From Gammaproteobacteria bacterium (GTDB taxonomy: Bacteria > Pseudomonadota > Gammaproteobacteria > Pseudomonadales > Azotimanducaceae): a stretch of DNA of 64,000 bases. The translations under genes were made by a program, and so were the position numbers. This document shows positions 1 through 64,000 of the stretch, in pieces; the first letter of the stretch is position 1, and every line of letters begins with the position of its first letter. The stretch is from positions 62,001 through 126,000 of the forward strand of contig VXLL01000011.1 in the NCBI GenBank assembly GCA_009841615.1, read 5' to 3'. Under the pieces are notes generated by a model that did no database searches, was not told where the DNA came from, and was given only the letters and a program-made list of their open reading frames with translations.

Positions 1-810
1 AAGTATGAATGGGAACACAGAACCTGGAAACTTAGGGGAGCCTACTAAGCCACACGCTGCAGCACTACAACCATAACGTAGTCCTTTGATCGCGTGCATG
101 AGCATCTCGCCACCCACCGTATCAATTATCCCTCCCCAAGTTTCACGTAGTAATGCACGTTGTGAACCATCCATGAATTCTTCTCGGTTATAAATCGATT
201 GTGCCCCTAATGATCGTAGAAATTCGTACTGCGTTATCTTGCCAGTAACCGCATGAACGTCATACCCCAGGTGAGATAACAGACCAACAGCGCAACTTCC
301 TACTCCTCCCGTAGAGCCGGTGACCACTACTGGACCACCTTCGGGTGACATGCCCAACGCAGTTAGTTTTTCGACACATAGGGCTGCGGTCAAACCAGCC
401 GTACCGATGATCATACTCTCGTTCAAAGACAGTCCCTTAGGTTTTCGAACAGCCCAATGAGCTGGTACTCGAATTCGTTGACCGAAACCACCGTCTCTAT
501 CCATACCGAGCCTGAAGCCAGTAACGATGACGATGTCTCCTCTTTTGTATTCGTCAGTATTTGATTCGAGTACTGATCCTACCGCATCGATCCCAGGTGT
601 ATGAGGATAGTCGCGAGTTACACCCGGAGCACCCGTTGCGGACAACGCATCTTTGTAATTAAGGGATGAGTAATGTACTTCGATCAGAAGGTCGTCCGGA
701 GGGAGCTCTTCCACTGATCTTGTAACTATCTCGTGTCGGCAGTTACCGTCCGATTCTCGGAAAACTCGTAGCGCTCGAAACTCGCTCAAGGTAGTTTTCG
801 CCGTAGCCAT
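1..810 (-). CDS. acuI: Acrylyl-CoA reductase / YhdH-type quinone oxidoreductase, partial
   Basis: Medium-chain zinc-free alcohol dehydrogenase-like reductase of the AcuI/YhdH family, which reduces acrylyl-CoA to propionyl-CoA with NADPH. Reading the minus strand from ATG at 810 gives MATAKTTLSEFRALRV, then the family's SSLNYKDALSATG segment, PHTPGIDAVG and a nucleotide-binding loop VVTGSTGGVGSCAVGLL. The gene runs off the window at base 1, so the C-terminal part is missing here (about 270 of some 330 residues seen). Its start overlaps the end of sohB by 25 bases, suggesting co-transcription. The family call is firm from the motifs; the substrate is known for characterised members only. Confidence 0.88.
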   Translation of the reverse strand, partial: MATAKTTLSEFRALRVFRESDGNCRHEIVTRSVEELPPDDLLIEVHYSSLNYKDALSATGAPGVTRDYPHTPGIDAVGSVLESNTDEYKRGDIVIVTGFRLGMDRDGGFGQRIRVPAHWAVRKPKGLSLNESMIIGTAGLTAALCVEKLTALGMSPEGGPVVVTGSTGGVGSCAVGLLSHLGYDVHAVTGKITQYEFLRSLGAQSIYNREEFMDGSQRALLRETWGGIIDTVGGEMLMHAIKGLRYGCSAAACGLVGSPKFPGSVFPFIL

Positions 811-1922
811 CTCGCAATAGAGAGCATCGACGTTGCTGTTTGAGTCAGTATGTCGGACAATTGCTTCTTCGGCGGATGCCAAGTCAATTCAAACACTCTC
901 GAGTCGTCGCATGCGTTCATGATGTATTCGTCGCTTGTCATGATGTCGTCAATCAAATTACGAGCCAAAGCGCGTTCGCCATACCAAGATTCACCAGTCG
1001 CAACGACAGACAAGTCAACGTCCGGTCGATGGTTTGACACAAATTCCTTGAAGAGCTCGTGTACGTCCTCTATTTCTTCCAAGAACTTCTTTCGTGCCGC
1101 ATCAGTGTTTTCGCCGAATACCGATAGTGTCCGTTTGAATTCTCCGGCAGTAATGATTTCATAGTCGATGTCGTATTTTTTTAATAATCGATTGACGTTC
1201 GGTATCTCAGCTGCAACGCCAATCGAGCCTACAAGCGCGAAGGGAGCTGCCAAAATTTGATCTGCGACGACGGCGATCATATAGCCTCCACTCGCGGCTA
1301 CTTCGTCTACCGCCACAGTAAGTTTGACTCCTGCTTTACGAACGCGCATTAGTTGGGATGCGGCGTAGCCATATGAGTGCACGACACCACCTGGACTCTC
1401 TACCTTGACCACGACTTCATCGTTTTTCGTGGCCTGAGTCAACACAGCAGAAATCTCATGTTTGAGCCGCTCTACTTTACTGGCTTCCAAATCCCCTTCA
1501 AATCCAAGCACATAAACACTCTTTTGCTTTTCTTCTGAATCCTCTGTCTCCTCTTTGTCGCCCTTGCCGTTTTCTCCCGTGTCGTCCTCCTCATCCTTGG
1601 CACTTGACTCTTGTTCCGTGGCCGATGCACTCTTCTCCGAGGAAGACTTAGCCTCAGTTTTCTCTTTTTGTTTCTTTTCCTTCTGCTCTGCTTTTCGGTG
1701 TTTCTTCACTTGACCCGGGCTAAGTGAAGCTTGCTCAATCGTCGAACGCATTGCATCGTAAAAGTCGTTTAAATAACGAACTGTTAGGTGTCCCACTTGA
1801 GTACGATCTGTAGTACGACGCATTGCGACTGAACTGATGACCGCGATTACCACTACGATGGCAATGACTACGGTAATGGTTTGCAACAAAAAAGTGAGGT
1901 AATCCCACAGTATTTCCATCAT
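786..1922 (-). CDS. sohB: SohB, inner-membrane serine peptidase (S49 family)
   Basis: Membrane-anchored peptidase of the signal-peptide-peptidase (SppA/SohB) family, 378 residues against about 350 for E. coli SohB. One N-terminal membrane segment (about 8-31) is followed by the SohB-type N-terminal domain and the S49 catalytic domain, with VESPGGVVHSYGYAA and the serine in DEVAASGGYMIAVVAD. The odd part is a strongly charged Lys/Glu/Ser/Asp-rich linker, roughly residues 75-133, between membrane part and protease domain. It is low in complexity and longer than usual. It lies upstream of acuI and overlaps it. Start: two ATG codons in tandem at 1922. Confidence 0.92.
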   Translation of the reverse strand: MMEILWDYLTFLLQTITVVIAIVVVIAVISSVAMRRTTDRTQVGHLTVRYLNDFYDAMRSTIEQASLSPGQVKKHRKAEQKEKKQKEKTEAKSSSEKSASATEQESSAKDEEDDTGENGKGDKEETEDSEEKQKSVYVLGFEGDLEASKVERLKHEISAVLTQATKNDEVVVKVESPGGVVHSYGYAASQLMRVRKAGVKLTVAVDEVAASGGYMIAVVADQILAAPFALVGSIGVAAEIPNVNRLLKKYDIDYEIITAGEFKRTLSVFGENTDAARKKFLEEIEDVHELFKEFVSNHRPDVDLSVVATGESWYGERALARNLIDDIMTSDEYIMNACDDSRVFELTWHPPKKQLSDILTQTATSMLSIARWLRRKLP

Positions 1923-2051
1923 TGAATTAGCCCTAATTTAGCGTTGATAGTGGTGGAGGTTCCACCGAATTGAGTTCGTGTTCTACCTGGTACTAGACAT
2001 CTACGGCAGGCAAATCGTCGTTCTGAAAAAATATCGTATTACCGATTGATG

Positions 2052-2234
2052 TCAAGGCAAGGTATTGTACAAACCAACGCGAGCGAGTAAATCATCAATA
2101 CTCATTCTCACGAGTACGCTAAGACCTTCTGATTTTGCAACTTCCCTACCGTCAACACTTACATAAAATTCCAACCCTAACAAGCGTGTCCTGTTACACA
2201 TAAAAACAGTGCGACTTTCTCCCACACAATCCAA
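2052..2234 (-). CDS. Possible small hypothetical protein, 60 residues
   Basis: A 60-codon reading frame diverging from nhaB, with its start only 19 bases from the nhaB start. An internal Met at residue 12 could be the true start. I recognise no family. The segment LEFYVSVDGREVAKSEGLSVL looks protein-like rather than random, but there is no clear ribosome binding site and no neighbour supports it. It may be a chance frame lying over the nhaB promoter region. Confidence 0.25.
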   Translation of the reverse strand: MDCVGESRTVFMCNRTRLLGLEFYVSVDGREVAKSEGLSVLVRMSIDDLLARVGLYNTLP

Positions 2235-2253
2235 TAGATAAAAGGATTTAATC

Positions 2254-3816
2254 TTGGCAACTTCATTCGATTCTGGTCAGCCCACTAGCGCTCGTAATCT
2301 GCGTTTCAGGGATTTTGTGCTCAACTTCATGGGTGATGCTCCGGTATGGTATAAGCAGACCATTGTCGGCTTCTTAATCCTGAATCTTATGTTCTTCGCG
2401 GTTTGGACGCTAGCGCCGTTGTTTGGAATCGAAGACTACGTAACAACCATAAAGACGATCGCTGGTTGGGTCGTAGTCCTACAGTTCATCTTCACGCTAG
2501 CAATGGCTTTGCAGTGCTATCCACTGCAACCAGGAGGATTGATCGCGATTCAAGCAATCGCAATTGGATTAGCTTCGGCGGATACCGTCTACCACGAAGT
2601 AGAAGGTGGTCTAAAAGTGATTTTGCTGTTAATGTTCATGGTGGCAGGTGTTTTCTTCATGAAAGACCTCTTGCTTTGGATTTTCACAAAAATCTTCGTC
2701 AATGTGCGATCCAAGTTGGTCATCTCCGTGTTGTTTATGTTTGTTGCCGCAATTCTCTCGGCGTTCCTCGATGCTCTAACCGTAATAGCGGTAGTCATCA
2801 CCATCGGAGTGGGCTTTGCAAACGTTATTGATGGATTGTTAAGAGATGAGAGTCACTTCAGGAATGCCGCCAGTCGAGAACAATTTAACCAAGACCGGCA
2901 ACAGTTCTATCGTTTTTTGCGGAACGTAATGATGCACGCCGCTATAGGGACTGCGTTGGGCGGTGTTTGTACCATGGTTGGTGAACCTCAAAATCTACTG
3001 ATCGCGGCTAAGCTCGATTGGGGATTCAATCAGTTCATTGTTGAGATGGCGATAGTGACCATGCCAGTATTTGCGGTCGGCATCATTACCTGCGTCTTCT
3101 TGGAAACGACTCGGTTGTTTTCGTTTGGTGCTAAGGCTCCGGAGTCGATCCTTCAAGTGCTGAAGGAACACGACGACGAAGTGAGTTTGAGATTCACTGG
3201 GCGCGATAAAGCGAAATTAACAATTCAAGCTCTAGCAGTGGTCTTCCTCGTTGTTGGTCTTTCGGCACAGTGGGCTCAAGTGGGATTAATCGGGTTATCG
3301 ATTATTGTGATCCAAACTGCGTTCAATGGCGTGATTCGTGAACACGATCTTGGACCTGCATTCGAAGAAGCGCTTCCGTTCACAGCTCTTCTGGTAGTAT
3401 TTTTCGCGATCGTCGCCGTTATTCATGATCAACACCTATTCTCGCCTGTCTTAGCCTACATACTAAACCTTGACCCGTCGATCCAACCTGGGATGTTTTA
3501 CATCGCGAACGGAATATTGTCTGCGATTAGCGACAATGTGTTTGTTGCAACAGTGTATATAAACGAAATTCACGCTGCTTTTGTTGACGAAAGCATCAAT
3601 CGTGAATTGTTTAATAAGCTCGGAGTCGCAGTCAACACGGGAACTAACATTCCCAGTGTTGCGACACCAAACGGTCAAGCTGCATTTTTATTCTTGTTGA
3701 CATCGTCGCTTGCACCACGTATTCGGTTGTCTTACATGCGCATGGTATATATGGCTTTGCCATATACGATTACGCTCGGCGTAACCGGCTGGATCATGGT
3801 GCACTTTTTCTTGTAG
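2254..3816 (+). CDS. nhaB: NhaB sodium/proton antiporter
   Basis: Inner-membrane Na+/H+ antiporter of the NhaB family, 520 residues (E. coli about 513), which exports sodium in exchange for protons. The N-terminus (SARNLRFRDFVLNFMGDAPVWYKQ is the family pattern), the GGVCTMVGEPQNLLIAAK segment and the C-terminal SDNVFVATVYINE and NTGTNIPSVATPNGQAAFLF segments are typical, with about a dozen hydrophobic membrane spans. The start is a TTG at 2254, chosen because AAAGGA at 2241-2246 lies seven bases upstream and the protein then begins as in relatives. It stands alone on the plus strand and converges with dnaQ. Confidence 0.95.
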   Translation: MATSFDSGQPTSARNLRFRDFVLNFMGDAPVWYKQTIVGFLILNLMFFAVWTLAPLFGIEDYVTTIKTIAGWVVVLQFIFTLAMALQCYPLQPGGLIAIQAIAIGLASADTVYHEVEGGLKVILLLMFMVAGVFFMKDLLLWIFTKIFVNVRSKLVISVLFMFVAAILSAFLDALTVIAVVITIGVGFANVIDGLLRDESHFRNAASREQFNQDRQQFYRFLRNVMMHAAIGTALGGVCTMVGEPQNLLIAAKLDWGFNQFIVEMAIVTMPVFAVGIITCVFLETTRLFSFGAKAPESILQVLKEHDDEVSLRFTGRDKAKLTIQALAVVFLVVGLSAQWAQVGLIGLSIIVIQTAFNGVIREHDLGPAFEEALPFTALLVVFFAIVAVIHDQHLFSPVLAYILNLDPSIQPGMFYIANGILSAISDNVFVATVYINEIHAAFVDESINRELFNKLGVAVNTGTNIPSVATPNGQAAFLFLLTSSLAPRIRLSYMRMVYMALPYTITLGVTGWIMVHFFL

Positions 3817-3821
3817 TCGAA

Positions 3822-3836
3822 CTTGCTCAGAGCAAG
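3822..3836. terminator. Short hairpin between convergent nhaB and dnaQ
   Basis: A six-base-pair stem CTTGCT/AGCAAG with a three-base loop sits in the 26-base gap between the nhaB stop and the dnaQ stop. It could act as a transcription stop for both directions, but it lacks a clear T-run, so the call is weak. Confidence 0.3.
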
Positions 3837-3842
3837 ATACGT

Positions 3843-4532
3843 TCAAGTACTTCCGTCGGAAATTCGTTGCATGTACGCGTCGTGGGTCGCTAATTCCGCG
3901 GCTGTCGCGTGGATCACGACTGGTTGACGTTGTGTGGATACTGACGCACCGAGTCTTACCGGCGTGGTTTTTAAGGCTCGATCGTCCGCACTATCGAACA
4001 GTTCTTGTTCCCCAGACACCATTCGAATGTAAACTCGTGCTAGTAGTTCGGCATCGACCAGGGCACCATGTAAGTCTCGATTACTGAGATCTACCTTAAA
4101 TCGTTTACATAATGAATTTAGGTCATTGTGTGTCCCTCGAAACTTTTCACGAGCTATGGCTAGAGAATCCACGACGGTACATAGGTCCTGCAGTCGTACA
4201 TCAAACCCTGCTCGTTCTAACTCGGAATCCAAAAATTTACGGTCAAATTCAGCCTGATGCATGACGACGTCCGCACCCTTGACTATATCCAAAAACTGTT
4301 CAGCAATTTCGACAAATTTCGGTTCGTTCTTCAAATCAGCCCAAGTTCGACCATGTATTCTCACCGCTTCTTGATCAATTTCTCTTTCAGGGTTTAAGTA
4401 TTCGTGAAATCGAGTGTGTAGCGTAGCTAAGTCCTGAATCTCAACGCACGCAATCTCAATCACACGGTCTCCGTTCTCAACGTAAAGTCCGGTGGTCTCT
4501 GTATCGACTACAACTAAGCGTCGGCTCGTCAA
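3843..4532 (-). CDS. dnaQ: DNA polymerase III epsilon subunit (3'-5' proofreading exonuclease)
   Basis: Proofreading subunit of the replicative polymerase, 229 residues. DEDDh exonuclease motifs are visible: VDTETTGL near the N-terminus (Exo I), HGRTWADL then VVMHQAEFDRKFLDSELE (Exo II), and LHGALVDAELLARVY (Exo III). A C-terminal tail past about residue 180 would hold the alpha-subunit contact. The start is TTG at 4532, which overlaps the rnhA stop in TTGA, so the two are translationally coupled. In E. coli rnhA and dnaQ are divergent; here they form one operon, as in several other gammaproteobacteria. Confidence 0.94.
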   Translation of the reverse strand: MTSRRLVVVDTETTGLYVENGDRVIEIACVEIQDLATLHTRFHEYLNPEREIDQEAVRIHGRTWADLKNEPKFVEIAEQFLDIVKGADVVMHQAEFDRKFLDSELERAGFDVRLQDLCTVVDSLAIAREKFRGTHNDLNSLCKRFKVDLSNRDLHGALVDAELLARVYIRMVSGEQELFDSADDRALKTTPVRLGASVSTQRQPVVIHATAAELATHDAYMQRISDGST

Positions 4533-4993
4533 ATCAAGTTCTCTTCAGAGTCGCTGTGGACTTGATACTTAAACGCCTCTTCTCGAGCGAGGCGATCTAC
4601 CAGTTCGTTAAACTGATCTCCGGAATGTCCTCGTACCCAGTGCCACGTAATGCTGTGTTTTTGCGTTAGTGCATGGAGCTCTTGCCAAAGTTCTTTGTTC
4701 TTCACTGGTTTACGATTAGCGGTCTGCCAATTGTTCATGCTCCATGTATGAATCCAATCGTTAATCCCATCGATAACGTATCGAGAATCCGTGTACAGTT
4801 GAATTTCAAATGGTTCGGGTAAATGAGCAAGAGCGGCAATCACTGCTTGCATTTCCATTCGATTGTTCGTCGTCGAAGGTTTCCCTCCAGAGAGTGTTGT
4901 AGATTCTGTGTCTGCCTGTATGAGGACTGCCCAACCTCCAGGCCCCGGATTGCCTAGGCATGCACCATCAGTATGGATTACGCAGGTCCTCAC
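4529..4993 (-). CDS. rnhA: Ribonuclease HI
   Basis: Cleaves the RNA strand of RNA-DNA hybrids. At 154 residues it is the standard length. The four metal-binding acids are in place: HTDGACLGNPGPGGWA, RMEMQAVIAAL, LYTDSRYVIDGI and the late VDRLAREEA. The WxxxN basic segment (INDWIHTWSMNNWQTANRKP) binds the hybrid. The start is GTG at 4993 in a frame beginning MRTCVIHTDGA. It is the first gene of an rnhA-dnaQ pair with a four-base overlap. Confidence 0.95.
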   Translation of the reverse strand: MRTCVIHTDGACLGNPGPGGWAVLIQADTESTTLSGGKPSTTNNRMEMQAVIAALAHLPEPFEIQLYTDSRYVIDGINDWIHTWSMNNWQTANRKPVKNKELWQELHALTQKHSITWHWVRGHSGDQFNELVDRLAREEAFKYQVHSDSEENLI

Positions 4994-5032
4994 GTTTGAG
5001 GTGCCCTTAAGGAATTGAAACTATTACTAAAG

Positions 5033-6943
5033 TTAAGAATTCGGCGCGATATTGTTCTTTATTCGCGCGTTGTTGCGGAGTGCTCGCACAAACGTGCGCA
5101 CGTCTCGATTTTCGAAAGATGACTCAAGATCGGTCTGGATTGCCTGTTGATCTACTTGAGGTAATTCGTCCCAGTTGCCAGCGTGCACACCAGTGACCAC
5201 AAGAATAGCTTTATCGTTAACCACCCCATCAACATCTAGTATTTTTCGTTCACCTTCTTCCAAAACTCTAATCTTGAAAGCTTCATTACGTACCGTGTGA
5301 GGAACATCCTGACCTCGCCGCTCCATTTGGTCTACAGTGATCCATTCCACACCGAAGTCTCTTGCCACTTGGGTGAAATCTTCTGTTTCCAATAACTGCT
5401 TATAAGCAGCATCGCGATCACGTTCAGCTCGTCGTGCAGCCTCTTCCCGTCTTAAGATGGCTCGAACTTGCACTCGAACATCCTCAAAAGTTTTTAACTC
5501 GGGTGCGGTTCGAGATACCAATCGAGCAACAATGGCTTGCCGCTCGTCTACATCGACTACTGGACTATTGAAACCATTCTCCAATACATCCGGTCCCAAT
5601 ATTTTTGTTCGTACATCGAACGTGCCCAGCACGCCTTCCCCAATGCTACGGGTTATGTTTGCTTGAGTTTGGATTTCTTTACCGAACTCTTCGGCCACCG
5701 GTTCAAGTGTGTCATTTTCTGCGGCTACGATACCTAGTTGCCGTTTCGCTTCTTCGTATTCTGGAGAAGCCAAATCCTCCAGCATCTCCTGCTGAATTTC
5801 CTCAAAACGTAACTCTAGAGAGGATATATCGATCTCCTGAATCTCGTTCAATTTAATCAAGTGAACGCCAAATTGAGTTACGACAGGTTCAGAAAGTTCA
5901 CCAACCTCCAATGAAAACAAAACGTCCTCAAATTCTGGTACAAACTTACCGCGCCCTGCAAAATCCAAATCTCCGCCAAAAATCGCATTAGACTCGTCGT
6001 CTGAGTGTTCTGCTGCCAGTTCTCCAAAACTCGCTCCGTCAACGATCTGTTGCCGAATGTCCTGAATCAGCTCCATGGCTTGTTCTTCAGTTCGATTTTC
6101 GTCGACTTCAATAAGAATGTGTTGGGACTTTCTCTGCGCATTTTCTTGTGCTAAAAGCTGCTCTTCCTCAAACGCAGCCGATATGTCTTCCTCGGAGACT
6201 TCGAGTCCTTCGGTATAGTCTGCTTTGGAAATTGTTATATAGCTCAGTTCAAAGGACTCATCTGTCATATACTCGTCAGAGTTTTCTTCGTAGTAAGCAG
6301 TCATTTCTTCCTCGGTGGGTTCAATTTCGCCAACATAGGAATTAGCTTCAAACAACAAGTATGCGACATCTCGAGTCTGTCTCCCAACTCGCGCGGCATC
6401 CATCAGTTCTCTGTCGGTGTAGAACGATGTGTGCCGCTGAATATTCCACAGAGCCTCGACAACTTGGTCTTTGCGAAGTTCTTCTTCATAGTCCTGAAGA
6501 GAATACCCTAGGAACCGTGGCACTCGGGTGATAAATGCATCCTTATCAAAAACACCATCAACTTGGAACAACGGGTTCGCAGCAATAGTATCTAAGTAGT
6601 GTTGTCTTGAGGAAACCATGCCCAAATCTGCTGCTTTTTGCACGTACAGCTGGTGCTCAATCATCCTTTCGAGGATAGCGGAAACGTTAACCATAGACTC
6701 AATCGTTTCAGGGTCATACTCTCCGCCGTATCTTTGAGAAAGATTTGCTTTTTCAACTTGGAGCGCGCGCGAAAGAGCCGCTTCAGGAATGTTGTAGCCA
6801 TTTACAACCGCTACCCCCGGCGGGGTAAAGGTCGCGAACAGATTGAATGCACCAAACCCGAAGACGACGAGCACAAACGCGATTAGACCAAAGATAATTT
6901 TGGCACTAGTGGTTTGTGCTCGTACTCGTAATCGCTGAAGCAC
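5033..6943 (-). CDS. ppiD: PpiD, membrane-anchored periplasmic folding chaperone
   Basis: Inner-membrane-anchored chaperone of the SurA/PpiD group that helps newly exported proteins fold near the Sec translocon. It has 636 residues (E. coli 623). A short cytoplasmic start MLQRLRVRAQTTSAKIIFG is followed by a membrane span (about 17-38), a SurA_N-like helical domain with QVEKANLSQRYGG, and a parvulin-type domain around residues 255-365 with QHILIEVDENRTEEQA and FGVHLIKLNEI. A long C-terminal SurA-like region follows. It sits next to hupB as in E. coli. Confidence 0.94.
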   Translation of the reverse strand: MLQRLRVRAQTTSAKIIFGLIAFVLVVFGFGAFNLFATFTPPGVAVVNGYNIPEAALSRALQVEKANLSQRYGGEYDPETIESMVNVSAILERMIEHQLYVQKAADLGMVSSRQHYLDTIAANPLFQVDGVFDKDAFITRVPRFLGYSLQDYEEELRKDQVVEALWNIQRHTSFYTDRELMDAARVGRQTRDVAYLLFEANSYVGEIEPTEEEMTAYYEENSDEYMTDESFELSYITISKADYTEGLEVSEEDISAAFEEEQLLAQENAQRKSQHILIEVDENRTEEQAMELIQDIRQQIVDGASFGELAAEHSDDESNAIFGGDLDFAGRGKFVPEFEDVLFSLEVGELSEPVVTQFGVHLIKLNEIQEIDISSLELRFEEIQQEMLEDLASPEYEEAKRQLGIVAAENDTLEPVAEEFGKEIQTQANITRSIGEGVLGTFDVRTKILGPDVLENGFNSPVVDVDERQAIVARLVSRTAPELKTFEDVRVQVRAILRREEAARRAERDRDAAYKQLLETEDFTQVARDFGVEWITVDQMERRGQDVPHTVRNEAFKIRVLEEGERKILDVDGVVNDKAILVVTGVHAGNWDELPQVDQQAIQTDLESSFENRDVRTFVRALRNNARIKNNIAPNS

Positions 6944-7000
6944 GCTACGCTCTTGAGTTACTGATTAGTAAAAAGCAAAGTTCCTGCAGAACCGAAGTGT

Positions 7001-7276
7001 CTACCCGTTGACAGACTCGTTTAGGAGTTTGCCGGCCTTAAAGACGACATGTTTCCTAGCTGGAACGGCTACGGGTTCACCCGTACGAGGATGCCGAGCC
7101 GTATAGGCAGCGCGATGGCGTGCGCTCAAACTGCCGAAACCGGTCAATACAACTGAGTCGCCGTCGGTCAACGCCTGAGTGATACCACTCAAGACCGCAT
7201 CAACGGCTGACTTGGCTTCCTTGCGTGTCAATCCGGCTTCGTGACGGACATGTTCTACTAAATCTCGCTTTTGCAT
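7001..7276 (-). CDS. hupB: HU family DNA-binding protein
   Basis: Small histone-like nucleoid protein, 91 residues, matching HU in length. Visible features are the N-terminal helices (RDLVEHVRHEAGLTRKEA), the VVLTGFGSLSARHRAAYTAR arm base and the ARHPRTGEPVAVPARKHVVF DNA-binding arm. The usual GRNP of the arm reads ARHP here. It lies directly downstream of clpX with no lon gene between them. Confidence 0.95.
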   Translation of the reverse strand: MQKRDLVEHVRHEAGLTRKEAKSAVDAVLSGITQALTDGDSVVLTGFGSLSARHRAAYTARHPRTGEPVAVPARKHVVFKAGKLLNESVNG

Positions 7277-7352
7277 GTGATTACCTCGAGTATGAAATAA
7301 AGGATAAATAAAAATTAGAAAATCAAGTTAATACTGACTCTCCAAACAACCG

Positions 7353-7373
7353 GTTTCGCCAAACGGCGGAAAC
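7353..7373 (-). terminator. Possible weak terminator between clpX and hupB
   Basis: The 109-base gap after the clpX stop holds an imperfect hairpin, GTTTCCGCC paired with GGCGAAAC with one bulged base and a four-base loop on the minus strand. A T-rich stretch follows but no clean T-run. It may separate clpX transcription from hupB. The gap is also where lon would normally be. Confidence 0.33.
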
Positions 7374-7385
7374 AACGAATACGCA

Positions 7386-8654
7386 TTAACCGTTCACCAA
7401 AAGAGGCTTCTTAGTGTCATCGTCTTTGTAAATGAGCAAAGGTGCGCACTCTCCGAGTACGACCTGGGCATCGACAACGACCTTCTCCACTTCTTTATTT
7501 GACGGAATGTCGTACATCGTATCTAAGAGAATTTCTTCCATAATGGACCGAAGTCCCCGCGCCCCAGTCTTTCGTTCTAATGCTTTTTTAGCGATTGCAC
7601 TGAGTGCATCCTGCCGAAACTCAATGGAGACATCCTCCATGTGAAAGAGTTCGGCATATTGTTTTGTAAGCGCATTTTTCGGTTCAGTAAGTATTCTCAC
7701 TAGTGCGCTGTCATCGAGTTCGTCCAACGTAGCTACGACGGGCAGTCTGCCCACGAACTCTGGAATTAAGCCATATCTGATCAAGTCGTCCGGTTCCACT
7801 TTCTTCAGTATCTTATCGATGCTTTCCGGACTATTTGGACCTGAGACAGTCGCCTCGAAACCAATCCCACTATCGTCGGTTCGCGCTTGAATCACCCGAT
7901 CCAAACCCGCGAATGCACCACCACAGATGAACAAAATGTTGGACGTATTCACGTGCATATATTCGCCCTGCGGATGCTTTCTGGATCCATGGGGTGGGAC
8001 AGAGGAAGTCGTGCCTTCTATGAGCTTTAATAGAGCTTGTTGGACACCCTCACCGGATACGTCTCGAGTTATCGACGGGTTATCCGATTTTCGAGAAATC
8101 TTGTCAATTTCATCAATGTACACGATTCCCTGTTGAGCTTTCTCGACATCGTAATCGCATTTTTGGAGTAATTTCTGCAATACATTCTCGACATCTTCAC
8201 CGACGTACCCTGCTTCCGTTAGAGTCGTAGCGTCTGCGATACAAAAAGGCACGTCCATGAGCCGCGCAAGTGTTTCCGCTAATAAGGTTTTTCCACTTCC
8301 TGTGGGACCGATTAAGAGAATGTTTGCCTTCGCAATCTCAACATTACTGCGATCCTTGGAACGAATGCGTTTGAAATGCGTGTAGACTGCTACTGATAAG
8401 ACGCGTTTAGCGTGTTCTTGACCGATAACGTATTCGTCAAGTCTAGCTTTGATTTCATGCGGAAGAAGCAACCTTGCCAACCGACCCGGTGGTTCGGTTG
8501 GGTCTTTGAATTCCTCCCGTACCATTTCAACGCACACATCAATGCATTCATTACAAATGAATACGGAAGGCCCACCAGAAATGAGTTTTCTTACTTCAAA
8601 CTGACTCTTCTCGCAGAATGAACAGAACGCGCGACCGGAGATTCCGCTACCCAT
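7386..8654 (-). CDS. clpX: ClpX, ATP-dependent unfoldase of the ClpXP protease
   Basis: AAA+ unfoldase that recognises tagged or damaged proteins and feeds them to ClpP. It has 422 residues (E. coli 424). An N-terminal zinc-binding domain with two CxxC pairs (CSFCEK and CNECIDVC) is followed by Walker [16 protein letters not shown], Walker [11 protein letters not shown], the pore-loop GYVGEDVE and the [13 protein letters not shown] sensor-2 segment. It lies downstream of clpP, separated by 165 bases without a gene, in the usual tig-clpP-clpX order. Confidence 0.97.
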
Positions 8655-8819
8655 TAAGTGCTCACTCCGACCGTAGTGTATCGAGTATGCAAGAACGGAG
8701 CGCGACTACACAAATGTAACTGTGAAACCAATATGATTTTCATTGTTGGGAGAATAAGTATAGGGCAAATTTTCAAGAACGCACAAACAAAGTGTTGAAA
8801 AAGAAACTAAACACGTTAG

Positions 8820-9437
8820 TCAAGTGGACATTTTAGTTTCTCGCGTGTTCCTTACTACATCAATAAGGCCATATTTTTTCGCATCTTCGGGCGACATCCA
8901 AAAATCTCGATCTGTGTCTGTCGCGATTTGATCTTGCGTTTGTCCGGTATGATGAGCTAGTAAACTGTTGAGTGTCTCTCGTAAATGTAGAATCTCTTTG
9001 ACTTGAAGTTCTATGTCAGCCGCCGTCCCTTCAGAACCACCGCTTGGTTGATGCAACATGATTCGGGAATTCGGTAAAGCAGACCTTTTCCCGTCAGTAC
9101 CGGCCGCGAGAAGAAAAGCCCCCATGCTAGCAGCTTGACCAATACAGGTGGTCGCAACATCTGATCGAATATATTGCATCGTGTCATAGATCGAAAGCCC
9201 CGCTGACACCGAGCCACCCGGTGAATTGATGTAAACGTGAATGTCCTTTTCTGGATTTTCTGATTCACACCACAGCAATTGTGCTACAACGACGTTCGCA
9301 ACGGCGTCGGTCACGACATCAGCTAAGAAAATGATGCGTTCTTTCAGCAATCTTGAGTAGATGTCATAAGAGCGCTCACCACGCGCACTCTGTTCCAAGA
9401 CCATCGGTACAAAATTCATTCCGTAAACGTCATCCAT
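8820..9437 (-). CDS. clpP: ClpP, ATP-dependent protease proteolytic subunit
   Basis: Serine protease that forms the barrel of ClpXP/ClpAP, 205 residues. Ser104 in [12 protein letters not shown] and His129 in [10 protein letters not shown] are the nucleophile and base. The [18 protein letters not shown] oxyanion segment and the [20 protein letters not shown]-terminal region are standard. It begins 20 bases after the tig stop, giving a tig-clpP-clpX transcription order. Confidence 0.97.
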
Positions 9438-9457
9438 CGTATTCCATTCCTCTCTGT

Positions 9458-11230
9458 CTATTCTTCATCGTTTGTCTTGGTCACATTGGAGCGGCGGAAT
9501 TTATTTCTGAACCAATTAGTGAAGGCGTTTCCTTGGGACTCTCCCAATTCTGATTCCTCTAACGCCTCTGCTAAGTTCGGATTCACTAATGCACTGTGAT
9601 CGTCGACCGACTCAGATGCTTCTTTCAATTCCTTTGCACGCTTCTCCGCTTCAAGTGTTTGGGCTATTTCTTCCGAGCTCGCTGGTGCCGTCCAACTAAA
9701 AGGACCTCCGTCGGGAGGAAGAGACCACATACCACTTCGACTTAGGTAATAGAAGTCGAAGAAGCTCACTGACACTTCAGGTACTGAATTGCGTTCGAAA
9801 ATATCGTTCATGACGCGCGTGCGCATGACGTTATTTCGAACTAGATTTTGATATTCAGGGTCAAAAACTCTATCGGAATCTAGTCCAAGTTTGCTTAGAC
9901 GTTCGTACTCTACACGGGTGTACTCGGCGATTAAATCATCGGTTGGTTGAAGACTATGTTCCTCGGCATATTGACGAATAAATAGACCTTCGAGAATACC
10001 AAAATAAGTTCGAGTTAGCAACGACGGTTTCAATCCGTTTTTGTCTGGTACAAACGTGGCTCCTAAATCAGACCAATGGTCTTCAATTAGTGGCGCATGC
10101 TGCTCTCCAACTAATATGCGATAAGGTAAATCGACTGGATTCATTGCACAAATTTGCGCGGCCACTTGAGCTTGCTTTGCGTCGCGGGTGCCTTGCTGTA
10201 TCGTCCCCTCTACATATCGTGTCAACTCGTTGTTCAACTCTTCGAGATTTTTGTAAGGCACGTCGTCCCGCGCGAAAAATCCTTCGTTGACCGCATCATT
10301 TGAAATTTCTTCAACTTTTAATATCTTGACTTTGACATGCAAATGGCGTAGTGGAAGCCTAGACAAGTCTAGCCACGAAAAAATGAGCTCCGACGACACC
10401 AATTCTGTTTGTGTGCTATCCTCCGTCGAATCGTCGAGGACGGTATCGGCCGCTTCGTTCACGTTGATCGAGTCTGTATCCTCGACCAATTCCTCGTCCT
10501 CTTGTTGAAATGCTGACAATGGAACATTTGAAATTTGTGCATCAAATTCAAACTCTTCGCCGGTTGATCGATTCAGTAATTCGTCGTGTAGTACTGAACC
10601 TAATAGGTCGTCATCGTATAACCACTTCTCAATAACGACTTGGTGTTTTCCTAGATAGTCTTGCGCCCATTCCGCGTATGTGCTTCTAATATCTCCGGTG
10701 AAATTTGATGCAATGTCTTCGATTTCGACGATCACCCTATCCCCTGTCTGAATTGGTCGATCGACCTCTGATCCGATCGCACGTTCAAACCGATAAAGAG
10801 AACCACTGCGGTTTAGACAGTCTTCATCTGCTGAAATCTTTGGATCACAAAGAATTAAAGACTCTAGCTGGGACAGGTCGAGAACCGGTCTTACGACGAA
10901 GTCAACTATGTACTCCGTTTGGCTTAAGTCGTCCGGGTGGTCGATATCAGCGTGTGTAATTTTCCAAACATCAAAATCGTCAAGATTTTCTGCAAATTCC
11001 ATTGCCTCCCGGATGCCCAAGGTGTGTATGTTCTTTAAGATCCCGTCGCGATATCGATCTTTTATCAAACTACGAGGAACTTTACCTGGTCGAAAACCGG
11101 GAAGACGGGCTTCTTGAGCCAATTCTTCAGCATTACGCTCGAATCGGTCATTGATTTCGTCTTCGCTCAGTTTGAAACGGAGTCTTCGCTCCAGTGAACT
11201 GAGCGGTTTGATTGACGTCGTATGCATCAA
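9458..11230 (-). CDS. tig: Trigger factor, enlarged form
   Basis: Ribosome-bound chaperone with the ribosome-docking signature GFRPGKVP at residues 45-52. The protein has 590 residues, while most trigger factors have about 430-480. The extra length is in two places. One is an acidic, low-complexity insertion (about 242-280, [11 protein letters not shown] and similar) inside the FKBP-like isomerase region. The other is a C-terminal extension from about 515 that ends in a basic stretch ([11 protein letters not shown]) and an acidic tail. The isomerase domain itself is divergent. Position upstream of clpP confirms identity. Either of two Met codons at 11230 and 11227 may start it. Confidence 0.93.
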
Positions 11231-11271
11231 GAACGGTTATCTCAAAATTTGGTGTTGATGGGATTTGTCGT

Positions 11272-11348
11272 TGGGGTGGATGATGGGGCTTGAACCCACG
11301 ACAACCAGATCCACAATCTGGGGCTCTACCAACTGAGCTACATCCACC
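11272..11348 (-). tRNA. tRNA-His (GTG)
   Basis: Minus-strand cloverleaf with the extra G-1 typical of tRNA-His, acceptor arm GTGGATG/CATCCAC, discriminator C, encoded CCA, D-arm GCTCAGTTGGTAGAGC, anticodon stem CCAGA/TCTGG with loop containing GTG, and a T-arm with GGTTCAAGC. It is the last of the tRNA group just before tig. Confidence 0.96.
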
Positions 11349-11480
11349 AGAGAACTTTCATCGCGCTTGCGCCAGAGCTTGAAAATAAGTAGGCTCTAAC
11401 CCAATAGAAATGATCGATAAATTTTACGGATGATTTAACCGGTCTGAACCTATATTTAACGGATGCTCAGCGAGAAAAAT

Positions 11481-11557
11481 TGGCACGCTCGGAAGGACTC
11501 GAACCTTCAACCCTCGGCTTAGAAGGCCGATGCTCTATCCAGTTGAGCTACGAGCGC
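11481..11557 (-). tRNA. tRNA-Arg (TCT)
   Basis: Minus-strand tRNA with acceptor GCGCTCG/CGAGCGT, discriminator G and encoded CCA. The D-arm is GCTCAACTGGATAGAGC, the anticodon stem TCGGC/GCCGA carries loop CTTCTAA (anticodon TCT), and the T-loop is GGTTCGAGTCC. Its first ten bases overlap the last codons of the membrane-protein gene upstream. Confidence 0.96.
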
Positions 11558-12108
11558 TTCGTATCCTTAATCACAAGAAAAGCAAAGGACTTCCGGAGAA
11601 ATTCCAAGAACTTGTGCGGAAATTCGATGAAATCTTTGGTGGGATACTCGGCGGTCCCGAGATAGTCTTTCCTAACACTATAAATTGACCAACCGATCGA
11701 TACACACAAGGCCGCGCCAACACAAGACCAAACGACGAGACCTGCCGCCCACGGAGACCATGTATTCACCGATAGAAAAGCGTCCGCTACACCCATTACT
11801 ATTGCAAGAAAAATAAACAGCCATATCAACCAGAACCTTAAAAACATCCCGATGAAATAAACAGTGTTCTTTTGGATCGTTCTATTTCGTACTCTATATA
11901 TACACCATCCAAGGGATATACAGAATGCTGGGACTAATGTGAGCCAAAGCGCTCCAGCACTACCTCTGAGACCTCTGAGATTAGGTACGTAATCTGACAG
12001 ATTGCCTAACACGACACAAAAGCCGATAAACCACAGTGCCCAGTGGGAAAAGAACAACCAACCGAAAGCGAACTTTTCAAGAACCTGTTTTGCTGTTTTA
12101 TTCATCAC
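11548..12108 (-). CDS. Hypothetical multi-pass membrane protein between two tRNA genes
   Basis: A 186-residue protein with four strongly hydrophobic stretches (about 13-35, 48-68, 84-108 and 121-145), a two-fold repeat of a Gly-Trp-Ser/Cys-Ile-Tyr-(Ser/Arg)-Val-Arg motif (LGWCIYRVRN and IGWSIYSVRK), and a charged C-terminal tail. I do not recognise the family. The internal repeat suggests two copies of a two-span unit. The gene sits between tRNA-Pro and tRNA-Arg, normally neighbours in gammaproteobacteria, and its stop lies inside the tRNA-Arg 5' end by ten bases. This looks like an insertion at a tRNA gene; no integrase is seen. Confidence 0.7.
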   Translation of the reverse strand: MMNKTAKQVLEKFAFGWLFFSHWALWFIGFCVVLGNLSDYVPNLRGLRGSAGALWLTLVPAFCISLGWCIYRVRNRTIQKNTVYFIGMFLRFWLIWLFIFLAIVMGVADAFLSVNTWSPWAAGLVVWSCVGAALCVSIGWSIYSVRKDYLGTAEYPTKDFIEFPHKFLEFLRKSFAFLVIKDTKRS

Positions 12109-12298
12109 TTTAGATTTTACCGGTCGAGGTTAGTTCGAACACGTGCATCAAACTTCAAAAATTCTACACGACCCGCTTCACAAAACAGGCTATATGTACT
12201 GTAGTGTGGAAACCTCCTTCTTCAGTTTCAGGCCTTCAAACGGGTGTCCCATACAAGTAACCACGCTCCCCGCCTTCTCAGGCCTCTACATGAAGAGA

Positions 12299-12375
<77 letters not shown>

Positions 12376-12508
12376 ATCTTCTAAGCGGAAAGAAACGTTA
12401 TATGCTACTCACCGAATATTGTCAAATCAATTGATCACGTACGTCAACGTGCCTCGTTGACACTGTGCAAAATTGTATGCTCGTCTCGCTTGGAATCACA
12501 CTCTCTAC

Positions 12509-13363
12509 ATGACCGCCCGCGTTCTTAACGGCTTAACAATTGCTAAATCCATTCGACACGAAGTAGGCAATAGAGTTCAACAAATCGTCGAACAATATGA
12601 CGTGCGCCCCGGCCTAACAGTAATTCTAGTGGGTAATGACCCTGCTTCAGAACTTTACGTACGATTAAAGAAACGAGACTGCGAAGCCGCCGGAATTAGT
12701 TGCGAGATCAAGAATTTCTCCGCCGACACTTCTGAACAACAGCTCACCGACACGATCGATTCGTTAAACGCGGATCCTGATGTTCACGGAATATTGCTAC
12801 AACTGCCATTACCCGAACAGTTCTATGCTCCCAGAGTTGTTGACCGGATTGATCCAATCAAAGATGTTGACGGTATCACACCCTTGAATATGGGCAAACT
12901 TGCGCTACGAGAACCGGCTCATCGTTGTTGTACGCCGAAAGGCGTAATGACTTTGCTCGATCATACTGGCATAGATCTTCTGGGATTGGATGCTGTGGTT
13001 GTGGGTGCGTCGAATCACGTTGGTCGACCAATGTGTTTGGAGTTGTTGTTGCGTGGATGTACGGTCACGTGTACCCATAAATATTCAAGAGACACCTCTT
13101 TCCACACGCGACAAGCAGACATTCTCGTTACCGCTACTGGTATTGGCGGACTGATTCGAAAAGACTGGGTAAAACCCGGTGCGGTGGTTATTGATGTTGG
13201 CATCGAAACTCAACCAGACGGGCGATTGAAAGGTGATGTCGCATATGAGGAAGTGAAAGAAATCGCGTCGTGGATTACACCGGTACCCGGTGGTGTTGGT
13301 CCAATGACTCGAGTCTCAATACTGCAGAATTTACTGGCAACCGTCGAACAGACACTACATTGA
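12509..13363 (+). CDS. folD: FolD, methylene-tetrahydrofolate dehydrogenase/cyclohydrolase
   Basis: Bifunctional enzyme of one-carbon metabolism that interconverts methylene-, methenyl- and formyl-tetrahydrofolate. With the ATG at 12509 it is 284 residues, matching the family (288 in E. coli). An in-frame start 36 bases upstream would only add an unrelated leader. Key segments are YVRLKKRDCEAAGI with the catalytic lysine, GILLQLPLPEQF, VVVGASNHVGRPM (NADP binding) and the end signature ITPVPGGVGPMTRVS. Its stop overlaps the start of lpxH, so the two are coupled. Confidence 0.94.
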   Translation: MTARVLNGLTIAKSIRHEVGNRVQQIVEQYDVRPGLTVILVGNDPASELYVRLKKRDCEAAGISCEIKNFSADTSEQQLTDTIDSLNADPDVHGILLQLPLPEQFYAPRVVDRIDPIKDVDGITPLNMGKLALREPAHRCCTPKGVMTLLDHTGIDLLGLDAVVVGASNHVGRPMCLELLLRGCTVTCTHKYSRDTSFHTRQADILVTATGIGGLIRKDWVKPGAVVIDVGIETQPDGRLKGDVAYEEVKEIASWITPVPGGVGPMTRVSILQNLLATVEQTLH

Positions 13364-14067
13364 ACCGCTACTTCATTGCTGATCTACACCTAGACGCTGC
13401 GGCACCACAAAAACTCTTCACTCTACAAGCGGTGTTAGCCAATGCCGTTGAACTCGATTGTGAAATATACATTCTCGGCGATCTAGTAGAGACTTGGATT
13501 GGAGACGATGACGATTGTGCGTTTGCCGATCAACTTCGTGAGACTCTTCGAATTCCGTCTCAACGAGTCCCACTCTATCTCATGCACGGTAATCGAGATT
13601 TTCTGTTCGGTCAAACATTCGCTTCAGACGTCGGTGCAACAATTCTTGAGGATCCAACTGTAATCGAGATTGAAGGCAAACGAGTATTACTGTCTCATGG
13701 GGACGTGTATTGCACGAGCGACCTTCCTTACCAAGAAATTCGTACGAAATTTCGATCTGCAGATTGGCAACAGTCTTTTCTCTCAAAGACCTTAGATGAA
13801 CGCAGACATCTCGCAGCAACGATGCGTATGCAAAGCAAGGAAGCGGTCGCAGAGAAAAGTGAGTACATCACTGATGTTGTTGAAGATGCAATAGTAGAGT
13901 CCCTTCAGAGTTATGACTGCCGGACAATGATTCACGGGCATACTCATCGCCCCGGTCAACATCGAATGGGAAACGGATATACGCGGTACGTATTGGGGGA
14001 TTGGGGACGATGCGGTTGGCAAATATATGCAACACCGCAAATTCGCTTGGAGTGTTTCCCGGTGTGA
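13360..14067 (+). CDS. lpxH: LpxH, UDP-2,3-diacylglucosamine diphosphatase
   Basis: Lipid A pathway enzyme that hydrolyses UDP-2,3-diacylglucosamine to lipid X and UMP. It is a calcineurin-like metallophosphatase with FIADLHLD, YILGDLVETWIGDD, LMHGNRDFLFG, LLSHGDVYCT and MIHGHTHRPGQH, which together supply the metal ligands. The start is taken as TTG at 13360, overlapping the folD stop (TTGA), because the protein then begins LNRYFIADLHLD as in relatives and is 235 residues. Further upstream starts would lie inside folD. Confidence 0.92.
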   Translation: MNRYFIADLHLDAAAPQKLFTLQAVLANAVELDCEIYILGDLVETWIGDDDDCAFADQLRETLRIPSQRVPLYLMHGNRDFLFGQTFASDVGATILEDPTVIEIEGKRVLLSHGDVYCTSDLPYQEIRTKFRSADWQQSFLSKTLDERRHLAATMRMQSKEAVAEKSEYITDVVEDAIVESLQSYDCRTMIHGHTHRPGQHRMGNGYTRYVLGDWGRCGWQIYATPQIRLECFPV

Positions 14068-14089
14068 GACGTTGCTAGCGAAGTTCTAA

Positions 14090-14701
14090 CTAGCCTGTAG
14101 TACCGACGGGATCACCACTATGAAATCTAAACTGGTCGTCAAAACTGGTAATCAATGTCACTTCATGACTGAGTAGTTCCTGCACCCGCGCATTAATCAC
14201 TGTTTCCTCCTCTAGACGTAAGGCCATATGGAGATACGCCAAAAAATGCCGATGCTCGGACTCCTTCAATTTGCCGTACAACTTCGCGACTCTTCCTTCA
14301 AGAACTTCCTCCAGTAGTTCAAATCGCTCGTAGCTTCGGGCTTCAATAATGGAGGCAATTAATAAATCATCGAATTTGGTGGGGTTATGTTCTCGTGCGT
14401 AGCTGTGCAGTGCCCTTGCGTACTTACTTGGGCTTAAATACACGTACTCGATCTCTAATGTCTTCAGTAGCGCATGCACCTGTTCAAAGTGGCGCATTTC
14501 TTCGCGCACAATCTTTGAGAGCTGGACCGCAAAATCACACTGCTCTTCGTATCGATAGATCATTGACAACGCCGAACTCGCCGCTTTGCGTTCACAGTTT
14601 GCATGATCGATTAACAACAGTGGCTGACGGTTCGAAGCTTGTTCGACCCAAGACTTTGGGGTGCTGACGTGGAGAAACTCAGCCGCTTCGAGTACCGACA
14701 T
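14090..14701 (-). CDS. miaE: MiaE, tRNA 2-methylthio-isopentenyladenosine hydroxylase
   Basis: Non-haem di-iron oxygenase that hydroxylates the ms2i6A37 base in tRNAs. It has 203 residues and a ferritin-like four-helix layout. The iron ligands can be seen in DHANCERKAAS, REEMRHFEQVHALL, IIEARSYERFELLEEVL and KESEHRHFLAY. It stands at the end of the purF-side minus-strand block, converging with lpxH. Confidence 0.92.
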   Translation of the reverse strand: MSVLEAAEFLHVSTPKSWVEQASNRQPLLLIDHANCERKAASSALSMIYRYEEQCDFAVQLSKIVREEMRHFEQVHALLKTLEIEYVYLSPSKYARALHSYAREHNPTKFDDLLIASIIEARSYERFELLEEVLEGRVAKLYGKLKESEHRHFLAYLHMALRLEEETVINARVQELLSHEVTLITSFDDQFRFHSGDPVGTTG

Positions 14702-14731
14702 ATTGATTACTTTTTGTGCTACGACGTTAGG

Positions 14732-16231
14732 TTAGAAATTCTGAAACGCTAAAGTTGCTTCGGTCGCTACTTTTGAAGCGTTACTACGAATTTCCGAGAG
14801 TGTCATCAGGTAGTCCGGACTAATGTCTGGATTGTCGTACTCGCCGTCAAACACAGAACATTCAAAACCGTCGACACTGGTGTTTCCTTCGCGAGCCGCG
14901 GCAATCAGATCGGGCAGTGTTTGATACACGAGCATGTCTGCTCCGATCCGGTTCGCAATCTGTACTTCATTGCGATTGTTCGCCAAGAATTCGCTACTTG
15001 TCGGTAAATCGATCCCGTAGACATTCGGATATCGGATCGGTGGAGCCGCAGAAGCTACATACACTTTATTGGCACCTGCGCGATGTGCTTGACGAATACT
15101 CTCGGACAACGTCGTTCCACGAACAATGGAATCTTCAATCAACAGAACATTCTTGCCTTCAAACTCAAGCTGAATCGCGTTTAACTTTTGACGTACCGAC
15201 TTGCGTCGCATACTTTGTTCAGGCATGATGAAAGTACGACCAATATAACGATTTTTGACGAAACCTTCACGTAGTTTTACATTCAATCGATTTGCAACTG
15301 GAATTGCTGCGGTTCGACTAGTCTCAGGTATCGGTATCACTACATCGATATCATGCTCGCCGTTAGGAAACCGGTCCAAGATTTGATCAGCGAGTTTGTC
15401 ACCCATTCGAAGTCTTGCTTTGTACACCGAAATATTGTCTAAGACAGAATCTGGACGCGCAAGGTATACATGCTCGAAAATACACGGTGTCAAACTAGGA
15501 CTGTCGTGGCAAACTTGGGCGTGAAGTTGTCCTTGGCGATCAATAAAAATCGCTTCTCCCGGTTGTACGTCGCGATATATTTCGTACCCCAATACCGAGA
15601 GTACCGCGGATTCGCTAGCAATGATGTAGTCATCGGTTACGCCTCGTTTGATACCAACAATTAGTGGTCGAATCCCGCGGGGATCACGAATTCCAACGAT
15701 TCCTGATCCAACAATTAGCGCGACCACAGCATAACCGCCTCGACAGGCTGAATGTAACTTTCTGACAGCGTCAAACACGTTCTCTGGGTGCACAACGCCA
15801 CGGTTCGAACTATCTAATTCATTTGCAAGCACATTCAAAAACAGTTCTGAGTCCGACGAGGTGTTGATATGCCGAGGAACATTACGAAAGTACTGTTCAC
15901 GCAACTCTCGTACGTTGGTCAGGTTCCCGTTGTGAGCTAGACATATGCCGTAAGGGGAATTTACATAGAGTGGTTGTGCTTCATGGAAACTACTAGTACC
16001 AGCAGTCGGATAGCGGACGTGCCCAATTCCCATGTTACCGCGGAGTCCTTCGAGATGGTGTTCATCAAAAACTTCGCTGACGAGTCCCGCTTGTTTGTAG
16101 CTGTGACATCGCTGATCGTGCGAGGTTACGATGCCGGCGGAATCTTGCCCTCGGTGCTGAAGCACCAATAACGCGTCATACAGTTCTTGGCTTACAGGGT
16201 CACTACTGACTATGCCAACGATGCCACACAT
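14732..16231 (-). CDS. purF: PurF, amidophosphoribosyltransferase
   Basis: First enzyme of purine synthesis, making phosphoribosylamine from PRPP and glutamine. It has 499 residues (E. coli 505). The N-terminal nucleophile is Cys2 in MCGIVGIV. The glutaminase domain has RHINTSSDSELFLN, and the PRPP-binding loop is VLLIEDSIVRGTTLSESI. It abuts cvpA by one base, as in the conserved cvpA-purF pair. Confidence 0.97.
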   Translation of the reverse strand: MCGIVGIVSSDPVSQELYDALLVLQHRGQDSAGIVTSHDQRCHSYKQAGLVSEVFDEHHLEGLRGNMGIGHVRYPTAGTSSFHEAQPLYVNSPYGICLAHNGNLTNVRELREQYFRNVPRHINTSSDSELFLNVLANELDSSNRGVVHPENVFDAVRKLHSACRGGYAVVALIVGSGIVGIRDPRGIRPLIVGIKRGVTDDYIIASESAVLSVLGYEIYRDVQPGEAIFIDRQGQLHAQVCHDSPSLTPCIFEHVYLARPDSVLDNISVYKARLRMGDKLADQILDRFPNGEHDIDVVIPIPETSRTAAIPVANRLNVKLREGFVKNRYIGRTFIMPEQSMRRKSVRQKLNAIQLEFEGKNVLLIEDSIVRGTTLSESIRQAHRAGANKVYVASAAPPIRYPNVYGIDLPTSSEFLANNRNEVQIANRIGADMLVYQTLPDLIAAAREGNTSVDGFECSVFDGEYDNPDISPDYLMTLSEIRSNASKVATEATLAFQNF

Positions 16232-16746
16232 TATGTGCTTGTGGGGGGACTCACGGGCGTAGAAAAAGACCCGAGAATGTCTCGAACGAAGACTTCAAAC
16301 TCCATCAAAAACTGTAACAAGCGTGAGTTTTTCCAGAGCTCTTCTGGAGCGGTTCCAAGTTCGAAAATTATACCCATCGCGATCACTACGAAAGCACCAG
16401 TCAAGAATCCCAAAACCATGCCAAGTACACGGTCCAAGGGTTTTAGTCCAGTCATATCCAGAGCTTTACTAACAAATTGTTGGGTAAACGCACCTACGAC
16501 TAAAACAGCTATGAGTAAAAGAGAAAAACCAATGACTTCAGGTAACCAAGGTATCGACTCTAGACCTTTAGGAAATATCAACTTTCCAATGGTTGTACCA
16601 AACATGATGCCGAGCACGATACCCACGACCCACGCAGCCAAACCGACGAGGGATTTGAGAAACCCGCTAAATCTTCCAATTAGCGCGCCAACGAGCAATA
16701 TCACGCAGATAGCGATATCAACGATACTAATCTCGAAAGGCGACAT
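16231..16746 (-). CDS. cvpA: CvpA family membrane protein
   Basis: Inner-membrane protein of 171 residues with four membrane spans. It matches CvpA, known for a role in colicin V production and envelope stress in E. coli. The family pattern is seen in FEISIVDIAICVILLVGALI and LIGRFSGFLKSLVGLAAWVVG. Position directly before purF supports the call. Its exact biochemical function is not known. Confidence 0.9.
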   Translation of the reverse strand: MSPFEISIVDIAICVILLVGALIGRFSGFLKSLVGLAAWVVGIVLGIMFGTTIGKLIFPKGLESIPWLPEVIGFSLLLIAVLVVGAFTQQFVSKALDMTGLKPLDRVLGMVLGFLTGAFVVIAMGIIFELGTAPEELWKNSRLLQFLMEFEVFVRDILGSFSTPVSPPTST

Positions 16747-16751
16747 GTGCC

Positions 16752-17291
16752 CTAGTCTTGGTAGGCGACGATCATCGGTTTGATATCGTATTTCGTCTCT
16801 AAGTCCGACAATTGATCTTCTGCGTCATCTCGTCGGAGAAACGGTCCAATTGCGACACGATGCATCGTTTTACCGTCGACCTTGGCTACTGACAACCATG
16901 CTTGGTCACCAGCAGCGATGCACTGGTCGACTAAATTTTGAGCACTATTCTCGTTCGCGAAACTTGCAAGCTGTACCGCCCAACGCTTTGTCTCCGCAAC
17001 TTCTGTAGTGAGTTCTGGTTCCCCAATTCGGACACCCGTTTCCTTATCAAAACCGTCAACATCTACGTGCGCGTCAAGTCTTGCCCCTGCTTCATACAAC
17101 GTTTCCAGGGGAGGTTCTTCAATTGTCAGATCGGGTAATTCGATTTCCGGTTTTTCAAAATCGTCGATCTCGGCGGTGATCTGTACGGGTTTATCGAACA
17201 GCATCGGTACGAAGATAATCAACACTGCGGCTAAGAAAATACTCCCCACGACAATGTTCCGCGTTTTAGCATCCATTCTGTTTTTCTTCAT
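16752..17291 (-). CDS. dedD: SPOR-domain protein, DedD-like
   Basis: Membrane-anchored peptidoglycan-binding protein of the DedD type, 179 residues, thought to act at the division septum. A basic start MKKNRMDAKTRNIVVG leads to one membrane span (about 12-29). An acidic Pro/Glu-rich linker follows, then a C-terminal SPOR domain (about 103-178) with WAVQLASFANENSAQNLVDQ and HRVAIGPFLRRDDAEDQL. It lies between folC and cvpA, its usual place. Confidence 0.88.
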   Translation of the reverse strand: MKKNRMDAKTRNIVVGSIFLAAVLIIFVPMLFDKPVQITAEIDDFEKPEIELPDLTIEEPPLETLYEAGARLDAHVDVDGFDKETGVRIGEPELTTEVAETKRWAVQLASFANENSAQNLVDQCIAAGDQAWLSVAKVDGKTMHRVAIGPFLRRDDAEDQLSDLETKYDIKPMIVAYQD

Positions 17292-17295
17292 TCCA

Positions 17296-18534
17296 TTAAC
17301 TCGCGACGTTTGCCCTGAGTCGTCCTACGACATCAAAAGAACCAACGACTAGAATCAGGTCTCCTGATACCGTATTGGCTACCAATTCTTGGTAGGCGAA
17401 ATCCAATTCTTCGATACATTGTATTCCAAAGTCAGCACTTTGAGTCTTCCAGTTCGTACCTCGTCTTCCCTGTGTAGCGGTAACGAGGACACGATCAGGG
17501 TGTATTTTTAGTGCTTTGACTATACCTGAAAAGTCTTTGCTCTTCGATATTCCTAATAACACTCTAGCTATTGGTTTATCAGTCAATTTTGGTATGAATC
17601 GCATTAAGTGTTCGACTGCATCTGGATTGTGTGCTACATCCAATAGCCAGTCGCGATCTAAGTGATGGATCAGTTCCATTCGACCAAGTAATTGCTCGGA
17701 AGCAGATCCGGCCACGACGGTTTCATTCACCACATACCCTAGGGTAACTGTAATTTGCGCGGCAAGAGCGAGCGATAAAGGATGTTTGGGGATTCCCGAT
17801 ATCTCAATACGTCTTGCACTAGCTCCCTGACTAATAAATACGGTGCCCTTGTTTTGGTCGTGCAACTGATAGTCAAAGTCTTGCCTGCGATGAAGTATTG
17901 GACAGTCTAATGCTCGTGTCCGACCTATCACTGTAGATACACTCTTTAGATCTCCGTAGAGTAGAGGTACGCCACATCGAGCAATTCCTACTTTTTCCCA
18001 TCCAATAGTCTCGAGGTCCGGTCCCAGCATTTCTTGATGATCCAAAGCAATCGAAGTTATCACATTGACGTCTCGACACACGACATTGCTCGCATCATAG
18101 CGTCCCCCGACACCAACTTCTAATACCACCACATCTACTTGATGTTTTTTGAAAATCCACAGACCAGCTAACGTCGCATAGTCGTGGTAGCTGAGGTGGA
18201 CTTCGTCTTGTGCTTCACGTATTACTTCAAACGTTGAAACAATTTCTTCGTCTCCGACGGGTCGACCATCGATCCGAATTCGTTCGTTGTAAATTTGAAG
18301 ATGAGGAGAGTAGGTGCTACCAACCTTAACGCCTTGCGCCATAAGCAAACGCTCTGTGAAATTTACCGTGGTCCCTTTACCATTCGTGCCTGCCACAACC
18401 ACTACATGATTTGCAGGACGTAACAAGTCCAATCGTCGCGCGACGCGAAACACATGATACCAGCTTCTTTTTCGACCAAGTCGCTGAGCACTCTCAATCC
18501 AAGCAAGCCATGATTGAAGATCTGAGGTCCCCAA
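17296..18534 (-). CDS. folC: FolC, folylpolyglutamate / dihydrofolate synthase
   Basis: Mur-ligase-like enzyme that makes dihydrofolate and adds glutamates to folates, 412 residues. The ATP loop is VVVAGTNGKGTTVNFTERLL, followed by GSTYSPHLQIYNERIRIDG, and LDVAHNPDAV marks the ligase core. Start is a TTG at 18534. In most gammaproteobacteria accD precedes folC; here truA is directly upstream, 34 bases away, and accD is absent. Confidence 0.92.
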   Translation of the reverse strand: MGTSDLQSWLAWIESAQRLGRKRSWYHVFRVARRLDLLRPANHVVVVAGTNGKGTTVNFTERLLMAQGVKVGSTYSPHLQIYNERIRIDGRPVGDEEIVSTFEVIREAQDEVHLSYHDYATLAGLWIFKKHQVDVVVLEVGVGGRYDASNVVCRDVNVITSIALDHQEMLGPDLETIGWEKVGIARCGVPLLYGDLKSVSTVIGRTRALDCPILHRRQDFDYQLHDQNKGTVFISQGASARRIEISGIPKHPLSLALAAQITVTLGYVVNETVVAGSASEQLLGRMELIHHLDRDWLLDVAHNPDAVEHLMRFIPKLTDKPIARVLLGISKSKDFSGIVKALKIHPDRVLVTATQGRRGTNWKTQSADFGIQCIEELDFAYQELVANTVSGDLILVVGSFDVVGRLRANVAS

Positions 18535-18568
18535 TGGGGGCGAGCCTACTTGGTGCTGAGTCAGACTA

Positions 18569-19432
18569 TTACTCGGCTAGCGTATCGCGCGGCTCAATCA
18601 GTTCTCGCACGTTTATAAAGTCGTCAGCTTCCCACTCACGTAACTGACAGTCTGAACCTAGGATTCGGGGGATCCGTAACCGACTCAACGCGGGGTACTC
18701 TTCATAGCATACTTGTACAAGATACAGGCCCATCGGCGGAGCCGTCGTGGGTGCCCGGTTTCGGTCACGGTACGAGAGCAATGCATTCAAACATAGACGT
18801 TTTCCGCGTCCGATATCTAGTAGTGCACCAGCAATATTGCGCACCATACGTAATAGAAATGCATTTGCGATGATGTCGATTATGACGTAATCGCCCATAC
18901 GAACAACCGATACAGCGTGTACGCAACGATTTGGCGACTTCGACTGACAGTTTGCACCGCGGAATGAAGTAAAGTCATGCTCTCCCAAGAGCGATTGTGT
19001 TTGAGAATTCATCGCTTCGACATTTAAACCTGGTGCGATCCAAGTCGCTAAATCTCGTCCGACCGCGGGAGTGTGGTCACACTCGCCGAAGACATACAAA
19101 TAGCGGCGCCAAAGAGAAGATCTACGTACGTCAAAGTCTGGAGCTACCGTGACTAGATTGTGTACTGCGATGTCTGTGGGAAGGTACGCGTTGACGCCTT
19201 GAAGCCAGTTGTACGTTTCACGAAAAGACCTGCTCTCAAATCCAATTACTTGGTTGGTGGCGTGCACCCCGCTGTCAGTTCGACTTGAAAACTTTATACG
19301 TACTTGTTCTGCCGCAACTTTAGAGATCGCTTCTTCAAGTTCGTTTTGAACAGTTCTCTGAGCCAGCTGTAGTTGCGATCCACAGAATCTCGTTCCGTTG
19401 TATTCGATCCCTAGTGCTAGGTGATGACTCAT
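18569..19432 (-). CDS. truA: TruA, tRNA pseudouridine(38-40) synthase
   Basis: Pseudouridine synthase acting on tRNA positions 38-40, 287 residues, slightly longer than E. coli (270). The catalytic aspartate is in FSSRTDSGVHATNQV. GIEYNGTRFCGSQLQ at the start and HDFTSFRGANCQSKSPNR further on are typical. It lies between asd and folC, matching the common asd-like/truA neighbourhood. Confidence 0.94.
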   Translation of the reverse strand: MSHHLALGIEYNGTRFCGSQLQLAQRTVQNELEEAISKVAAEQVRIKFSSRTDSGVHATNQVIGFESRSFRETYNWLQGVNAYLPTDIAVHNLVTVAPDFDVRRSSLWRRYLYVFGECDHTPAVGRDLATWIAPGLNVEAMNSQTQSLLGEHDFTSFRGANCQSKSPNRCVHAVSVVRMGDYVIIDIIANAFLLRMVRNIAGALLDIGRGKRLCLNALLSYRDRNRAPTTAPPMGLYLVQVCYEEYPALSRLRIPRILGSDCQLREWEADDFINVRELIEPRDTLAE

Positions 19433-19469
19433 CCGTTGCTCTGTTACGCTCAGTTAGGATAAAACAAAA

Positions 19470-20489
19470 CTAAATCAAGTGTTTTACCAATTCCTCTGCA
19501 ATTTGAAGACTATTGAGTGCTGCGCCTTTTCGAGAGTTATCAGACACAACCCACAAATTTAACCCATTCGCAAAGGAAAGATCTTCTCGAACGCGCCCAA
19601 CAAATACCGCGTTTTGACCCGTCGCGTGTGTAACTGGCGTTGGATATCCACCATCAGCGTTTGAGTCAACAAGTTCTACGCCCGGAGCATCACTCAGCAA
19701 GCATTTTGCGTCTGCTACCTGAATCTTTCGCCTAGTCTCAATGTGTAGTGCTAACGAGTGCCCGAAAAAGATCGGTACACGAACGCAAGTAGGATTGATT
19801 TCAATTTCGGGATCGTCAAAAATCTTTCGAGTCTCATCGACCATTTTCATTTCTTCTTCTGAGAATCCGTTATCCTGGAACACACCAATTTGCGGTATCA
19901 CATTGAATGCCATTTGCACAGGTGCAACTTCTGGTTCGATTGCTCTCGCGTTAAGCACATTCGCAGTCTGCATTGCTAATTCTTCAAGCGCAAGAGTACC
20001 AGCGCCTGAAACAGACTGATAGGTTGAAACGTTAATTCTCTTGATTCCCACCTCATCATAAATCGGCTTGAGCGCGACAACCATTTGAATAGTCGAGCAG
20101 TTTGGATTGGCGATAATTCGAGCTTGAATACCTCTTTCAGTTTGTTCAGCGTTGATTTCTGGTACGACTAGCGGAATAGTAGGTTCTAACCTGTATTTTG
20201 ACGTGTTATCTACCACAATAGCACCGTTAGCAGTCGCGCGCGGTACATGTAGCGCGGAAATTGTGCTTCCAGCCGTGAAAAATGCTAGGTCGATCCCAAC
20301 GAAGTCGAAGTCTTCAAGTGCTTGAACGCGCACATAGCTACCTCGAAATGAGAACCGTTGCCCGGAACTACGCTCGCTAGCGAGTAAATGTAGTTGGTCT
20401 ACAGGGAATCTTCGTTGTTCCAACAATTCAATCAACATGCCGCCAACTACACCGGTTGCGCCGACAATCGCAATCGAAAATTTCTTCAA
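19470..20489 (-). CDS. asd: Aspartate-semialdehyde dehydrogenase
   Basis: Reduces aspartyl phosphate to the semialdehyde for lysine, threonine and methionine synthesis. It has 339 residues. The NADP loop is [19 protein letters not shown], the catalytic cysteine is in [18 protein letters not shown], and a late [16 protein letters not shown] segment carries the substrate-binding residues. The intact cysteine separates it from the inactive Usg paralogue of E. coli. Its start overlaps the leuB stop by four bases. Confidence 0.94.
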
Positions 20490-21592
20490 GTGTCTGTTCC
20501 CACAAGGCTTGAGATTACCGAGTCGACCATTTCATTCGTACCGACCAAGTGAAGTTCATTAGAGGGATTCGGTGGCATGATGTCTGCGGTTCGAAGTCCT
20601 TGAGCAAGTACCGCCTCAACAGCATATTCAATACTGTCAGCAAGCAGCGGTTGATCTAAACTGTATCGAAACATCATAGCAATTGACAATATTGTCGCGA
20701 GTGGATTCGCTACGTTCTTCCCCGCAATGTCAGGAGCACTACCGTGTACTGGTTCATAAATTCCTTGACCGTTAGCGTTAATGGATGCCGACGGGAGCAT
20801 GCCGATTGACCCCGTGAGCATCGCCGCTGTGTCTGATAGAATGTCTCCAAACATATTGCCTGTAAGAATCACGTCAAATTGTTTGGGCCAACGGACCAGT
20901 TGCATCGCGGCGTTGTCAACGTACATGTGTGTAAGTTCAACATCTTTGAATGATCTGTGAACTTCTATAACAACATCTCTCCAGAGTTGCGTCACTTCAA
21001 GTACATTTGCTTTATCGACCGAGCAAACTCTTCTCCTTCGTTTTCGAGCTAACTCGAAGGCAACTTTTGCAATCCGTTCAATTTCCGTTTCATCGTACAC
21101 CAACGTGTTAAAGCCTCGACGTAAATTGTTGCGAAGTTCTACTCCTCGCGGAGTACCAAAGTAAATTCCGCCCGTGAGTTCTCGCACAATAAGAACATCT
21201 AGCTCTGCGACTACTTCAGGTTTTAGCGTGGATGCTTCTATCAAAGGGGAAAAAGATAGAGCTGGACGTAAGTTAGCGAAACAATCTAATTCTGATCTGA
21301 GACTTAAGAGAGCTTTCTCCGGCTTCTTTTCCATCGGTAAATCATCCCACTGAGGTCCGCCAACCGCACCCAACAACACAGCATCCGACTTAGTCGCTTG
21401 ATCTAGAGTGTCCTCTGTTAAGGGTGTTCCGTGCAGATCGATTGATCTTCCTCCGAAATCGTGAGTGATGATGTCGAAGGACGCGTCCGATATTGAAACG
21501 ATGTCCAAGACACGAAGAACGTGCGGCATGATTTCCGCACCTATACCGTCACCTAGCAAAACCAGTATTTGCCAGTGTTTACCTACTGCCAT
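20486..21592 (-). CDS. leuB: LeuB, 3-isopropylmalate dehydrogenase
   Basis: Oxidatively decarboxylates 3-isopropylmalate in leucine synthesis, 368 residues. Visible are [43 protein letters not shown], the cation-binding [19 protein letters not shown] and the cofactor-binding [20 protein letters not shown]. It joins leuD with a one-base overlap and asd with a four-base overlap, so leuC-leuD-leuB-asd form one operon. Confidence 0.96.
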
Positions 21593-22242
21593 TAGTCGCT
21601 AAACAACCAAGGCATCCGTAGTCTATGTGTTATTTCAAACTCTTCGATAAGCGCTTGGTGCTCTAAAGTAAGAGCAATATTGTCCATTCCAGTCATAAGA
21701 CGATGTTTGCGCGTTGAATCGATATCAAATGTCGCCGTGATACCACCGCTAGAGCTAATCGTTTGTTGCGCTAAATCCACTTCTAGGGTCATGGGAGACG
21801 GCTGCATTGCTTCGATGAACAGTCGATCGATAAGAGACTCTTCTAGCACGATGGGTAGTAGTCCATTGTTGAACGAGTTGTTGTAAAAAATATCGGCGTA
21901 AGATGGTGCGAGAACACACCGAATACCATGCTGAAGAATCGCCCATACAGCGTGTTCTCGACTGGAACCACAACCAAAATTTCTACGAGCTAATAAGATT
22001 GACGCTTCCTTGAATTTTGGATCATTTAAAACAAACTCGCGATTGACTAATCGATTGGATTTACCGATGGTTCCTTCATCTAGATACCGCCAGGAGTCGA
22101 AGAGATTTTCACCGAATCCGGTTCTTTTTATCGATTTCAGAAACTGCTTGGGAATGATCTGATCGGTGTCCACGTTCGCGCGGTCAAGCGGAACCACGAT
22201 CCCGCTATGGTGTGTGAAAACAGGAAAGGCGGTACTAACCAT
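21592..22242 (-). CDS. leuD: LeuD, isopropylmalate isomerase small subunit
   Basis: Swivel domain partner of LeuC, 216 residues. Typical segments are [37 protein letters not shown] and the [18 protein letters not shown] stretch. One-base overlaps with leuC and leuB show tight coupling. Confidence 0.96.
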
Positions 22243-23684
22243 TACAACAGTTCCCTCACGTCTGTGAGCGTACCACGAATCGCACTCGCCGCTGCGGTCG
22301 CGGGACTTACTAAATGAGTTCTACCCTGATGCCCTTGTCGACCCTCAAAATTTCGATTCGAGGTAGAGGCACAACGTTCCCCAGGATAAAGCCGATCATC
22401 GTTCATGGCAAGACACATGGAACACCCAGGTTCGCGCCACTCAAATCCTGCGTTCTTGAACACCTCATCCAATCCTTCTTGTTCAGCTTGTCGTTTAACC
22501 AATCCTGAACCGGGAACAATGTACGCACCTTTCAAATGTGAGGCTACTTTGCGTCCTTTCACGACCTTGCTGGCTTCTCTCAGGTCTTCAATGCGGGAGT
22601 TCGTGCAGGACCCGATAAAAACCTTGTCCAATTGAATCTCATTGACTGCCATGCCAGGAGTGAGACCCATGTACGACAGTGATCGTTCTGCTATCTCGGC
22701 GTTATTTGCATCGCTGAAATCGGTCGGCGCAGGGATCGTTGCGTCAATGTCAACTACCATCTCTGGGTTCGTACCCCAGGAAACTTGTGGAGACAATTGG
22801 GACACATCCAAAACTCGATGCTGATCGTAACAGGCGGCGTCATCAGTGTTCAACGTAAACCAATAATCCACTGCTTCGTTCCAAAGAGTGCCTTTAGGTG
22901 CAAACGGTCGCGCCTCTAAATACTCGATGAGTTTGTCGTCAATGCCAATCAGTCCAGCGCGGGCACCGCCTTCGATCGACATGTTGCAAACCGTCATTCG
23001 TCCTTCAATGGATAAATCATAGATAGCTTTTCCAGTGTATTCGATGGTATGACCAGTCGCCCCGGCCGTACCGATCAAACGGATAAGAGCAAGAATCAAA
23101 TCTTTTGCGTACACGCCTGGCCCCAAATCCCCCGATATCTCGATCATGAAATTCTTGCTCTTCTGTTGCACAAGGCACTGCGTCGCAAGAACATGCTCGA
23201 CCTCCGAGGTTCCAATCCCATGTGCAAGTGCTCCAAACGCTCCGTGGGTCGAAGTGTGGGAATCACCACACACGATCGTCATACCCGGAAGTGTTGCCCC
23301 TTGTTCCGGACCGACAACATGAACAATACCCTGTCGTGCATCCAATAAATCAAAATACTCGATTTGAAATTCTCGACAGTTTTGATCGAGTGTGATTACT
23401 TGCTCTCTGGCGATCGAATCTTGAATTCCAGACACCCCATTAGAACGATCTGTTGTCGGGATCGCATGGTCGACTGTGGCTAAATTACTTGCCCTTCGCC
23501 ACGGTTGGCGCTGCGCGAGTTTGAGACCTTCAAATGCTTGTGGTGAAGTTACTTCATGTAACAGATGCCGATCAATATACAACAGATCCAATCCGTCAGA
23601 GCGAGTTCCAACCAAGTGGCACGACCAAATTTTGTCGTAGATAGTTTGCGGGTCAGCTTTCAGAACGCTAGTTTTACATCCCAT
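22242..23684 (-). CDS. leuC: LeuC, isopropylmalate isomerase large subunit
   Basis: Aconitase-family iron-sulfur enzyme of leucine synthesis, about 480 residues with the ATG at 23684; a TTG at 23696 is in frame and would add four residues. Cluster-binding cysteines are in [13 protein letters not shown] and [30 protein letters not shown] and [18 protein letters not shown] are family signatures. No clear ribosome binding site decides between the starts. leuA is not in the window. Confidence 0.95.
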
Positions 23685-23760
23685 TGAATCAATCAATCAA
23701 TTATAGATTCAACCTGCCCCTCACGTTTGAAGCTAAATCAGGCTGAATACCATATGCTTT

Positions 23761-24006
23761 CTAGTCTGATTTTTTGTAGGATTCAATCGGCACGACATTA
23801 ATCCCAAAAATTCTTCCACGAAGAATTTCTAAGCAAATAAAAATGCCCACTACTGCCCAAAATCCAGGGGCTTGTAAGGGCTCCGGTAAGAATGGGAAGA
23901 AGTTTGTACCGATTCCACACGCGGTCCAAATAAGCCAAAAGGGAATGGACAGGAAAACATTAATTACGAAGCTAAATAACCAGCCGAAAATAGGAATTGC
24001 GTTCAT
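23761..24006 (-). CDS. Small membrane protein, 81 residues
   Basis: A small protein with two hydrophobic segments (about 5-30 and 46-64). A clear ribosome binding site (AGGAG, seven or eight bases before the ATG at 24006) supports translation. I do not recognise the family. It lies downstream of an empty 370-base gap and upstream of leuC on the same strand, so it may share the leu transcript or be independent. Confidence 0.65.
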   Translation of the reverse strand: MNAIPIFGWLFSFVINVFLSIPFWLIWTACGIGTNFFPFLPEPLQAPGFWAVVGIFICLEILRGRIFGINVVPIESYKKSD

Positions 24007-24376
24007 TTTTTTCTCCTGAGATTCTGAGATTTACAAATGGAAAAAGTTTCGCTAATTCTAGTACGCGCACCAGCTGATGCAGGCACGGTCTTTCATAGAT
24101 TAGCGAGACGTGGAGGTGTTGCTTAGATCACTCACAACATCGACAATCGAATTTAATTCACTTCAAGTCTAAATTCTTTTGATTTAGCGCTGGTCGAGTG
24201 TGACTATAGTGGAGACGGAAAATCAACAACGAGAAACGGAAAAATCGTGGGCGACTTCAACCGTTGTCGATGAATCGTCCCTATAAACCATGCTTCCGTG
24301 TCGCGCTCCCAATTTCGGACAAGATTCTGGTTTGCTTGATCTTCATCGGAACCACCATCTAGTCTAATGACTTGTC
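24007..24376. other. 370-base gap without a supported gene
   Basis: No gene can be supported on either strand. On minus, one frame reads protein-like for about 60 codons (it includes NWERDTEAWFIGTIHRQR) after the stop of the membrane gene at 24377, but it has no start codon or binding site. It could be a remnant of a broken gene. The ribosome binding site of the 81-residue protein lies at the low end. Confidence 0.4.
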
Positions 24377-25096
24377 TTACCCAAGAATACTGTCAAATGG
24401 ATTGTGAAAAAAAGATACCCAGATAGCGGGGGACCACAACAATATTATTACAGCGTACGGTACTAACGCTACCTTTACACAAAATTTTGTGTCTTTTGAT
24501 ATCCAACTTCGTAAACCTTGCACCGAAACATACACAGACCACCAAAGAGGAAGGAGAAAGAACACAAGCCACAACACGCTCAAGAAGAGGTAAGCCTTAG
24601 GCTGTGTTATTGCGTATATCCCTACAGTCGTTACAAATGAAGGGACTAGGATCATCGGTATGTTAGCCCAACAGCTAAAGCCGAACCAGTGTTCCCATCG
24701 ACGATCGATACCCAACCATCGGGAAATGCCATAAAAGTAGGTGCCAATCAACATCAACCTCACACCAACGTGAAAACAGATCTTCATGGCTTCAAAAAGT
24801 AAACCGACTATGACAGAAGGCGTGAGACTGATCCCGTTGAGTGTGTCGATTCTCGTATTACCGATCTGGAAATATTTTTCCGTGTAGGTGATGAGACCCT
24901 CTCTCTGTTCAAACTCGATATACATGATTTCGAACAAGAAGTAAGCGATAGGAAATGTGAATACCGCCAACAATATCAGAGTTCCCACTACAACAAATAA
25001 CAATGGGAATAAAAATGGTGTTTGATCGCGCATCTCATCAAAAGTTTCGCGTGCTGAAGGACCACAGACTCTCCAAATTTGATGCACTCTATTCAT
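24377..25096 (-). CDS. Multi-pass membrane protein, probably Yip1-like
   Basis: A 239-residue protein with a cytoplasmic N-terminus and five or so membrane spans (about 29-55, 90-125, 140-165, 170-195, 207-230). The overall pattern, with a membrane-embedded GLLFEAMKICFHVG region, a WEHWFGFSCWANIPMIL loop and long hydrophobic stretches, resembles bacterial YIP1-domain proteins, which have no settled function. The match is by eye and moderate. It lies 64 bases downstream of the ThDP enzyme gene and could be in the same transcript. Confidence 0.55.
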   Translation of the reverse strand: MNRVHQIWRVCGPSARETFDEMRDQTPFLFPLLFVVVGTLILLAVFTFPIAYFLFEIMYIEFEQREGLITYTEKYFQIGNTRIDTLNGISLTPSVIVGLLFEAMKICFHVGVRLMLIGTYFYGISRWLGIDRRWEHWFGFSCWANIPMILVPSFVTTVGIYAITQPKAYLFLSVLWLVFFLLPLWWSVYVSVQGLRSWISKDTKFCVKVALVPYAVIILLWSPAIWVSFFHNPFDSILG

Positions 25097-25160
25097 TCAG
25101 TTGTTCCTGTACACTCGCGAACTCACGATTAGAAACGTAACAGATTACCAATTTAGATTT

Positions 25161-26762
25161 CTATCCAGTTTCTTCAAACCAACTTGTCCATTGGTCCTTC
25201 CGCAAAAACTCTTGCTCGGATACTTCAACTATTGTGGGGGTCTCGTCCTCGTAAGCAGTCTCTAAGACTTGTCTCAACTGCCGTAAATTTCTGGGTCGGC
25301 AAAAGTTCATGTAAAACGCCTTCGCGATCAATGCGAAGTTTGGAGGCGTGGGAGACGTGTAGTATCGTGCTGAAGACTCGGAGAACATAGCCTTGTCAAT
25401 CTCGCCGTACCCCTCGTTATTCCAAATGATGAATGGAATTCCGAGACGTAGTTGACTCGCCGATTGGAGTTCAGATAAAGTAAAGGCCGCGCCGCCATCC
25501 CCTACAAGGCACGCAACTCTTTCTTCCGGTCTAGAAATTTTTGCTCCGATCGTTGCAGGGATGCTGTAGCCTAGAGTTCCAAACCCTGTTACGCTGTGGA
25601 AATATCCTCTCACCAAGTCTGGTTCATAAAGCAACTGCGCATAGTAATTAGGTTGTGATGAGTCTCCTACAAGGATATCGGTTTGCTCCTGAATCACGCT
25701 CAGGAACGCATGCATGTCGCAATTGAAATGTATGTTTTTTTTAACTAGCGCTCGAGTTTGTAGGACTCTTTCTTTCCCCGTGTGTTGTTTGCGTAAATCA
25801 TGTCTCAAGAATGATTGAAGAACTCTCTGAGAATCTCCAACGATACCGATGTCAGCAGTTGCATTCGAATTTAGCTGATCAGAATCAACATCAACTCGAA
25901 TGAGATGCTGACACTCTACGTTCTTGTTGGTTAAGAAAAAATCAAAATCGGTTTCCCCAAGCTCAGTTCCGAACGCAATCACGACATCTGCATTATGGAT
26001 TAGGTCACGAATTTCTGGAAATGAAGGACTATAGCCAACCGAGAGTCGGTGCCCACCAGGCAGTATACCCTTTGCGTTTGTAGTATTGACCACCGGAGCA
26101 TCAATCATATCCGCAAACTTGACCAATTCTTTCTGAGCATGGAGAACCCCACCACCAACAATAATTACTGGTTGAATTGCATTCTGAAGGACTTCGATCG
26201 CGTCCGAAAGCGTTGCATCGGTAATCTCTTGTTCTCTTCTGGTTGATCGCCAATCTTCCTCAGCAGATAGGTCGTAGTCTAGTAAAGTTAATGGAACTTC
26301 AAGATGAATGGGACCTGGACGATTCAGACGAAGTGAGTTGTCCAAAAAATCACAAATGGAAGTTACTGTAGTTTCTTCATCAAGACGCATGTGGGCGCGC
26401 GTGATTTCCCGGGAGACTGATGCTTGTCCGGTAAGTTCGTGCAACTTTCCACTCTCCGTGCTTTCACCGCTGGGAGTCAAAACGATCATGGGAATGGAAT
26501 CCGCTCGCGCCTGAACAATCGCGGTCGCCGCGTTCAAAAAGCCTGGTCCGTCGATAAGTAGACAACCAGCGATCTTGCCCGATGCCCTTGCGTATCCATC
26601 TGCCATAAATGCCGCACTCTGTTCGTGGCGTACGGTTACTAGCTTGTGCCCATCGCCATGAAACACACGGTAGAATGGTAGGTTATGAATTCCAGGTATT
26701 CCGAAAAAAACGGTGACTCCAAAGTCTCGTAATATTCTTGAAACTTGATCTGTGAGAGTCAT
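25161..26762 (-). CDS. Thiamine diphosphate-dependent decarboxylase/synthase, AruI/IlvB-like
   Basis: A 533-residue enzyme of the acetolactate synthase superfamily. The catalytic glutamate is in VRHEQSAAFMADGYARASG. The central domain has VIIVGGGVLHAQKELVKFAD, and the cofactor motif is CLVGDGGAAFTLSELQSASQ ending in IIWNNEGYGEI. Overall layout resembles AruI (5-guanidino-2-oxopentanoate decarboxylase of the arginine transaminase pathway) more than biosynthetic IlvB, as there is no regulatory subunit nearby and the GIHNLPFYR opening is AruI-like. The substrate is inferred and not certain. It stands among accessory genes. Confidence 0.72.
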   Translation of the reverse strand: MTLTDQVSRILRDFGVTVFFGIPGIHNLPFYRVFHGDGHKLVTVRHEQSAAFMADGYARASGKIAGCLLIDGPGFLNAATAIVQARADSIPMIVLTPSGESTESGKLHELTGQASVSREITRAHMRLDEETTVTSICDFLDNSLRLNRPGPIHLEVPLTLLDYDLSAEEDWRSTRREQEITDATLSDAIEVLQNAIQPVIIVGGGVLHAQKELVKFADMIDAPVVNTTNAKGILPGGHRLSVGYSPSFPEIRDLIHNADVVIAFGTELGETDFDFFLTNKNVECQHLIRVDVDSDQLNSNATADIGIVGDSQRVLQSFLRHDLRKQHTGKERVLQTRALVKKNIHFNCDMHAFLSVIQEQTDILVGDSSQPNYYAQLLYEPDLVRGYFHSVTGFGTLGYSIPATIGAKISRPEERVACLVGDGGAAFTLSELQSASQLRLGIPFIIWNNEGYGEIDKAMFSESSARYYTSPTPPNFALIAKAFYMNFCRPRNLRQLRQVLETAYEDETPTIVEVSEQEFLRKDQWTSWFEETG

Positions 26763-26817
26763 CTAGAAAAATGCAATCGTAAGTCGTTCAAGTGCTGACA
26801 ACAGTGTTTTGGTTTCT

Positions 26818-27759
26818 TTATTGCTGCTTCTCAAACACTTGATCTAGGTGCCATTCGACAAAAGCGGGATCAGGCCAGTGATGACGTTCCCGTGGTAGTA
26901 GCAAATTGGTTCCTCGTATTTGTTCCAACCACGATTCTATTGGTCCTGAACTGTTCAACGTGAAGGCGAGAACGATACGATAAGATTCAGAATCGCGTTT
27001 CAGACCGATTGCTCCCCAATCAAATAACTTGTGATGAGACGAGCAGAGTGCTAGACCATTTGGAATAGTATCCGGTCCGTCGTAGCAATGCCAACGAATG
27101 TGTGCTGCTTCCAAGTCTACCAAGGTATCACGCAGCCGAATGGAACTACCACAGAATGCGCACTTTCGACGGTATGCGTTGAGTACTTTCTCGCGAAAGT
27201 CTGGATCCCGTTTAGTTGTGCTTGTTCGGTCGTCAAGAGCTTGCGTGGGGACAACGTCGTCGGCTGAAATGAAGTCTTTGAGTGGATCTGGAAATCCCAA
27301 TTCTCGACAAATTGCCGAAAAGTAGCTTTCGGGAAAGTTCTTTGCAAGTAATAAATTAGCAAGTTGAAGAATTAAGTTCGGACAATCTAAGAGAACTTTC
27401 GTCGTTTCGTGAGCAAATCCTCCAGCAACTCCTCGATCCATTAACTCCGTTTCGCTCAATTTACTTGCGTGGTCTCGCTGAAATTCATCAATACCCTTGA
27501 GTTCCCAGCCGATATGATCGGTAAGTAACCGAGTAAAAGGATCTTTGGTAGTGTGTTTTGTCCTAGACTCGTAGAATCGATTAAGCAAGTCATTAAGCCT
27601 TGGTTTAATCTCTGCATACGAGAATAAACGATGGCTCTTTTCGATCCAAAGCCTGCTAAGGACATACAAAAGCAATAGCGGTTTGTGCGGAGCTCTCACA
27701 CCCTTATGGGTCGCTTGCCGAATACTCAAAAATTGACTATGAAGAGAACCGTGGTCCAA
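26818..27759 (-). CDS. HNH endonuclease with probable phosphorothioate-DNA-binding domain
   Basis: A 313-residue type IV-like restriction enzyme candidate. The N-terminal part has THKGVRAPHKPLLLLYVLSR, a pattern found in the sulfur-binding domain of ScoMcrA/SprMcrA relatives that detect phosphorothioated DNA. The C-terminal part is an HNH nuclease: CAFCGSSIRL, then LEAAHIRWHCYDGPDT, NGLALCSSHHKLFDWGAIGL, with zinc-type cysteines and the His-Asn-His residues in place. No dnd or ssp modification genes are visible, as expected for a stand-alone enzyme that attacks foreign phosphorothioated DNA. The start is a TTG at 27759. The target is inferred from family resemblance. Confidence 0.72.
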   Translation of the reverse strand: MDHGSLHSQFLSIRQATHKGVRAPHKPLLLLYVLSRLWIEKSHRLFSYAEIKPRLNDLLNRFYESRTKHTTKDPFTRLLTDHIGWELKGIDEFQRDHASKLSETELMDRGVAGGFAHETTKVLLDCPNLILQLANLLLAKNFPESYFSAICRELGFPDPLKDFISADDVVPTQALDDRTSTTKRDPDFREKVLNAYRRKCAFCGSSIRLRDTLVDLEAAHIRWHCYDGPDTIPNGLALCSSHHKLFDWGAIGLKRDSESYRIVLAFTLNSSGPIESWLEQIRGTNLLLPRERHHWPDPAFVEWHLDQVFEKQQ

Positions 27760-27788
27760 TTTTCTTCAACCTACAAAAATTGAGGAAC

Positions 27789-28712
27789 TTAATCTGTTTC
27801 TTGTTTTAACAACCGCGGTATGACCAATTCAACTCTCGAAACCGGATTCTGTTCTAGAGGAGACAACGGTCCAGTCCCGAACGGAACAACATTCAATCCT
27901 TGGTCTTCGAAGATCGCTTGAATCTGTTCTGCGCACGTTCGCGAATGTTCGAGTAGCTTTTCGGTGGTATAAGGTCCGTTCACATGACAAACAATGTAAA
28001 TCTCGTCGTTAGCAAACTCTTGCAAATCAGTTTCAGCCAGCGTCGTGAGGCTCTCAAGCTCTTCCGTCGATAGACCTCCTTGAGAATCAGGAATGACATT
28101 GGGTAATCGCACAGTACCGCGCCTCAATAACTCACTCGATATATCCACCGGTGCGTCAAACGTGATTCTTTCGTTGGGCCTAATTTCAACGACGTGTGCG
28201 TAGACCCGACGATTTGATCGTTCGACAACATAGATCATCAACAAACACTGTACGTCATCTTTATCCAGCGCAACGGCAAGATAATTTTGATTGGCATCCG
28301 AAGCTGACAATACTCGTTCTCCAAATATGTCAGTCGCCCAGATCGTCGCGCGTCCGCAATCTCTTTTTTCGCACTCAAACTCTATTTCACCACCGAGCGA
28401 TGTGATCTGATGTTTAAACCAGTCAGTAGTATCTAATCTGTTTAGGTCCGACGGCATCCGGTACGTATTGGAAGATACTGTACCGAAAACCTTGATCGCA
28501 CGTTCAAAAGCGACATCGTTGCTTATCCGCTGAGCTGACGAAAGTATGAAATTTATCGGTTCATCTTCGTCTGACACGTTGTTGATTTCAAGCTCGGCAC
28601 GTGGATGCGCAGGTATAACTTGTTCTGAGGCGTGAAGACTGACGTTTAGCAGTCCTAATAAGGTACAAGTAACGCCAAACAGCCACACTTGCGATGTTTT
28701 GATCTCTTTCAT
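27789..28712 (-). CDS. DUF4892 protein, periplasmic
   Basis: A 307-residue exported protein. Residues 1-29 form a signal peptide (ending LHASEQ). HPRAELEINNVSDEDEP, the ISNDVAFERAIKVFGT stretch and the CEKRDCGRATIWATDIFGER segment with paired cysteines fit the DUF4892 family known from pseudomonads and relatives. The C-terminal third may be an OmpA-like fold (LEHSRTCAEQIQAIFEDQGL). Its start overlaps the gpsA stop by four bases, so it is translated with gpsA. The function is unknown. Confidence 0.78.
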   Translation of the reverse strand: MKEIKTSQVWLFGVTCTLLGLLNVSLHASEQVIPAHPRAELEINNVSDEDEPINFILSSAQRISNDVAFERAIKVFGTVSSNTYRMPSDLNRLDTTDWFKHQITSLGGEIEFECEKRDCGRATIWATDIFGERVLSASDANQNYLAVALDKDDVQCLLMIYVVERSNRRVYAHVVEIRPNERITFDAPVDISSELLRRGTVRLPNVIPDSQGGLSTEELESLTTLAETDLQEFANDEIYIVCHVNGPYTTEKLLEHSRTCAEQIQAIFEDQGLNVVPFGTGPLSPLEQNPVSRVELVIPRLLKQETD

Positions 28713-29734
28713 CGAAACTCTGTCGTTAGTCTGCTTCCGACAACGTCGACATCGTCTTTTTGCTCTCCAGTCATGAGCTCAAAAATAGTCTCTTTCAAGT
28801 CTTCACCGAGCACCAACACTCTATAGAGAGCATCTGCTAACGGCATGTATAACTGTATTCGTTGTTTATAAGCATACACTGCTTTTAAGGTATTAACTCC
28901 CTCAGCTAACTTACCTAGTTTATTCATCGCCTCATCTAGAGACAATCCCGAAGCAAATTGGTAACCGAGTTGAAAGTTTCTTGAGTGTGGTGAAGTACAT
29001 GTCGCGACGAGATCTCCGACACCAGCAAGTCCCAAAAAAGTATAGGGATTGCCTTCCATTGCTTGTGCAAATCGACTCATCTCAATCAGGCTTCGAGTAA
29101 TTACCAATGACACCGCGTTTTGTCCTACGTCTAGTGCAGTTGCAATACCACAAATAATGGCGTATACATTCTTTAGAGCCCCTCCAAGTTCAACACCGTA
29201 TACATCAGGGCTGGAATAGACTCGGAAAGTACTAGTACTCAACCTTTGTTGCACGATCAATCTTAACTGAGGATCCGGACTAGCGATGACCGTCCCAGCA
29301 AACTTTCCGTGAGCAATCTCTTCTGCTAAGTTAGGGCCACTCAACACCCCAATCACACCTGGTGGTAACTCCTCAGCCAAAATCTCGCTCATGAGCTTGA
29401 AGGAGTTATGTTCGACTCCTTTAGTCGCACTAACAGCATATGTACCCAATTGGATGTGTTGGCCGATCAACGTTGCAACATCGCGGAACGAAGCACTTGG
29501 GACGGTGACAAATACCAGATCACACTTTGCTAGTGCTAAGCTGATGTCCGTAGTCGGAACTACGCGCTCGTGTATCGCATGTCCCGGAAGATATCTTCTA
29601 TTCTCCTTGTGAGCATCCATGTCCGCAAGTTGATCTTCATCGCGCATCCAAAGATACGTTTCAAAACCATTAGAAGCTACGATATTCGCGATTACGGTCC
29701 CAAAGTTTCCCGCACCGACGACGGCCACAGTCAT
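28709..29734 (-). CDS. gpsA: GpsA, glycerol-3-phosphate dehydrogenase (NAD(P)+)
   Basis: Makes sn-glycerol 3-phosphate for phospholipid synthesis. It has 341 residues. Features are the NAD loop VAVVGAGNFGTVIANIVASN, GVLSGPNLAEEIAHGKF, the catalytic lysine in ELGGALKNVYAIICGIATAL and the FLGLAGVGDLVATCTSPHSR segment. It sits between htpG and a DUF4892 gene that overlaps it. Confidence 0.95.
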   Translation of the reverse strand: MTVAVVGAGNFGTVIANIVASNGFETYLWMRDEDQLADMDAHKENRRYLPGHAIHERVVPTTDISLALAKCDLVFVTVPSASFRDVATLIGQHIQLGTYAVSATKGVEHNSFKLMSEILAEELPPGVIGVLSGPNLAEEIAHGKFAGTVIASPDPQLRLIVQQRLSTSTFRVYSSPDVYGVELGGALKNVYAIICGIATALDVGQNAVSLVITRSLIEMSRFAQAMEGNPYTFLGLAGVGDLVATCTSPHSRNFQLGYQFASGLSLDEAMNKLGKLAEGVNTLKAVYAYKQRIQLYMPLADALYRVLVLGEDLKETIFELMTGEQKDDVDVVGSRLTTEFR

Positions 29735-29744
29735 GAATTGCTCA

Positions 29745-31628
29745 TCAGGCTAATAGTTCAGTCAGTAATCGATTTACGCGTTTCACGTGGGTGCCCGCTT
29801 CGATGGGGTAAGTCCCGTCTGCTAACACTGCCTGCTCGTGAAGTAAATGAACCAAATCCTCAAAACGTGCTTCATCTTGTTCCTGTGCTAAGTGTTCTAT
29901 TAAACTATGTGAAGCGTTAATTTCAAGAGTGGGCTTGGATTGCGGAACTTTTTGACCGGACGCTTCTAATACCCTACGCATGTGTAGGTCGAGATCGTGT
30001 TCGCCAAGGACTAAACAAGCCGGGGAGTCCACTAGTCTTTTAGACTTTCGGACAGACTCGACGACATCACCCAAGACTGCCTTTATTCGTTCCAACAGCG
30101 GTTCGTCAATGTTTTCATCCTTCTCATCTTCAACATCTTTTTCGTCCTGCTTTGCCTCCGGGAGATTTAAACTGCTTCGAGTGATATCCTGAAATTTCTT
30201 GCTTTCAAATTCATTGAGATGAGACATCATCCAAGCATCGATTGGATCGCCGAACACCAATACTTCTATGCCTTGGGTCAAAAACACTTCTAAATGTGGG
30301 CTGTTTCGCGCCGACTGTTCGTTATCGCCAACTACAAAATAGATGAACTCTTGATCCTCCGGTGCTCGGCTGATGTAGTCGCTGAGTGAGGTTCTTTGAG
30401 GCGCATGATCTTCCCCGGTTGGAACAGAATCATGCGTACTGGTGAACCTGAGCAGCTTGATCAACGTATCTCGATTGGGGTTCATTGGAACGGTTCCCTC
30501 TTTCAAGACACTGCCAAAGTTGTCCCAAAACTCACCATAAATTTCAGGATCGTCGTTCGCGACTTTCTGAAGACGGTCAAGAACGCGTCGGGCTAGTGCA
30601 TTACGGATCGTCTCTACAGCTTTGTGTTCTTGGAGCATTTCTCGTGACACGTTTAGTGGTAAGTCATTGGAATCGACGATCCCTTTTACCCAGCGCAAAT
30701 AAATTGGTAAGAATGTTTCCGCATCATCGAGAATGAATACTCTTTGAACATAGAGTTTTAGTCCCCGAGCGGCATCCGGGTTATATAAATCAAAAGGAGC
30801 GCGTTTGGGGATATAGAGAAGACTGGTGTATTCCAAACGACCTTCGACTCGATTGTGACTCCAAGCTATTGGATCTTCAAAGTCGTGGGAAATGTGCTTG
30901 TAAAACTCTTTGTACTCGTCGTCGCTGATATCGGATCTAGACCGAGACCAAAGTGCCGTTGCCGTATTGACTGTATCGCGTTCGTCTTGGTTATCCTTGT
31001 CCAAGGACGGCATCGTTACAGGACATGCAATATGGTCACTATAGCGTCTCACAATTTCACGCAAACGGTATGAGCTTAAATACTCTTTGGCATCTTCTTT
31101 GAGTTTAAGCGTTACTGAAGTACCTCGAGAAGCCTCTGCTTCTTCAATGGTGAATCCGTCCTCTCCCGTCGAACTCCACTTAGTCCCCGTATCAGTGCCA
31201 GCTCGTCGAGTTAATACGACAACTTCATCCGAAACCATGAACGTGCTATAAAACCCAACACCAAACTGTCCGATCAGAGTCGCATCTGCTTTTTGATCGC
31301 CGGTTAGTTGTTTCAAGAATTCTTCTGTGCCCGATTTCGCGATCGTACCCAAGTTTTCGATGATTTCTTCTCGCGTCATACCGATGCCGTTGTCCGCGAG
31401 AGTGATTGTTGCCGCATCTTCGTCGAAGTCGATCGCGATACCCAACTCTGTATCCTCGCCTAACAGTTCGTCATTCTCAAGGGCTTCGAATCGCAATTTA
31501 TCCACTGCATCAGAAGAGTTGGAGATGAGTTCGCGCAGAAACACTTCACGATTCGAGTAAAGTGAGTTGATCATGAGGTGCAGAAGTTTTTTGGCTTCTG
31601 TCTGAAAGCTCAGAGTTTCAGTAGACAT
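29745..31628 (-). CDS. htpG: HtpG, Hsp90-type chaperone
   Basis: Bacterial Hsp90, 627 residues (E. coli 624). The GHKL ATP pocket is clear: REVFLRELISNSSDAVDKLR, TLADNGIGMTREEIIENLG and IGQFGVGFYSTFMVSDEV. The middle domain has GIVDSNDLPLNVSREMLQ with the catalytic arginine. It ends ten bases before gpsA starts. Confidence 0.96.
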   Translation of the reverse strand: MSTETLSFQTEAKKLLHLMINSLYSNREVFLRELISNSSDAVDKLRFEALENDELLGEDTELGIAIDFDEDAATITLADNGIGMTREEIIENLGTIAKSGTEEFLKQLTGDQKADATLIGQFGVGFYSTFMVSDEVVVLTRRAGTDTGTKWSSTGEDGFTIEEAEASRGTSVTLKLKEDAKEYLSSYRLREIVRRYSDHIACPVTMPSLDKDNQDERDTVNTATALWSRSRSDISDDEYKEFYKHISHDFEDPIAWSHNRVEGRLEYTSLLYIPKRAPFDLYNPDAARGLKLYVQRVFILDDAETFLPIYLRWVKGIVDSNDLPLNVSREMLQEHKAVETIRNALARRVLDRLQKVANDDPEIYGEFWDNFGSVLKEGTVPMNPNRDTLIKLLRFTSTHDSVPTGEDHAPQRTSLSDYISRAPEDQEFIYFVVGDNEQSARNSPHLEVFLTQGIEVLVFGDPIDAWMMSHLNEFESKKFQDITRSSLNLPEAKQDEKDVEDEKDENIDEPLLERIKAVLGDVVESVRKSKRLVDSPACLVLGEHDLDLHMRRVLEASGQKVPQSKPTLEINASHSLIEHLAQEQDEARFEDLVHLLHEQAVLADGTYPIEAGTHVKRVNRLLTELLA

Positions 31629-31697
31629 GTAATTTTCCGTTAGTTATGACTTGGGTAAAAATATTGTCTAAACACCAAAATTTCAAGAACTCAAACA

Positions 31698-32570
31698 TCA
31701 ACTCCGTAATACCTCTGACAACGCATCACCAATGTGTGCCAGGTTTCGCACAGTCTGAGCCCCGGCTGTGTCTAAGGCTGCATATTTATCCTCGGCAGTA
31801 CCCTTACCCCCAGCGATAATCGCGCCAGCGTGCCCCATTCTCTTACCCTGCGGTGCAGTTGCTCCTGCAATGTAAGCAATGACTGGTTTCGAGACATGCT
31901 CTTTGATAAAGTCTGCTGTTTCTTCTTCTGCGGTCCCACCAATTTCTCCCACCATCACAATGGCGTCTGTTTGTGGGTCATTCTCAAAAAGCTCGATTAC
32001 ATCAATGAAGTGAGTCCCGGGGACAGGGTCTCCACCGATACCGACACAGGTACTCTGACCAAAACCGTTATCCGTTATCTGTTTCACGGCTTCATACGTA
32101 AGCGTTCCGGATCGGGACACAACACCCACGTTGCCGGGACGATGAATTTCTGCTGGCATAATGCCGATCTTACATTCACCTGGAGTTATTACTCCGGGAC
32201 AATTTGGTCCTACTAATCTTGTATGTGTTCTGTTTAGTAGAGCTTTAGCCCTCAACATATCTAATGTAGGAATGCCTTCTGTGATACAGACCACTAGATC
32301 CAACCCTGCTTCGATGCTCTCAAAGATCGAATCGAGACAAAACGGTGCTGGAACGTAGATTACGGAGACCGTCGCGCCGGTGGAATTGATCGCATCTTCA
32401 ACCGTATCAAATACTGGTAGTCCGAGATGTTCTGACCCGCCGCGACCGGGAGTGACTCCGGCAACTAATTTTGTCCCGTACGCAAGTGCTTGAGTGCTAT
32501 GAAGAGTCCCTTGGGATCCAGTCAGCCCTTGACACAAAACTCTAGTGTTTCGATCGACTAGTATGCTCAC
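31698..32570 (-). CDS. sucD: SucD, succinyl-CoA synthetase alpha subunit
   Basis: TCA-cycle enzyme converting succinyl-CoA to succinate with formation of a nucleoside triphosphate. It has 290 residues. CoA-binding [40 protein letters not shown] and the active-site phosphohistidine in [19 protein letters not shown] are present. One-base overlap with sucC. Confidence 0.97.
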
Positions 32571-33736
32571 TATTGCGCTCCCGCTGCTTCGACGGACTTT
32601 TGTGCTGCATCTTGCAGGGTATCCGCCGCAATAATGGCTAAACCGCTCGCACGTAGAAATTCTCGACCCTCGTCCGCATTGTTTCCGTCAAAGCGAACGA
32701 TGACGGGGACGCTCACTCCTACCTCTCGATACGCCTCAACAATACCTTCTGCAATCACAGCGCACGAAACAATACCACCAAAAATGTTGATGAGGACAGC
32801 GCGCACTTGAGGGTCAGAAAGAATGATTTTGAAGGCCTCCGACACAGAAGCAGTGTTCACGCCGCCACCGACGTCTAAGAAGTTTGCAGGACTCCCACCA
32901 TAGAGTTTTACAAGATCCATCGTACCCATAGCAAGCCCTGCACCGTTAACCATACAACCGATGCTTCCATCCATAGCAACATAACTAAGTTTGAATTTGG
33001 CTGCGTGCTCTTCTCTCGGGTCTTCTTGCGTGGGATCACGTAACTCGGCGAGTTTGGGCTGACGAAAAATTGCATTGCTGTCAATATTGATCTTTGCGTC
33101 TAAGCAATGAACATCGCCAGTTTTAGTCACTACTAATGGATTCACTTCAACAAGCGCGCAGTCGAGTTCATGAAATAAGCGACAGAGATTCAAAAAGATT
33201 GTGGTGAATTGACGAACTTGATGCTTCTCTAATCCTAGCTTAAATGCCATAGCACGACCTTGAAACGCTTGAGCACCGATGCTAGGATCTATGGTAGCCT
33301 TGATAATCTTCTCAGGACTCTCCTCTGCGACCGTTTCGATCTCCACCCCACCCTCTGTTGAAGCCATTACAACGACACTCTGGCATGCGCGATCGATCAC
33401 AGCACCGAGATAAATTTCACGTGCAATATCCGTAAGCGATTCATAGTAAATGCTAGATACCTGTTGCCCTTCCGCATCGGTTTGCTGAGTTACCAATCGC
33501 TTACCCAACCATACAGACGCGAATTCCTGTGCCGCTTCTACGCTCGAAACGAGCTTTACCCCACCAGCTTTACCTCGACCCCCAGCATGGACTTGAACTT
33601 TGGCTACCCAAGAGTCGCCACCTATCTCAGCTAGAGCTTTAGGTACGTCGTCAGCAATTTGAACGACCTGACCGGGTGACACGGGTAGTCCGAAATCGTG
33701 AAACAGTGCTTTAGCTTGATATTCGTGCAGGTTCAA
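32570..33736 (-). CDS. sucC: SucC, succinyl-CoA synthetase beta subunit
   Basis: ADP-forming beta subunit, 388 residues, exact family length. [39 protein letters not shown] (nucleotide-binding) and [20 protein letters not shown] are characteristic. It lies downstream of lpdA in an order sdhCDAB-sucAB-lpdA-sucCD. Confidence 0.97.
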
Positions 33737-33824
33737 CTAGTTCTCTATCCTTTCTTTGAAACTTGAGGTAAGGAAAGCACACTATGAAAATCAATTCAAC
33801 GTGTGATGTTTAACAGCGTTAGCG

Positions 33825-35261
33825 CTACTTCTTCTTTCTTCGATTTACAGTATGAATAGCATTACCACCCACGCTTAACGCTGCTTCATGTACAGATTCG
33901 GAAAGCGATGGATGGGCGAACATCGTCAATGCGAGATCTTCAGCCGTAGCCCCAAACTCCATCGCGATAACACCTTGTGCGATGAGTTCTGAAGCTTGCG
34001 CACCCAATATGTGCACTCCCCTTATTCGGTCGGTCGTCGCATCAGCGATGATTTTGACAAATCCCTCGGTTTCATTAGCGGCCATTGCACGACCATTCGC
34101 ACTATAGGAAAACATTCCACTGTTAAATTTCTCTCCGTTCGCTTTGAGTTCATCTTCACTTTGACCAACCCAGGCGATCTCCGGATGTGTGTAAATCACC
34201 GAAGGTACTGTTTCATAGTTAACAATTGGTTTGTGCCCAGCTATTCTTTCAGCAACCATCACTCCTTCTTCCATACCCTTATGAGCCAGCATTGGACCAC
34301 GTACAACATCTCCGACAGCATAAACGTCCGGTGCATCCGTCAAACAAAGATCATTCACAAACAAGAAACCGCGTTCATCAATATTGACTTCGCACTCTTG
34401 GCTGAGTAAATCTTCGGTGTAGGGTCGGCGACCTACTGCAACGATTAGCTTATCACATTCAAGCACTAGGTCTTCACCCTTAAGCTGGTACGCAACCTTC
34501 ACTACCCCGTCTTCAACCGTGGACGACACTACCCTCGCGCCAAGGCGCACGTCTAAACCTTGTTTCTTGAAAATCTTCAAAGCCTCCCGAGCCGCGCGGC
34601 GGTCCGCCATGGGTAAGAAGTCATCAAGCGCTTCCAAGATCACAACTTCAGAGCCAAATCGGTTCCAAACACTGCCTAACTCCAATCCGACAATACCAGC
34701 GCCAATTACACCTAAACGTTTCGGTGCTTCTTCAAATTCCAGCGCATCAGTGGAATCCACGATTAATTCGTGGTCTATTCTTGCAGCTGGGATGTCGATA
34801 GGTGTAGATCCCGGTGCCAAAATAACATGATTTGCTGTGATTGTTTCTTGTGTTCCGTCGTGGCTCGTGTAAGTCACCTCGCGTCCGCTGCCAAGCTGTC
34901 CAGTACCAGGTAAGAAGGTTATGTCGTTTCCCTTGAATAGGACGTCAATTCCGGATGTTAGTTTGTCCACGATAGAGTTCTTGTAAGCCAGCATTTTTGA
35001 AATGTCAATTTGGTGATCGCTAGCCGAAATTCCCATTTTTTGAAATTCGGTCATTCGCGTAAATGTATAGGACACATCGAGAAGTGCTTTCGAGGGGATA
35101 CATCCCCAATTCAAACAGGTTCCGCCTAAAGTAGGTTTAGCGTTGCGATCAACAGACTTATCAATACAAATGACCGCGTGACCGAGTTGCGCGCTACGAA
35201 TCGCAGCGGCATAGCCCGCCGGACCTGCACCGATGACGACGATATCAGCTTCACGACTCAT
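33825..35261 (-). CDS. lpdA: Dihydrolipoyl dehydrogenase (E3)
   Basis: Flavoprotein that reoxidises the lipoyl group of 2-oxoglutarate dehydrogenase, 478 residues. FAD loop VVIGAGPAGYAAAIRSAQLG, the redox-active cysteine pair in GGTCLNWGCIPSKALL, the second nucleotide loop GVIGAGIVGLELGSVW and the C-terminal FAHPSLSESVHEAAL dyad are visible. It sits between sucB and sucC, so it probably serves this complex. Confidence 0.96.
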   Translation of the reverse strand: MSREADIVVIGAGPAGYAAAIRSAQLGHAVICIDKSVDRNAKPTLGGTCLNWGCIPSKALLDVSYTFTRMTEFQKMGISASDHQIDISKMLAYKNSIVDKLTSGIDVLFKGNDITFLPGTGQLGSGREVTYTSHDGTQETITANHVILAPGSTPIDIPAARIDHELIVDSTDALEFEEAPKRLGVIGAGIVGLELGSVWNRFGSEVVILEALDDFLPMADRRAAREALKIFKKQGLDVRLGARVVSSTVEDGVVKVAYQLKGEDLVLECDKLIVAVGRRPYTEDLLSQECEVNIDERGFLFVNDLCLTDAPDVYAVGDVVRGPMLAHKGMEEGVMVAERIAGHKPIVNYETVPSVIYTHPEIAWVGQSEDELKANGEKFNSGMFSYSANGRAMAANETEGFVKIIADATTDRIRGVHILGAQASELIAQGVIAMEFGATAEDLALTMFAHPSLSESVHEAALSVGGNAIHTVNRRKKK

Positions 35262-35272
35262 TTCTTTTCTCC

Positions 35273-36484
35273 CTAAAGTTCCAGCAAAATACGCGCTGGA
35301 TCTTCCAGCATTCCTTTAATCGCAACCAAAAATCGCACCGCCTCAGAACCGTCAATTAGCCGATGATCGTAAGACAGGGCTAAATACATCATCGGCCGGA
35401 TCTCGACACTACCGTCCACAACCACAGGTCGTTCCTGAATCTTATGCATTCCCAAAATCGCGGTTTGCGGGGGATTCAATATTGGTGTCGACATGAGCGA
35501 ACCGAAAACACCGCCATTGGAAATAGTGAACGTTCCACCTTGCATGTCTTCAATGGCCAATTTACCGTCTCGAGCTTTTTGTCCGAACTCCACTATTTGG
35601 TCTTCGATTTGAGCAAGTCCTAAAGCATCGGCATCTCGCACGACTGGTACGACCAGGCCGCGTTCGGTGCTCACTGCAACGCCTATGTCATAAAAGCCGT
35701 GATAGACGATGTCGGAACCGTCGATAGACGCATTTACTAACGGAAATCGCTTGAGTGCTTCTACGGAAGCTCGAACGAAAAAGCTCATGAAGCCCAATCT
35801 CGTCCCGTTGTGCGTACGCTGAAACTCTTCTTGATATTGCTTGCGCATACGAATAATTGGAGCCATATCCGCTTCATTGAAAGTCGTAAGCATCGCGGCT
35901 GTTTGTTGGGCTTCGACCAATCGATTCGCGATCGTCGCGCGCAGTCTCGTCATTGGTACGCGACGTTCGACTCGTTCCCCAGTGTCCGCTGATGGTTCCT
36001 CTATTTCTGGTTCAGGAGCTTTTGCTCGCCCTGTCTTTGCTTCTACGCGAACTGTCCGCGAGGCAATCGCTGCTTCTACATCGCCTTTGGTAATCATCCC
36101 ACCACGACCAGAACCGCGGACTGACGCCAAATCAATGCTGTTTTCTAAGGCTAGTTTCCGAGCCGAAGGAGCGGCTGCGAATTCTCTCTGTTCAGTGTCT
36201 ACGGGTTGATCGCTTGTTTGCTCAGATTGTTCTACGGCAGGAGGGTCTCCTTCTTCGACGACGGCGATCAAATCGAGACCAACGACTGTCGCGCCTTCTG
36301 GTTTCATGATCTTCGCTACCGTACCAGCAACCGGCGATGGAATTTCCAACGTCGTTTTCTCTGTTTCGACATCAGCCAACAGCTCATCCCGTGCAATGAA
36401 CTCTCCTTCGCGTTTATACCATTTTGTAAGCTCCCCTTCAACAATGGATTCGGGGAACGCTGGCGTAGTTATTTCAGTGGTCAC
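35273..36484 (-). CDS. sucB: SucB, dihydrolipoyl succinyltransferase (E2)
   Basis: Core E2 enzyme of the 2-oxoglutarate dehydrogenase complex. The start is taken as GTG at 36484, giving 403 residues that open [17 protein letters not shown] as in relatives. GGAAG lies a few bases upstream and the gene then overlaps sucA by eleven bases. Domains: lipoyl (lysine in [13 protein letters not shown]), a peripheral E3-binding segment ([28 protein letters not shown] in part) and a catalytic domain with [18 protein letters not shown] longer frame begins at 36523 inside sucA and is less likely. Confidence 0.95.
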
Positions 36485-39332
36485 GTATTTCTTCCAAATT
36501 TCCAAAGAGTGCTTCTTCGACAAGTTCGCGTTGCTGTCGCGCGTGGCGCGCTGGTAAGCCTACGGCTGGTGCCGCATACGGTTTACGTCCTGCATACTTG
36601 AGTGTTAAGTCATGATGGGTTGTAGCGACTGCACGCTCCATGTGATGTTTACTTGAATACCATGCGCCTTGGTTCTTCGGTTCTTCCTGACACCACACGA
36701 TCGTCTTGAGCTGACTGTATCTGTTCAAGATTTCAAGTAGTTCATCGCGAGGAAATGGATACAACTGTTCCAAACGGACTAACCCAACGGTCGTACAGTT
36801 TGCTTCCCTTCGTCGAGTGAGTAAATCATAGTACACCTTACCGCTGCACAAAACTAATCGCTCGACTGCTTTAGGCTTCAACGGATCATACTCATCGATT
36901 ACATTACGAAACGAACGCGTTGACAATTCGTCAATGGTCGAAGTGGCGAGTTTATGACGAAGTAAGCTCTTGGGTGTTAGAACAATGAGCGGTCGACGCA
37001 TCGGGCGGATCATTTGCCGACGCAACAAGTGAAAAATTTGTGATGGGGTCGTTGGGATACAAACTTGTATGTTGTGTTGTGCACACATTTGCATGAAGCG
37101 TTCGAGGCGTGCGGAGGAATGTTCCGGTCCTTGTCCTTCGAGTCCGTGAGGTAAAAACACGACCAAGCCGCACTGTCGTCCCCACTTGGCTTCGCCACTT
37201 GAGATGAATTGATCGAACACGACTTGAGCTCCGTTGGCGAAATCCCCAAATTGAGCCTCCCAAATAACAAGCGTGTTCGGCGTAGTCGTCGCGTATCCAT
37301 ATTCAAACGCAAGTACAGCTTCCTCGGAGAGTAATGAGTCGTAAATCTCAAATCTACGTTTCTTAAAGCCTTCTTGCATGGGTATCACTTGTTCACCCGT
37401 ACTCTGACAATACACACAGGCATGCCGATGAGAAAATGTACCCACTCCGACATCTTGTCCGGTAATCCTAACATCAAAACCCTGATCCAGCAGCGTCGCG
37501 TATGCCGCCATCTCGCCAAAGCCCCAATTCACGGCGAGACCTCCAGCTGCCATGTTGCGCCGATCAGCATAAATGCCTTGGACTTGTTTGTGGAGTTTTG
37601 TTCCCTTTCGGATTCTGTTAGCTTTTGCCATAACCTGTTGGAGTCGAAGCAACGGAAACGAGGTGTCGGCAGGCTCGTCCCAATGATGGCCGATATACGG
37701 CTTCCAGTCGACGAACATACTCGTATCGGGTTCTTTAATAACAGAAAGTGCTATAGTCTCACCTCGGTCTAAACGATCTCGTACGGTCGCGGCCAATTCG
37801 TCGGATTCATCCTGCGAGACGACGCCTTCTTCGGCTAAGCGATCAGCGTAAATCTTTCGTGTCGTCGGATGACGCCTGATCTGTTGGTACATTAAAGGCT
37901 GTGTTTTCATTGGATCTTCGGCTTCGTTATGACCGCGACGTCGATAACAAACTAAATCTATAACGACATCCTTCCCAAAAACATTTACGTAATCTGATGC
38001 TATTTGTGCAACGAACGTCACTGCTTCGGGATCGTCGGCGTTAACGTGGAAAATCGGCGCGCGAATGATCTTTGCAACTTCACTACAGTATTCCGTCGAG
38101 CGTGCGTCTTCCAGTCGGCTCGTGGTAAACCCGACCTGGTTATTAATAATGATGTGCATCGTCCCACCCGTGGAAAATCCTCGAGTCTGAGACATTTGAA
38201 AGGTTTCCATGACGACTCCTTGTCCAGCGATAGCAGCATCACCATGGATTAAGATTGGAAATACCTGTTCTCGACTGGCATCAGCACGACGGTCTTGCCG
38301 TGCTCGGCATGAACCTTCGACTACCGGTCCTACAATCTCCAAGTGCGACGGATTGAAAGCGAGCGCGAGATGTATTTGCCGACCGTGTGTTTCTAGATTT
38401 GTCGAAAATCCCATGTGATACTTCACGTCACCAGTTTCGTATTGTTGACGAGCTCGACCTTCAAATTCTTGAAATAGTTCACTCGCTTGTTTTCCAAGCA
38501 AGTTTACGAGAACATTCAATCTTCCTCGGTGCGCCATTCCAATGACGACTTCTTGGACTCGCCACATTCCGGAGCGCTGAGTTATCTCGTGCAGCATCGG
38601 GATCAAGCTCTCCGCTCCTTCCAAGCCGAATCTTTTAGTACCCGGATACCGATTGTGTAAGTATCGTTCAAGTCCTTCTGCAGCACTAAGGCGTTCCAAA
38701 ATCCGATATTTCGTCTGATCGTCAAATTGCATCTGAGAATGAACGCTCTCTAACCGGCCACGAATCCATTCCCTTTCCTGTGTCGAAGTCACGTACACAT
38801 ACTCTGTACCGATAGAGCCACAATAGGTCTTTTCTAAAGCGTCGACGATATCGCGAAGTTTGGCATCTTTCTCAGTGAACAGGTGCGACGATCCAATATG
38901 AAACACTGTGTCAAAATCAGCCATGCTTAAGCCATGAAACTTCAATTCAAGATCCGCGGCCTTCTCTCGTTCCCAGACTCCTAGTGGATCAATTCGAGCC
39001 CTACGGTGACCTCGAGATTGATAAGACTCGATGAGTTCCATCACTTGGATTTGTTTTCGATGGTACTCCGAGAGTATCGAGGTACTGACTCGTTCCGGCC
39101 GAGCCTTAAGGCGATTTCGACCGAGTCTTTCGAAGTGATGAACTATCGTACTGTGAGCAATATCCGGATGCCCATTGTCTGCTTGAGGAAGCGTGTGGAA
39201 ATAATCTCGCCATTCCTGAGGAACTAGGTTCGCACTCTCTAAATACTTTTCATACATCGCTTCGATGTACGCAACGCTACCTCCCGCAAGATGAGAACTT
39301 GCTTCCATTCGTTCTAGAAAAGAGTCAGTCAT
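36474..39332 (-). CDS. sucA: SucA, 2-oxoglutarate dehydrogenase (E1)
   Basis: Thiamine diphosphate-dependent E1 of the complex, 952 residues (E. coli 933). Recognisable are the E. coli-like N-terminal [21 protein letters not shown] region, [36 protein letters not shown] with the cofactor-binding residues, [14 protein letters not shown], and [16 protein letters not shown]. It is 21 bases from sdhB and overlaps sucB. Confidence 0.97.
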
Positions 39333-39353
39333 TGTTTTTCCTCAAATGTACCA

Positions 39354-40058
39354 CTAGGTTCCTTCTTTCACCATAAGAGATCGGATCTTTCCGATGGCTC
39401 TCGTCGGATTCAGGTCTTTTGGACAAACGCTAGCACAGTTCATAATGCTACGACAGCGAAATACGCTGAAATGATCATCGAGTTTTGACAATCTCGCTTC
39501 TGTTGCCGTGTCACGGCTGTCTGCGATAAATCGATACGCGTGTAACAATGCTGCCGGACCAAGAAACTTATCAGGATTCCACCAATATGAGGGACACGCG
39601 GTAGTACAGCACGCACACAAAATACACTCATACAATCCTTCTAACTTTTCTCGATCTTCAATACTTTGGAGTCGTTCCTTTGTGGGTGGTAAATCCTCAT
39701 TTATCAAAAAAGGATCGGCGCGTTCGTACTGTTTGTAGAACTGGGACATGTCTACAACAAGATCTCGAATCACGGGTAGTCCCGGTAACGGACGCAGCAC
39801 AAGCCGGTTGCCAGAAATTACTGAACCGACCGGCGTCTTACACGCTAGCCCATTAGTCCCGTTCATGTTCATTCCGTCCGACCCACATACGCCCTCACGA
39901 CAAGACCGGCGATAGGTAATCGAAGGGTCTTTGATCTTGAGTTGTTCCAATACGTCAAGGACCATCAAATCGCGACCTTCTGGCCGAGAAAATTCGTAGT
40001 CTTGCATCCTTGGTTTGGCGTCCTGTTCAGGAATGTAGCGATAGATGCTTACCAGCAC
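39354..40058 (-). CDS. sdhB: SdhB, succinate dehydrogenase iron-sulfur subunit
   Basis: Carries the three iron-sulfur clusters of complex II, 234 residues. The 2Fe-2S ligands are in SCREGVCGSDGMNMNG and the single Cys of GLACKTPVG. The 4Fe-4S and 3Fe-4S ligands lie in CILCACCTTACPSYWWNPD and CRSIMNCASVCPKDLNPTRA. Three-base gap after sdhA. Confidence 0.97.
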   Translation of the reverse strand: MLVSIYRYIPEQDAKPRMQDYEFSRPEGRDLMVLDVLEQLKIKDPSITYRRSCREGVCGSDGMNMNGTNGLACKTPVGSVISGNRLVLRPLPGLPVIRDLVVDMSQFYKQYERADPFLINEDLPPTKERLQSIEDREKLEGLYECILCACCTTACPSYWWNPDKFLGPAALLHAYRFIADSRDTATEARLSKLDDHFSVFRCRSIMNCASVCPKDLNPTRAIGKIRSLMVKEGT

Positions 40059-40061
40059 GAT

Positions 40062-41849
40062 TTAGTACTCTCTCTTGATCGGTTGAAAGGGTTCCATTGT
40101 TTCGGGGCTAAAGTTCACCGCACGCTTCGTGATCGATTTGTCGGGAGCAAAATACAGTGAGTGACACAACCAATTATCGTCGTCTCGCTCGGTGTAGTCG
40201 ACTCGCGCGTGTGCACCTCTACTCTCCTTTCGTGCTGCCGCAGCGATTGCAGTAGCTTCGGCAACTTCAAGTAAATTATCAAGTTCTAATGCTTCGATTC
40301 TGGCAGTATTGAATATTCTAGTCTTGTCTTCAAGATACGCGTGCTGTACACGATCGCGTAATTCGGCAAACACGGAAATCGCTGCCTGCATGTTCTGCTC
40401 CGATCGAAATACGCTGAAATTCATTTGCATGGTTTTTTGAAGTTCAGATTTCAACGTCGCCGGGTGCTCTCCTTCCGACGACTCGTCCCAACGACGAATC
40501 CGAGCTATTGCAGGCTCGTAATCCGTGGTCGACGGTGCGCGGTAACTCACCCCCTGTTCGAGCGTTTCTCGAATATGTAATCCTGCGGCGCGACCAAAGA
40601 CTACCAAGTCCAGTAGAGAATTTCCACCGAGGCGGTTTGCCCCATGAACAGACACGGATGCTACTTCGCCCACAGCATAGAGTCCCTCGACCATCTGATC
40701 GTGCCCTTCTATTTGCGTAACCGCTTGACCGGAAACTGCTGTGGGTACTCCCCCCATCATGTAATGACAAGTTGGTACGACCGGTATCGGTTCAACCACC
40801 GGGTCGACAAGCGCGTAGGCACGAGATAGTTCCAAAATACCGGCTAATCTAAGTTCCAATGTGTGTTTACCTAAATGATCGAGTTTCAAGAAAACGTGAT
40901 CTTTATCGGGACCGCATCCTCGTCCTTCTTGAATTTCGATGATCATAGATCGTGAAACGACGTCGCGACTGGCCAAGTCTTTTGCTGAAGGGGCATACCG
41001 TTCCATAAAACGTTCCCCTTGTGCATTAACCAAATAACCGCCTTCTCCACGACAGCCCTCGGTAACCAGCACTCCGATTGGATAAATACCCGTTGGGTGG
41101 AATTGCCACATTTCTATGTCTTGTACGGGGACTCCGCTCCGAAGTGCCATAGCAATGCCGTCTCCCGTGTTCATGAGCGCATTTGTCGTACTAGCGTAAA
41201 TACGACCAGCACCCCCTGTTGCGAGCAGTGTAGCCTTTGCCTGCACCAACACAGTTTCGCCGCTCTCAATGTTTATCGCAACCACTCCACAGATCACGCC
41301 ATCCTGATTCCGTACTAAATCGACAGCAAACCACTCATTCAAAAATGTCGTGCGAGCTTTGACATTCGCTTGATAGAGTGTGTGTAGTAGTGCGTGTCCA
41401 GTTCGATCAACCGCGGCACAAGTCCGCGCTGCTTGTCCCCCCTTACCAAAATCCTTTGATTGTCCTCCAAAAGGCCGTTGATAAATTCGACCGGTCTCGG
41501 TTCGAGAAAACGGCAAACCCATGTGCTCTAGTTCATAAACCACTTCCGGCCCAACCTTACACATGTATTCAATAGCGTCCTGATCGCCGATGAAGTCCGA
41601 CCCCTTGACCGTGTCATACATGTGCCAACGCCAGTTATCATCAGGATCATCGCTACCGATCGCGCAAGTGATACCGCCTTGTGCAGAAACCGTGTGTGAA
41701 CGAGTTGGAAACACTTTGGACATCACCGCGGTATGAAAGCCACTCTCGGCAAGGGGAAGACTCGCACGTAAACCAGCACCGCCGCCACCGACAACTACGG
41801 CATCAAATTGCAGTGTTCTTATAGGTTGAGACACCAAGGATACTACCAA
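40062..41849 (-). CDS. sdhA: SdhA, succinate dehydrogenase flavoprotein
   Basis: FAD-bearing catalytic subunit, 595 residues (E. coli 588). FAD loop [20 protein letters not shown], the flavinylated histidine in [16 protein letters not shown], and active-site segments [20 protein letters not shown] and [13 protein letters not shown] (here [18 protein letters not shown]). It overlaps the sdhD stop by seven bases. Confidence 0.97.
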
Positions 41850-42205
41850 ATAATGATGAATCCCAGTACAAAATACACGACGATCAAGGAAGTTACTCCA
41901 AATTGATAGACCAACCGCAGTACAGTTGCAAACTTGCCAATGTGATGCTCATTCAAATAGTCCGTACCTACAGTCCACATGCCAATCCACGCGTGGATTC
42001 CCCACGACAACAACGTCAGGGTGCCAATAATTAACATCGCGGGAGATCGCATAAAAGTGAGCCATTGTGCGTAATCAAGACTGGGGTGTGCTAACACAAA
42101 CCAAACAATGCACCCAACGTACACAGTTAACACGACAGCGGACACTCGTTGAAGGAGAAAGTCTGCTACACCGCTACGAGAAAAACTCGTGGCGTTTACA
42201 ACCAA
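41843..42205 (-). CDS. sdhD: SdhD, succinate dehydrogenase membrane anchor
   Basis: Hydrophobic anchor that binds haem b and quinone, three membrane spans. The start is taken as TTG at 42205, which gives 120 residues opening [25 protein letters not shown] sits seven bases upstream and the gene then overlaps the sdhC stop. A frame open to 42244 would add residues translated inside sdhC. Haem/quinone residues fall in [17 protein letters not shown]. Confidence 0.88.
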
Positions 42206-42573
42206 AACCAAACTCCGATAGCCAAAGAAAGAACCACAGAGCAAACGAGCACTAGTAAGGCACTTGCTCTACCTATTTTCAAAGAATCGCCAATATGCAA
42301 GTCCATCAATAGATGACGAAGACCCGCAACAATGTGATAGCCCAAGAGTGAAAGAGTGAACCATAGAACTATCGAATGTAAGGGGTTATCAAGTGTGGCT
42401 TTTAAGTTTGAGAACGATGCTTCCGACTCCAGCGATAGCCACAGTATCCACAACAAATAAAACGATGCTCCAAATAGCGCTACCCCGCTCACCCGATGCA
42501 GAATCGATACTACAGCGACAATGGGAAATCGGATCGCGAAGAGATTTAAAAAAACTGGTCGAGTACTCTTCAT
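42196..42573 (-). CDS. sdhC: SdhC, succinate dehydrogenase cytochrome b556 subunit
   Basis: First gene of the sdh-suc operon, 125 residues with three membrane spans. It opens MKSTRPVFLNLFAIRFPIVAV and has SILHRVSGVALFG and LSLLGYHIVAGLRHLLMDLH, the latter carrying the haem-ligand histidine. There is no good ribosome binding site before its ATG; a 32-codon reading frame ends three bases upstream and might couple translation. Confidence 0.94.
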   Translation of the reverse strand: MKSTRPVFLNLFAIRFPIVAVVSILHRVSGVALFGASFYLLWILWLSLESEASFSNLKATLDNPLHSIVLWFTLSLLGYHIVAGLRHLLMDLHIGDSLKIGRASALLVLVCSVVLSLAIGVWFWL

Positions 42574-42576
42574 CGG

Positions 42577-42675
42577 CTAATCGGAGAACAAGCGGTGGGA
42601 TTCAAGCTCACCGCGCACTCGTTTAAGAACGCGTGAACCTTGGACTTGTTTTATAACGGTGGGTTGAGACGACAT
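42577..42675 (-). CDS. Possible 32-codon leader frame before sdhC
   Basis: A short frame starting ATG at 42675 after CGAGGA (spacing about four) and ending TAG three bases before the sdhC start. It encodes a basic peptide (MSSQPTVIKQVQGSRVLKRV as its first part). No family is recognised. It might serve translational coupling to sdhC or be chance. Confidence 0.25.
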   Translation of the reverse strand: MSSQPTVIKQVQGSRVLKRVRGELESHRLFSD

Positions 42676-43007
42676 TATTCCTCGTAATTTTAGTGTGTGC
42701 GTCAACCTTGCATATCGTCTATCCTACAATCTTCATCAAACCAAGTAATCTGGAGTCTATGTTTGCTACATCGTTTATGCCTTATATCGAACAATGAATT
42801 CATGCATCTTCTTAGACATCAGACAGCTACTAAACTCTAGCTGTAGTACGCCGATTGTCGCCGTGAAGCAGATTTGTGTTTATAGAAGTACGCGATTCAA
42901 AATGATTGCATGAAAAAATTCTTACATATGGCTACAGTGTAAACTCTAAGGTGAAATCAGATTGACTTCCGCTTCTCTGATTCTCCGTAATTCGCAGTGC
43001 CGTTACA
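42676..43007. other. Divergent promoter region between sdhC and the MMPL gene
   Basis: About 330 bases without a supported gene between the sdh-suc operon (minus) and the RiPP-cluster operon (plus). On minus TTGACG near 42700 could be a -35 element for sdh, but no -10 is well spaced. On plus TTGCAT near 42908 and TACAGT near 42933 are weak candidates. AT-rich tracts are present. No clear operator was found by eye. Confidence 0.35.
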
Positions 43008-45350
43008 GTGAACTCCCCAAAAGCTCCTAAACGCCAATGGGCAAAACAGTATGCTGAACGTTTGCTTTCAGCTCGCTGGATTGTCGTTCTAGTCACGGTA
43101 GCTTTGGTGATCGTGGCATCTCTCGGTGTTTTACGACTTGGATTCGAGGCAGACTACAAGATATTCTTTGACGAAGACAACCCCCAGTTAATAGCGTTGG
43201 AGACGTTGGAACAGACCTATGGGAAGAGCGAAAACGTCGCATTCCTAATCGTACCCGATGACGGGAATGCTACTTCAGAAAACGCTTTGTCGGCAATCGT
43301 GTGGCTGACGGATGAGGCATGGAAAACGCCCTATTCAAGACGTGTCGATTCCCTTGCGAACTTTCAATACACGACCGCAGATGGGGACGATTTGTATGTT
43401 AGAAACCTGATCGAACGGGATGAAATATCTCGCCCACAGGCTCAGGCTCATGTACGATCAATTGCTCTGTCAGATCCACGGATTGAAGGTAGTATGCTGG
43501 CGCGAAACGGAGATGTCACAGTCGTAAACGTCACAGTTGAACTACCGGACCTATCTGGTACCGACCTTCTCAAGCCTGTGGCAGAAGTCGCTAACTTCGC
43601 AAGAGATCTTGCAGAGAAAACAGAAGAACGTTTTTCCAACCTAGACATTCGAGTTGTTGGCACGATTATGGTCAACCAAACGTTTGTGGCGGCATCTCTG
43701 GATAGCCAACTGATATTCTTCCCTGCGAGTCTGCTACTGATGGCTCTGATCTTGGGAGTGCTCACTCGAGGTATGTCTGGAGTGTTCGCGACCGGTATGG
43801 TCATGGTATTTTCTGTTTTAGCCGCTATGGGTATAGGAGGCTGGTTTGGTCTACCGTTTTCCCCGCCGTTAATGCCAGTACCAACTATCGTTCTGATGAT
43901 CGTGGTCGCAAACTGCGTACACCTGCTGGTTACTACACAGAATCGCATGCGAGCCGGGGACTCCAAGCACGACGCGATCGTCGAGTCGATTCGGTTGAAC
44001 CTACACCCAGTATTCTTAGCAAGCCTTACGACGACACTCGGCTTCCTTAGTATGAATTTTTCCGAGGTGCCGCCATACCGACACTTAGGCATGTTTGTAG
44101 CGTTTGGTATTATGGTTTCGTTCGTCCTATCTGTTACGTTCTTGCCTGCGGTTCTATCGATTCTGCCTTTCGGCGCGCGAAAGCAAAATCAAACGTCCCG
44201 TACCTTTTCAGTGAAGAGATTAGCAGATGTCGTACTTCGGTACAGAAAAGTACTGTTCTGCGTTTGGTTAATCATCGTACCTGCCATGATTCTGGCAATC
44301 ACGCGTAATGACCTGAACGATGTCTTAGTTCACTTCTTCAACAAAAGCGTTGAATTTCGACAGGATACAGATTTCATGGACGAACGTTTAAGTGGCAACA
44401 CCCTACTTGAATACTCGCTAGAAGCTACTACCGTCGGAGGAGCTACCAATCCGAACTTTCTACAAGATGTCGAGAACTTTGCAGAGTGGTACCGCAATCA
44501 GCCCGCGGTGCGACATGTGTCGACTATTACGGATACCTTTAAACAACTCAACAAAAGCATGCACGGCGATGATCCGGCAATGTACCAGATTCCAGATAGT
44601 CAAGAATTAGCCGCCCAGTACCTCCTACTTTATGAACTATCTCTGCCCCAGGGGTTAGATCTAAACAATCAAATTGATCGATCCCGTACAGCGACTAGAG
44701 TCTCGGTGTCCGCAGAAACTTTGAACTCCAAAGATCTTCTCGAAATTAACACCCGAGCGGAGACATGGTTGCAAGAAAATGCGCCACATGTATCGGGAGT
44801 CTCGGGCACGGGACCATCGACACTGTTCGCATACATCGGGCAACGCAACATTCAGACGATGCTAATCGGTACAGTAATCGTGCTTCTTGCGATTTCTGCA
44901 ATCCTCTTAGTCGCACTACGATCGTTACGAATCGGTTTAGTCAGTATTGTTCCTAATCTAACACCGGCGATTCTCGGATTCGGTGTGTGGGGCTTGACCG
45001 TCGGACAGGTTGGGCTTGCACTTTCGGTGGTTGTGGCGATGACTATAGGAATTGTCGTTGACGATACCGTGCATTTTTTGGGCAAGTATCTCCGAGCACG
45101 GCGAGAGTTAAATTTCGGCCCTGAAGCTGCTGTACGTTACTCGTTCGATACCGCTGGCCGAGCCCTTCTGACCACGACGTTTGTATTAGTGGCTGGGTTT
45201 TTGATTTTCGTGTTTTCGCCTTTTGTCCCGACGGCACAGGTGGGTATCTTGACAGCGCTGATCATCGGTTTTGCACTTGTCGCTGACCTTACACTCCTAC
45301 CCGCACTATTGCTGTGGGTTGATAGCGACAGTAAGAGTGTTCGAAAGTAA
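43008..45350 (+). CDS. MMPL/RND-family exporter
   Basis: A 780-residue inner-membrane transporter of the MMPL (RND superfamily, hopanoid/lipid exporter-like) type. An N-terminal span (about 27-50) is followed by a large periplasmic domain and a block of five or six spans (about 225-390). This layout repeats with a span near 410 and a second domain and span block (about 620-770). RND-like signatures are FFDEDNPQLIALETLEQTYG after the first span and MTIGIVVDDTVHFLGKYLR in the second block, the latter with the acidic pair used for proton coupling. Start is GTG at 43008 without a clear binding site. It opens the RiPP cluster. Elsewhere such exporters often pair with a LolA-like protein and a beta-barrel, which here lie 14 kb downstream. 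Confidence 0.85.
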   Translation: MNSPKAPKRQWAKQYAERLLSARWIVVLVTVALVIVASLGVLRLGFEADYKIFFDEDNPQLIALETLEQTYGKSENVAFLIVPDDGNATSENALSAIVWLTDEAWKTPYSRRVDSLANFQYTTADGDDLYVRNLIERDEISRPQAQAHVRSIALSDPRIEGSMLARNGDVTVVNVTVELPDLSGTDLLKPVAEVANFARDLAEKTEERFSNLDIRVVGTIMVNQTFVAASLDSQLIFFPASLLLMALILGVLTRGMSGVFATGMVMVFSVLAAMGIGGWFGLPFSPPLMPVPTIVLMIVVANCVHLLVTTQNRMRAGDSKHDAIVESIRLNLHPVFLASLTTTLGFLSMNFSEVPPYRHLGMFVAFGIMVSFVLSVTFLPAVLSILPFGARKQNQTSRTFSVKRLADVVLRYRKVLFCVWLIIVPAMILAITRNDLNDVLVHFFNKSVEFRQDTDFMDERLSGNTLLEYSLEATTVGGATNPNFLQDVENFAEWYRNQPAVRHVSTITDTFKQLNKSMHGDDPAMYQIPDSQELAAQYLLLYELSLPQGLDLNNQIDRSRTATRVSVSAETLNSKDLLEINTRAETWLQENAPHVSGVSGTGPSTLFAYIGQRNIQTMLIGTVIVLLAISAILLVALRSLRIGLVSIVPNLTPAILGFGVWGLTVGQVGLALSVVVAMTIGIVVDDTVHFLGKYLRARRELNFGPEAAVRYSFDTAGRALLTTTFVLVAGFLIFVFSPFVPTAQVGILTALIIGFALVADLTLLPALLLWVDSDSKSVRK

Positions 45351-45417
45351 CTGCTGAAAACCCCACCAATTAAAATTTCAAGTGTTCGCTTTTTTTGCGA
45401 GGTAACGAAGTAGCAAC

Positions 45418-45966
45418 GTGTTCAACAACCCCCTTGAATCCTTTCACAACACTGTTGCTGAAGCGAAAGCGGAACGGGAACAACTCGACCGACTGTTAAC
45501 CGTATCTTCTCCCCGAGAACTTTTGCTGTTAGTCCTCGTGTTAGTTCTACTAGCTACTCTCATCGTTTGGCTAGTGTTCGGAGTCCTTGACCGGAACATT
45601 TCCGCGAACGCTACCGTGCTTGAACATTCAATCACTGCCGATAGCTCAAACCAAGCCGTACGAATGGAAGCAAGGTTGAGTACCGAATTTGGTCCAACCG
45701 TCAAGGCTGGAATGTCTGTATTGATTAAACCACTGAAAGGTCAAGGAAACACTGCGACAATACAAGGAAATATTCGATCGATTCTGTCTTTAGATATAGC
45801 AGAAGAGGTATCTGTTGCGGGTCGTGCCCCATTAACGACCAAACTTTTGCAGATTACGGTCGATCCAGACGTCGATCTTTCATCCTACTCTGGTTCCGAG
45901 TGTCGTCTGATCATCCAACTTGGACGACTGTCCCCACTCGAGTTGATCGGAAAAACACTGCTTTAA
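45418..45966 (+). CDS. Shortened HlyD-like NHLM secretion protein
   Basis: A 182-residue protein like the N- and C-terminal ends of NHLM bacteriocin secretion proteins (HlyD family). It opens with a cytoplasmic helix and the family's LDRLLTVSSPRELLLLVLVL run, then one membrane span (about 33-58), then a beta-rich domain with VKAGMSVLIKP, and ends SPLELIGKTLL. The coiled-coil hairpin and lipoyl halves found in full adaptor proteins are absent, so it cannot reach an outer-membrane channel in the usual way. Start is GTG at 45418. It is directly followed by the peptidase/ABC gene, one base after its stop. Confidence 0.75.
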   Translation: MFNNPLESFHNTVAEAKAEREQLDRLLTVSSPRELLLLVLVLVLLATLIVWLVFGVLDRNISANATVLEHSITADSSNQAVRMEARLSTEFGPTVKAGMSVLIKPLKGQGNTATIQGNIRSILSLDIAEEVSVAGRAPLTTKLLQITVDPDVDLSSYSGSECRLIIQLGRLSPLELIGKTLL

Positions 45967-45967
45967 T

Positions 45968-48178
45968 ATGGCTTCGCGCTCGACTCAGACTACAAGCCAA
46001 GAGTCTGTTCTTCGTTCAAAAAAGCAAAAGATAACTACTCCAGTTCTTTTGCAAATGCACGCTACGGAGTGTGGTGCTGCATGTTTAGGAAGTGTGTTAG
46101 CTTATTTCGGACGATGGGTTCCACTTACGCAATTACGGGAAAAGTGTGAAGTTAGCCGAGACGGAAGCAGTGCGGCAAGTATTGTGCGAGCAGCCCGACA
46201 CTACGGCCTTGACTGTAAGGGTCTGAGCGTAAAGGCCGATCTGTTAAAAAACCTTACTCTGCCGCTCGTCCTGTTCTGGCAGTTTAGTCACTTCGTCGTG
46301 CTAGAAGGTATTACGGAACGACACTATTATTTGAACGATCCAGCTTCAGGAAGACGGAAACTCACAAAGGAAGAATTTGTAAAAGGTTATAGCGGAATTG
46401 CGCTTAAATTAAACCCAAGCGAAGACTTCACACCCGGTGGAGAGTGGCCAAACCTTTTCTTACAACTGAAGAGTTTTCTCTCCGGAGCATGGCGAATACT
46501 TACAGGAGTGTTGGCTTGTGCCCTGATGATAACACTGTTAGCTCTTGTGATACCGGTGTCGTTGACTGTATTCGTGGATGAAGTGATGCATAGCTTCGGG
46601 GCTTGGTTCGGTGTTGTGGTCGCGCTTCTCGCCGCTGGTGTATTGATATATGCGTTAACCTGGTTGAAACACCGATTGCTTGAACAACTATCGGTAAGGA
46701 TATCGGTGAATGGATACAACGAGAGTTTGACCAAACTCTTACGATTGCCGCTTGAGTTTTTTGCGCACCGGCAGGTTGGCGATTTGACAGACCGAGTGTC
46801 TACGATCGATCGAATCGCGAAGAATCTTACGACAGAGTTCCTAGTACTTCTCATTGATATGGCAATGAGTGTAGTACTTCTGATCACGATGCTGCTCTTT
46901 AACGTGATTCTCTCTATGGTAGTTTTACTGCTCGCTTTGCTCCACGCGTCGCTGACTTATATTCTCAACCACAAACAGTCGATTCAGAGTCAAGCGATGA
47001 GACGTGAGCAAGGACTACTACTCGCCATCGGTATGCAGATGCTAAGCCACGCCGAAAATCTTCGCATGACTGGCGCGGATGATCGGTTTTTTGCTCGTTG
47101 GAGTGGGCAACAAGCACGAGAACTCCAAGCGCGGCAACTAAATTCCGAATTGAGTGCAGTGAATTCTGCACTTCCAGGTCTTATTTCAGTTTGGCGAAGT
47201 GCTGCGGTCCTCACAATCGGCGGTTTTCTCGTTATTTCTGGCGAAATGACACTAGGAGTCTTAGTTGGGTTTTACTTCTTAGCCGAGATGTTTTTAGATC
47301 CTATTGGCCGCTTTATGGAATTTGCCGATAAACGACAAACACTTGAAATCGATCTACAGCGATTACAAGACATTTCAAATACGACAGAAGACCCAATATT
47401 CAGCCGGCGAAGTCCCGAATCCGTTGCAATCCCCACGTTTAAGGGTAGATTTCAGTTAACAGGTCTGGTTGAGTTGCGTAATGTGACTTTCGGGTATAAC
47501 AAGAGCCGTCCTCCCTTGCTCAAAGATTTCAACCTCACGATCAAACCCGGGCAACGGGTCGCGGTGGTCGGAACTAGTGGATCTGGAAAGTCGACGTTGC
47601 TGCGCCTAATATCAGGAATCAGTCATCCGTGGTCGGGAGAGATTTTGTTTGACGGTCATTTGAGAGATGAAATTCCAGAGGAGGTTCTTCGAAGGTCAAT
47701 ATCGGTCGTGAACCAGGAGGCGATGCTCTTTGCCGCGACCGTAAGGGACAATATTACCCTTTGGAATCCTGCTGTTTCTGATGAAATCATAGTTTCCGCG
47801 ACTCGAGACGCATGCATTCACCACGATATCTTGGTCCGTCCCCACGGTTATTCGACGGTAGTCGAGGACGGCGGCGCGAATTTCAGTGGCGGTCAGAGAC
47901 AACGATTAGAAATCGCACGAGCTTTGGTTGGTAATCCTACCTTGCTTTTTCTAGATGAAGCGACAAGTTCGCTTGACGCAGCGACCGAAGAGTCAGTGGA
48001 TGATAGTTTACGACGAAGGGGAGTCACATGTTTCATCATCGCGCATCGGCTCAGTACCGTCCGTGATTGCGACGAAATCATCGTACTCGAAAAAGGCGCA
48101 GTTGTGCAACGGGGTACGCACGACGAGATGATCGCCGATAGAGATGGCACCTACTACAAGCTAGTTAGGTCGGGTTGA
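45968..48178 (+). CDS. C39 peptidase/ABC exporter of the NHLM type (ABC1)
   Basis: A 736-residue peptidase-containing exporter that cuts the leader from a RiPP precursor and pumps out the core. The N-terminal C39 domain has the catalytic Cys35 in LLQMHATECGAACLG, His108 in SHFVVLEG and Asp124 in LNDPASGRR. Six membrane spans occupy about 155-440. The ATPase has Walker A GTSGSGKSTLLRL (about 535), signature FSGGQRQRLEIARAL and Walker B LLFLDEATSSLD. All catalytic residues look intact. It overlaps the next ABC gene by one base (TGATG). The expected cleavage site, after Gly-Gly or Ala-Gly, fits the SAG in the precursor at 58496-58747. Confidence 0.93.
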   Translation: MASRSTQTTSQESVLRSKKQKITTPVLLQMHATECGAACLGSVLAYFGRWVPLTQLREKCEVSRDGSSAASIVRAARHYGLDCKGLSVKADLLKNLTLPLVLFWQFSHFVVLEGITERHYYLNDPASGRRKLTKEEFVKGYSGIALKLNPSEDFTPGGEWPNLFLQLKSFLSGAWRILTGVLACALMITLLALVIPVSLTVFVDEVMHSFGAWFGVVVALLAAGVLIYALTWLKHRLLEQLSVRISVNGYNESLTKLLRLPLEFFAHRQVGDLTDRVSTIDRIAKNLTTEFLVLLIDMAMSVVLLITMLLFNVILSMVVLLLALLHASLTYILNHKQSIQSQAMRREQGLLLAIGMQMLSHAENLRMTGADDRFFARWSGQQARELQARQLNSELSAVNSALPGLISVWRSAAVLTIGGFLVISGEMTLGVLVGFYFLAEMFLDPIGRFMEFADKRQTLEIDLQRLQDISNTTEDPIFSRRSPESVAIPTFKGRFQLTGLVELRNVTFGYNKSRPPLLKDFNLTIKPGQRVAVVGTSGSGKSTLLRLISGISHPWSGEILFDGHLRDEIPEEVLRRSISVVNQEAMLFAATVRDNITLWNPAVSDEIIVSATRDACIHHDILVRPHGYSTVVEDGGANFSGGQRQRLEIARALVGNPTLLFLDEATSSLDAATEESVDDSLRRRGVTCFIIAHRLSTVRDCDEIIVLEKGAVVQRGTHDEMIADRDGTYYKLVRSG

Positions 48179-51120
48179 TGGACCACAAGTCAAACGAATT
48201 CACATCCGTTTCAGAAATTGCGTTGCGCTCTAAGGTCAGCGTACCCTGTGAGGGAAATTCACCTGTTGTGCTAGACGACAACGAGAGCTTCTGGTATGTC
48301 GAAAATGGTGCTGTCGACCTCTTTCTTATCGAAACCATGGACGGTATAGAACAAGCGGCACCACAACACCTCATGCGAGTTGAATCCAAGAGGTTATTAC
48401 CTAGTTTTGTCCCCGATAAACAGGACAGAGACGGAAGTAAAACTACTCTCGGACTGGTGGCTAAAGGCAAACCTGGTACGCGCTTGACTCGCATACCGGT
48501 CTCTGATCTAGCCAAGATTCATGCGTCCGAGTTAGCGGAGCAAATCGATGGCTGGTTGACCGCCTTGACTCAAGCCTTGTCGCGCTTCGTTATTCGTTCT
48601 CCGCGACCGAATGCACTCATAGAACCCACCTCGGAAATCACTCTATCCAAAGGAATAGTGAGCGTTTCTCGTAGCGTGGTCTGGGTGTCCGGTGCAACTG
48701 AGGGTACGGGTTTATTCATGGACATGGTAGATCCTGCGGAGATAGTCAAAGGAGCGACTGAATCGGCAATCCCTCTGACCCGGGCAAGCTGGATCTCCAT
48801 ATTCGAAGAGGTAACCATTTCAGGTTACTCTACAGAAACACTAGCGAAAGATGGTTCACTCTTAGCTGCTCTCGCGTCGTTTCATAGGATCGCCTTACAC
48901 ATGGAACGCCTCAACCGCCGATTAGCAGTTGTAGACGACGCGAATCTCGAGCGCGATCGAATCATGAGTCGCCGTGTTGCCGAAGACGTTGCTAGAACTC
49001 GGCTCTTCGACATTTACGACCAGCAGAGAAAAACCGAGACGCAAGCTACCGACACCGCGCTTGCGAGTGCGCTCCGGCTCATCGGTCGTCGCTTGGGTAT
49101 AGAGTTCAAAATTCCTCGAAGATCGGAGTCATTCGAAGAGCCGGTTACCCTAATTGACATTCTCGACGTATCAAGTGTACGCGCGAGGCGTGTGAAACTC
49201 GATTCAGACAGTCGATGGTGGCACAGCGACAGCGCAGTGCTCTTAGCGTTCCGGGCGACTGACAATCAACCAATCGTCTTGATACCCGGAATGCACGGCC
49301 GGTATAACCTAATCGACCCAGTTTCTAAAAAGCGACTGATAACTTCTAAAGCTCGCGCTGCAGAACTGAAAGAAGAAGCTTGGATGTTTTATCAACCTTT
49401 ACCGTCGGGCTCGGTGAGTTCGTCCGAGCTCCTACGTTTTGCCCTACGACGCTCCGGTAAGGACCTGACGCGATTAGTTCTATCCGGTATCGTTGGTGGG
49501 CTAGTAAAACTGGTACCGGCACTAATGCTTGGACTAGTAGCAAACCATATCGTGGCGGGTGGAAATACCACAGGACCACTCTTTGTAGTAGCGCTACTGC
49601 TCGCCGTGATTGGACTACTGAGTGTGTTTGTCAACCTGTTAGAAAACACTTCGATGATGCGTTTTGAGGGCCGCTCTGCAACTCGACTTGAAGCAGCATT
49701 TTGGGATCGCCTCATGCGACTTCCCTCGGACGTTCTCCATCGCCAACCCAGTGGAGACTTAGCGATGTCGGGAACGGCGTTTCAGAATTTGCGAGACGGT
49801 TTGCAGAGAGTGGTCGCCAACAGCGTGCTGTCTCTTGTCTTCTTATTACCTGTCTTCGGTGTCGTCTTCTTTTACGATGTTGTACTAGGAAGCGTTGTCT
49901 TGATATTTAGTGTAGTTGCTCTTTCGATCATGATCTTTTGGGGAATGTGCCAAATATCACCTTATAGTCGAATGATTAGTGCGATCCGTCGCGTGACTGG
50001 GCTACTGTTCGAAATTATCGAAGGTATTTCAAAGCTTCGCGTTGAGAATGCTGAAGGTTCCGCATTCGCTATGTGGGCACAGGACTATCGTGAACAAAAA
50101 CGCGCGGAACTGAAACTTGGTAAGTATGAACGCCATGCACGAGCGTTAGGTGCTGCACTACCATTTGTCGCGGGAGCGGTTCTGGTGTTTTTCATAGTCG
50201 CGATTGGAGATGGCGACTTTCTAGTTGGTGATTTTTTAATCGTCTTCGCTGTATTCATTGTTTTTCAGCATGCCATTGCACGGTTCGGTGAGTCTTTCGG
50301 TTTGGTTGCTTCCATGTTGCCGGCACTGAATCAGATGCGTTCAATGCTTGCTGCTGACCCGCAAACCAAGACTTTAGGAGATCCAGTCGAGAGTCTGCAT
50401 GGAGAAGTCTTGTTCGATCGGATCTCTTTTCGTTACACATCGGATGGTCCACTCGTTCTCACCGACGTTACGATTCACGCCCGTCCTGGCGAATTTATCG
50501 CAATTGCAGGTGAATCTGGTGCGGGGAAGAGCACGCTATTTCGACTTGCAATCGGTCTTGATCGGCCTACCAATGGTGCTGTTTACTACGACGGTCGTGA
50601 TTTGCGACACCTGAATTTGAAACAGTTACGACGTAAGATGGGAGTGGTGCCCCAATCAGTCCGACTTCATCCTCAGGATATCTGGGACAATATCGTCGTC
50701 CATCATGAAGACCCCAGCATTGAACAGGTTTGGGAAGCGACTCGTTCCGCTAGCATTGAGCAGGAAATTCGATCAATGCCTATGGGAATGATGACGATGG
50801 TCGGTGCAAGCGGCTCAGTTCTCTCCGGAGGAGAAAGTCAGAGGATTTCTATTGCTAGATCATTGTTGGGTAACCCTCGAATCATGTTGTTTGACGAGGC
50901 AACCAATTGGCTTGATAACGACAAACAAGCGCGAGTCATGCAAAACTTAGCACTCCTCACCTCAACAAGGATCGTTATCGCACATCGTCTTTCAACCTTG
51001 AAACAAGCTGACCGAATTTACGTCATGCAAGCTGGTAAGGTTGTGCAAAGTGGCACGTTCGACGAACTCATCGAGGTTCAAGGTGTGTTCAAAGAACTGG
51101 TAAAACGACAGATAGCTTAG
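48178..51120 (+). CDS. NHLM-type ABC transporter, permease/ATPase (ABC2)
   Basis: A 980-residue partner of the peptidase exporter. About 420 N-terminal residues form a soluble region typical of NHLM ABC2 proteins, opening with a cupin/cyclic-nucleotide-like stretch (SFWYVENGAVDLFLIETMDG). Membrane spans begin near 435 and run to about 720. The ATPase domain follows: Walker A GESGAGKSTLFRL at about 778, signature SVLSGGESQRISIARSLLG, and Walker B IMLFDEATNWLD, where the usual SALD reads NWLD. Start is the ATG at 48178, overlapping the previous stop by one base; a TTG three bases upstream is possible. It probably forms a heteromer with ABC1. Confidence 0.9.
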   Translation: MDHKSNEFTSVSEIALRSKVSVPCEGNSPVVLDDNESFWYVENGAVDLFLIETMDGIEQAAPQHLMRVESKRLLPSFVPDKQDRDGSKTTLGLVAKGKPGTRLTRIPVSDLAKIHASELAEQIDGWLTALTQALSRFVIRSPRPNALIEPTSEITLSKGIVSVSRSVVWVSGATEGTGLFMDMVDPAEIVKGATESAIPLTRASWISIFEEVTISGYSTETLAKDGSLLAALASFHRIALHMERLNRRLAVVDDANLERDRIMSRRVAEDVARTRLFDIYDQQRKTETQATDTALASALRLIGRRLGIEFKIPRRSESFEEPVTLIDILDVSSVRARRVKLDSDSRWWHSDSAVLLAFRATDNQPIVLIPGMHGRYNLIDPVSKKRLITSKARAAELKEEAWMFYQPLPSGSVSSSELLRFALRRSGKDLTRLVLSGIVGGLVKLVPALMLGLVANHIVAGGNTTGPLFVVALLLAVIGLLSVFVNLLENTSMMRFEGRSATRLEAAFWDRLMRLPSDVLHRQPSGDLAMSGTAFQNLRDGLQRVVANSVLSLVFLLPVFGVVFFYDVVLGSVVLIFSVVALSIMIFWGMCQISPYSRMISAIRRVTGLLFEIIEGISKLRVENAEGSAFAMWAQDYREQKRAELKLGKYERHARALGAALPFVAGAVLVFFIVAIGDGDFLVGDFLIVFAVFIVFQHAIARFGESFGLVASMLPALNQMRSMLAADPQTKTLGDPVESLHGEVLFDRISFRYTSDGPLVLTDVTIHARPGEFIAIAGESGAGKSTLFRLAIGLDRPTNGAVYYDGRDLRHLNLKQLRRKMGVVPQSVRLHPQDIWDNIVVHHEDPSIEQVWEATRSASIEQEIRSMPMGMMTMVGASGSVLSGGESQRISIARSLLGNPRIMLFDEATNWLDNDKQARVMQNLALLTSTRIVIAHRLSTLKQADRIYVMQAGKVVQSGTFDELIEVQGVFKELVKRQIA

Positions 51121-51143
51121 CACTTTCACGTCCGAATACTTCG

Positions 51144-52436
51144 ATGAGTCTTATTAATCGGATTTTTAACAAAGCTGGTGTCGACAAAAATTTCCGAGCA
51201 CGCCTACTGGAGAATCCCAAAGCAGCAATCCATGAGGAATTCGGGTTGCAGTTTGCTGAAGATCAAAAGATAGTGGTACACGAAGAGACTGATACCACGA
51301 CGCACTTGGTTCTCCCGCCCAAAGACAAACTAAGCGTCGCAGAACGATCGGAAGCGAAAACAGGAGCAGCTTCTTTGGAATTTTTGAAGAAAACCATGTA
51401 CGATCCCGCGCCACCGCAGCGATCTACGACCATATCCAGAGAACTTTTACACTTGGATTCTGACGATGCGGATTCGTTAGCGCGAGTGGGAAAAGAGAGC
51501 ATCGTTCGCGGACTCCAATTTTTACTGTCCAAGGTGGATGAAAATGGTGCCTGGCATTGCATTCGATTTAATGTGGGCGATCCAAATATACCTCGACACT
51601 TTGAACGACCGCCTTTTATTTCCGCATTCTGTGTACTTGCACTTCAGCGAAGTAAAGAACCCCTGGCTCAGGAGTTGTGTGCAAAAACCAAAAAATACAT
51701 AGTCAAAACCATGGAATATCCCGGATTCTGGAGGTACTATCGCCATCTTCCACTAGATTTGGACAGTAGTTCCTTATGCTCGACGGTGATTAACTCTCAT
51801 CCGTGGATAGGGCTGGGACGAAATTTACCTCGCATGTTGGCGAACCGAGACAACAACGGACTCTTTTTAACCTGGGTGCTGAGCGAAGAAGAGCCAAGTG
51901 TCGTAGCACCCTTTCGAATCGAAGCTGACCCCGTAGTCAACGCGAACATAATCGCCTATGTCGGTGATGTTCCAGCGACGAAGAAGGCTCAACAGTGGCT
52001 CAAAGAAATGATCGAAAAGGGTACCAACCTCGAAGATGCTTCAAAATGGTACCCGGATCCAGCTTCTATCTATTACGCGATTGCGCGGACTACACTTCGA
52101 GTGCAACTTGGATCAGAAGAATTTCCTTCTTTACTAGCTGAACGGATTCTGAGTCTCCGAGACGAAGCTAGCGAATTCAAGAATGTTCTACAAGCCGCAC
52201 AATCCGTGGTAGCACTTCATAATATCGGACAGTTAGACCAATTGGATGTCCAGCAACAAATTGCAAACTTCATTGAATCTCAACAAGAGGATGGCAGTTG
52301 GCCAGAGTTGTTAGCATTTGGCGACCAGTCCCTGCGGTTTGGAGTAGTTGGACAAATAGGTCATGGATCAGAGTCGGTTACTTCCGCGTTTTGCGTTGAA
52401 GCACTGGAATGTTTGCTGGAAACGCTGAAGAATTAG
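51144..52436 (+). CDS. NHLP-leader domain fused to a terpene-cyclase-like alpha-toroid
   Basis: A 430-residue protein of two parts. Residues about 9-60 align without a gap to the leader of the precursor at 58496-58747: VDxxFRxxLLxNPK, then EFG/ELG, VHE and HLxLPP are shared, about 23 of 51 positions identical. The rest (about 110-430) looks like an alpha/alpha-toroid of the prenyltransferase/squalene-cyclase repeat group. It has DENGAWH at 132-138, PPFISAFCVLALQ, DLDS at 205-208 where class II terpene cyclases have DxDD, ADPVVNANIIAYVGD, and QQEDGSWPE near 380. There is no core peptide after the leader part. It may be a protein that docks on the cluster's leader-binding domain, or a cyclase recruited by it. 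Function unknown. Confidence 0.78.
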   Translation: MSLINRIFNKAGVDKNFRARLLENPKAAIHEEFGLQFAEDQKIVVHEETDTTTHLVLPPKDKLSVAERSEAKTGAASLEFLKKTMYDPAPPQRSTTISRELLHLDSDDADSLARVGKESIVRGLQFLLSKVDENGAWHCIRFNVGDPNIPRHFERPPFISAFCVLALQRSKEPLAQELCAKTKKYIVKTMEYPGFWRYYRHLPLDLDSSSLCSTVINSHPWIGLGRNLPRMLANRDNNGLFLTWVLSEEEPSVVAPFRIEADPVVNANIIAYVGDVPATKKAQQWLKEMIEKGTNLEDASKWYPDPASIYYAIARTTLRVQLGSEEFPSLLAERILSLRDEASEFKNVLQAAQSVVALHNIGQLDQLDVQQQIANFIESQQEDGSWPELLAFGDQSLRFGVVGQIGHGSESVTSAFCVEALECLLETLKN

Positions 52437-52515
52437 GAAAGACGTAGTCTATTAAAGTGGCCACAGAATAACGGTCAAAGGAGTTAAATTACAATAATTT
52501 ATTGGAATACTTGCG

Positions 52516-54903
52516 ATGACTGAAAATTTAAGCATCGGAAATACGGTCGGCACCGGCGAACCGGACGAGATGAGATACTTTGAGCCGTCGTTTCTCAACG
52601 CGCTTCCGCATTACTTGCCGCTTCTCATTTTCCCGCTATTGATTCTTGCCGCTTACTATGGTGGTTTTTGGTTATTAGGACCATTCGTCTTTATGAGTGT
52701 CGCCGGTTTTCTTGATCGAGTGTTCGGTGTCGATGGTCTCAATATGAACCCGAGGGGGATTTCTGAACGACGATTTATTTGGTACAACATTCCAGTTTGG
52801 GCATGGGCGGTGCTATGGCCACCAACATTAGTCTTCGGACTATGGCAGATCTGTGGCGGAGCTTCGTATCCGATTTGGCAAAAGGTATGTCTCGTAATGC
52901 TGCTGACTATGGAAGCACAAGCGGTATTTGTCGTTGGGCATGAACTGGTTCACCGACGCTCGACTTGGGAACGAAGACTCGGTGAATTTCTTCTTGCTTC
53001 AAATTCTTATCCTCAATATGCCACGGAGCATGTGTACATTCACCACGCGAAGGTCGGTACTCCTCACGATGTAGGATCTGCGCCAAAGGGCGAAAGTTTC
53101 TGGCGATACTTCCCGCGAGAAGTCGTTAATAATCTCACCAATTCGTGGCAAGTCACTGGCGAACGCTTAGCTCGTCGAAAACTGTCCCGTTGGCACTATA
53201 GCAATCCTTTTTGGCGTTACGGTATTGCGTTAGCTTTCTGGTATGCCCTAGTTTATTACCTAGGCGGAATTTGGGCGGTGCCCATTTACATATTCTTGGG
53301 GCTGAGCTGCGTATTCTCGATGAAGATCAGTAACTACTTCCAACACTACGGGCTACGTAGAGTTTTAATGCCTAACGGGCGATGGGAGAAAATTTCACCT
53401 CGCCATTCATGGAATGCCGACTGGAAGTTCACCAATTGGATGTTTTTCAAAATGCAAAGGCACGCTGATCATCACGCTATGGCAACCCGACCATACGCAC
53501 AGTTGCAGCATCGCGCGGACGAGTCTCCTGAGCTTCCCGGTACATACGGTGATATGATGAACCTTGTGCTCCGTCCAAAACGTTGGTTCGCAAAGATGGA
53601 TCCTTTAGTCGACGAGTGGCGAAAACACTTTTATCCTGACATTGACGACTGGAGTCCCTACGACAGCTCTGTCTCGGCTGCAAGGCCGGACGACTTTAAT
53701 GAGATCGTCGAAATTTTCGGCGTTGCACCGAGACTGGCAGAGCGAATCGAACGCAATCCCGAGCTTCTCGACAATTTATCCGAACGGGAGTTCACAGATC
53801 TCAATCTTCCAAAAGGAATATTGGACGAACAGGAATATGACATAGCACGTCGCGGGCTAGCAAGACTCTACTGGACTACCGAAATGGGAGTTCAAGAAAT
53901 GCGCGACTTGATTGTGGAAATACCATCCACAAACTCAAAAGAGACCGCGGAAATTACGCGGAATTGGGTGAATGACAAGAGCTTTCAGATTGGCATGCAT
54001 GTCCTCCGAGGAAATTTGTCGACTGACGAAGCATCAATCGCGCTTTCCAATCTTGCCGAAGCTACGATTACGACCGTCATTTCTTCGACGATTACAGACT
54101 ACTTTGAGCAAGTGACCGATGACTCAGACGGTGGAGTAGCGGTGATCCTGTTCGATGAACTCGCGACCAAGGAGGCGTTCCCTGGTGTCAAGATTAGAGT
54201 ACTAGCCGTGTTTGACGGTTGGGAAAATGACCAAGTCAAGCGTATGTCACGCAGTTTGCGTGATCGACTTGGACATCTCGCAGCGGATAGCTTGCTTTTC
54301 TCGCCGCTTCAAAGAAAAACTGAGGAGGTTCTTGCACTACCATTCGCGGATCTTCAAGAACACTTCCGACGGTCTGATTTAGAAACTATCCCTAGCCTAA
54401 CGAGAACTCGATGTGTCTGGGAACATGGAGATACTGGACTAGCAGGTAGATTTGACAGCTCTCGACGCGAGCTCATCAACGAGTGTCGAATGAACAAACC
54501 TCAATGCCTAGCGAACGCATCCTCAAGTTCTAAAGGGGACCCTCACAAGTCTCCTTACCTCGGATTGAGTGACAAGATCAATCAATTTGAAGAGGTCGCA
54601 AGGTTCTTACAGTTAACGAATCGGACAACTGACCTAAACGACTCCGCCCCAACGGCTACAACCATATTCCACCAATTGGGTGAAAACGAATTAGCAGAAG
54701 GTACGAAGTTGTGGCGTACTCTTCAGGGAGTTGCTCGCCTCGTACATGAAGATAGTTTCGATTTAGGTGAGGCTAAACCAAGAGTGCAGCAACTCATTGC
54801 CAATTCGTGCAGACATGATGAGTTTGACGCTTTAACGTCCAAATTAACAGAAATCGACTTAAACACAACTGAAGCTATCAACGCTATCGTCGAGCGTGCG
54901 TAG
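52516..54903 (+). CDS. AlkB-type membrane di-iron hydroxylase fused to a degenerate GlnE-like module
   Basis: A 795-residue fusion. Residues 1-385 are a membrane alkane hydroxylase: several spans and all histidine boxes, HELVH (142-146), HVYIHHAKVGTPHD (172-185), NYFQHYGL (273-280) and HADHH (316-320). Residues about 390-795 resemble glutamine-synthetase adenylyltransferase: FGVAPRLAERIERNPELLDN matches its N-terminal helices, and VAVILFDELATKEAFPGVKI onward (541-567) aligns without gaps to the GlnE stretch around GKLGGRE and DIDLIFVYD. HFRR, RCVWEHGDTGLAGRF and a late LWRTLQGVARLVHED also fit. The nucleotidyltransferase residues are lost: GG reads AT (550-551) and the two metal-binding Asp read Lys559 and Arg561. 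The second module is therefore probably non-catalytic, perhaps a binding or regulatory part. The hydroxylase may oxidise Leu of the core or a lipid. Confidence 0.85.
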   Translation: MTENLSIGNTVGTGEPDEMRYFEPSFLNALPHYLPLLIFPLLILAAYYGGFWLLGPFVFMSVAGFLDRVFGVDGLNMNPRGISERRFIWYNIPVWAWAVLWPPTLVFGLWQICGGASYPIWQKVCLVMLLTMEAQAVFVVGHELVHRRSTWERRLGEFLLASNSYPQYATEHVYIHHAKVGTPHDVGSAPKGESFWRYFPREVVNNLTNSWQVTGERLARRKLSRWHYSNPFWRYGIALAFWYALVYYLGGIWAVPIYIFLGLSCVFSMKISNYFQHYGLRRVLMPNGRWEKISPRHSWNADWKFTNWMFFKMQRHADHHAMATRPYAQLQHRADESPELPGTYGDMMNLVLRPKRWFAKMDPLVDEWRKHFYPDIDDWSPYDSSVSAARPDDFNEIVEIFGVAPRLAERIERNPELLDNLSEREFTDLNLPKGILDEQEYDIARRGLARLYWTTEMGVQEMRDLIVEIPSTNSKETAEITRNWVNDKSFQIGMHVLRGNLSTDEASIALSNLAEATITTVISSTITDYFEQVTDDSDGGVAVILFDELATKEAFPGVKIRVLAVFDGWENDQVKRMSRSLRDRLGHLAADSLLFSPLQRKTEEVLALPFADLQEHFRRSDLETIPSLTRTRCVWEHGDTGLAGRFDSSRRELINECRMNKPQCLANASSSSKGDPHKSPYLGLSDKINQFEEVARFLQLTNRTTDLNDSAPTATTIFHQLGENELAEGTKLWRTLQGVARLVHEDSFDLGEAKPRVQQLIANSCRHDEFDALTSKLTEIDLNTTEAINAIVERA

Positions 54904-54905
54904 AG

Positions 54906-57251
54906 GTGCCAGTAAGCTCTACCGCGAATATCGAAGCTCCTGTTCAATCACACAAAGATGCTCAGCCGTCAGGGATCCTGACCAAAACCACGCCCGAAGA
55001 CCAAGGACTGGTTAAGCTTCCGGTACTCGCTCCACATCTGAAATTTCACGACATCGGAGATCATAATGTTTTATTGGTCTCTGAATCTTTCAATACACTT
55101 CTACGCGGGAAACTGTATTGTGACTTAATGCCGCTCGTAGACGGGTGCAACAGTCTAGATTCCATACTGTCTTCACTGGATTCCACGCACGAGTTCGCAA
55201 GCTTACTCGCGGCGATTGTGTCTCTCTCAACTAAAGGATATATAGTTTCTGCCGATCACAGTTTGAACTCGTCCACTGCGGCGTATTGGTCGTCACTTGG
55301 AGCATCGCCACGTTGGGTCGAACGGCGACTCGCGGATGCGAGCGTTTCAGTAAACGAAGATCAAGAAGAACTAGTACGACACCTAAATGAAGCTGGTATT
55401 TCTATTGTCAAAGAAAACCCTAATCTCAGCGTTACCGTTTGTGATGACTTTTTAGCTAAAGACTTCCTAGAACCGAACAAGAGAAATTGTGATCTGAAAA
55501 TTCCTTGGATGCTCGTGAGACCGCGAGGTATCGAAATACTGTTCGGACCAATCTTTAATGCTGAGAAGAGTGGACCATGTTGGATGTGTCTTGCTAATCG
55601 TCTTCAGCAACACCAAGAGGTACACAATTTCTTACGACACAGCTTGGGTGAAGATAGAGCATTTAAAGCATTTGCGTCCGAACAAATCGTTCGACAATCG
55701 ATTATCTCATTTGTAGCAAGCGAAATCGTTAAGTGGCTAGTTCTGCATGAATTTGCACCGCTCCATCAACATGCGATTGCATTGAACCTCAATACACTCT
55801 CACTTTCTCAGCATCGAGTTTTGCGGAGACCACAGTGTTCGGTGTGCGGGGATCCGGATTTGTATAAACCAAATCGGAAACCGGCTCCGTTAGCACTGAA
55901 CTCGAGTCCAAAGAATAGTCGTAATAGTGGTGGGGTTCATTTCTTAACACCTGAAGAGACTCTTGCGAAGTATCGTCATCTCGTGAGTCCTGTCAGTGGT
56001 GTAGTAAGTTGGCTTCGTCGTAGCACCGATGAAACGGATAGTTATTTGCACGTGTATTGGGCTGGAAGTAATTTTGGTGCGCGAGGCCGAAGCCTAAGTT
56101 CTCTTCGTCGAAGCCTTAGAAGTAAGAGCGCAGGGAAAGGGAGTACTAGAGAACAGTCGAAAGTCAGTGCATTGTGTGAAGCCATCGAACGGTTTTCCGG
56201 AAGTATTGATGGAAGTGAGATTTCCATTTGCAAGCAGTTCGTTGAACTTGCAAGAGATGACGAAGCGATACACCCTAATGATGTTCAGTTATTTAGTGAC
56301 TATCAATTTGACAACGCGCAGGAACTGAATGCACAAGGGCATCCATATAACGTTATTCCGCGACGGTTCGACGAAACCGCCGATGTAAGTTGGACACCAG
56401 TCTGGTCATTTACCCAAGAACGACATCGTTATCTGCCTACGACGCTGTTGTATAGCATGCCATCCGAGCTTCGAAGTCCTAATGACCGTATTGCTGACTC
56501 CAATGGCTGTGCAGCGGGCAACACATTAGAAGAAGCTATCTTGCAAGCGTTCTACGAACTTGTTGAACGTGATGCGTTTGCCATTTGGTGGTACAACCGC
56601 ATCCAAGCACCCGCAGTTGAACTTTCAAGTTTTAATGAAGAATATCTTGTAACTGCTTCTGATTACTACAGCCAACTGGAACGGGAACTTTGGATGCTTG
56701 ATGTTACTTCAGATATCGACGTTCCAACATTTGTTGCAGTGTCCCGGCGAATGAATTCAGACTCCGAAGACATAATCTATGGTGCAGGAACACACTCCGA
56801 TCCCAATATAGCCGCACTACGTGCCGTGTGTGAACTCAATCAATGCCTGTCTTGGCTACCTGATAGGGTAAAGGGAAACAATCGGCCGAAAATCGACGAT
56901 CCCATTGCAATACATTGGTGGCAAACTGCTCGTGTTGAAGATTGCAGGTGGTTAGCCCCCTCTGATCAATTGCGCACAGCGACCGACTACGCGACATTAG
57001 ACTCCGAGGACATGAGGGACGACATCGAACATTGCCGAAGTTTAGTAGAAACCAAGGGTATGGAGTTCTTAGTACTAAATCAAACACGTCCGGATATTGG
57101 CATGCCAGTGGTTCGGGTAATCATACCGGGAATGCGACACTTTTGGGCGAGATTTGCCCCGGGGCGTTTGTACGACGTACCAGTAGACATTGGTAGGTTC
57201 AAGCGCAGTCTCGACGAAACCGAATTGAATCAAAAGCCGGTAATTGCTTAA
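54906..57251 (+). CDS. Fused YcaO cyclodehydratase with leader-binding domain (TOMM type)
   Basis: A 781-residue one-chain C-D cyclodehydratase, which turns Cys/Ser/Thr of a precursor into azolines using ATP. Residues about 40-118 form a leader-binding domain of the RRE kind (LKFHDIGDHNVLLVSESFN). An E1-like part follows with zinc cysteines CWMC (225-228) and CSVC (311-314). The YcaO domain starts about 350 with ATP-binding residues in AGKGSTREQSKVSALCEAIE (409-428) and SNGCAAGNTLEEAI (532-545) through ELVERDA (551-557). The C-terminus, normally PxPxP-like, reads NQKPVIA, so the first proline is lost. Start is GTG at 54906, right after the previous stop. The three Cys of the precursor core are the obvious substrate. 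Confidence 0.9.
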   Translation: MPVSSTANIEAPVQSHKDAQPSGILTKTTPEDQGLVKLPVLAPHLKFHDIGDHNVLLVSESFNTLLRGKLYCDLMPLVDGCNSLDSILSSLDSTHEFASLLAAIVSLSTKGYIVSADHSLNSSTAAYWSSLGASPRWVERRLADASVSVNEDQEELVRHLNEAGISIVKENPNLSVTVCDDFLAKDFLEPNKRNCDLKIPWMLVRPRGIEILFGPIFNAEKSGPCWMCLANRLQQHQEVHNFLRHSLGEDRAFKAFASEQIVRQSIISFVASEIVKWLVLHEFAPLHQHAIALNLNTLSLSQHRVLRRPQCSVCGDPDLYKPNRKPAPLALNSSPKNSRNSGGVHFLTPEETLAKYRHLVSPVSGVVSWLRRSTDETDSYLHVYWAGSNFGARGRSLSSLRRSLRSKSAGKGSTREQSKVSALCEAIERFSGSIDGSEISICKQFVELARDDEAIHPNDVQLFSDYQFDNAQELNAQGHPYNVIPRRFDETADVSWTPVWSFTQERHRYLPTTLLYSMPSELRSPNDRIADSNGCAAGNTLEEAILQAFYELVERDAFAIWWYNRIQAPAVELSSFNEEYLVTASDYYSQLERELWMLDVTSDIDVPTFVAVSRRMNSDSEDIIYGAGTHSDPNIAALRAVCELNQCLSWLPDRVKGNNRPKIDDPIAIHWWQTARVEDCRWLAPSDQLRTATDYATLDSEDMRDDIEHCRSLVETKGMEFLVLNQTRPDIGMPVVRVIIPGMRHFWARFAPGRLYDVPVDIGRFKRSLDETELNQKPVIA

Positions 57252-57264
57252 CCCTCAATAGACA

Positions 57265-58383
57265 ATGGACATTGACGAAGCAGTACTAATTACCCAAGAA
57301 AGGCTCGCACAAGAAGGGCAACATTTAGGTGATTTGTTAGTTTTTTTTAGGGATCGCATCGCTCACACTCTAATTGGGGAATCACACTGGCAGCGCATCC
57401 TTGAACGTGCCGAAACACTTCCGATTGAAATGGGTGCCCTACCCTTTGGTTTTGAGATTCCATTACATGAACGCCAACCAATCGCTGATTTCGGGGTCTC
57501 ACTAGCGAGCGGTACTAGAACTGCCTCGTTCTATAAAGAACTCCAACGTACAAACACCGGTGATGAAACTACAAATGCGATATTGAAGTTGTTTCAACAA
57601 ATGGATTCAGACGGATCAAAGCTGCGAGACATTGTCGGTCGAAAATTGATGCTTGAGTACGACATCAGCTCAGATTCGGAAGACACGCACCGTCTACCAG
57701 GGATGTTTTTACGTCCAGGGGAGAGACCAATAATGGGTGGCGGTTCACAAGTGGACGATGTGAATACGGTCGTGGATGCTTTAGTCTCTTGCGTCGGTTG
57801 GAGTCGGAATGTTGCTGAACGGAAACACGTTGAACACTCATATCTAGAGCAACCAGCACACACGCGTACGGACTCGTTTGGAATTTTTCCTTCGCGAGCT
57901 CGTTCGATTCGATTAGCTGTAATGGGCTTCAACGATACGCAGGAGCTCTGTACCTATCTTGAGAATACTGGGTGGCCTGGACAAATTTCAGTTGTAGAGT
58001 CTGTCGTTTCAAGATTCCATGAACGTGCCAATGTCGTCAGAAGTGGAGTCAACATTGATGTGCAAACTAACGGTTTAGGTCCGTCGCTTGGTCTCACTCT
58101 CATCGTTAAGCAACGGTTTACGAAGGATTCTCGATACTGGCTCGACGGTCAAACTGACTGGGAGCCGTTTCTTCGAGCGTTGAGTTTCGAGGATGTCGTA
58201 TATGCCAAGAAAATAAAGGATTTAGAGAATTGGCATTCGAAACCGACAGTGTTATTCGCGAAATCCGGGCGCTTTGTGTTACTTCAAGGCATTCACCACA
58301 TAAAGCTTGTCATATCCGACAATCAGCTGCAAAAAGTGAAAGCTTATTTATTCCTTGTACTTTCCGGAGCGATCTCCATTTAG
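57265..58383 (+). CDS. Unrecognised RiPP-cluster protein, 372 residues
   Basis: A soluble protein without signal peptide or membrane span, 13 bases after the cyclodehydratase gene and clearly in the same operon. Conserved-looking parts are LPFGFEIPLHERQPIADFGV, HRLPGMFLRPGE, NGLGPSLGLTLIVKQRF, and a C-terminal IHHIKLVISDNQLQKVKAYL. I recall a similar C-terminal pattern (an Asn/His-His-Ile-Lys-Leu-Val stretch followed by KAYL) in unassigned proteins of other RiPP clusters, but cannot name the family. It is not a SagB-type flavin oxidase: no flavin motif is seen. It may be a scaffold or a new modifying enzyme. Confidence 0.7.
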   Translation: MDIDEAVLITQERLAQEGQHLGDLLVFFRDRIAHTLIGESHWQRILERAETLPIEMGALPFGFEIPLHERQPIADFGVSLASGTRTASFYKELQRTNTGDETTNAILKLFQQMDSDGSKLRDIVGRKLMLEYDISSDSEDTHRLPGMFLRPGERPIMGGGSQVDDVNTVVDALVSCVGWSRNVAERKHVEHSYLEQPAHTRTDSFGIFPSRARSIRLAVMGFNDTQELCTYLENTGWPGQISVVESVVSRFHERANVVRSGVNIDVQTNGLGPSLGLTLIVKQRFTKDSRYWLDGQTDWEPFLRALSFEDVVYAKKIKDLENWHSKPTVLFAKSGRFVLLQGIHHIKLVISDNQLQKVKAYLFLVLSGAISI

Positions 58384-58390
58384 TCAGCTC

Positions 58391-58428
58391 CAAAAATGCA
58401 AAAGCCGCCACCTCACTGAGATGGCGAC
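58391..58428 (-). terminator. Rho-independent terminator of the precursor gene
   Basis: On the minus strand the stem GTCGCCATCTC / GAGGTGGCGGC (58404-58428, three-base loop, two mismatches) is followed by TTTTGCATTTTT. This is a good terminator for the precursor transcript. On the plus strand it lies just after the stop of the 372-residue protein and could also end that operon. Confidence 0.75.
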
Positions 58429-58439
58429 TCCTCTGATTC

Positions 58440-58464
58440 AACGCGAACTATGATAGTTCGCGTT
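58440..58464. repeat. Perfect 11-bp inverted repeat after the precursor stop
   Basis: AACGCGAACTA, a three-base loop, then TAGTTCGCGTT: a perfect 11-base-pair hairpin about 30 bases past the precursor stop codon and before the terminator. It has no T-run of its own, so it may protect the 3' end of the short precursor mRNA or act as a second stop for the plus-strand operon. Confidence 0.8.
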
Positions 58465-58495
58465 GAAAGTAAACGTGAATACGTTTAGATTTGGT

Positions 58496-58747
58496 CTACC
58501 AGCAACAACAAAGACCAGCAGAAATTGCTTCGAGTTGTTCCTCGGTGATGTTCGGATCGGGCGGCAATGCAAGGTGAACTGTTTGCATGTCGCTCTCATG
58601 AACCTTAATAGTCATCGAATCCGGAATCGTAATTCCTAACTCATTGCTGATGGTCATCTTAGGATTAGCGAGAAGCGCTTGCCGGAACTGTTCATCCACA
58701 GCAGACTTCTCGACGATTTGTTGAAGCATTTGATCGCCACTTCTCAT
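58496..58747 (-). CDS. RiPP precursor: NHLP leader with predicted pentapeptide core LCCCW
   Basis: An 83-residue precursor. The start is ATG at 58747 with GAGGA eight bases upstream; an in-frame extension to 58852 would place the leader beyond the binding site. Residues 10-65 form the nitrile-hydratase-like leader: VDEQFRQALLANPKMTISNE, then LGITIPDSMTIKVHESDMQ and VHLALPPDP. The leader ends EEQLEAISAG. Ala-Gly (77-78) is a fitting C39 peptidase site and leaves only Leu-Cys-Cys-Cys-Trp (79-83). All three Cys can be cyclised by YcaO; Trp and Leu match the flavin halogenase relative and the AlkB-like hydroxylase of the cluster. The gene points against the rest of the operon with its own promoter and terminator. 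Confidence 0.9.
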   Translation of the reverse strand: MRSGDQMLQQIVEKSAVDEQFRQALLANPKMTISNELGITIPDSMTIKVHESDMQTVHLALPPDPNITEEQLEAISAGLCCCW

Positions 58748-58793
58748 AACAGATTCCTCTTTGTTGAAAAATGATGAATTTATAGTTTTGAGA

Positions 58794-58802
58794 ATTATAA
58801 CA
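58794..58802 (-). promoter_or_regulatory. Extended -10 promoter of the precursor gene
   Basis: TGT followed by TATAAT on minus (58802 to 58794), a perfect -10 with a TGn extension, about 47 bases before the ATG. No good -35 sits at the right distance; TTGAAC is present but about 22 bases away. An activator may be needed, and palindromes lie farther upstream. Confidence 0.65.
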
Positions 58803-58872
58803 CAATCGTCGATAGAGGTCTGTTCAACCAATACCAATATTTTGCCACTCAAATCCGAGTGCTGGTGACGCT

Positions 58873-58894
58873 ATCTTGTGTAAGTCACAAAGAT
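58873..58894. promoter_or_regulatory. Operator-like palindrome ATCTTGTG...CACAAAGAT
   Basis: Inverted repeat with arms ATCTTGTG and CACAAAGAT around a short centre, one base short of perfect. It is about 75 bases upstream of the precursor -10 and shares the TCACAA half-site with the palindrome at 58937. It may bind a CRP/FNR-like or other dimeric regulator. Confidence 0.45.
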
Positions 58895-58936
58895 ATGCTT
58901 CTTAAAATACCGGCTAAACTTCAAAATTTGCGCGAT

Positions 58937-58957
58937 TTTGTGACCTGATCTCACAAA
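58937..58957. promoter_or_regulatory. Operator-like palindrome TTTGTGA-N7-TCACAAA
   Basis: A perfect seven-base inverted repeat with a seven-base centre. CRP sites have TGTGA-N6-TCACA, so this is one base wider. It lies between the divergent precursor gene and the LolA-like gene and may control both. Confidence 0.45.
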
Positions 58958-59100
58958 CGTCGAGGGGACATGTGTAAAAACTCGGTTAACTACATAACGG
59001 TCTACTTGCGAATCTACACGATGCATGTTCATATCAAAGTGGGCTACGACTGTCCCCTTTAGCACTATTCGAATTTTGGTCCCTTGAAGAGAGTTCCGGA

Positions 59101-59976
59101 TTGATCAACCAAACTTTAAAAATTGAATACAACCATGAGTCGAGAACGGTCCCTCATATAGATATCTATTTACAATCGAATCGATTTTTTGTGCTTTGTG
59201 CGTTAACTCTACTGCTGTCGATTTCTCGATTTGCGACCATCAGCGCAGAAGCAGAAACACCTGAGGAAAAAGGGATGAGAATTGCCCTTCAAGCTAGTGA
59301 GAGTAACGAAGGCTTTGGGGACTTTTCGGCTGAGTTGACTATGGTGATTCGTGATCGCCGAGGTGGCGAAAGTACTAGACAAATGCGATTTAAGGTACTT
59401 GAGGTACCCGACGATGGAGACAAGAGTTTGTTCGTATTCGACCAACCAAGGGATGTAAAAGGCACAGCACTTCTGACCCACGCTCATATAAATGCCCCAG
59501 ATGATCAATGGTTGTATCTTCCAGCACTAAAAAAGGTAAAACGCATTAGTGCTTCAGAGAGATCGGGATCATTTATGGGGAGTGAATTTGCGTATGAAGA
59601 CATGCGAGCAGGAGAAGTAGCGGAGTACACCTACAAATACTTACGTGAGGAACCTTGCGGTGATTTGACATGCACGGTGATTGAACAGTACCCTCTAGAT
59701 GAAAAGTCTGGATATAGTAAAAAGGTAATCTGGCAGGATACTGAGGAGCTGAGATCATGGAAAATGGAACTGTACGATCGCAAGGAGTCACATTTAAAGA
59801 CCCTCACATTCGCAAACTACAAACAACACGTTGATAAGTATTGGCGCGCTGAAGAACAAACGATGGAAAATCATTTAACCGGTGCTACCACGGTTCTGGA
59901 ATGGACCGAGTTTGAGTTCGGCAAAGACCTAGAAGAAAGCGAATTTACTCAGACGGCTCTACGACGCATTCGCTAA
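59101..59976 (+). CDS. Outer-membrane lipoprotein-sorting (LolA-like) protein
   Basis: A 291-residue exported protein. The start is TTG at 59101 with AAGAGAG upstream; a hydrophobic segment at about 31-50 precedes SAEAETPEE, a likely signal-peptide end. The mature part has the LolA-like fold pattern of the family often named outer membrane lipoprotein-sorting protein: FSAELTMVIRDRRGGESTRQ, DDQWLYLPALKKVKRISASE, RSGSFMGSEFAYEDM and CTVIEQYPLDEKSGYSK. Such proteins are frequent partners of MMPL exporters. It is followed at once (TAATG) by a beta-barrel gene. Confidence 0.82.
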   Translation: MINQTLKIEYNHESRTVPHIDIYLQSNRFFVLCALTLLLSISRFATISAEAETPEEKGMRIALQASESNEGFGDFSAELTMVIRDRRGGESTRQMRFKVLEVPDDGDKSLFVFDQPRDVKGTALLTHAHINAPDDQWLYLPALKKVKRISASERSGSFMGSEFAYEDMRAGEVAEYTYKYLREEPCGDLTCTVIEQYPLDEKSGYSKKVIWQDTEELRSWKMELYDRKESHLKTLTFANYKQHVDKYWRAEEQTMENHLTGATTVLEWTEFEFGKDLEESEFTQTALRRIR

Positions 59977-61205
59977 TGCGACACAGTGTCCTCATCGCAC
60001 TGCTCGGGTTCATAAGTGCGACGTCTGCAGTCGCACAAACTTTCGATGTGAACAGTGAGATTAGCTTGCAAGGTCGATGGTATCCGCAATCCCCATTATT
60101 TTCTGAGCAGAGTTCCCTGGCGATGGGAGCGGTTGCAAAGACGACGCTTCATTTAGAACTTGCGTCAAAGACTAGCTTTACTTTTACTCCACTTTACCGA
60201 TATGACAGTGCTGACTCGCAACGGACGCACGGAGACGTACGCGAAGCTTATTTCTTGATGTATGGAGATTGGAAAACCTCTTCGTGGGAACTTCGCCTGG
60301 GTCAAGCAAGCGTGTATTGGGGCGTTACCGAGTTGTACAACCTTGTAGACATCGTAAATCAAACGGACTTAGTTGAACACCCACGCAATCGCCCGAAACT
60401 AGGACAACCAATGGTGCACCTAACTCTTTCGGGCGACTGGGGAATCGCTGAGTCTTTTTTGTTACCCTACCACCGCCAGCGTACATTTCCCGGACCGGAG
60501 GGCCGTCTTCGATCGCGATTTCCCATCAATGAGAATGCGAGTTATGAACACCCAGATGAAGAGAATCACGTCGATGTCGCATTTCGTTACAGTAATTCTG
60601 TAGGTCCATTTGACTTTGGATTGAGTATGTTTGTGGGTACTAATCGGGAACCAGCTTTCGTAGCCAGCGAACAAACAGAGGCAACAACACCTGAGTATTT
60701 CACTCTACAGCCCTACTATGAACAAATAGAACAAATTGGCCTAGACGTGCAACTCACTACTATCGGATTGCTCTACAAGCTTGAAGCAATACAACGAAAC
60801 GGTATGCTGAATCTCTTTGGAGCGGAAGAGAGCTATCACGCCGTGATTCTTGGCACCGAACACACTATTTACAACCTCTTTAACTCCTCAGCAAGTCTGA
60901 CGGTGCTTGCCGAATGGTTGTACGATGCGCGCGGGTCCAGGGCGACCAACGTTTGGACGAACGACTTGTTCCTCTCAGGATTTCTTTCCTTGAATGACGT
61001 TGCGGGTACAGAATTTGTCGCAGGTCTACTCGCAGATTTAGACTATGACTATCGTGCACTCAACCTAGAATTCAAACGCCGGCTGTCAGATTCGTGGACC
61101 ATGCGTTTTGAGAGCATTGTGAATTTGACCTCTGACCCCGATGATTTAACGTACGATGGTCGAAAAGACAGTTTCTTGGGAATAGATTTCACTTTTGGTT
61201 TCTGA
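59976..61205 (+). CDS. Outer-membrane beta-barrel protein of the MMPL/LolA-like set
   Basis: A 409-residue protein with signal peptide (about 1-20, ending SAVAQ). The rest has alternating hydrophobic/polar strands with aromatic girdles and ends in an aromatic residue (GIDFTFGF), as for outer-membrane barrels. WELRLGQASVYWGVTELYNL is similar to the DUF1302-type barrel pattern. It overlaps the LolA-like gene by one base. Probable role: outer-membrane passage or display of the MMPL substrate. Confidence 0.75.
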   Translation: MRHSVLIALLGFISATSAVAQTFDVNSEISLQGRWYPQSPLFSEQSSLAMGAVAKTTLHLELASKTSFTFTPLYRYDSADSQRTHGDVREAYFLMYGDWKTSSWELRLGQASVYWGVTELYNLVDIVNQTDLVEHPRNRPKLGQPMVHLTLSGDWGIAESFLLPYHRQRTFPGPEGRLRSRFPINENASYEHPDEENHVDVAFRYSNSVGPFDFGLSMFVGTNREPAFVASEQTEATTPEYFTLQPYYEQIEQIGLDVQLTTIGLLYKLEAIQRNGMLNLFGAEESYHAVILGTEHTIYNLFNSSASLTVLAEWLYDARGSRATNVWTNDLFLSGFLSLNDVAGTEFVAGLLADLDYDYRALNLEFKRRLSDSWTMRFESIVNLTSDPDDLTYDGRKDSFLGIDFTFGF

Positions 61206-61305
61206 AATCTATTGCAACAAAATTTACGATTCATCCTCGCACAGTCGACACCCGATCTACTATGTGAGAATACGAACGCATAACCGCTCCTAAGCAAGGA
61301 ATTTG

Positions 61306-62577
61306 ATGATCCAACCTGGCCGACAGTCTTTAAACAGAATTGCAGTTATTGGACGGGGCACCGCAGGATCTTTAGCGGCTGCCCAAGTCACTCACCAGCT
61401 CTCGGATGGCGAGTATGAACTACACCATATCTACGACTCGCGCATTCCAGTCATTGGAGTAGGTGAAGGCAGCTGGCCGAGTCTGGTTCAAGAATTGGCG
61501 CAACTAACGAATCTACCCCACGAAAAAATTCAACGAGAGATAAAAGGTACGCGTAAATACGGAGTTGCCTTCGAGGGATGGGGACAACGCAAACAGAATT
61601 TCATTCATTACTTTACACCACAACAAGTTTCCTACGCCTACCATCTAGCGGCAGACTTGTTAGCAGAACTGCTTCATGAAAGTGCAAATGCAACACACAT
61701 TGACGCAAAGGTTCTCAATATCACACGGGACGACGGTAGTGCTCGAATAGATTTCGAAGGTCGAGAATCAGAGACCTATGACCTCGTTTTCGATGCTCGC
61801 GGATTTCCAAAAGAGCTAAATTCCGAGCAAAACATCGATATTTCATTTATTCCTACAAATACCGCGGTGATTCGTCGCTGCCCAGCAATCATACAAACCG
61901 AAGATGGACTTGTACTACAACACACGTACACGCGTGCGGTGGCTCGACCACACGGCTGGGTATTCGTGATTCCGTTGACTGCGCATACGTCGTATGGATA
62001 CATTTTTAATCGAGACGTGTCTGATCTTGAAGCAATTGAAGATGACTTTGATGAACTTCTAGAATCGGACGGTGTGCACGAATTCGAGCAACGTGCTGTT
62101 ATTCAGTTTCCCAATTTCGTTCACCGACACTTATTTGATGGTGTCGTAGCTCGAATCGGAAACGCGGCGGCATTCATGGAACCTCTTGAGGCAACGGCGA
62201 TAGTTTCTGCACAACTTCAAATAGGGATGGTTCTACATATCCGACTCAATCGCGCCATAGAGCACATTGAACACGACGCACCGGTAGTCAATCGATTCTT
62301 GGTTAATACCATTCTTCGTTATGGTTTGTTCGTCGGATGGCACTACTCTCGCGGATCGACGTACAAATCAGAGTTCTGGGACTTCGCTCGGGAACACATT
62401 TGGCCGAAACACCGAACCGTGGCTGCTCCAAAGCAAGTGGATTGCAATGCACTGACTAAGTTTGATGAAATGTTGCAGCTGCTAAAGAGTCCCGTGATCG
62501 ATAAAGCGGACTGGCACAAGATGTGCGCAGTACCACTCACTAGTTACGCACAGATTTCACAGGGACTCGGTTGCTAG
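61306..62577 (+). CDS. Flavin-dependent tryptophan-halogenase-like enzyme
   Basis: A 423-residue flavoenzyme relative. The start is the ATG at 61306 with AGGA five bases upstream (a TTG three bases earlier is less likely). FAD loop IAVIGRGTAGSLAAAQ, PVIGVGEGSWPSLVQELAQL and a Lys in GTRKYGVAFEGWGQ at the position of the catalytic lysine are seen. The halogenase WxWxIP signature reads WVFVIP, so its second Trp is Phe. EPLEATAIVSAQLQ stands for the usual DPLESTSI. It is shorter than most tryptophan halogenases (about 500-540). It could halogenate or hydroxylate the core Trp or simply be a monooxygenase. It is the last gene of the cluster. Confidence 0.82.
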   Translation: MIQPGRQSLNRIAVIGRGTAGSLAAAQVTHQLSDGEYELHHIYDSRIPVIGVGEGSWPSLVQELAQLTNLPHEKIQREIKGTRKYGVAFEGWGQRKQNFIHYFTPQQVSYAYHLAADLLAELLHESANATHIDAKVLNITRDDGSARIDFEGRESETYDLVFDARGFPKELNSEQNIDISFIPTNTAVIRRCPAIIQTEDGLVLQHTYTRAVARPHGWVFVIPLTAHTSYGYIFNRDVSDLEAIEDDFDELLESDGVHEFEQRAVIQFPNFVHRHLFDGVVARIGNAAAFMEPLEATAIVSAQLQIGMVLHIRLNRAIEHIEHDAPVVNRFLVNTILRYGLFVGWHYSRGSTYKSEFWDFAREHIWPKHRTVAAPKQVDCNALTKFDEMLQLLKSPVIDKADWHKMCAVPLTSYAQISQGLGC

Positions 62578-63013
62578 AGTTTAAAGAGCTAACCACGTGG
62601 ACTAGTGGTGCGACCTCACCGTCGAGTTCATTGGGCGACTATACTCCCAAACTGAAAACAGGAACACTGTAAAAAACGACAAATAGAAGGTTCATAGTAG
62701 TACCAGTGATCCAAATAACTGGTCATCACTAACGACCACTTCCTACCGAGTACACACAAAGTGAGTGTAAACAGTAATCTCACCACAATTGTCTGAAAAT
62801 TTTGTGCTCCCTTCCCCAAATGAACATTATCGAAAACGTTGTTCATGCAGATCTCTGTTATTGAATCGATCCTTCAATGCGTCGGATAGCTCAGCTGGAA
62901 AAAAAAAAAGTAACATGTTTGCATAAACAACCTAATTTGGAATTTCTTCAGTAGGTAGTCAACTGTGTTCGAGTAGAGTTCGAGAACCATTACTCAGGGT
63001 ACAATCTCGGTAG
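62578..63013. other. 436-base gap with a tRNA-like fragment
   Basis: No gene supported on either strand. It holds a possible hairpin TGAAC/GTTCA around 62821-62845, and at 62880-62898 a tRNA-5'-like piece (CGTCGGATAGCTCAGCTGG, with the D-arm TAGCTCAGCTGG) that stops at a run of eleven A (62899-62909). The anticodon and T-arms are missing. This marks the border between the RiPP cluster and the next gene. Confidence 0.5.
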
Positions 63014-64000
63014 ATGAAGCAGAGAGCAATAAAACGATTGTCCTTGTTACGACCATCGGTGTTAATACCGGTTCTAGCAATGGTCGCGCTCCCGAGCAAC
63101 TTGTCGCTGATCGCTGAAGAAGTCACACGCAAAGACACTTCAAACACTGACGACCCTGGCTTCACCACGCTCAATGGTACCCTGTTGAAGTTCACCAGTG
63201 TAGAAGCAGAAACCTCTGGACTAACTCGAAAATACCCTCACACGTACTCTGAAGAGAACCGAGACCTGACGTTGCAATTTGCGGCGGGTCTTGCTGCGGG
63301 AGATATAGACGATGACGGAGACATCGATTTATACGTTGTCGGAGGGAATACGAACCCTAACGCACTTTACCTAAACAATGGTGATGGGACGTTCGCTGAA
63401 GTGGCGGAAGACAAAGGTGTCGGAGTGCTACATTGGGGTAGCGGCCCTGCGTTTGGTGATATCGATAGTGATGGCGATCTAGATTTATTTATCGGTGCGG
63501 TAGAAAATGATCCAATCTATGTATTCGACAATCGATTAAGCGATGCTGTAGGTAAATTTGTTGATATCACCGCAGATTCAGGTATCACACTCCATGCTAA
63601 AAACACTATCTCAGCCACGATGTCCGACTATGACCGAGACGGTTGGATAGATTTGTTTTTGACCCATTGGGGTGAAGTTCGGTTCGAACTCTCAGACACA
63701 GAAACGGTATGGAGAAACGAAGGGGGCGGACTATTTTCAAACACAAGCAATATGTCCCACATTAGTACTTTAATCTTAGATCTCAGCACCGATTGGAGCT
63801 ATACCGCAAATCTATTCGATATTGACAACGACGATGACCACGACCTGCTTCTTGTGAGTGATTTCAATACAAGCCACGTCTTGAAAAATTACAACGGAAA
63901 TAATTTTTATCGGATAACAGATCGTAAAGTGATCAAAGATCAAGCAGGTATGGGTGCCGCTGTGGGCGATTATGACAACGATGGTGACTTCGACTGGTTT
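63014..64000 (+). CDS. Secreted FG-GAP/VCBS-repeat (CRTAC1-like) protein, partial
   Basis: Runs off the window at base 64000; 329 codons are seen. ATG at 63014 starts a signal peptide (MKQRAIKRLSLLRPSVLIPV, then a hydrophobic stretch ending near LIAEE). FG-GAP-type repeats follow with calcium-binding loops: GDIDDDGDIDLYVVGG, GDIDSDGDLDLFIG, SDYDRDGWIDLFLTHWG, FDIDNDDDHDLLLVSD and GDYDNDGDFDWF. The protein probably folds as a beta-propeller outside the cytoplasm. No catalytic function can be inferred. It is separated from the RiPP cluster by the gap above. Confidence 0.85.
   Translation, partial: MKQRAIKRLSLLRPSVLIPVLAMVALPSNLSLIAEEVTRKDTSNTDDPGFTTLNGTLLKFTSVEAETSGLTRKYPHTYSEENRDLTLQFAAGLAAGDIDDDGDIDLYVVGGNTNPNALYLNNGDGTFAEVAEDKGVGVLHWGSGPAFGDIDSDGDLDLFIGAVENDPIYVFDNRLSDAVGKFVDITADSGITLHAKNTISATMSDYDRDGWIDLFLTHWGEVRFELSDTETVWRNEGGGLFSNTSNMSHISTLILDLSTDWSYTANLFDIDNDDDHDLLLVSDFNTSHVLKNYNGNNFYRITDRKVIKDQAGMGAAVGDYDNDGDFDWF

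Follow-up and report, generated by a model that had tools for sequence, protein, structure and literature searches.

What a bacterium makes from a precursor peptide with only five residues behind its leader is the question raised by a gene in the window, the whole 64,000 nt stretch of DNA that was analysed here (Table 1). Its translation on the minus strand (58747..58496) reads MRSGDQML...EEQLEAISAGLCCCW and then TAG, while the plus strand of 58496-58747, read likewise, does not contain the precursor gene. The sequence AGAGGAA, 7 nt 5′ of the ATG, can be read as a putative ribosome-binding site. The leader model TIGR03793 matches residues 6-78 of the 83 with 72.6 bits, above its curated cut-off of 50.9, which leaves exactly five residues beyond the leader; among solved structures, the MprE7 proteusin chimera 8tb1 is closest in sequence (phmmer, E 1e-9). 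A preliminary description of the locus had proposed a five-residue core behind a leader ending in SAG, and such an LCCCW precursor gene is confirmed, at exactly the coordinates given and on the minus strand.

Table 1. Features of the precursor locus, in window coordinates.
Feature	Coordinates	Strand	Basis and remarks
MMPL/RND-like exporter	43008..45350	+	label by reading of sequence; homologue near precursor in 17/80 loci (best 80 of 156), three at just 42% identity
HlyD-like secretion subunit	45418..45966	+	relatives in 20/80 loci (best 80 of 156); longer homologue in L146 matches PF13437
NHLM ABC1, peptidase C39/permease/ATPase	45968..48178	+	TIGR03796 828 bits, just under cut-off 853; PF03412 E 5e-36
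NHLM ABC2 permease/ATPase	48175..51120	+	TIGR03797 654 bits, under cut-off 709
NHLP leader domain (about 1-63) fused to class II terpene-cyclase-like domain, 430 aa	51144..52436	+	motif DLDSS at 205-209
AlkB-like membrane di-iron oxygenase domain with GlnE-like C-terminal part, 795 aa	52516..54903	+	PF00487 E 2.7e-28; PF03710 E 1.2e-6
SrpC, leader-binding domain fused to YcaO cyclodehydratase, 781 aa	54906..57251	+	TIGR03882 129.6 bits and TIGR03604 262.7 bits (both over cut-off); PF02624 E 3e-90
Cryptic PT-barrel (ABBA-fold) prenyltransferase, 372 aa	57265..58383	+	predicted fold
Terminator-like hairpin	58400..58432	-	downstream of precursor; consensus scan found 1 vs 0.5 expected, weak
SrpE-type precursor, 83 aa	58496..58747	-	NHLP leader 1-78, core LCCCW 79-83, stop TAG; translation and TIGR03793
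LolA-like outer-membrane lipoprotein-sorting protein	59101..59976	+	PF17131 E 2.4e-60; 39/80 loci (best 80 of 156)
DUF1302-like outer-membrane protein	59976..61205	+	PF06980 weak, below cut-off; 29/80 loci (best 80 of 156)
SrpI, flavin-dependent peptidyl-Trp brominase, 423 aa from ATG	61306..62577	+	PF04820 E 1.6e-44; Trp halogenases in PDB; residue positions

The core and its length are kept in homologues, as the preliminary description had expected. A first search of 97 related genomes gave a match at E 0.001 in 22, of which 17 (the window's own among them) have a full-length relative, in which the core before the stop is LCCCW in 16 and LSCCW in one (G049); across these 17 genomes, similarity in the DNA 3′ of the stop is confined to the closest relatives. 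A wider scan of one genome per species (84,980 species) used two leader patterns that excluded the core and returned 156 loci, the best 80 of which were examined; the remaining 76 are less similar. All of these best 80 of 156 loci, in a ranking that slightly favours core matches, carry LCCCW directly followed by a stop (TAG in 45, TAA in 32 and TGA in 3), written in nine different 15-nt codings. Together with the window's gene they give 81 precursor genes, 80 of them distinct as DNA, where Leu79 is encoded by four codons, each Cys by both of its codons and the stop by all three. LCCCW thus remains unchanged despite synonymous codon and stop changes, so that selection acts on the core at the protein level. 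The same conservation rules out a chance open reading frame, and the stops that end all 17 full-length relatives and the best 80 of 156 loci rule out a sequencing frameshift or a longer hidden tail; the long unrelated tails and the frameshift past Trp that had been named as refuting the proposal occur in neither set.

The best 80 of 156 loci come from metagenome-assembled genomes (MAGs) of Gamma-, Alpha- and Deltaproteobacteria, Acidobacteria, Gemmatimonadetes, Binatia and Rhodothermales, a spread that binning errors could inflate; the MAGs that carry LCCCW loci are presumably of sponge origin. Sampling by taxonomic rank returned 4 matches in 369 genomes at class level (E 1e-8; the window's own, G163, G274 and G290), the window's own genome alone in 398 at phylum level, and 43 in 200 at family level (E 1e-12), where the seven cores examined among newly found loci were all LCCCW.

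The locus is almost certainly srpE of the sponge-type srp RiPP cluster, together with that cluster's published steps. The peptide is the published SrpE, and because the precursor has already been described, the finding as first given is no discovery. Nguyen et al. 2021 (JACS) is said to be the founding paper on the srp cluster of sponge microbiomes. By experiment, all three Cys residues of SrpE -LCCCW become thiazolines through the YcaO enzyme SrpC, and bromine is placed on indole C6 of the C-terminal Trp by SrpI, which needs the leader to be attached (PMC10286304, consulted in part); the first of these steps bears out the tandem thiazolines of the preliminary description. The published SrpI has Lys84 and the loop P105-Q-Q-V-S109, and the published SrpE has the motif NLTEEQL at 66-72 (PMC10858898, in the portions consulted). 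The window's SrpI, numbered from the ATG at 61306, has K84, Y102, P105, Q106, Q107, V108, S109 and Y110 at eight published positions, and its K135 coincides with an implied ninth, the end of the published LysC fragment 85-135. The window therefore shares with the srp cluster the NHLP leader, the LCCCW core, the SrpC YcaO, the SrpI brominase and the published residue positions, and differs in leader residue 67, which is Ile instead of Leu (NITEEQL at 66-72); NLTEEQL itself is found in L065 and L066.

The YcaO protein is encoded two genes away from the precursor, and the SrpI homologue 2.6 kb away. Among 45 retrieved SrpI copies, YFTPQQVSY is exact in 34, differs by one residue in 2 and does not fit as a pattern in 9, while GTRKYG around the Lys is present in 43. 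SrpI occurs in 32 of the 35 searched genomes with an LCCCW or LSCCW core, as compared with none of the five searched genomes without these cores. LCCCW stands without SrpI in G006, in the single-chromosome genome G478 and in the fragmentary G483; G006 and G478, each of which has another, distant PF04820 protein, argue against a strict link between the core Trp and bromination. The G049 locus (L020) with LSCCW, the sole core seen in which a Cys of LCCCW is replaced by Ser, adjoins an SrpI of 62% identity. Some SrpI genes are interrupted, by one in-frame TAG (G475:C73:21867-23135 and G485:C45:5623-6888) or by a split over two frames (G023:C63), through real loss or assembly error.

Two further enzymes encoded beside the precursor raise the question of whether these published steps complete the product. 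For the unannotated 372-residue neighbour, the prediction is a PT-barrel (ABBA) prenyltransferase: its structural model is a ten-stranded barrel of alpha-beta-beta-alpha repeats, a shared fold that in itself does not prove activity. Scans of 52 members (alignment A2, the window and 51 of 64 retrieved ORFs) matched no known prenyltransferase family in Pfam or NCBIfam, and a profile search matched none in the PDB. The 430-residue protein begins with an NHLP part that scores 45.6 bits against TIGR03793, below the 50.9 cut-off, and matches 8tb1 and nitrile hydratases. A profile of its cyclase-like domain (alignment A3, the window and 44 of 55 retrieved ORFs) hits drimenol synthase 9mhs (E 4.4e-7), whose DLDTT lines up with DLDS[ST]. 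DLDS is present in 54 of the 55 retrieved cyclase ORFs (DLDST in 40, DLDSS in 13 and DLDSA in one); the sole miss, L034, is a truncated frame and was left out of the alignment. Judged by this motif, the protein would have the DxDD/DxDTT-type proton donor of class II terpene cyclases.

The remaining neighbours include a protein with four His motifs (HELVH, EHVYIHH, NYFQHYGL and QRHADHH), whose patterns recur in all 37 retrieved full ORFs and which we take to be those of AlkB alkane monooxygenases. Its fusion of a fatty-acid-desaturase/AlkB-like domain to a GlnE-like part (52516-54903) is an unusual pairing. The MMPL-, LolA- and DUF1302-like neighbours would suit a lipid-like product. Farther along, at 63014-64000, a long ORF has repeats that on reading resemble the FG-GAP/VCBS type; it is matched in 4 of the best 80 of 156 loci.

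From these genes, we infer a brominated thiazoline meroterpenoid peptide as the srp product. The NHLP leader would present the C-terminal pentapeptide to the tailoring enzymes; SrpC would convert the three Cys residues to thiazolines and SrpI would brominate the C-terminal Trp to 6-bromo-Trp in a leader-dependent manner, as published for SrpE. The PT-barrel enzyme would attach a prenyl group to the peptide, the NHLP-fused enzyme would cyclise the prenyl chain, most likely on or next to Trp, and the AlkB-like oxygenase would hydroxylate an alkyl part. The C39 peptidase of NHLM ABC1 likely cuts after Ala-Gly and exports the product, which would involve ABC2 and the HlyD- and MMPL-type proteins. 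The chances that prenylation and cyclisation take place on the srp product are about even in our judgement. The complete reading falls just short of even: a meroterpenoid pentapeptide with three thiazolines, a 6-bromo-Trp and a prenyl group added by the PT-barrel enzyme and cyclised by the leader-fold cyclase, belonging to a family of Cys-rich NHLP cores of 4-6 residues in which the prenyltransferase is constant, the Cys enzyme is exchangeable (YcaO or MbnB-type oxidase), and the halogenase and cyclase go with the Trp-ending core.

Co-occurrence is consistent with the prenylation and cyclisation steps. An initial synteny count of 66/80 for the cyclase was too high, because short matches came from the precursor's own NHLP part, and was replaced by a count of full-length ORFs (55/80, one of them truncated) and by a search limited to the cyclase domain. 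That co-occurrence search covered 52 genome handles; since G462, G463 and G465 have coordinates identical to, and so repeat, G010, G014 and G004, it includes 39 distinct LCCCW/LSCCW genomes. The cyclase domain and the prenyltransferase are each present in 38 of the 39, and the exception is the fragmentary G483; the cyclase of G013 is broken into pieces. These counts are only suggestive, because related genomes are not independent.

Moreover, weaker cyclase-like genes occur in three genomes without LCCCW (G012, G055 and G163) and as a second such gene in G484. In each of these four genomes, the cyclase-like gene has a prenyltransferase-like gene as its immediate neighbour, with NHLP precursors near; the prenyltransferase-like matches have E 6e-6 in G163 and 3e-12 to 1e-28 in G012, G055 and G484, with a broken frame in G012. 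The class II motifs are DADST in G012, DADDT in G055, DTDDT in G163 and DADTT in G484, and the cores nearby are GDHIVW in G012, two Trp-less cores with Tyr and His in G055, one containing CWSNCSDMGP in G163 and DGSTDYAWDC in G484. The precursors adjoining these pairs (L181, L182, L183 and L186) thus have cores quite unlike LCCCW. The distant pairs lend independent support to a prenylation-cyclisation module acting on NHLP peptides, and the pairing raised the probability that we assign to the terpenoid reading from somewhat below even to only just below it. They also show that the cyclase occurs beyond LCCCW clusters. A restriction of the cyclase to Trp-ending cores was considered as well and is too strong a claim in view of the distant cyclase-like genes of G012, G055, G163 and the second one of G484; both G055 cores beside one such gene lack Trp. 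Prenyltransferase-like genes stand beside NHLP precursors in G471 and G476 too (cores such as SGGYY and DIDTW), where the stretches examined around the precursors contained no cyclase match, and a halogenase-like gene of 23% identity is found in G476 and G484. The one-contig genomes G055 and G911 have 13 and 16 NHLP matches at E 1e-12, and the G055 cores examined are longer and unrelated.

Sister precursors with other short cores form the wider family. In genus g246, reached through the class-level search, five of six genomes have precursors that are 54-99% identical to that of G274, which in turn shares 48% identity with the window's precursor. The g246 cores are LCCC (twice), LCCCT and LCCCL, and one genome has both LSCCI and LTCCGC. 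Neither a PF04820 halogenase nor the cyclase domain was found in any of the six genomes, and the prenyltransferase is present in all five that have a precursor, in one of them as three adjacent copies. The sister loci are L146:9905-10150, L151, L152, L153, L154 and L156, in genomes of 1.2-1.9 Mb; at L187:2505-5933, the three prenyltransferase homologues lie in a row in the cluster with core LTCCGC. The G274 precursor is surrounded by YcaO (54% identity), AlkB-like (45%), MMPL and both ABC genes. Further, a second cluster in G464 combines an LCCCL core with ABC, AlkB-like and prenyltransferase genes, and MCCCGI is the core of a second precursor in G472, G476 and G480 (L078, L098, L107 and L149). 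At L149:15049-18266, the MCCCGI precursor lies between a UbiA-type prenyltransferase and an MPAB/rubber-oxygenase-like protein. The cores of G023 are VCQC, GGECIC and LCACM (L147:9978-12781, L147:14409-15482 and L148:1470-1721), and near them are an MbnB/TglH/ChrH-type oxidase with a DUF2063 partner, two prenyltransferase homologues and a methyltransferase; the 33 kb examined there contained no match to the window-type YcaO. We found no description of such variant 4-6-residue Cys-rich NHLP cores in the literature searched, which included few subscription papers and gives no proof of novelty.

Known systems offer partial precedents for the predicted terpenoid steps. One of them is NctPC, whose original study is reportedly that of Hubrich et al. 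2024. According to the text available from PMC13290415, NctPC is a fusion of a PT-barrel with an MstE-like class II cyclase that geranylgeranylates Trp and cyclises the chain, so that both cases place a PT-barrel and a class II cyclase in one peptide pathway; in contrast, the window's predicted prenyltransferase and cyclase are separate proteins, and the latter carries an NHLP domain as its fusion partner. In the mpp cluster, a leader-dependent peptide brominase (MppI) likewise stands beside an ABBA-type prenyltransferase (MppC), but the leader is Nif11-like, the core is a lanthipeptide and neither a YcaO nor a cyclase is named in the parts consulted (PMC11791876, PMC12715784). PalX/PalQ shares an NHLP precursor whose C-terminal Trp is modified by an isoprenoid, although PalQ belongs to the isoprene-synthase superfamily rather than the PT-barrels and the core is DNVRRFFW (PMC10853753, as far as consulted). 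The prenyl and terpene steps predicted here differ from what is published for srp: the available SrpI literature (PMC10286304, PMC10858898) does not mention prenylation of SrpE, and ‘prenyl’ appears zero times in the main text of PMC10858898. More broadly, no report linking srp or proteusins with a prenyltransferase, terpene cyclase or alkane oxygenase was recognised in the literature searched, in which subscription papers were few; the review PMC10373908, in the text available, mentions both SrpI and prenyltransferases.

Three other explanations were weighed against the meroterpenoid reading. The product may end as the tri-thiazoline 6-bromo-Trp pentapeptide, with the PT-barrel and cyclase-like proteins serving as chaperones or acting on another substrate such as quinones or carotenoids. 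This we regard as unlikely, though well worth keeping in view: thiazoline formation and bromination are the sole steps given in the SrpE literature, as represented by the accessible text of PMC10286304, but the prenyltransferase and cyclase accompany the precursor in nearly all of the distinct LCCCW/LSCCW genomes, the cyclase bears an NHLP domain that resembles the leader of the precursor, and in four other clusters NHLP precursors are likewise accompanied by distantly related versions of both genes. To our knowledge, SrpC and SrpI are the only srp proteins to have been assayed, and we know of no natural srp product identified to date. A different possibility is that the prenyl group goes onto a Cys sulfur, the newly formed N-terminus or some other shared position, and that Trp takes the bromine alone. 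The prenyltransferase homologues (31-37% identity) beside the Trp-less cores LCCC, LCCCL, VCQC and GGECIC speak for it, since in those clusters the acceptor cannot be Trp, as do the distant homologues beside Trp-less cores with Tyr or His in G055 and G471. SrpI and the cyclase, however, are missing from all six genomes of the Trp-less genus, distant prenyltransferase homologues also adjoin the Trp-containing cores GDHIVW, DIDTW and DGSTDYAWDC, and the PT-barrel and class II cyclase of NctPC act on Trp (PMC13290415, in part). On balance, a shared acceptor other than Trp is distinctly doubtful.

The preliminary description had instead suggested that the azoline peptide binds copper or iron, or acts as a small toxin or signal. 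Metal binding now appears very improbable. A run of three thiazolines formed from Cys might in principle chelate a metal, and the divergent sister cluster of G023 has the MbnB/TglH/ChrH-type enzyme with its DUF2063 partner; yet the 10 scanned window proteins include no metal-uptake or storage gene and no methanobactin-type MbnB or MbnC, and G023 has other cores and no match to the window-type YcaO near its precursors. We know of no published metal binding by an LCCCW-type peptide, and the analysis gave no support to a toxin or signal role. The small NHLP core and the azolines of that description therefore stand, whereas its proposed functions do not, and it had overlooked the brominase that acts on Trp, the prior publication and the neighbours that point to prenylation and cyclisation.

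For the srp family, the neighbouring genes suggest that the published product is unfinished, and the main lead is the predicted terpenoid branch, together with the wider family of 4-6-residue cores. The Trp-less sister cores provide a natural comparison for the role of each enzyme. The calculated masses are 650.08 Da for the brominated tri-thiazoline, 854.27 Da with C15H24 and 922.33 Da with C20H32; if both enzymes do act on LCCCW, the expected native masses would shift, and sponge metabolomes could be searched for them.
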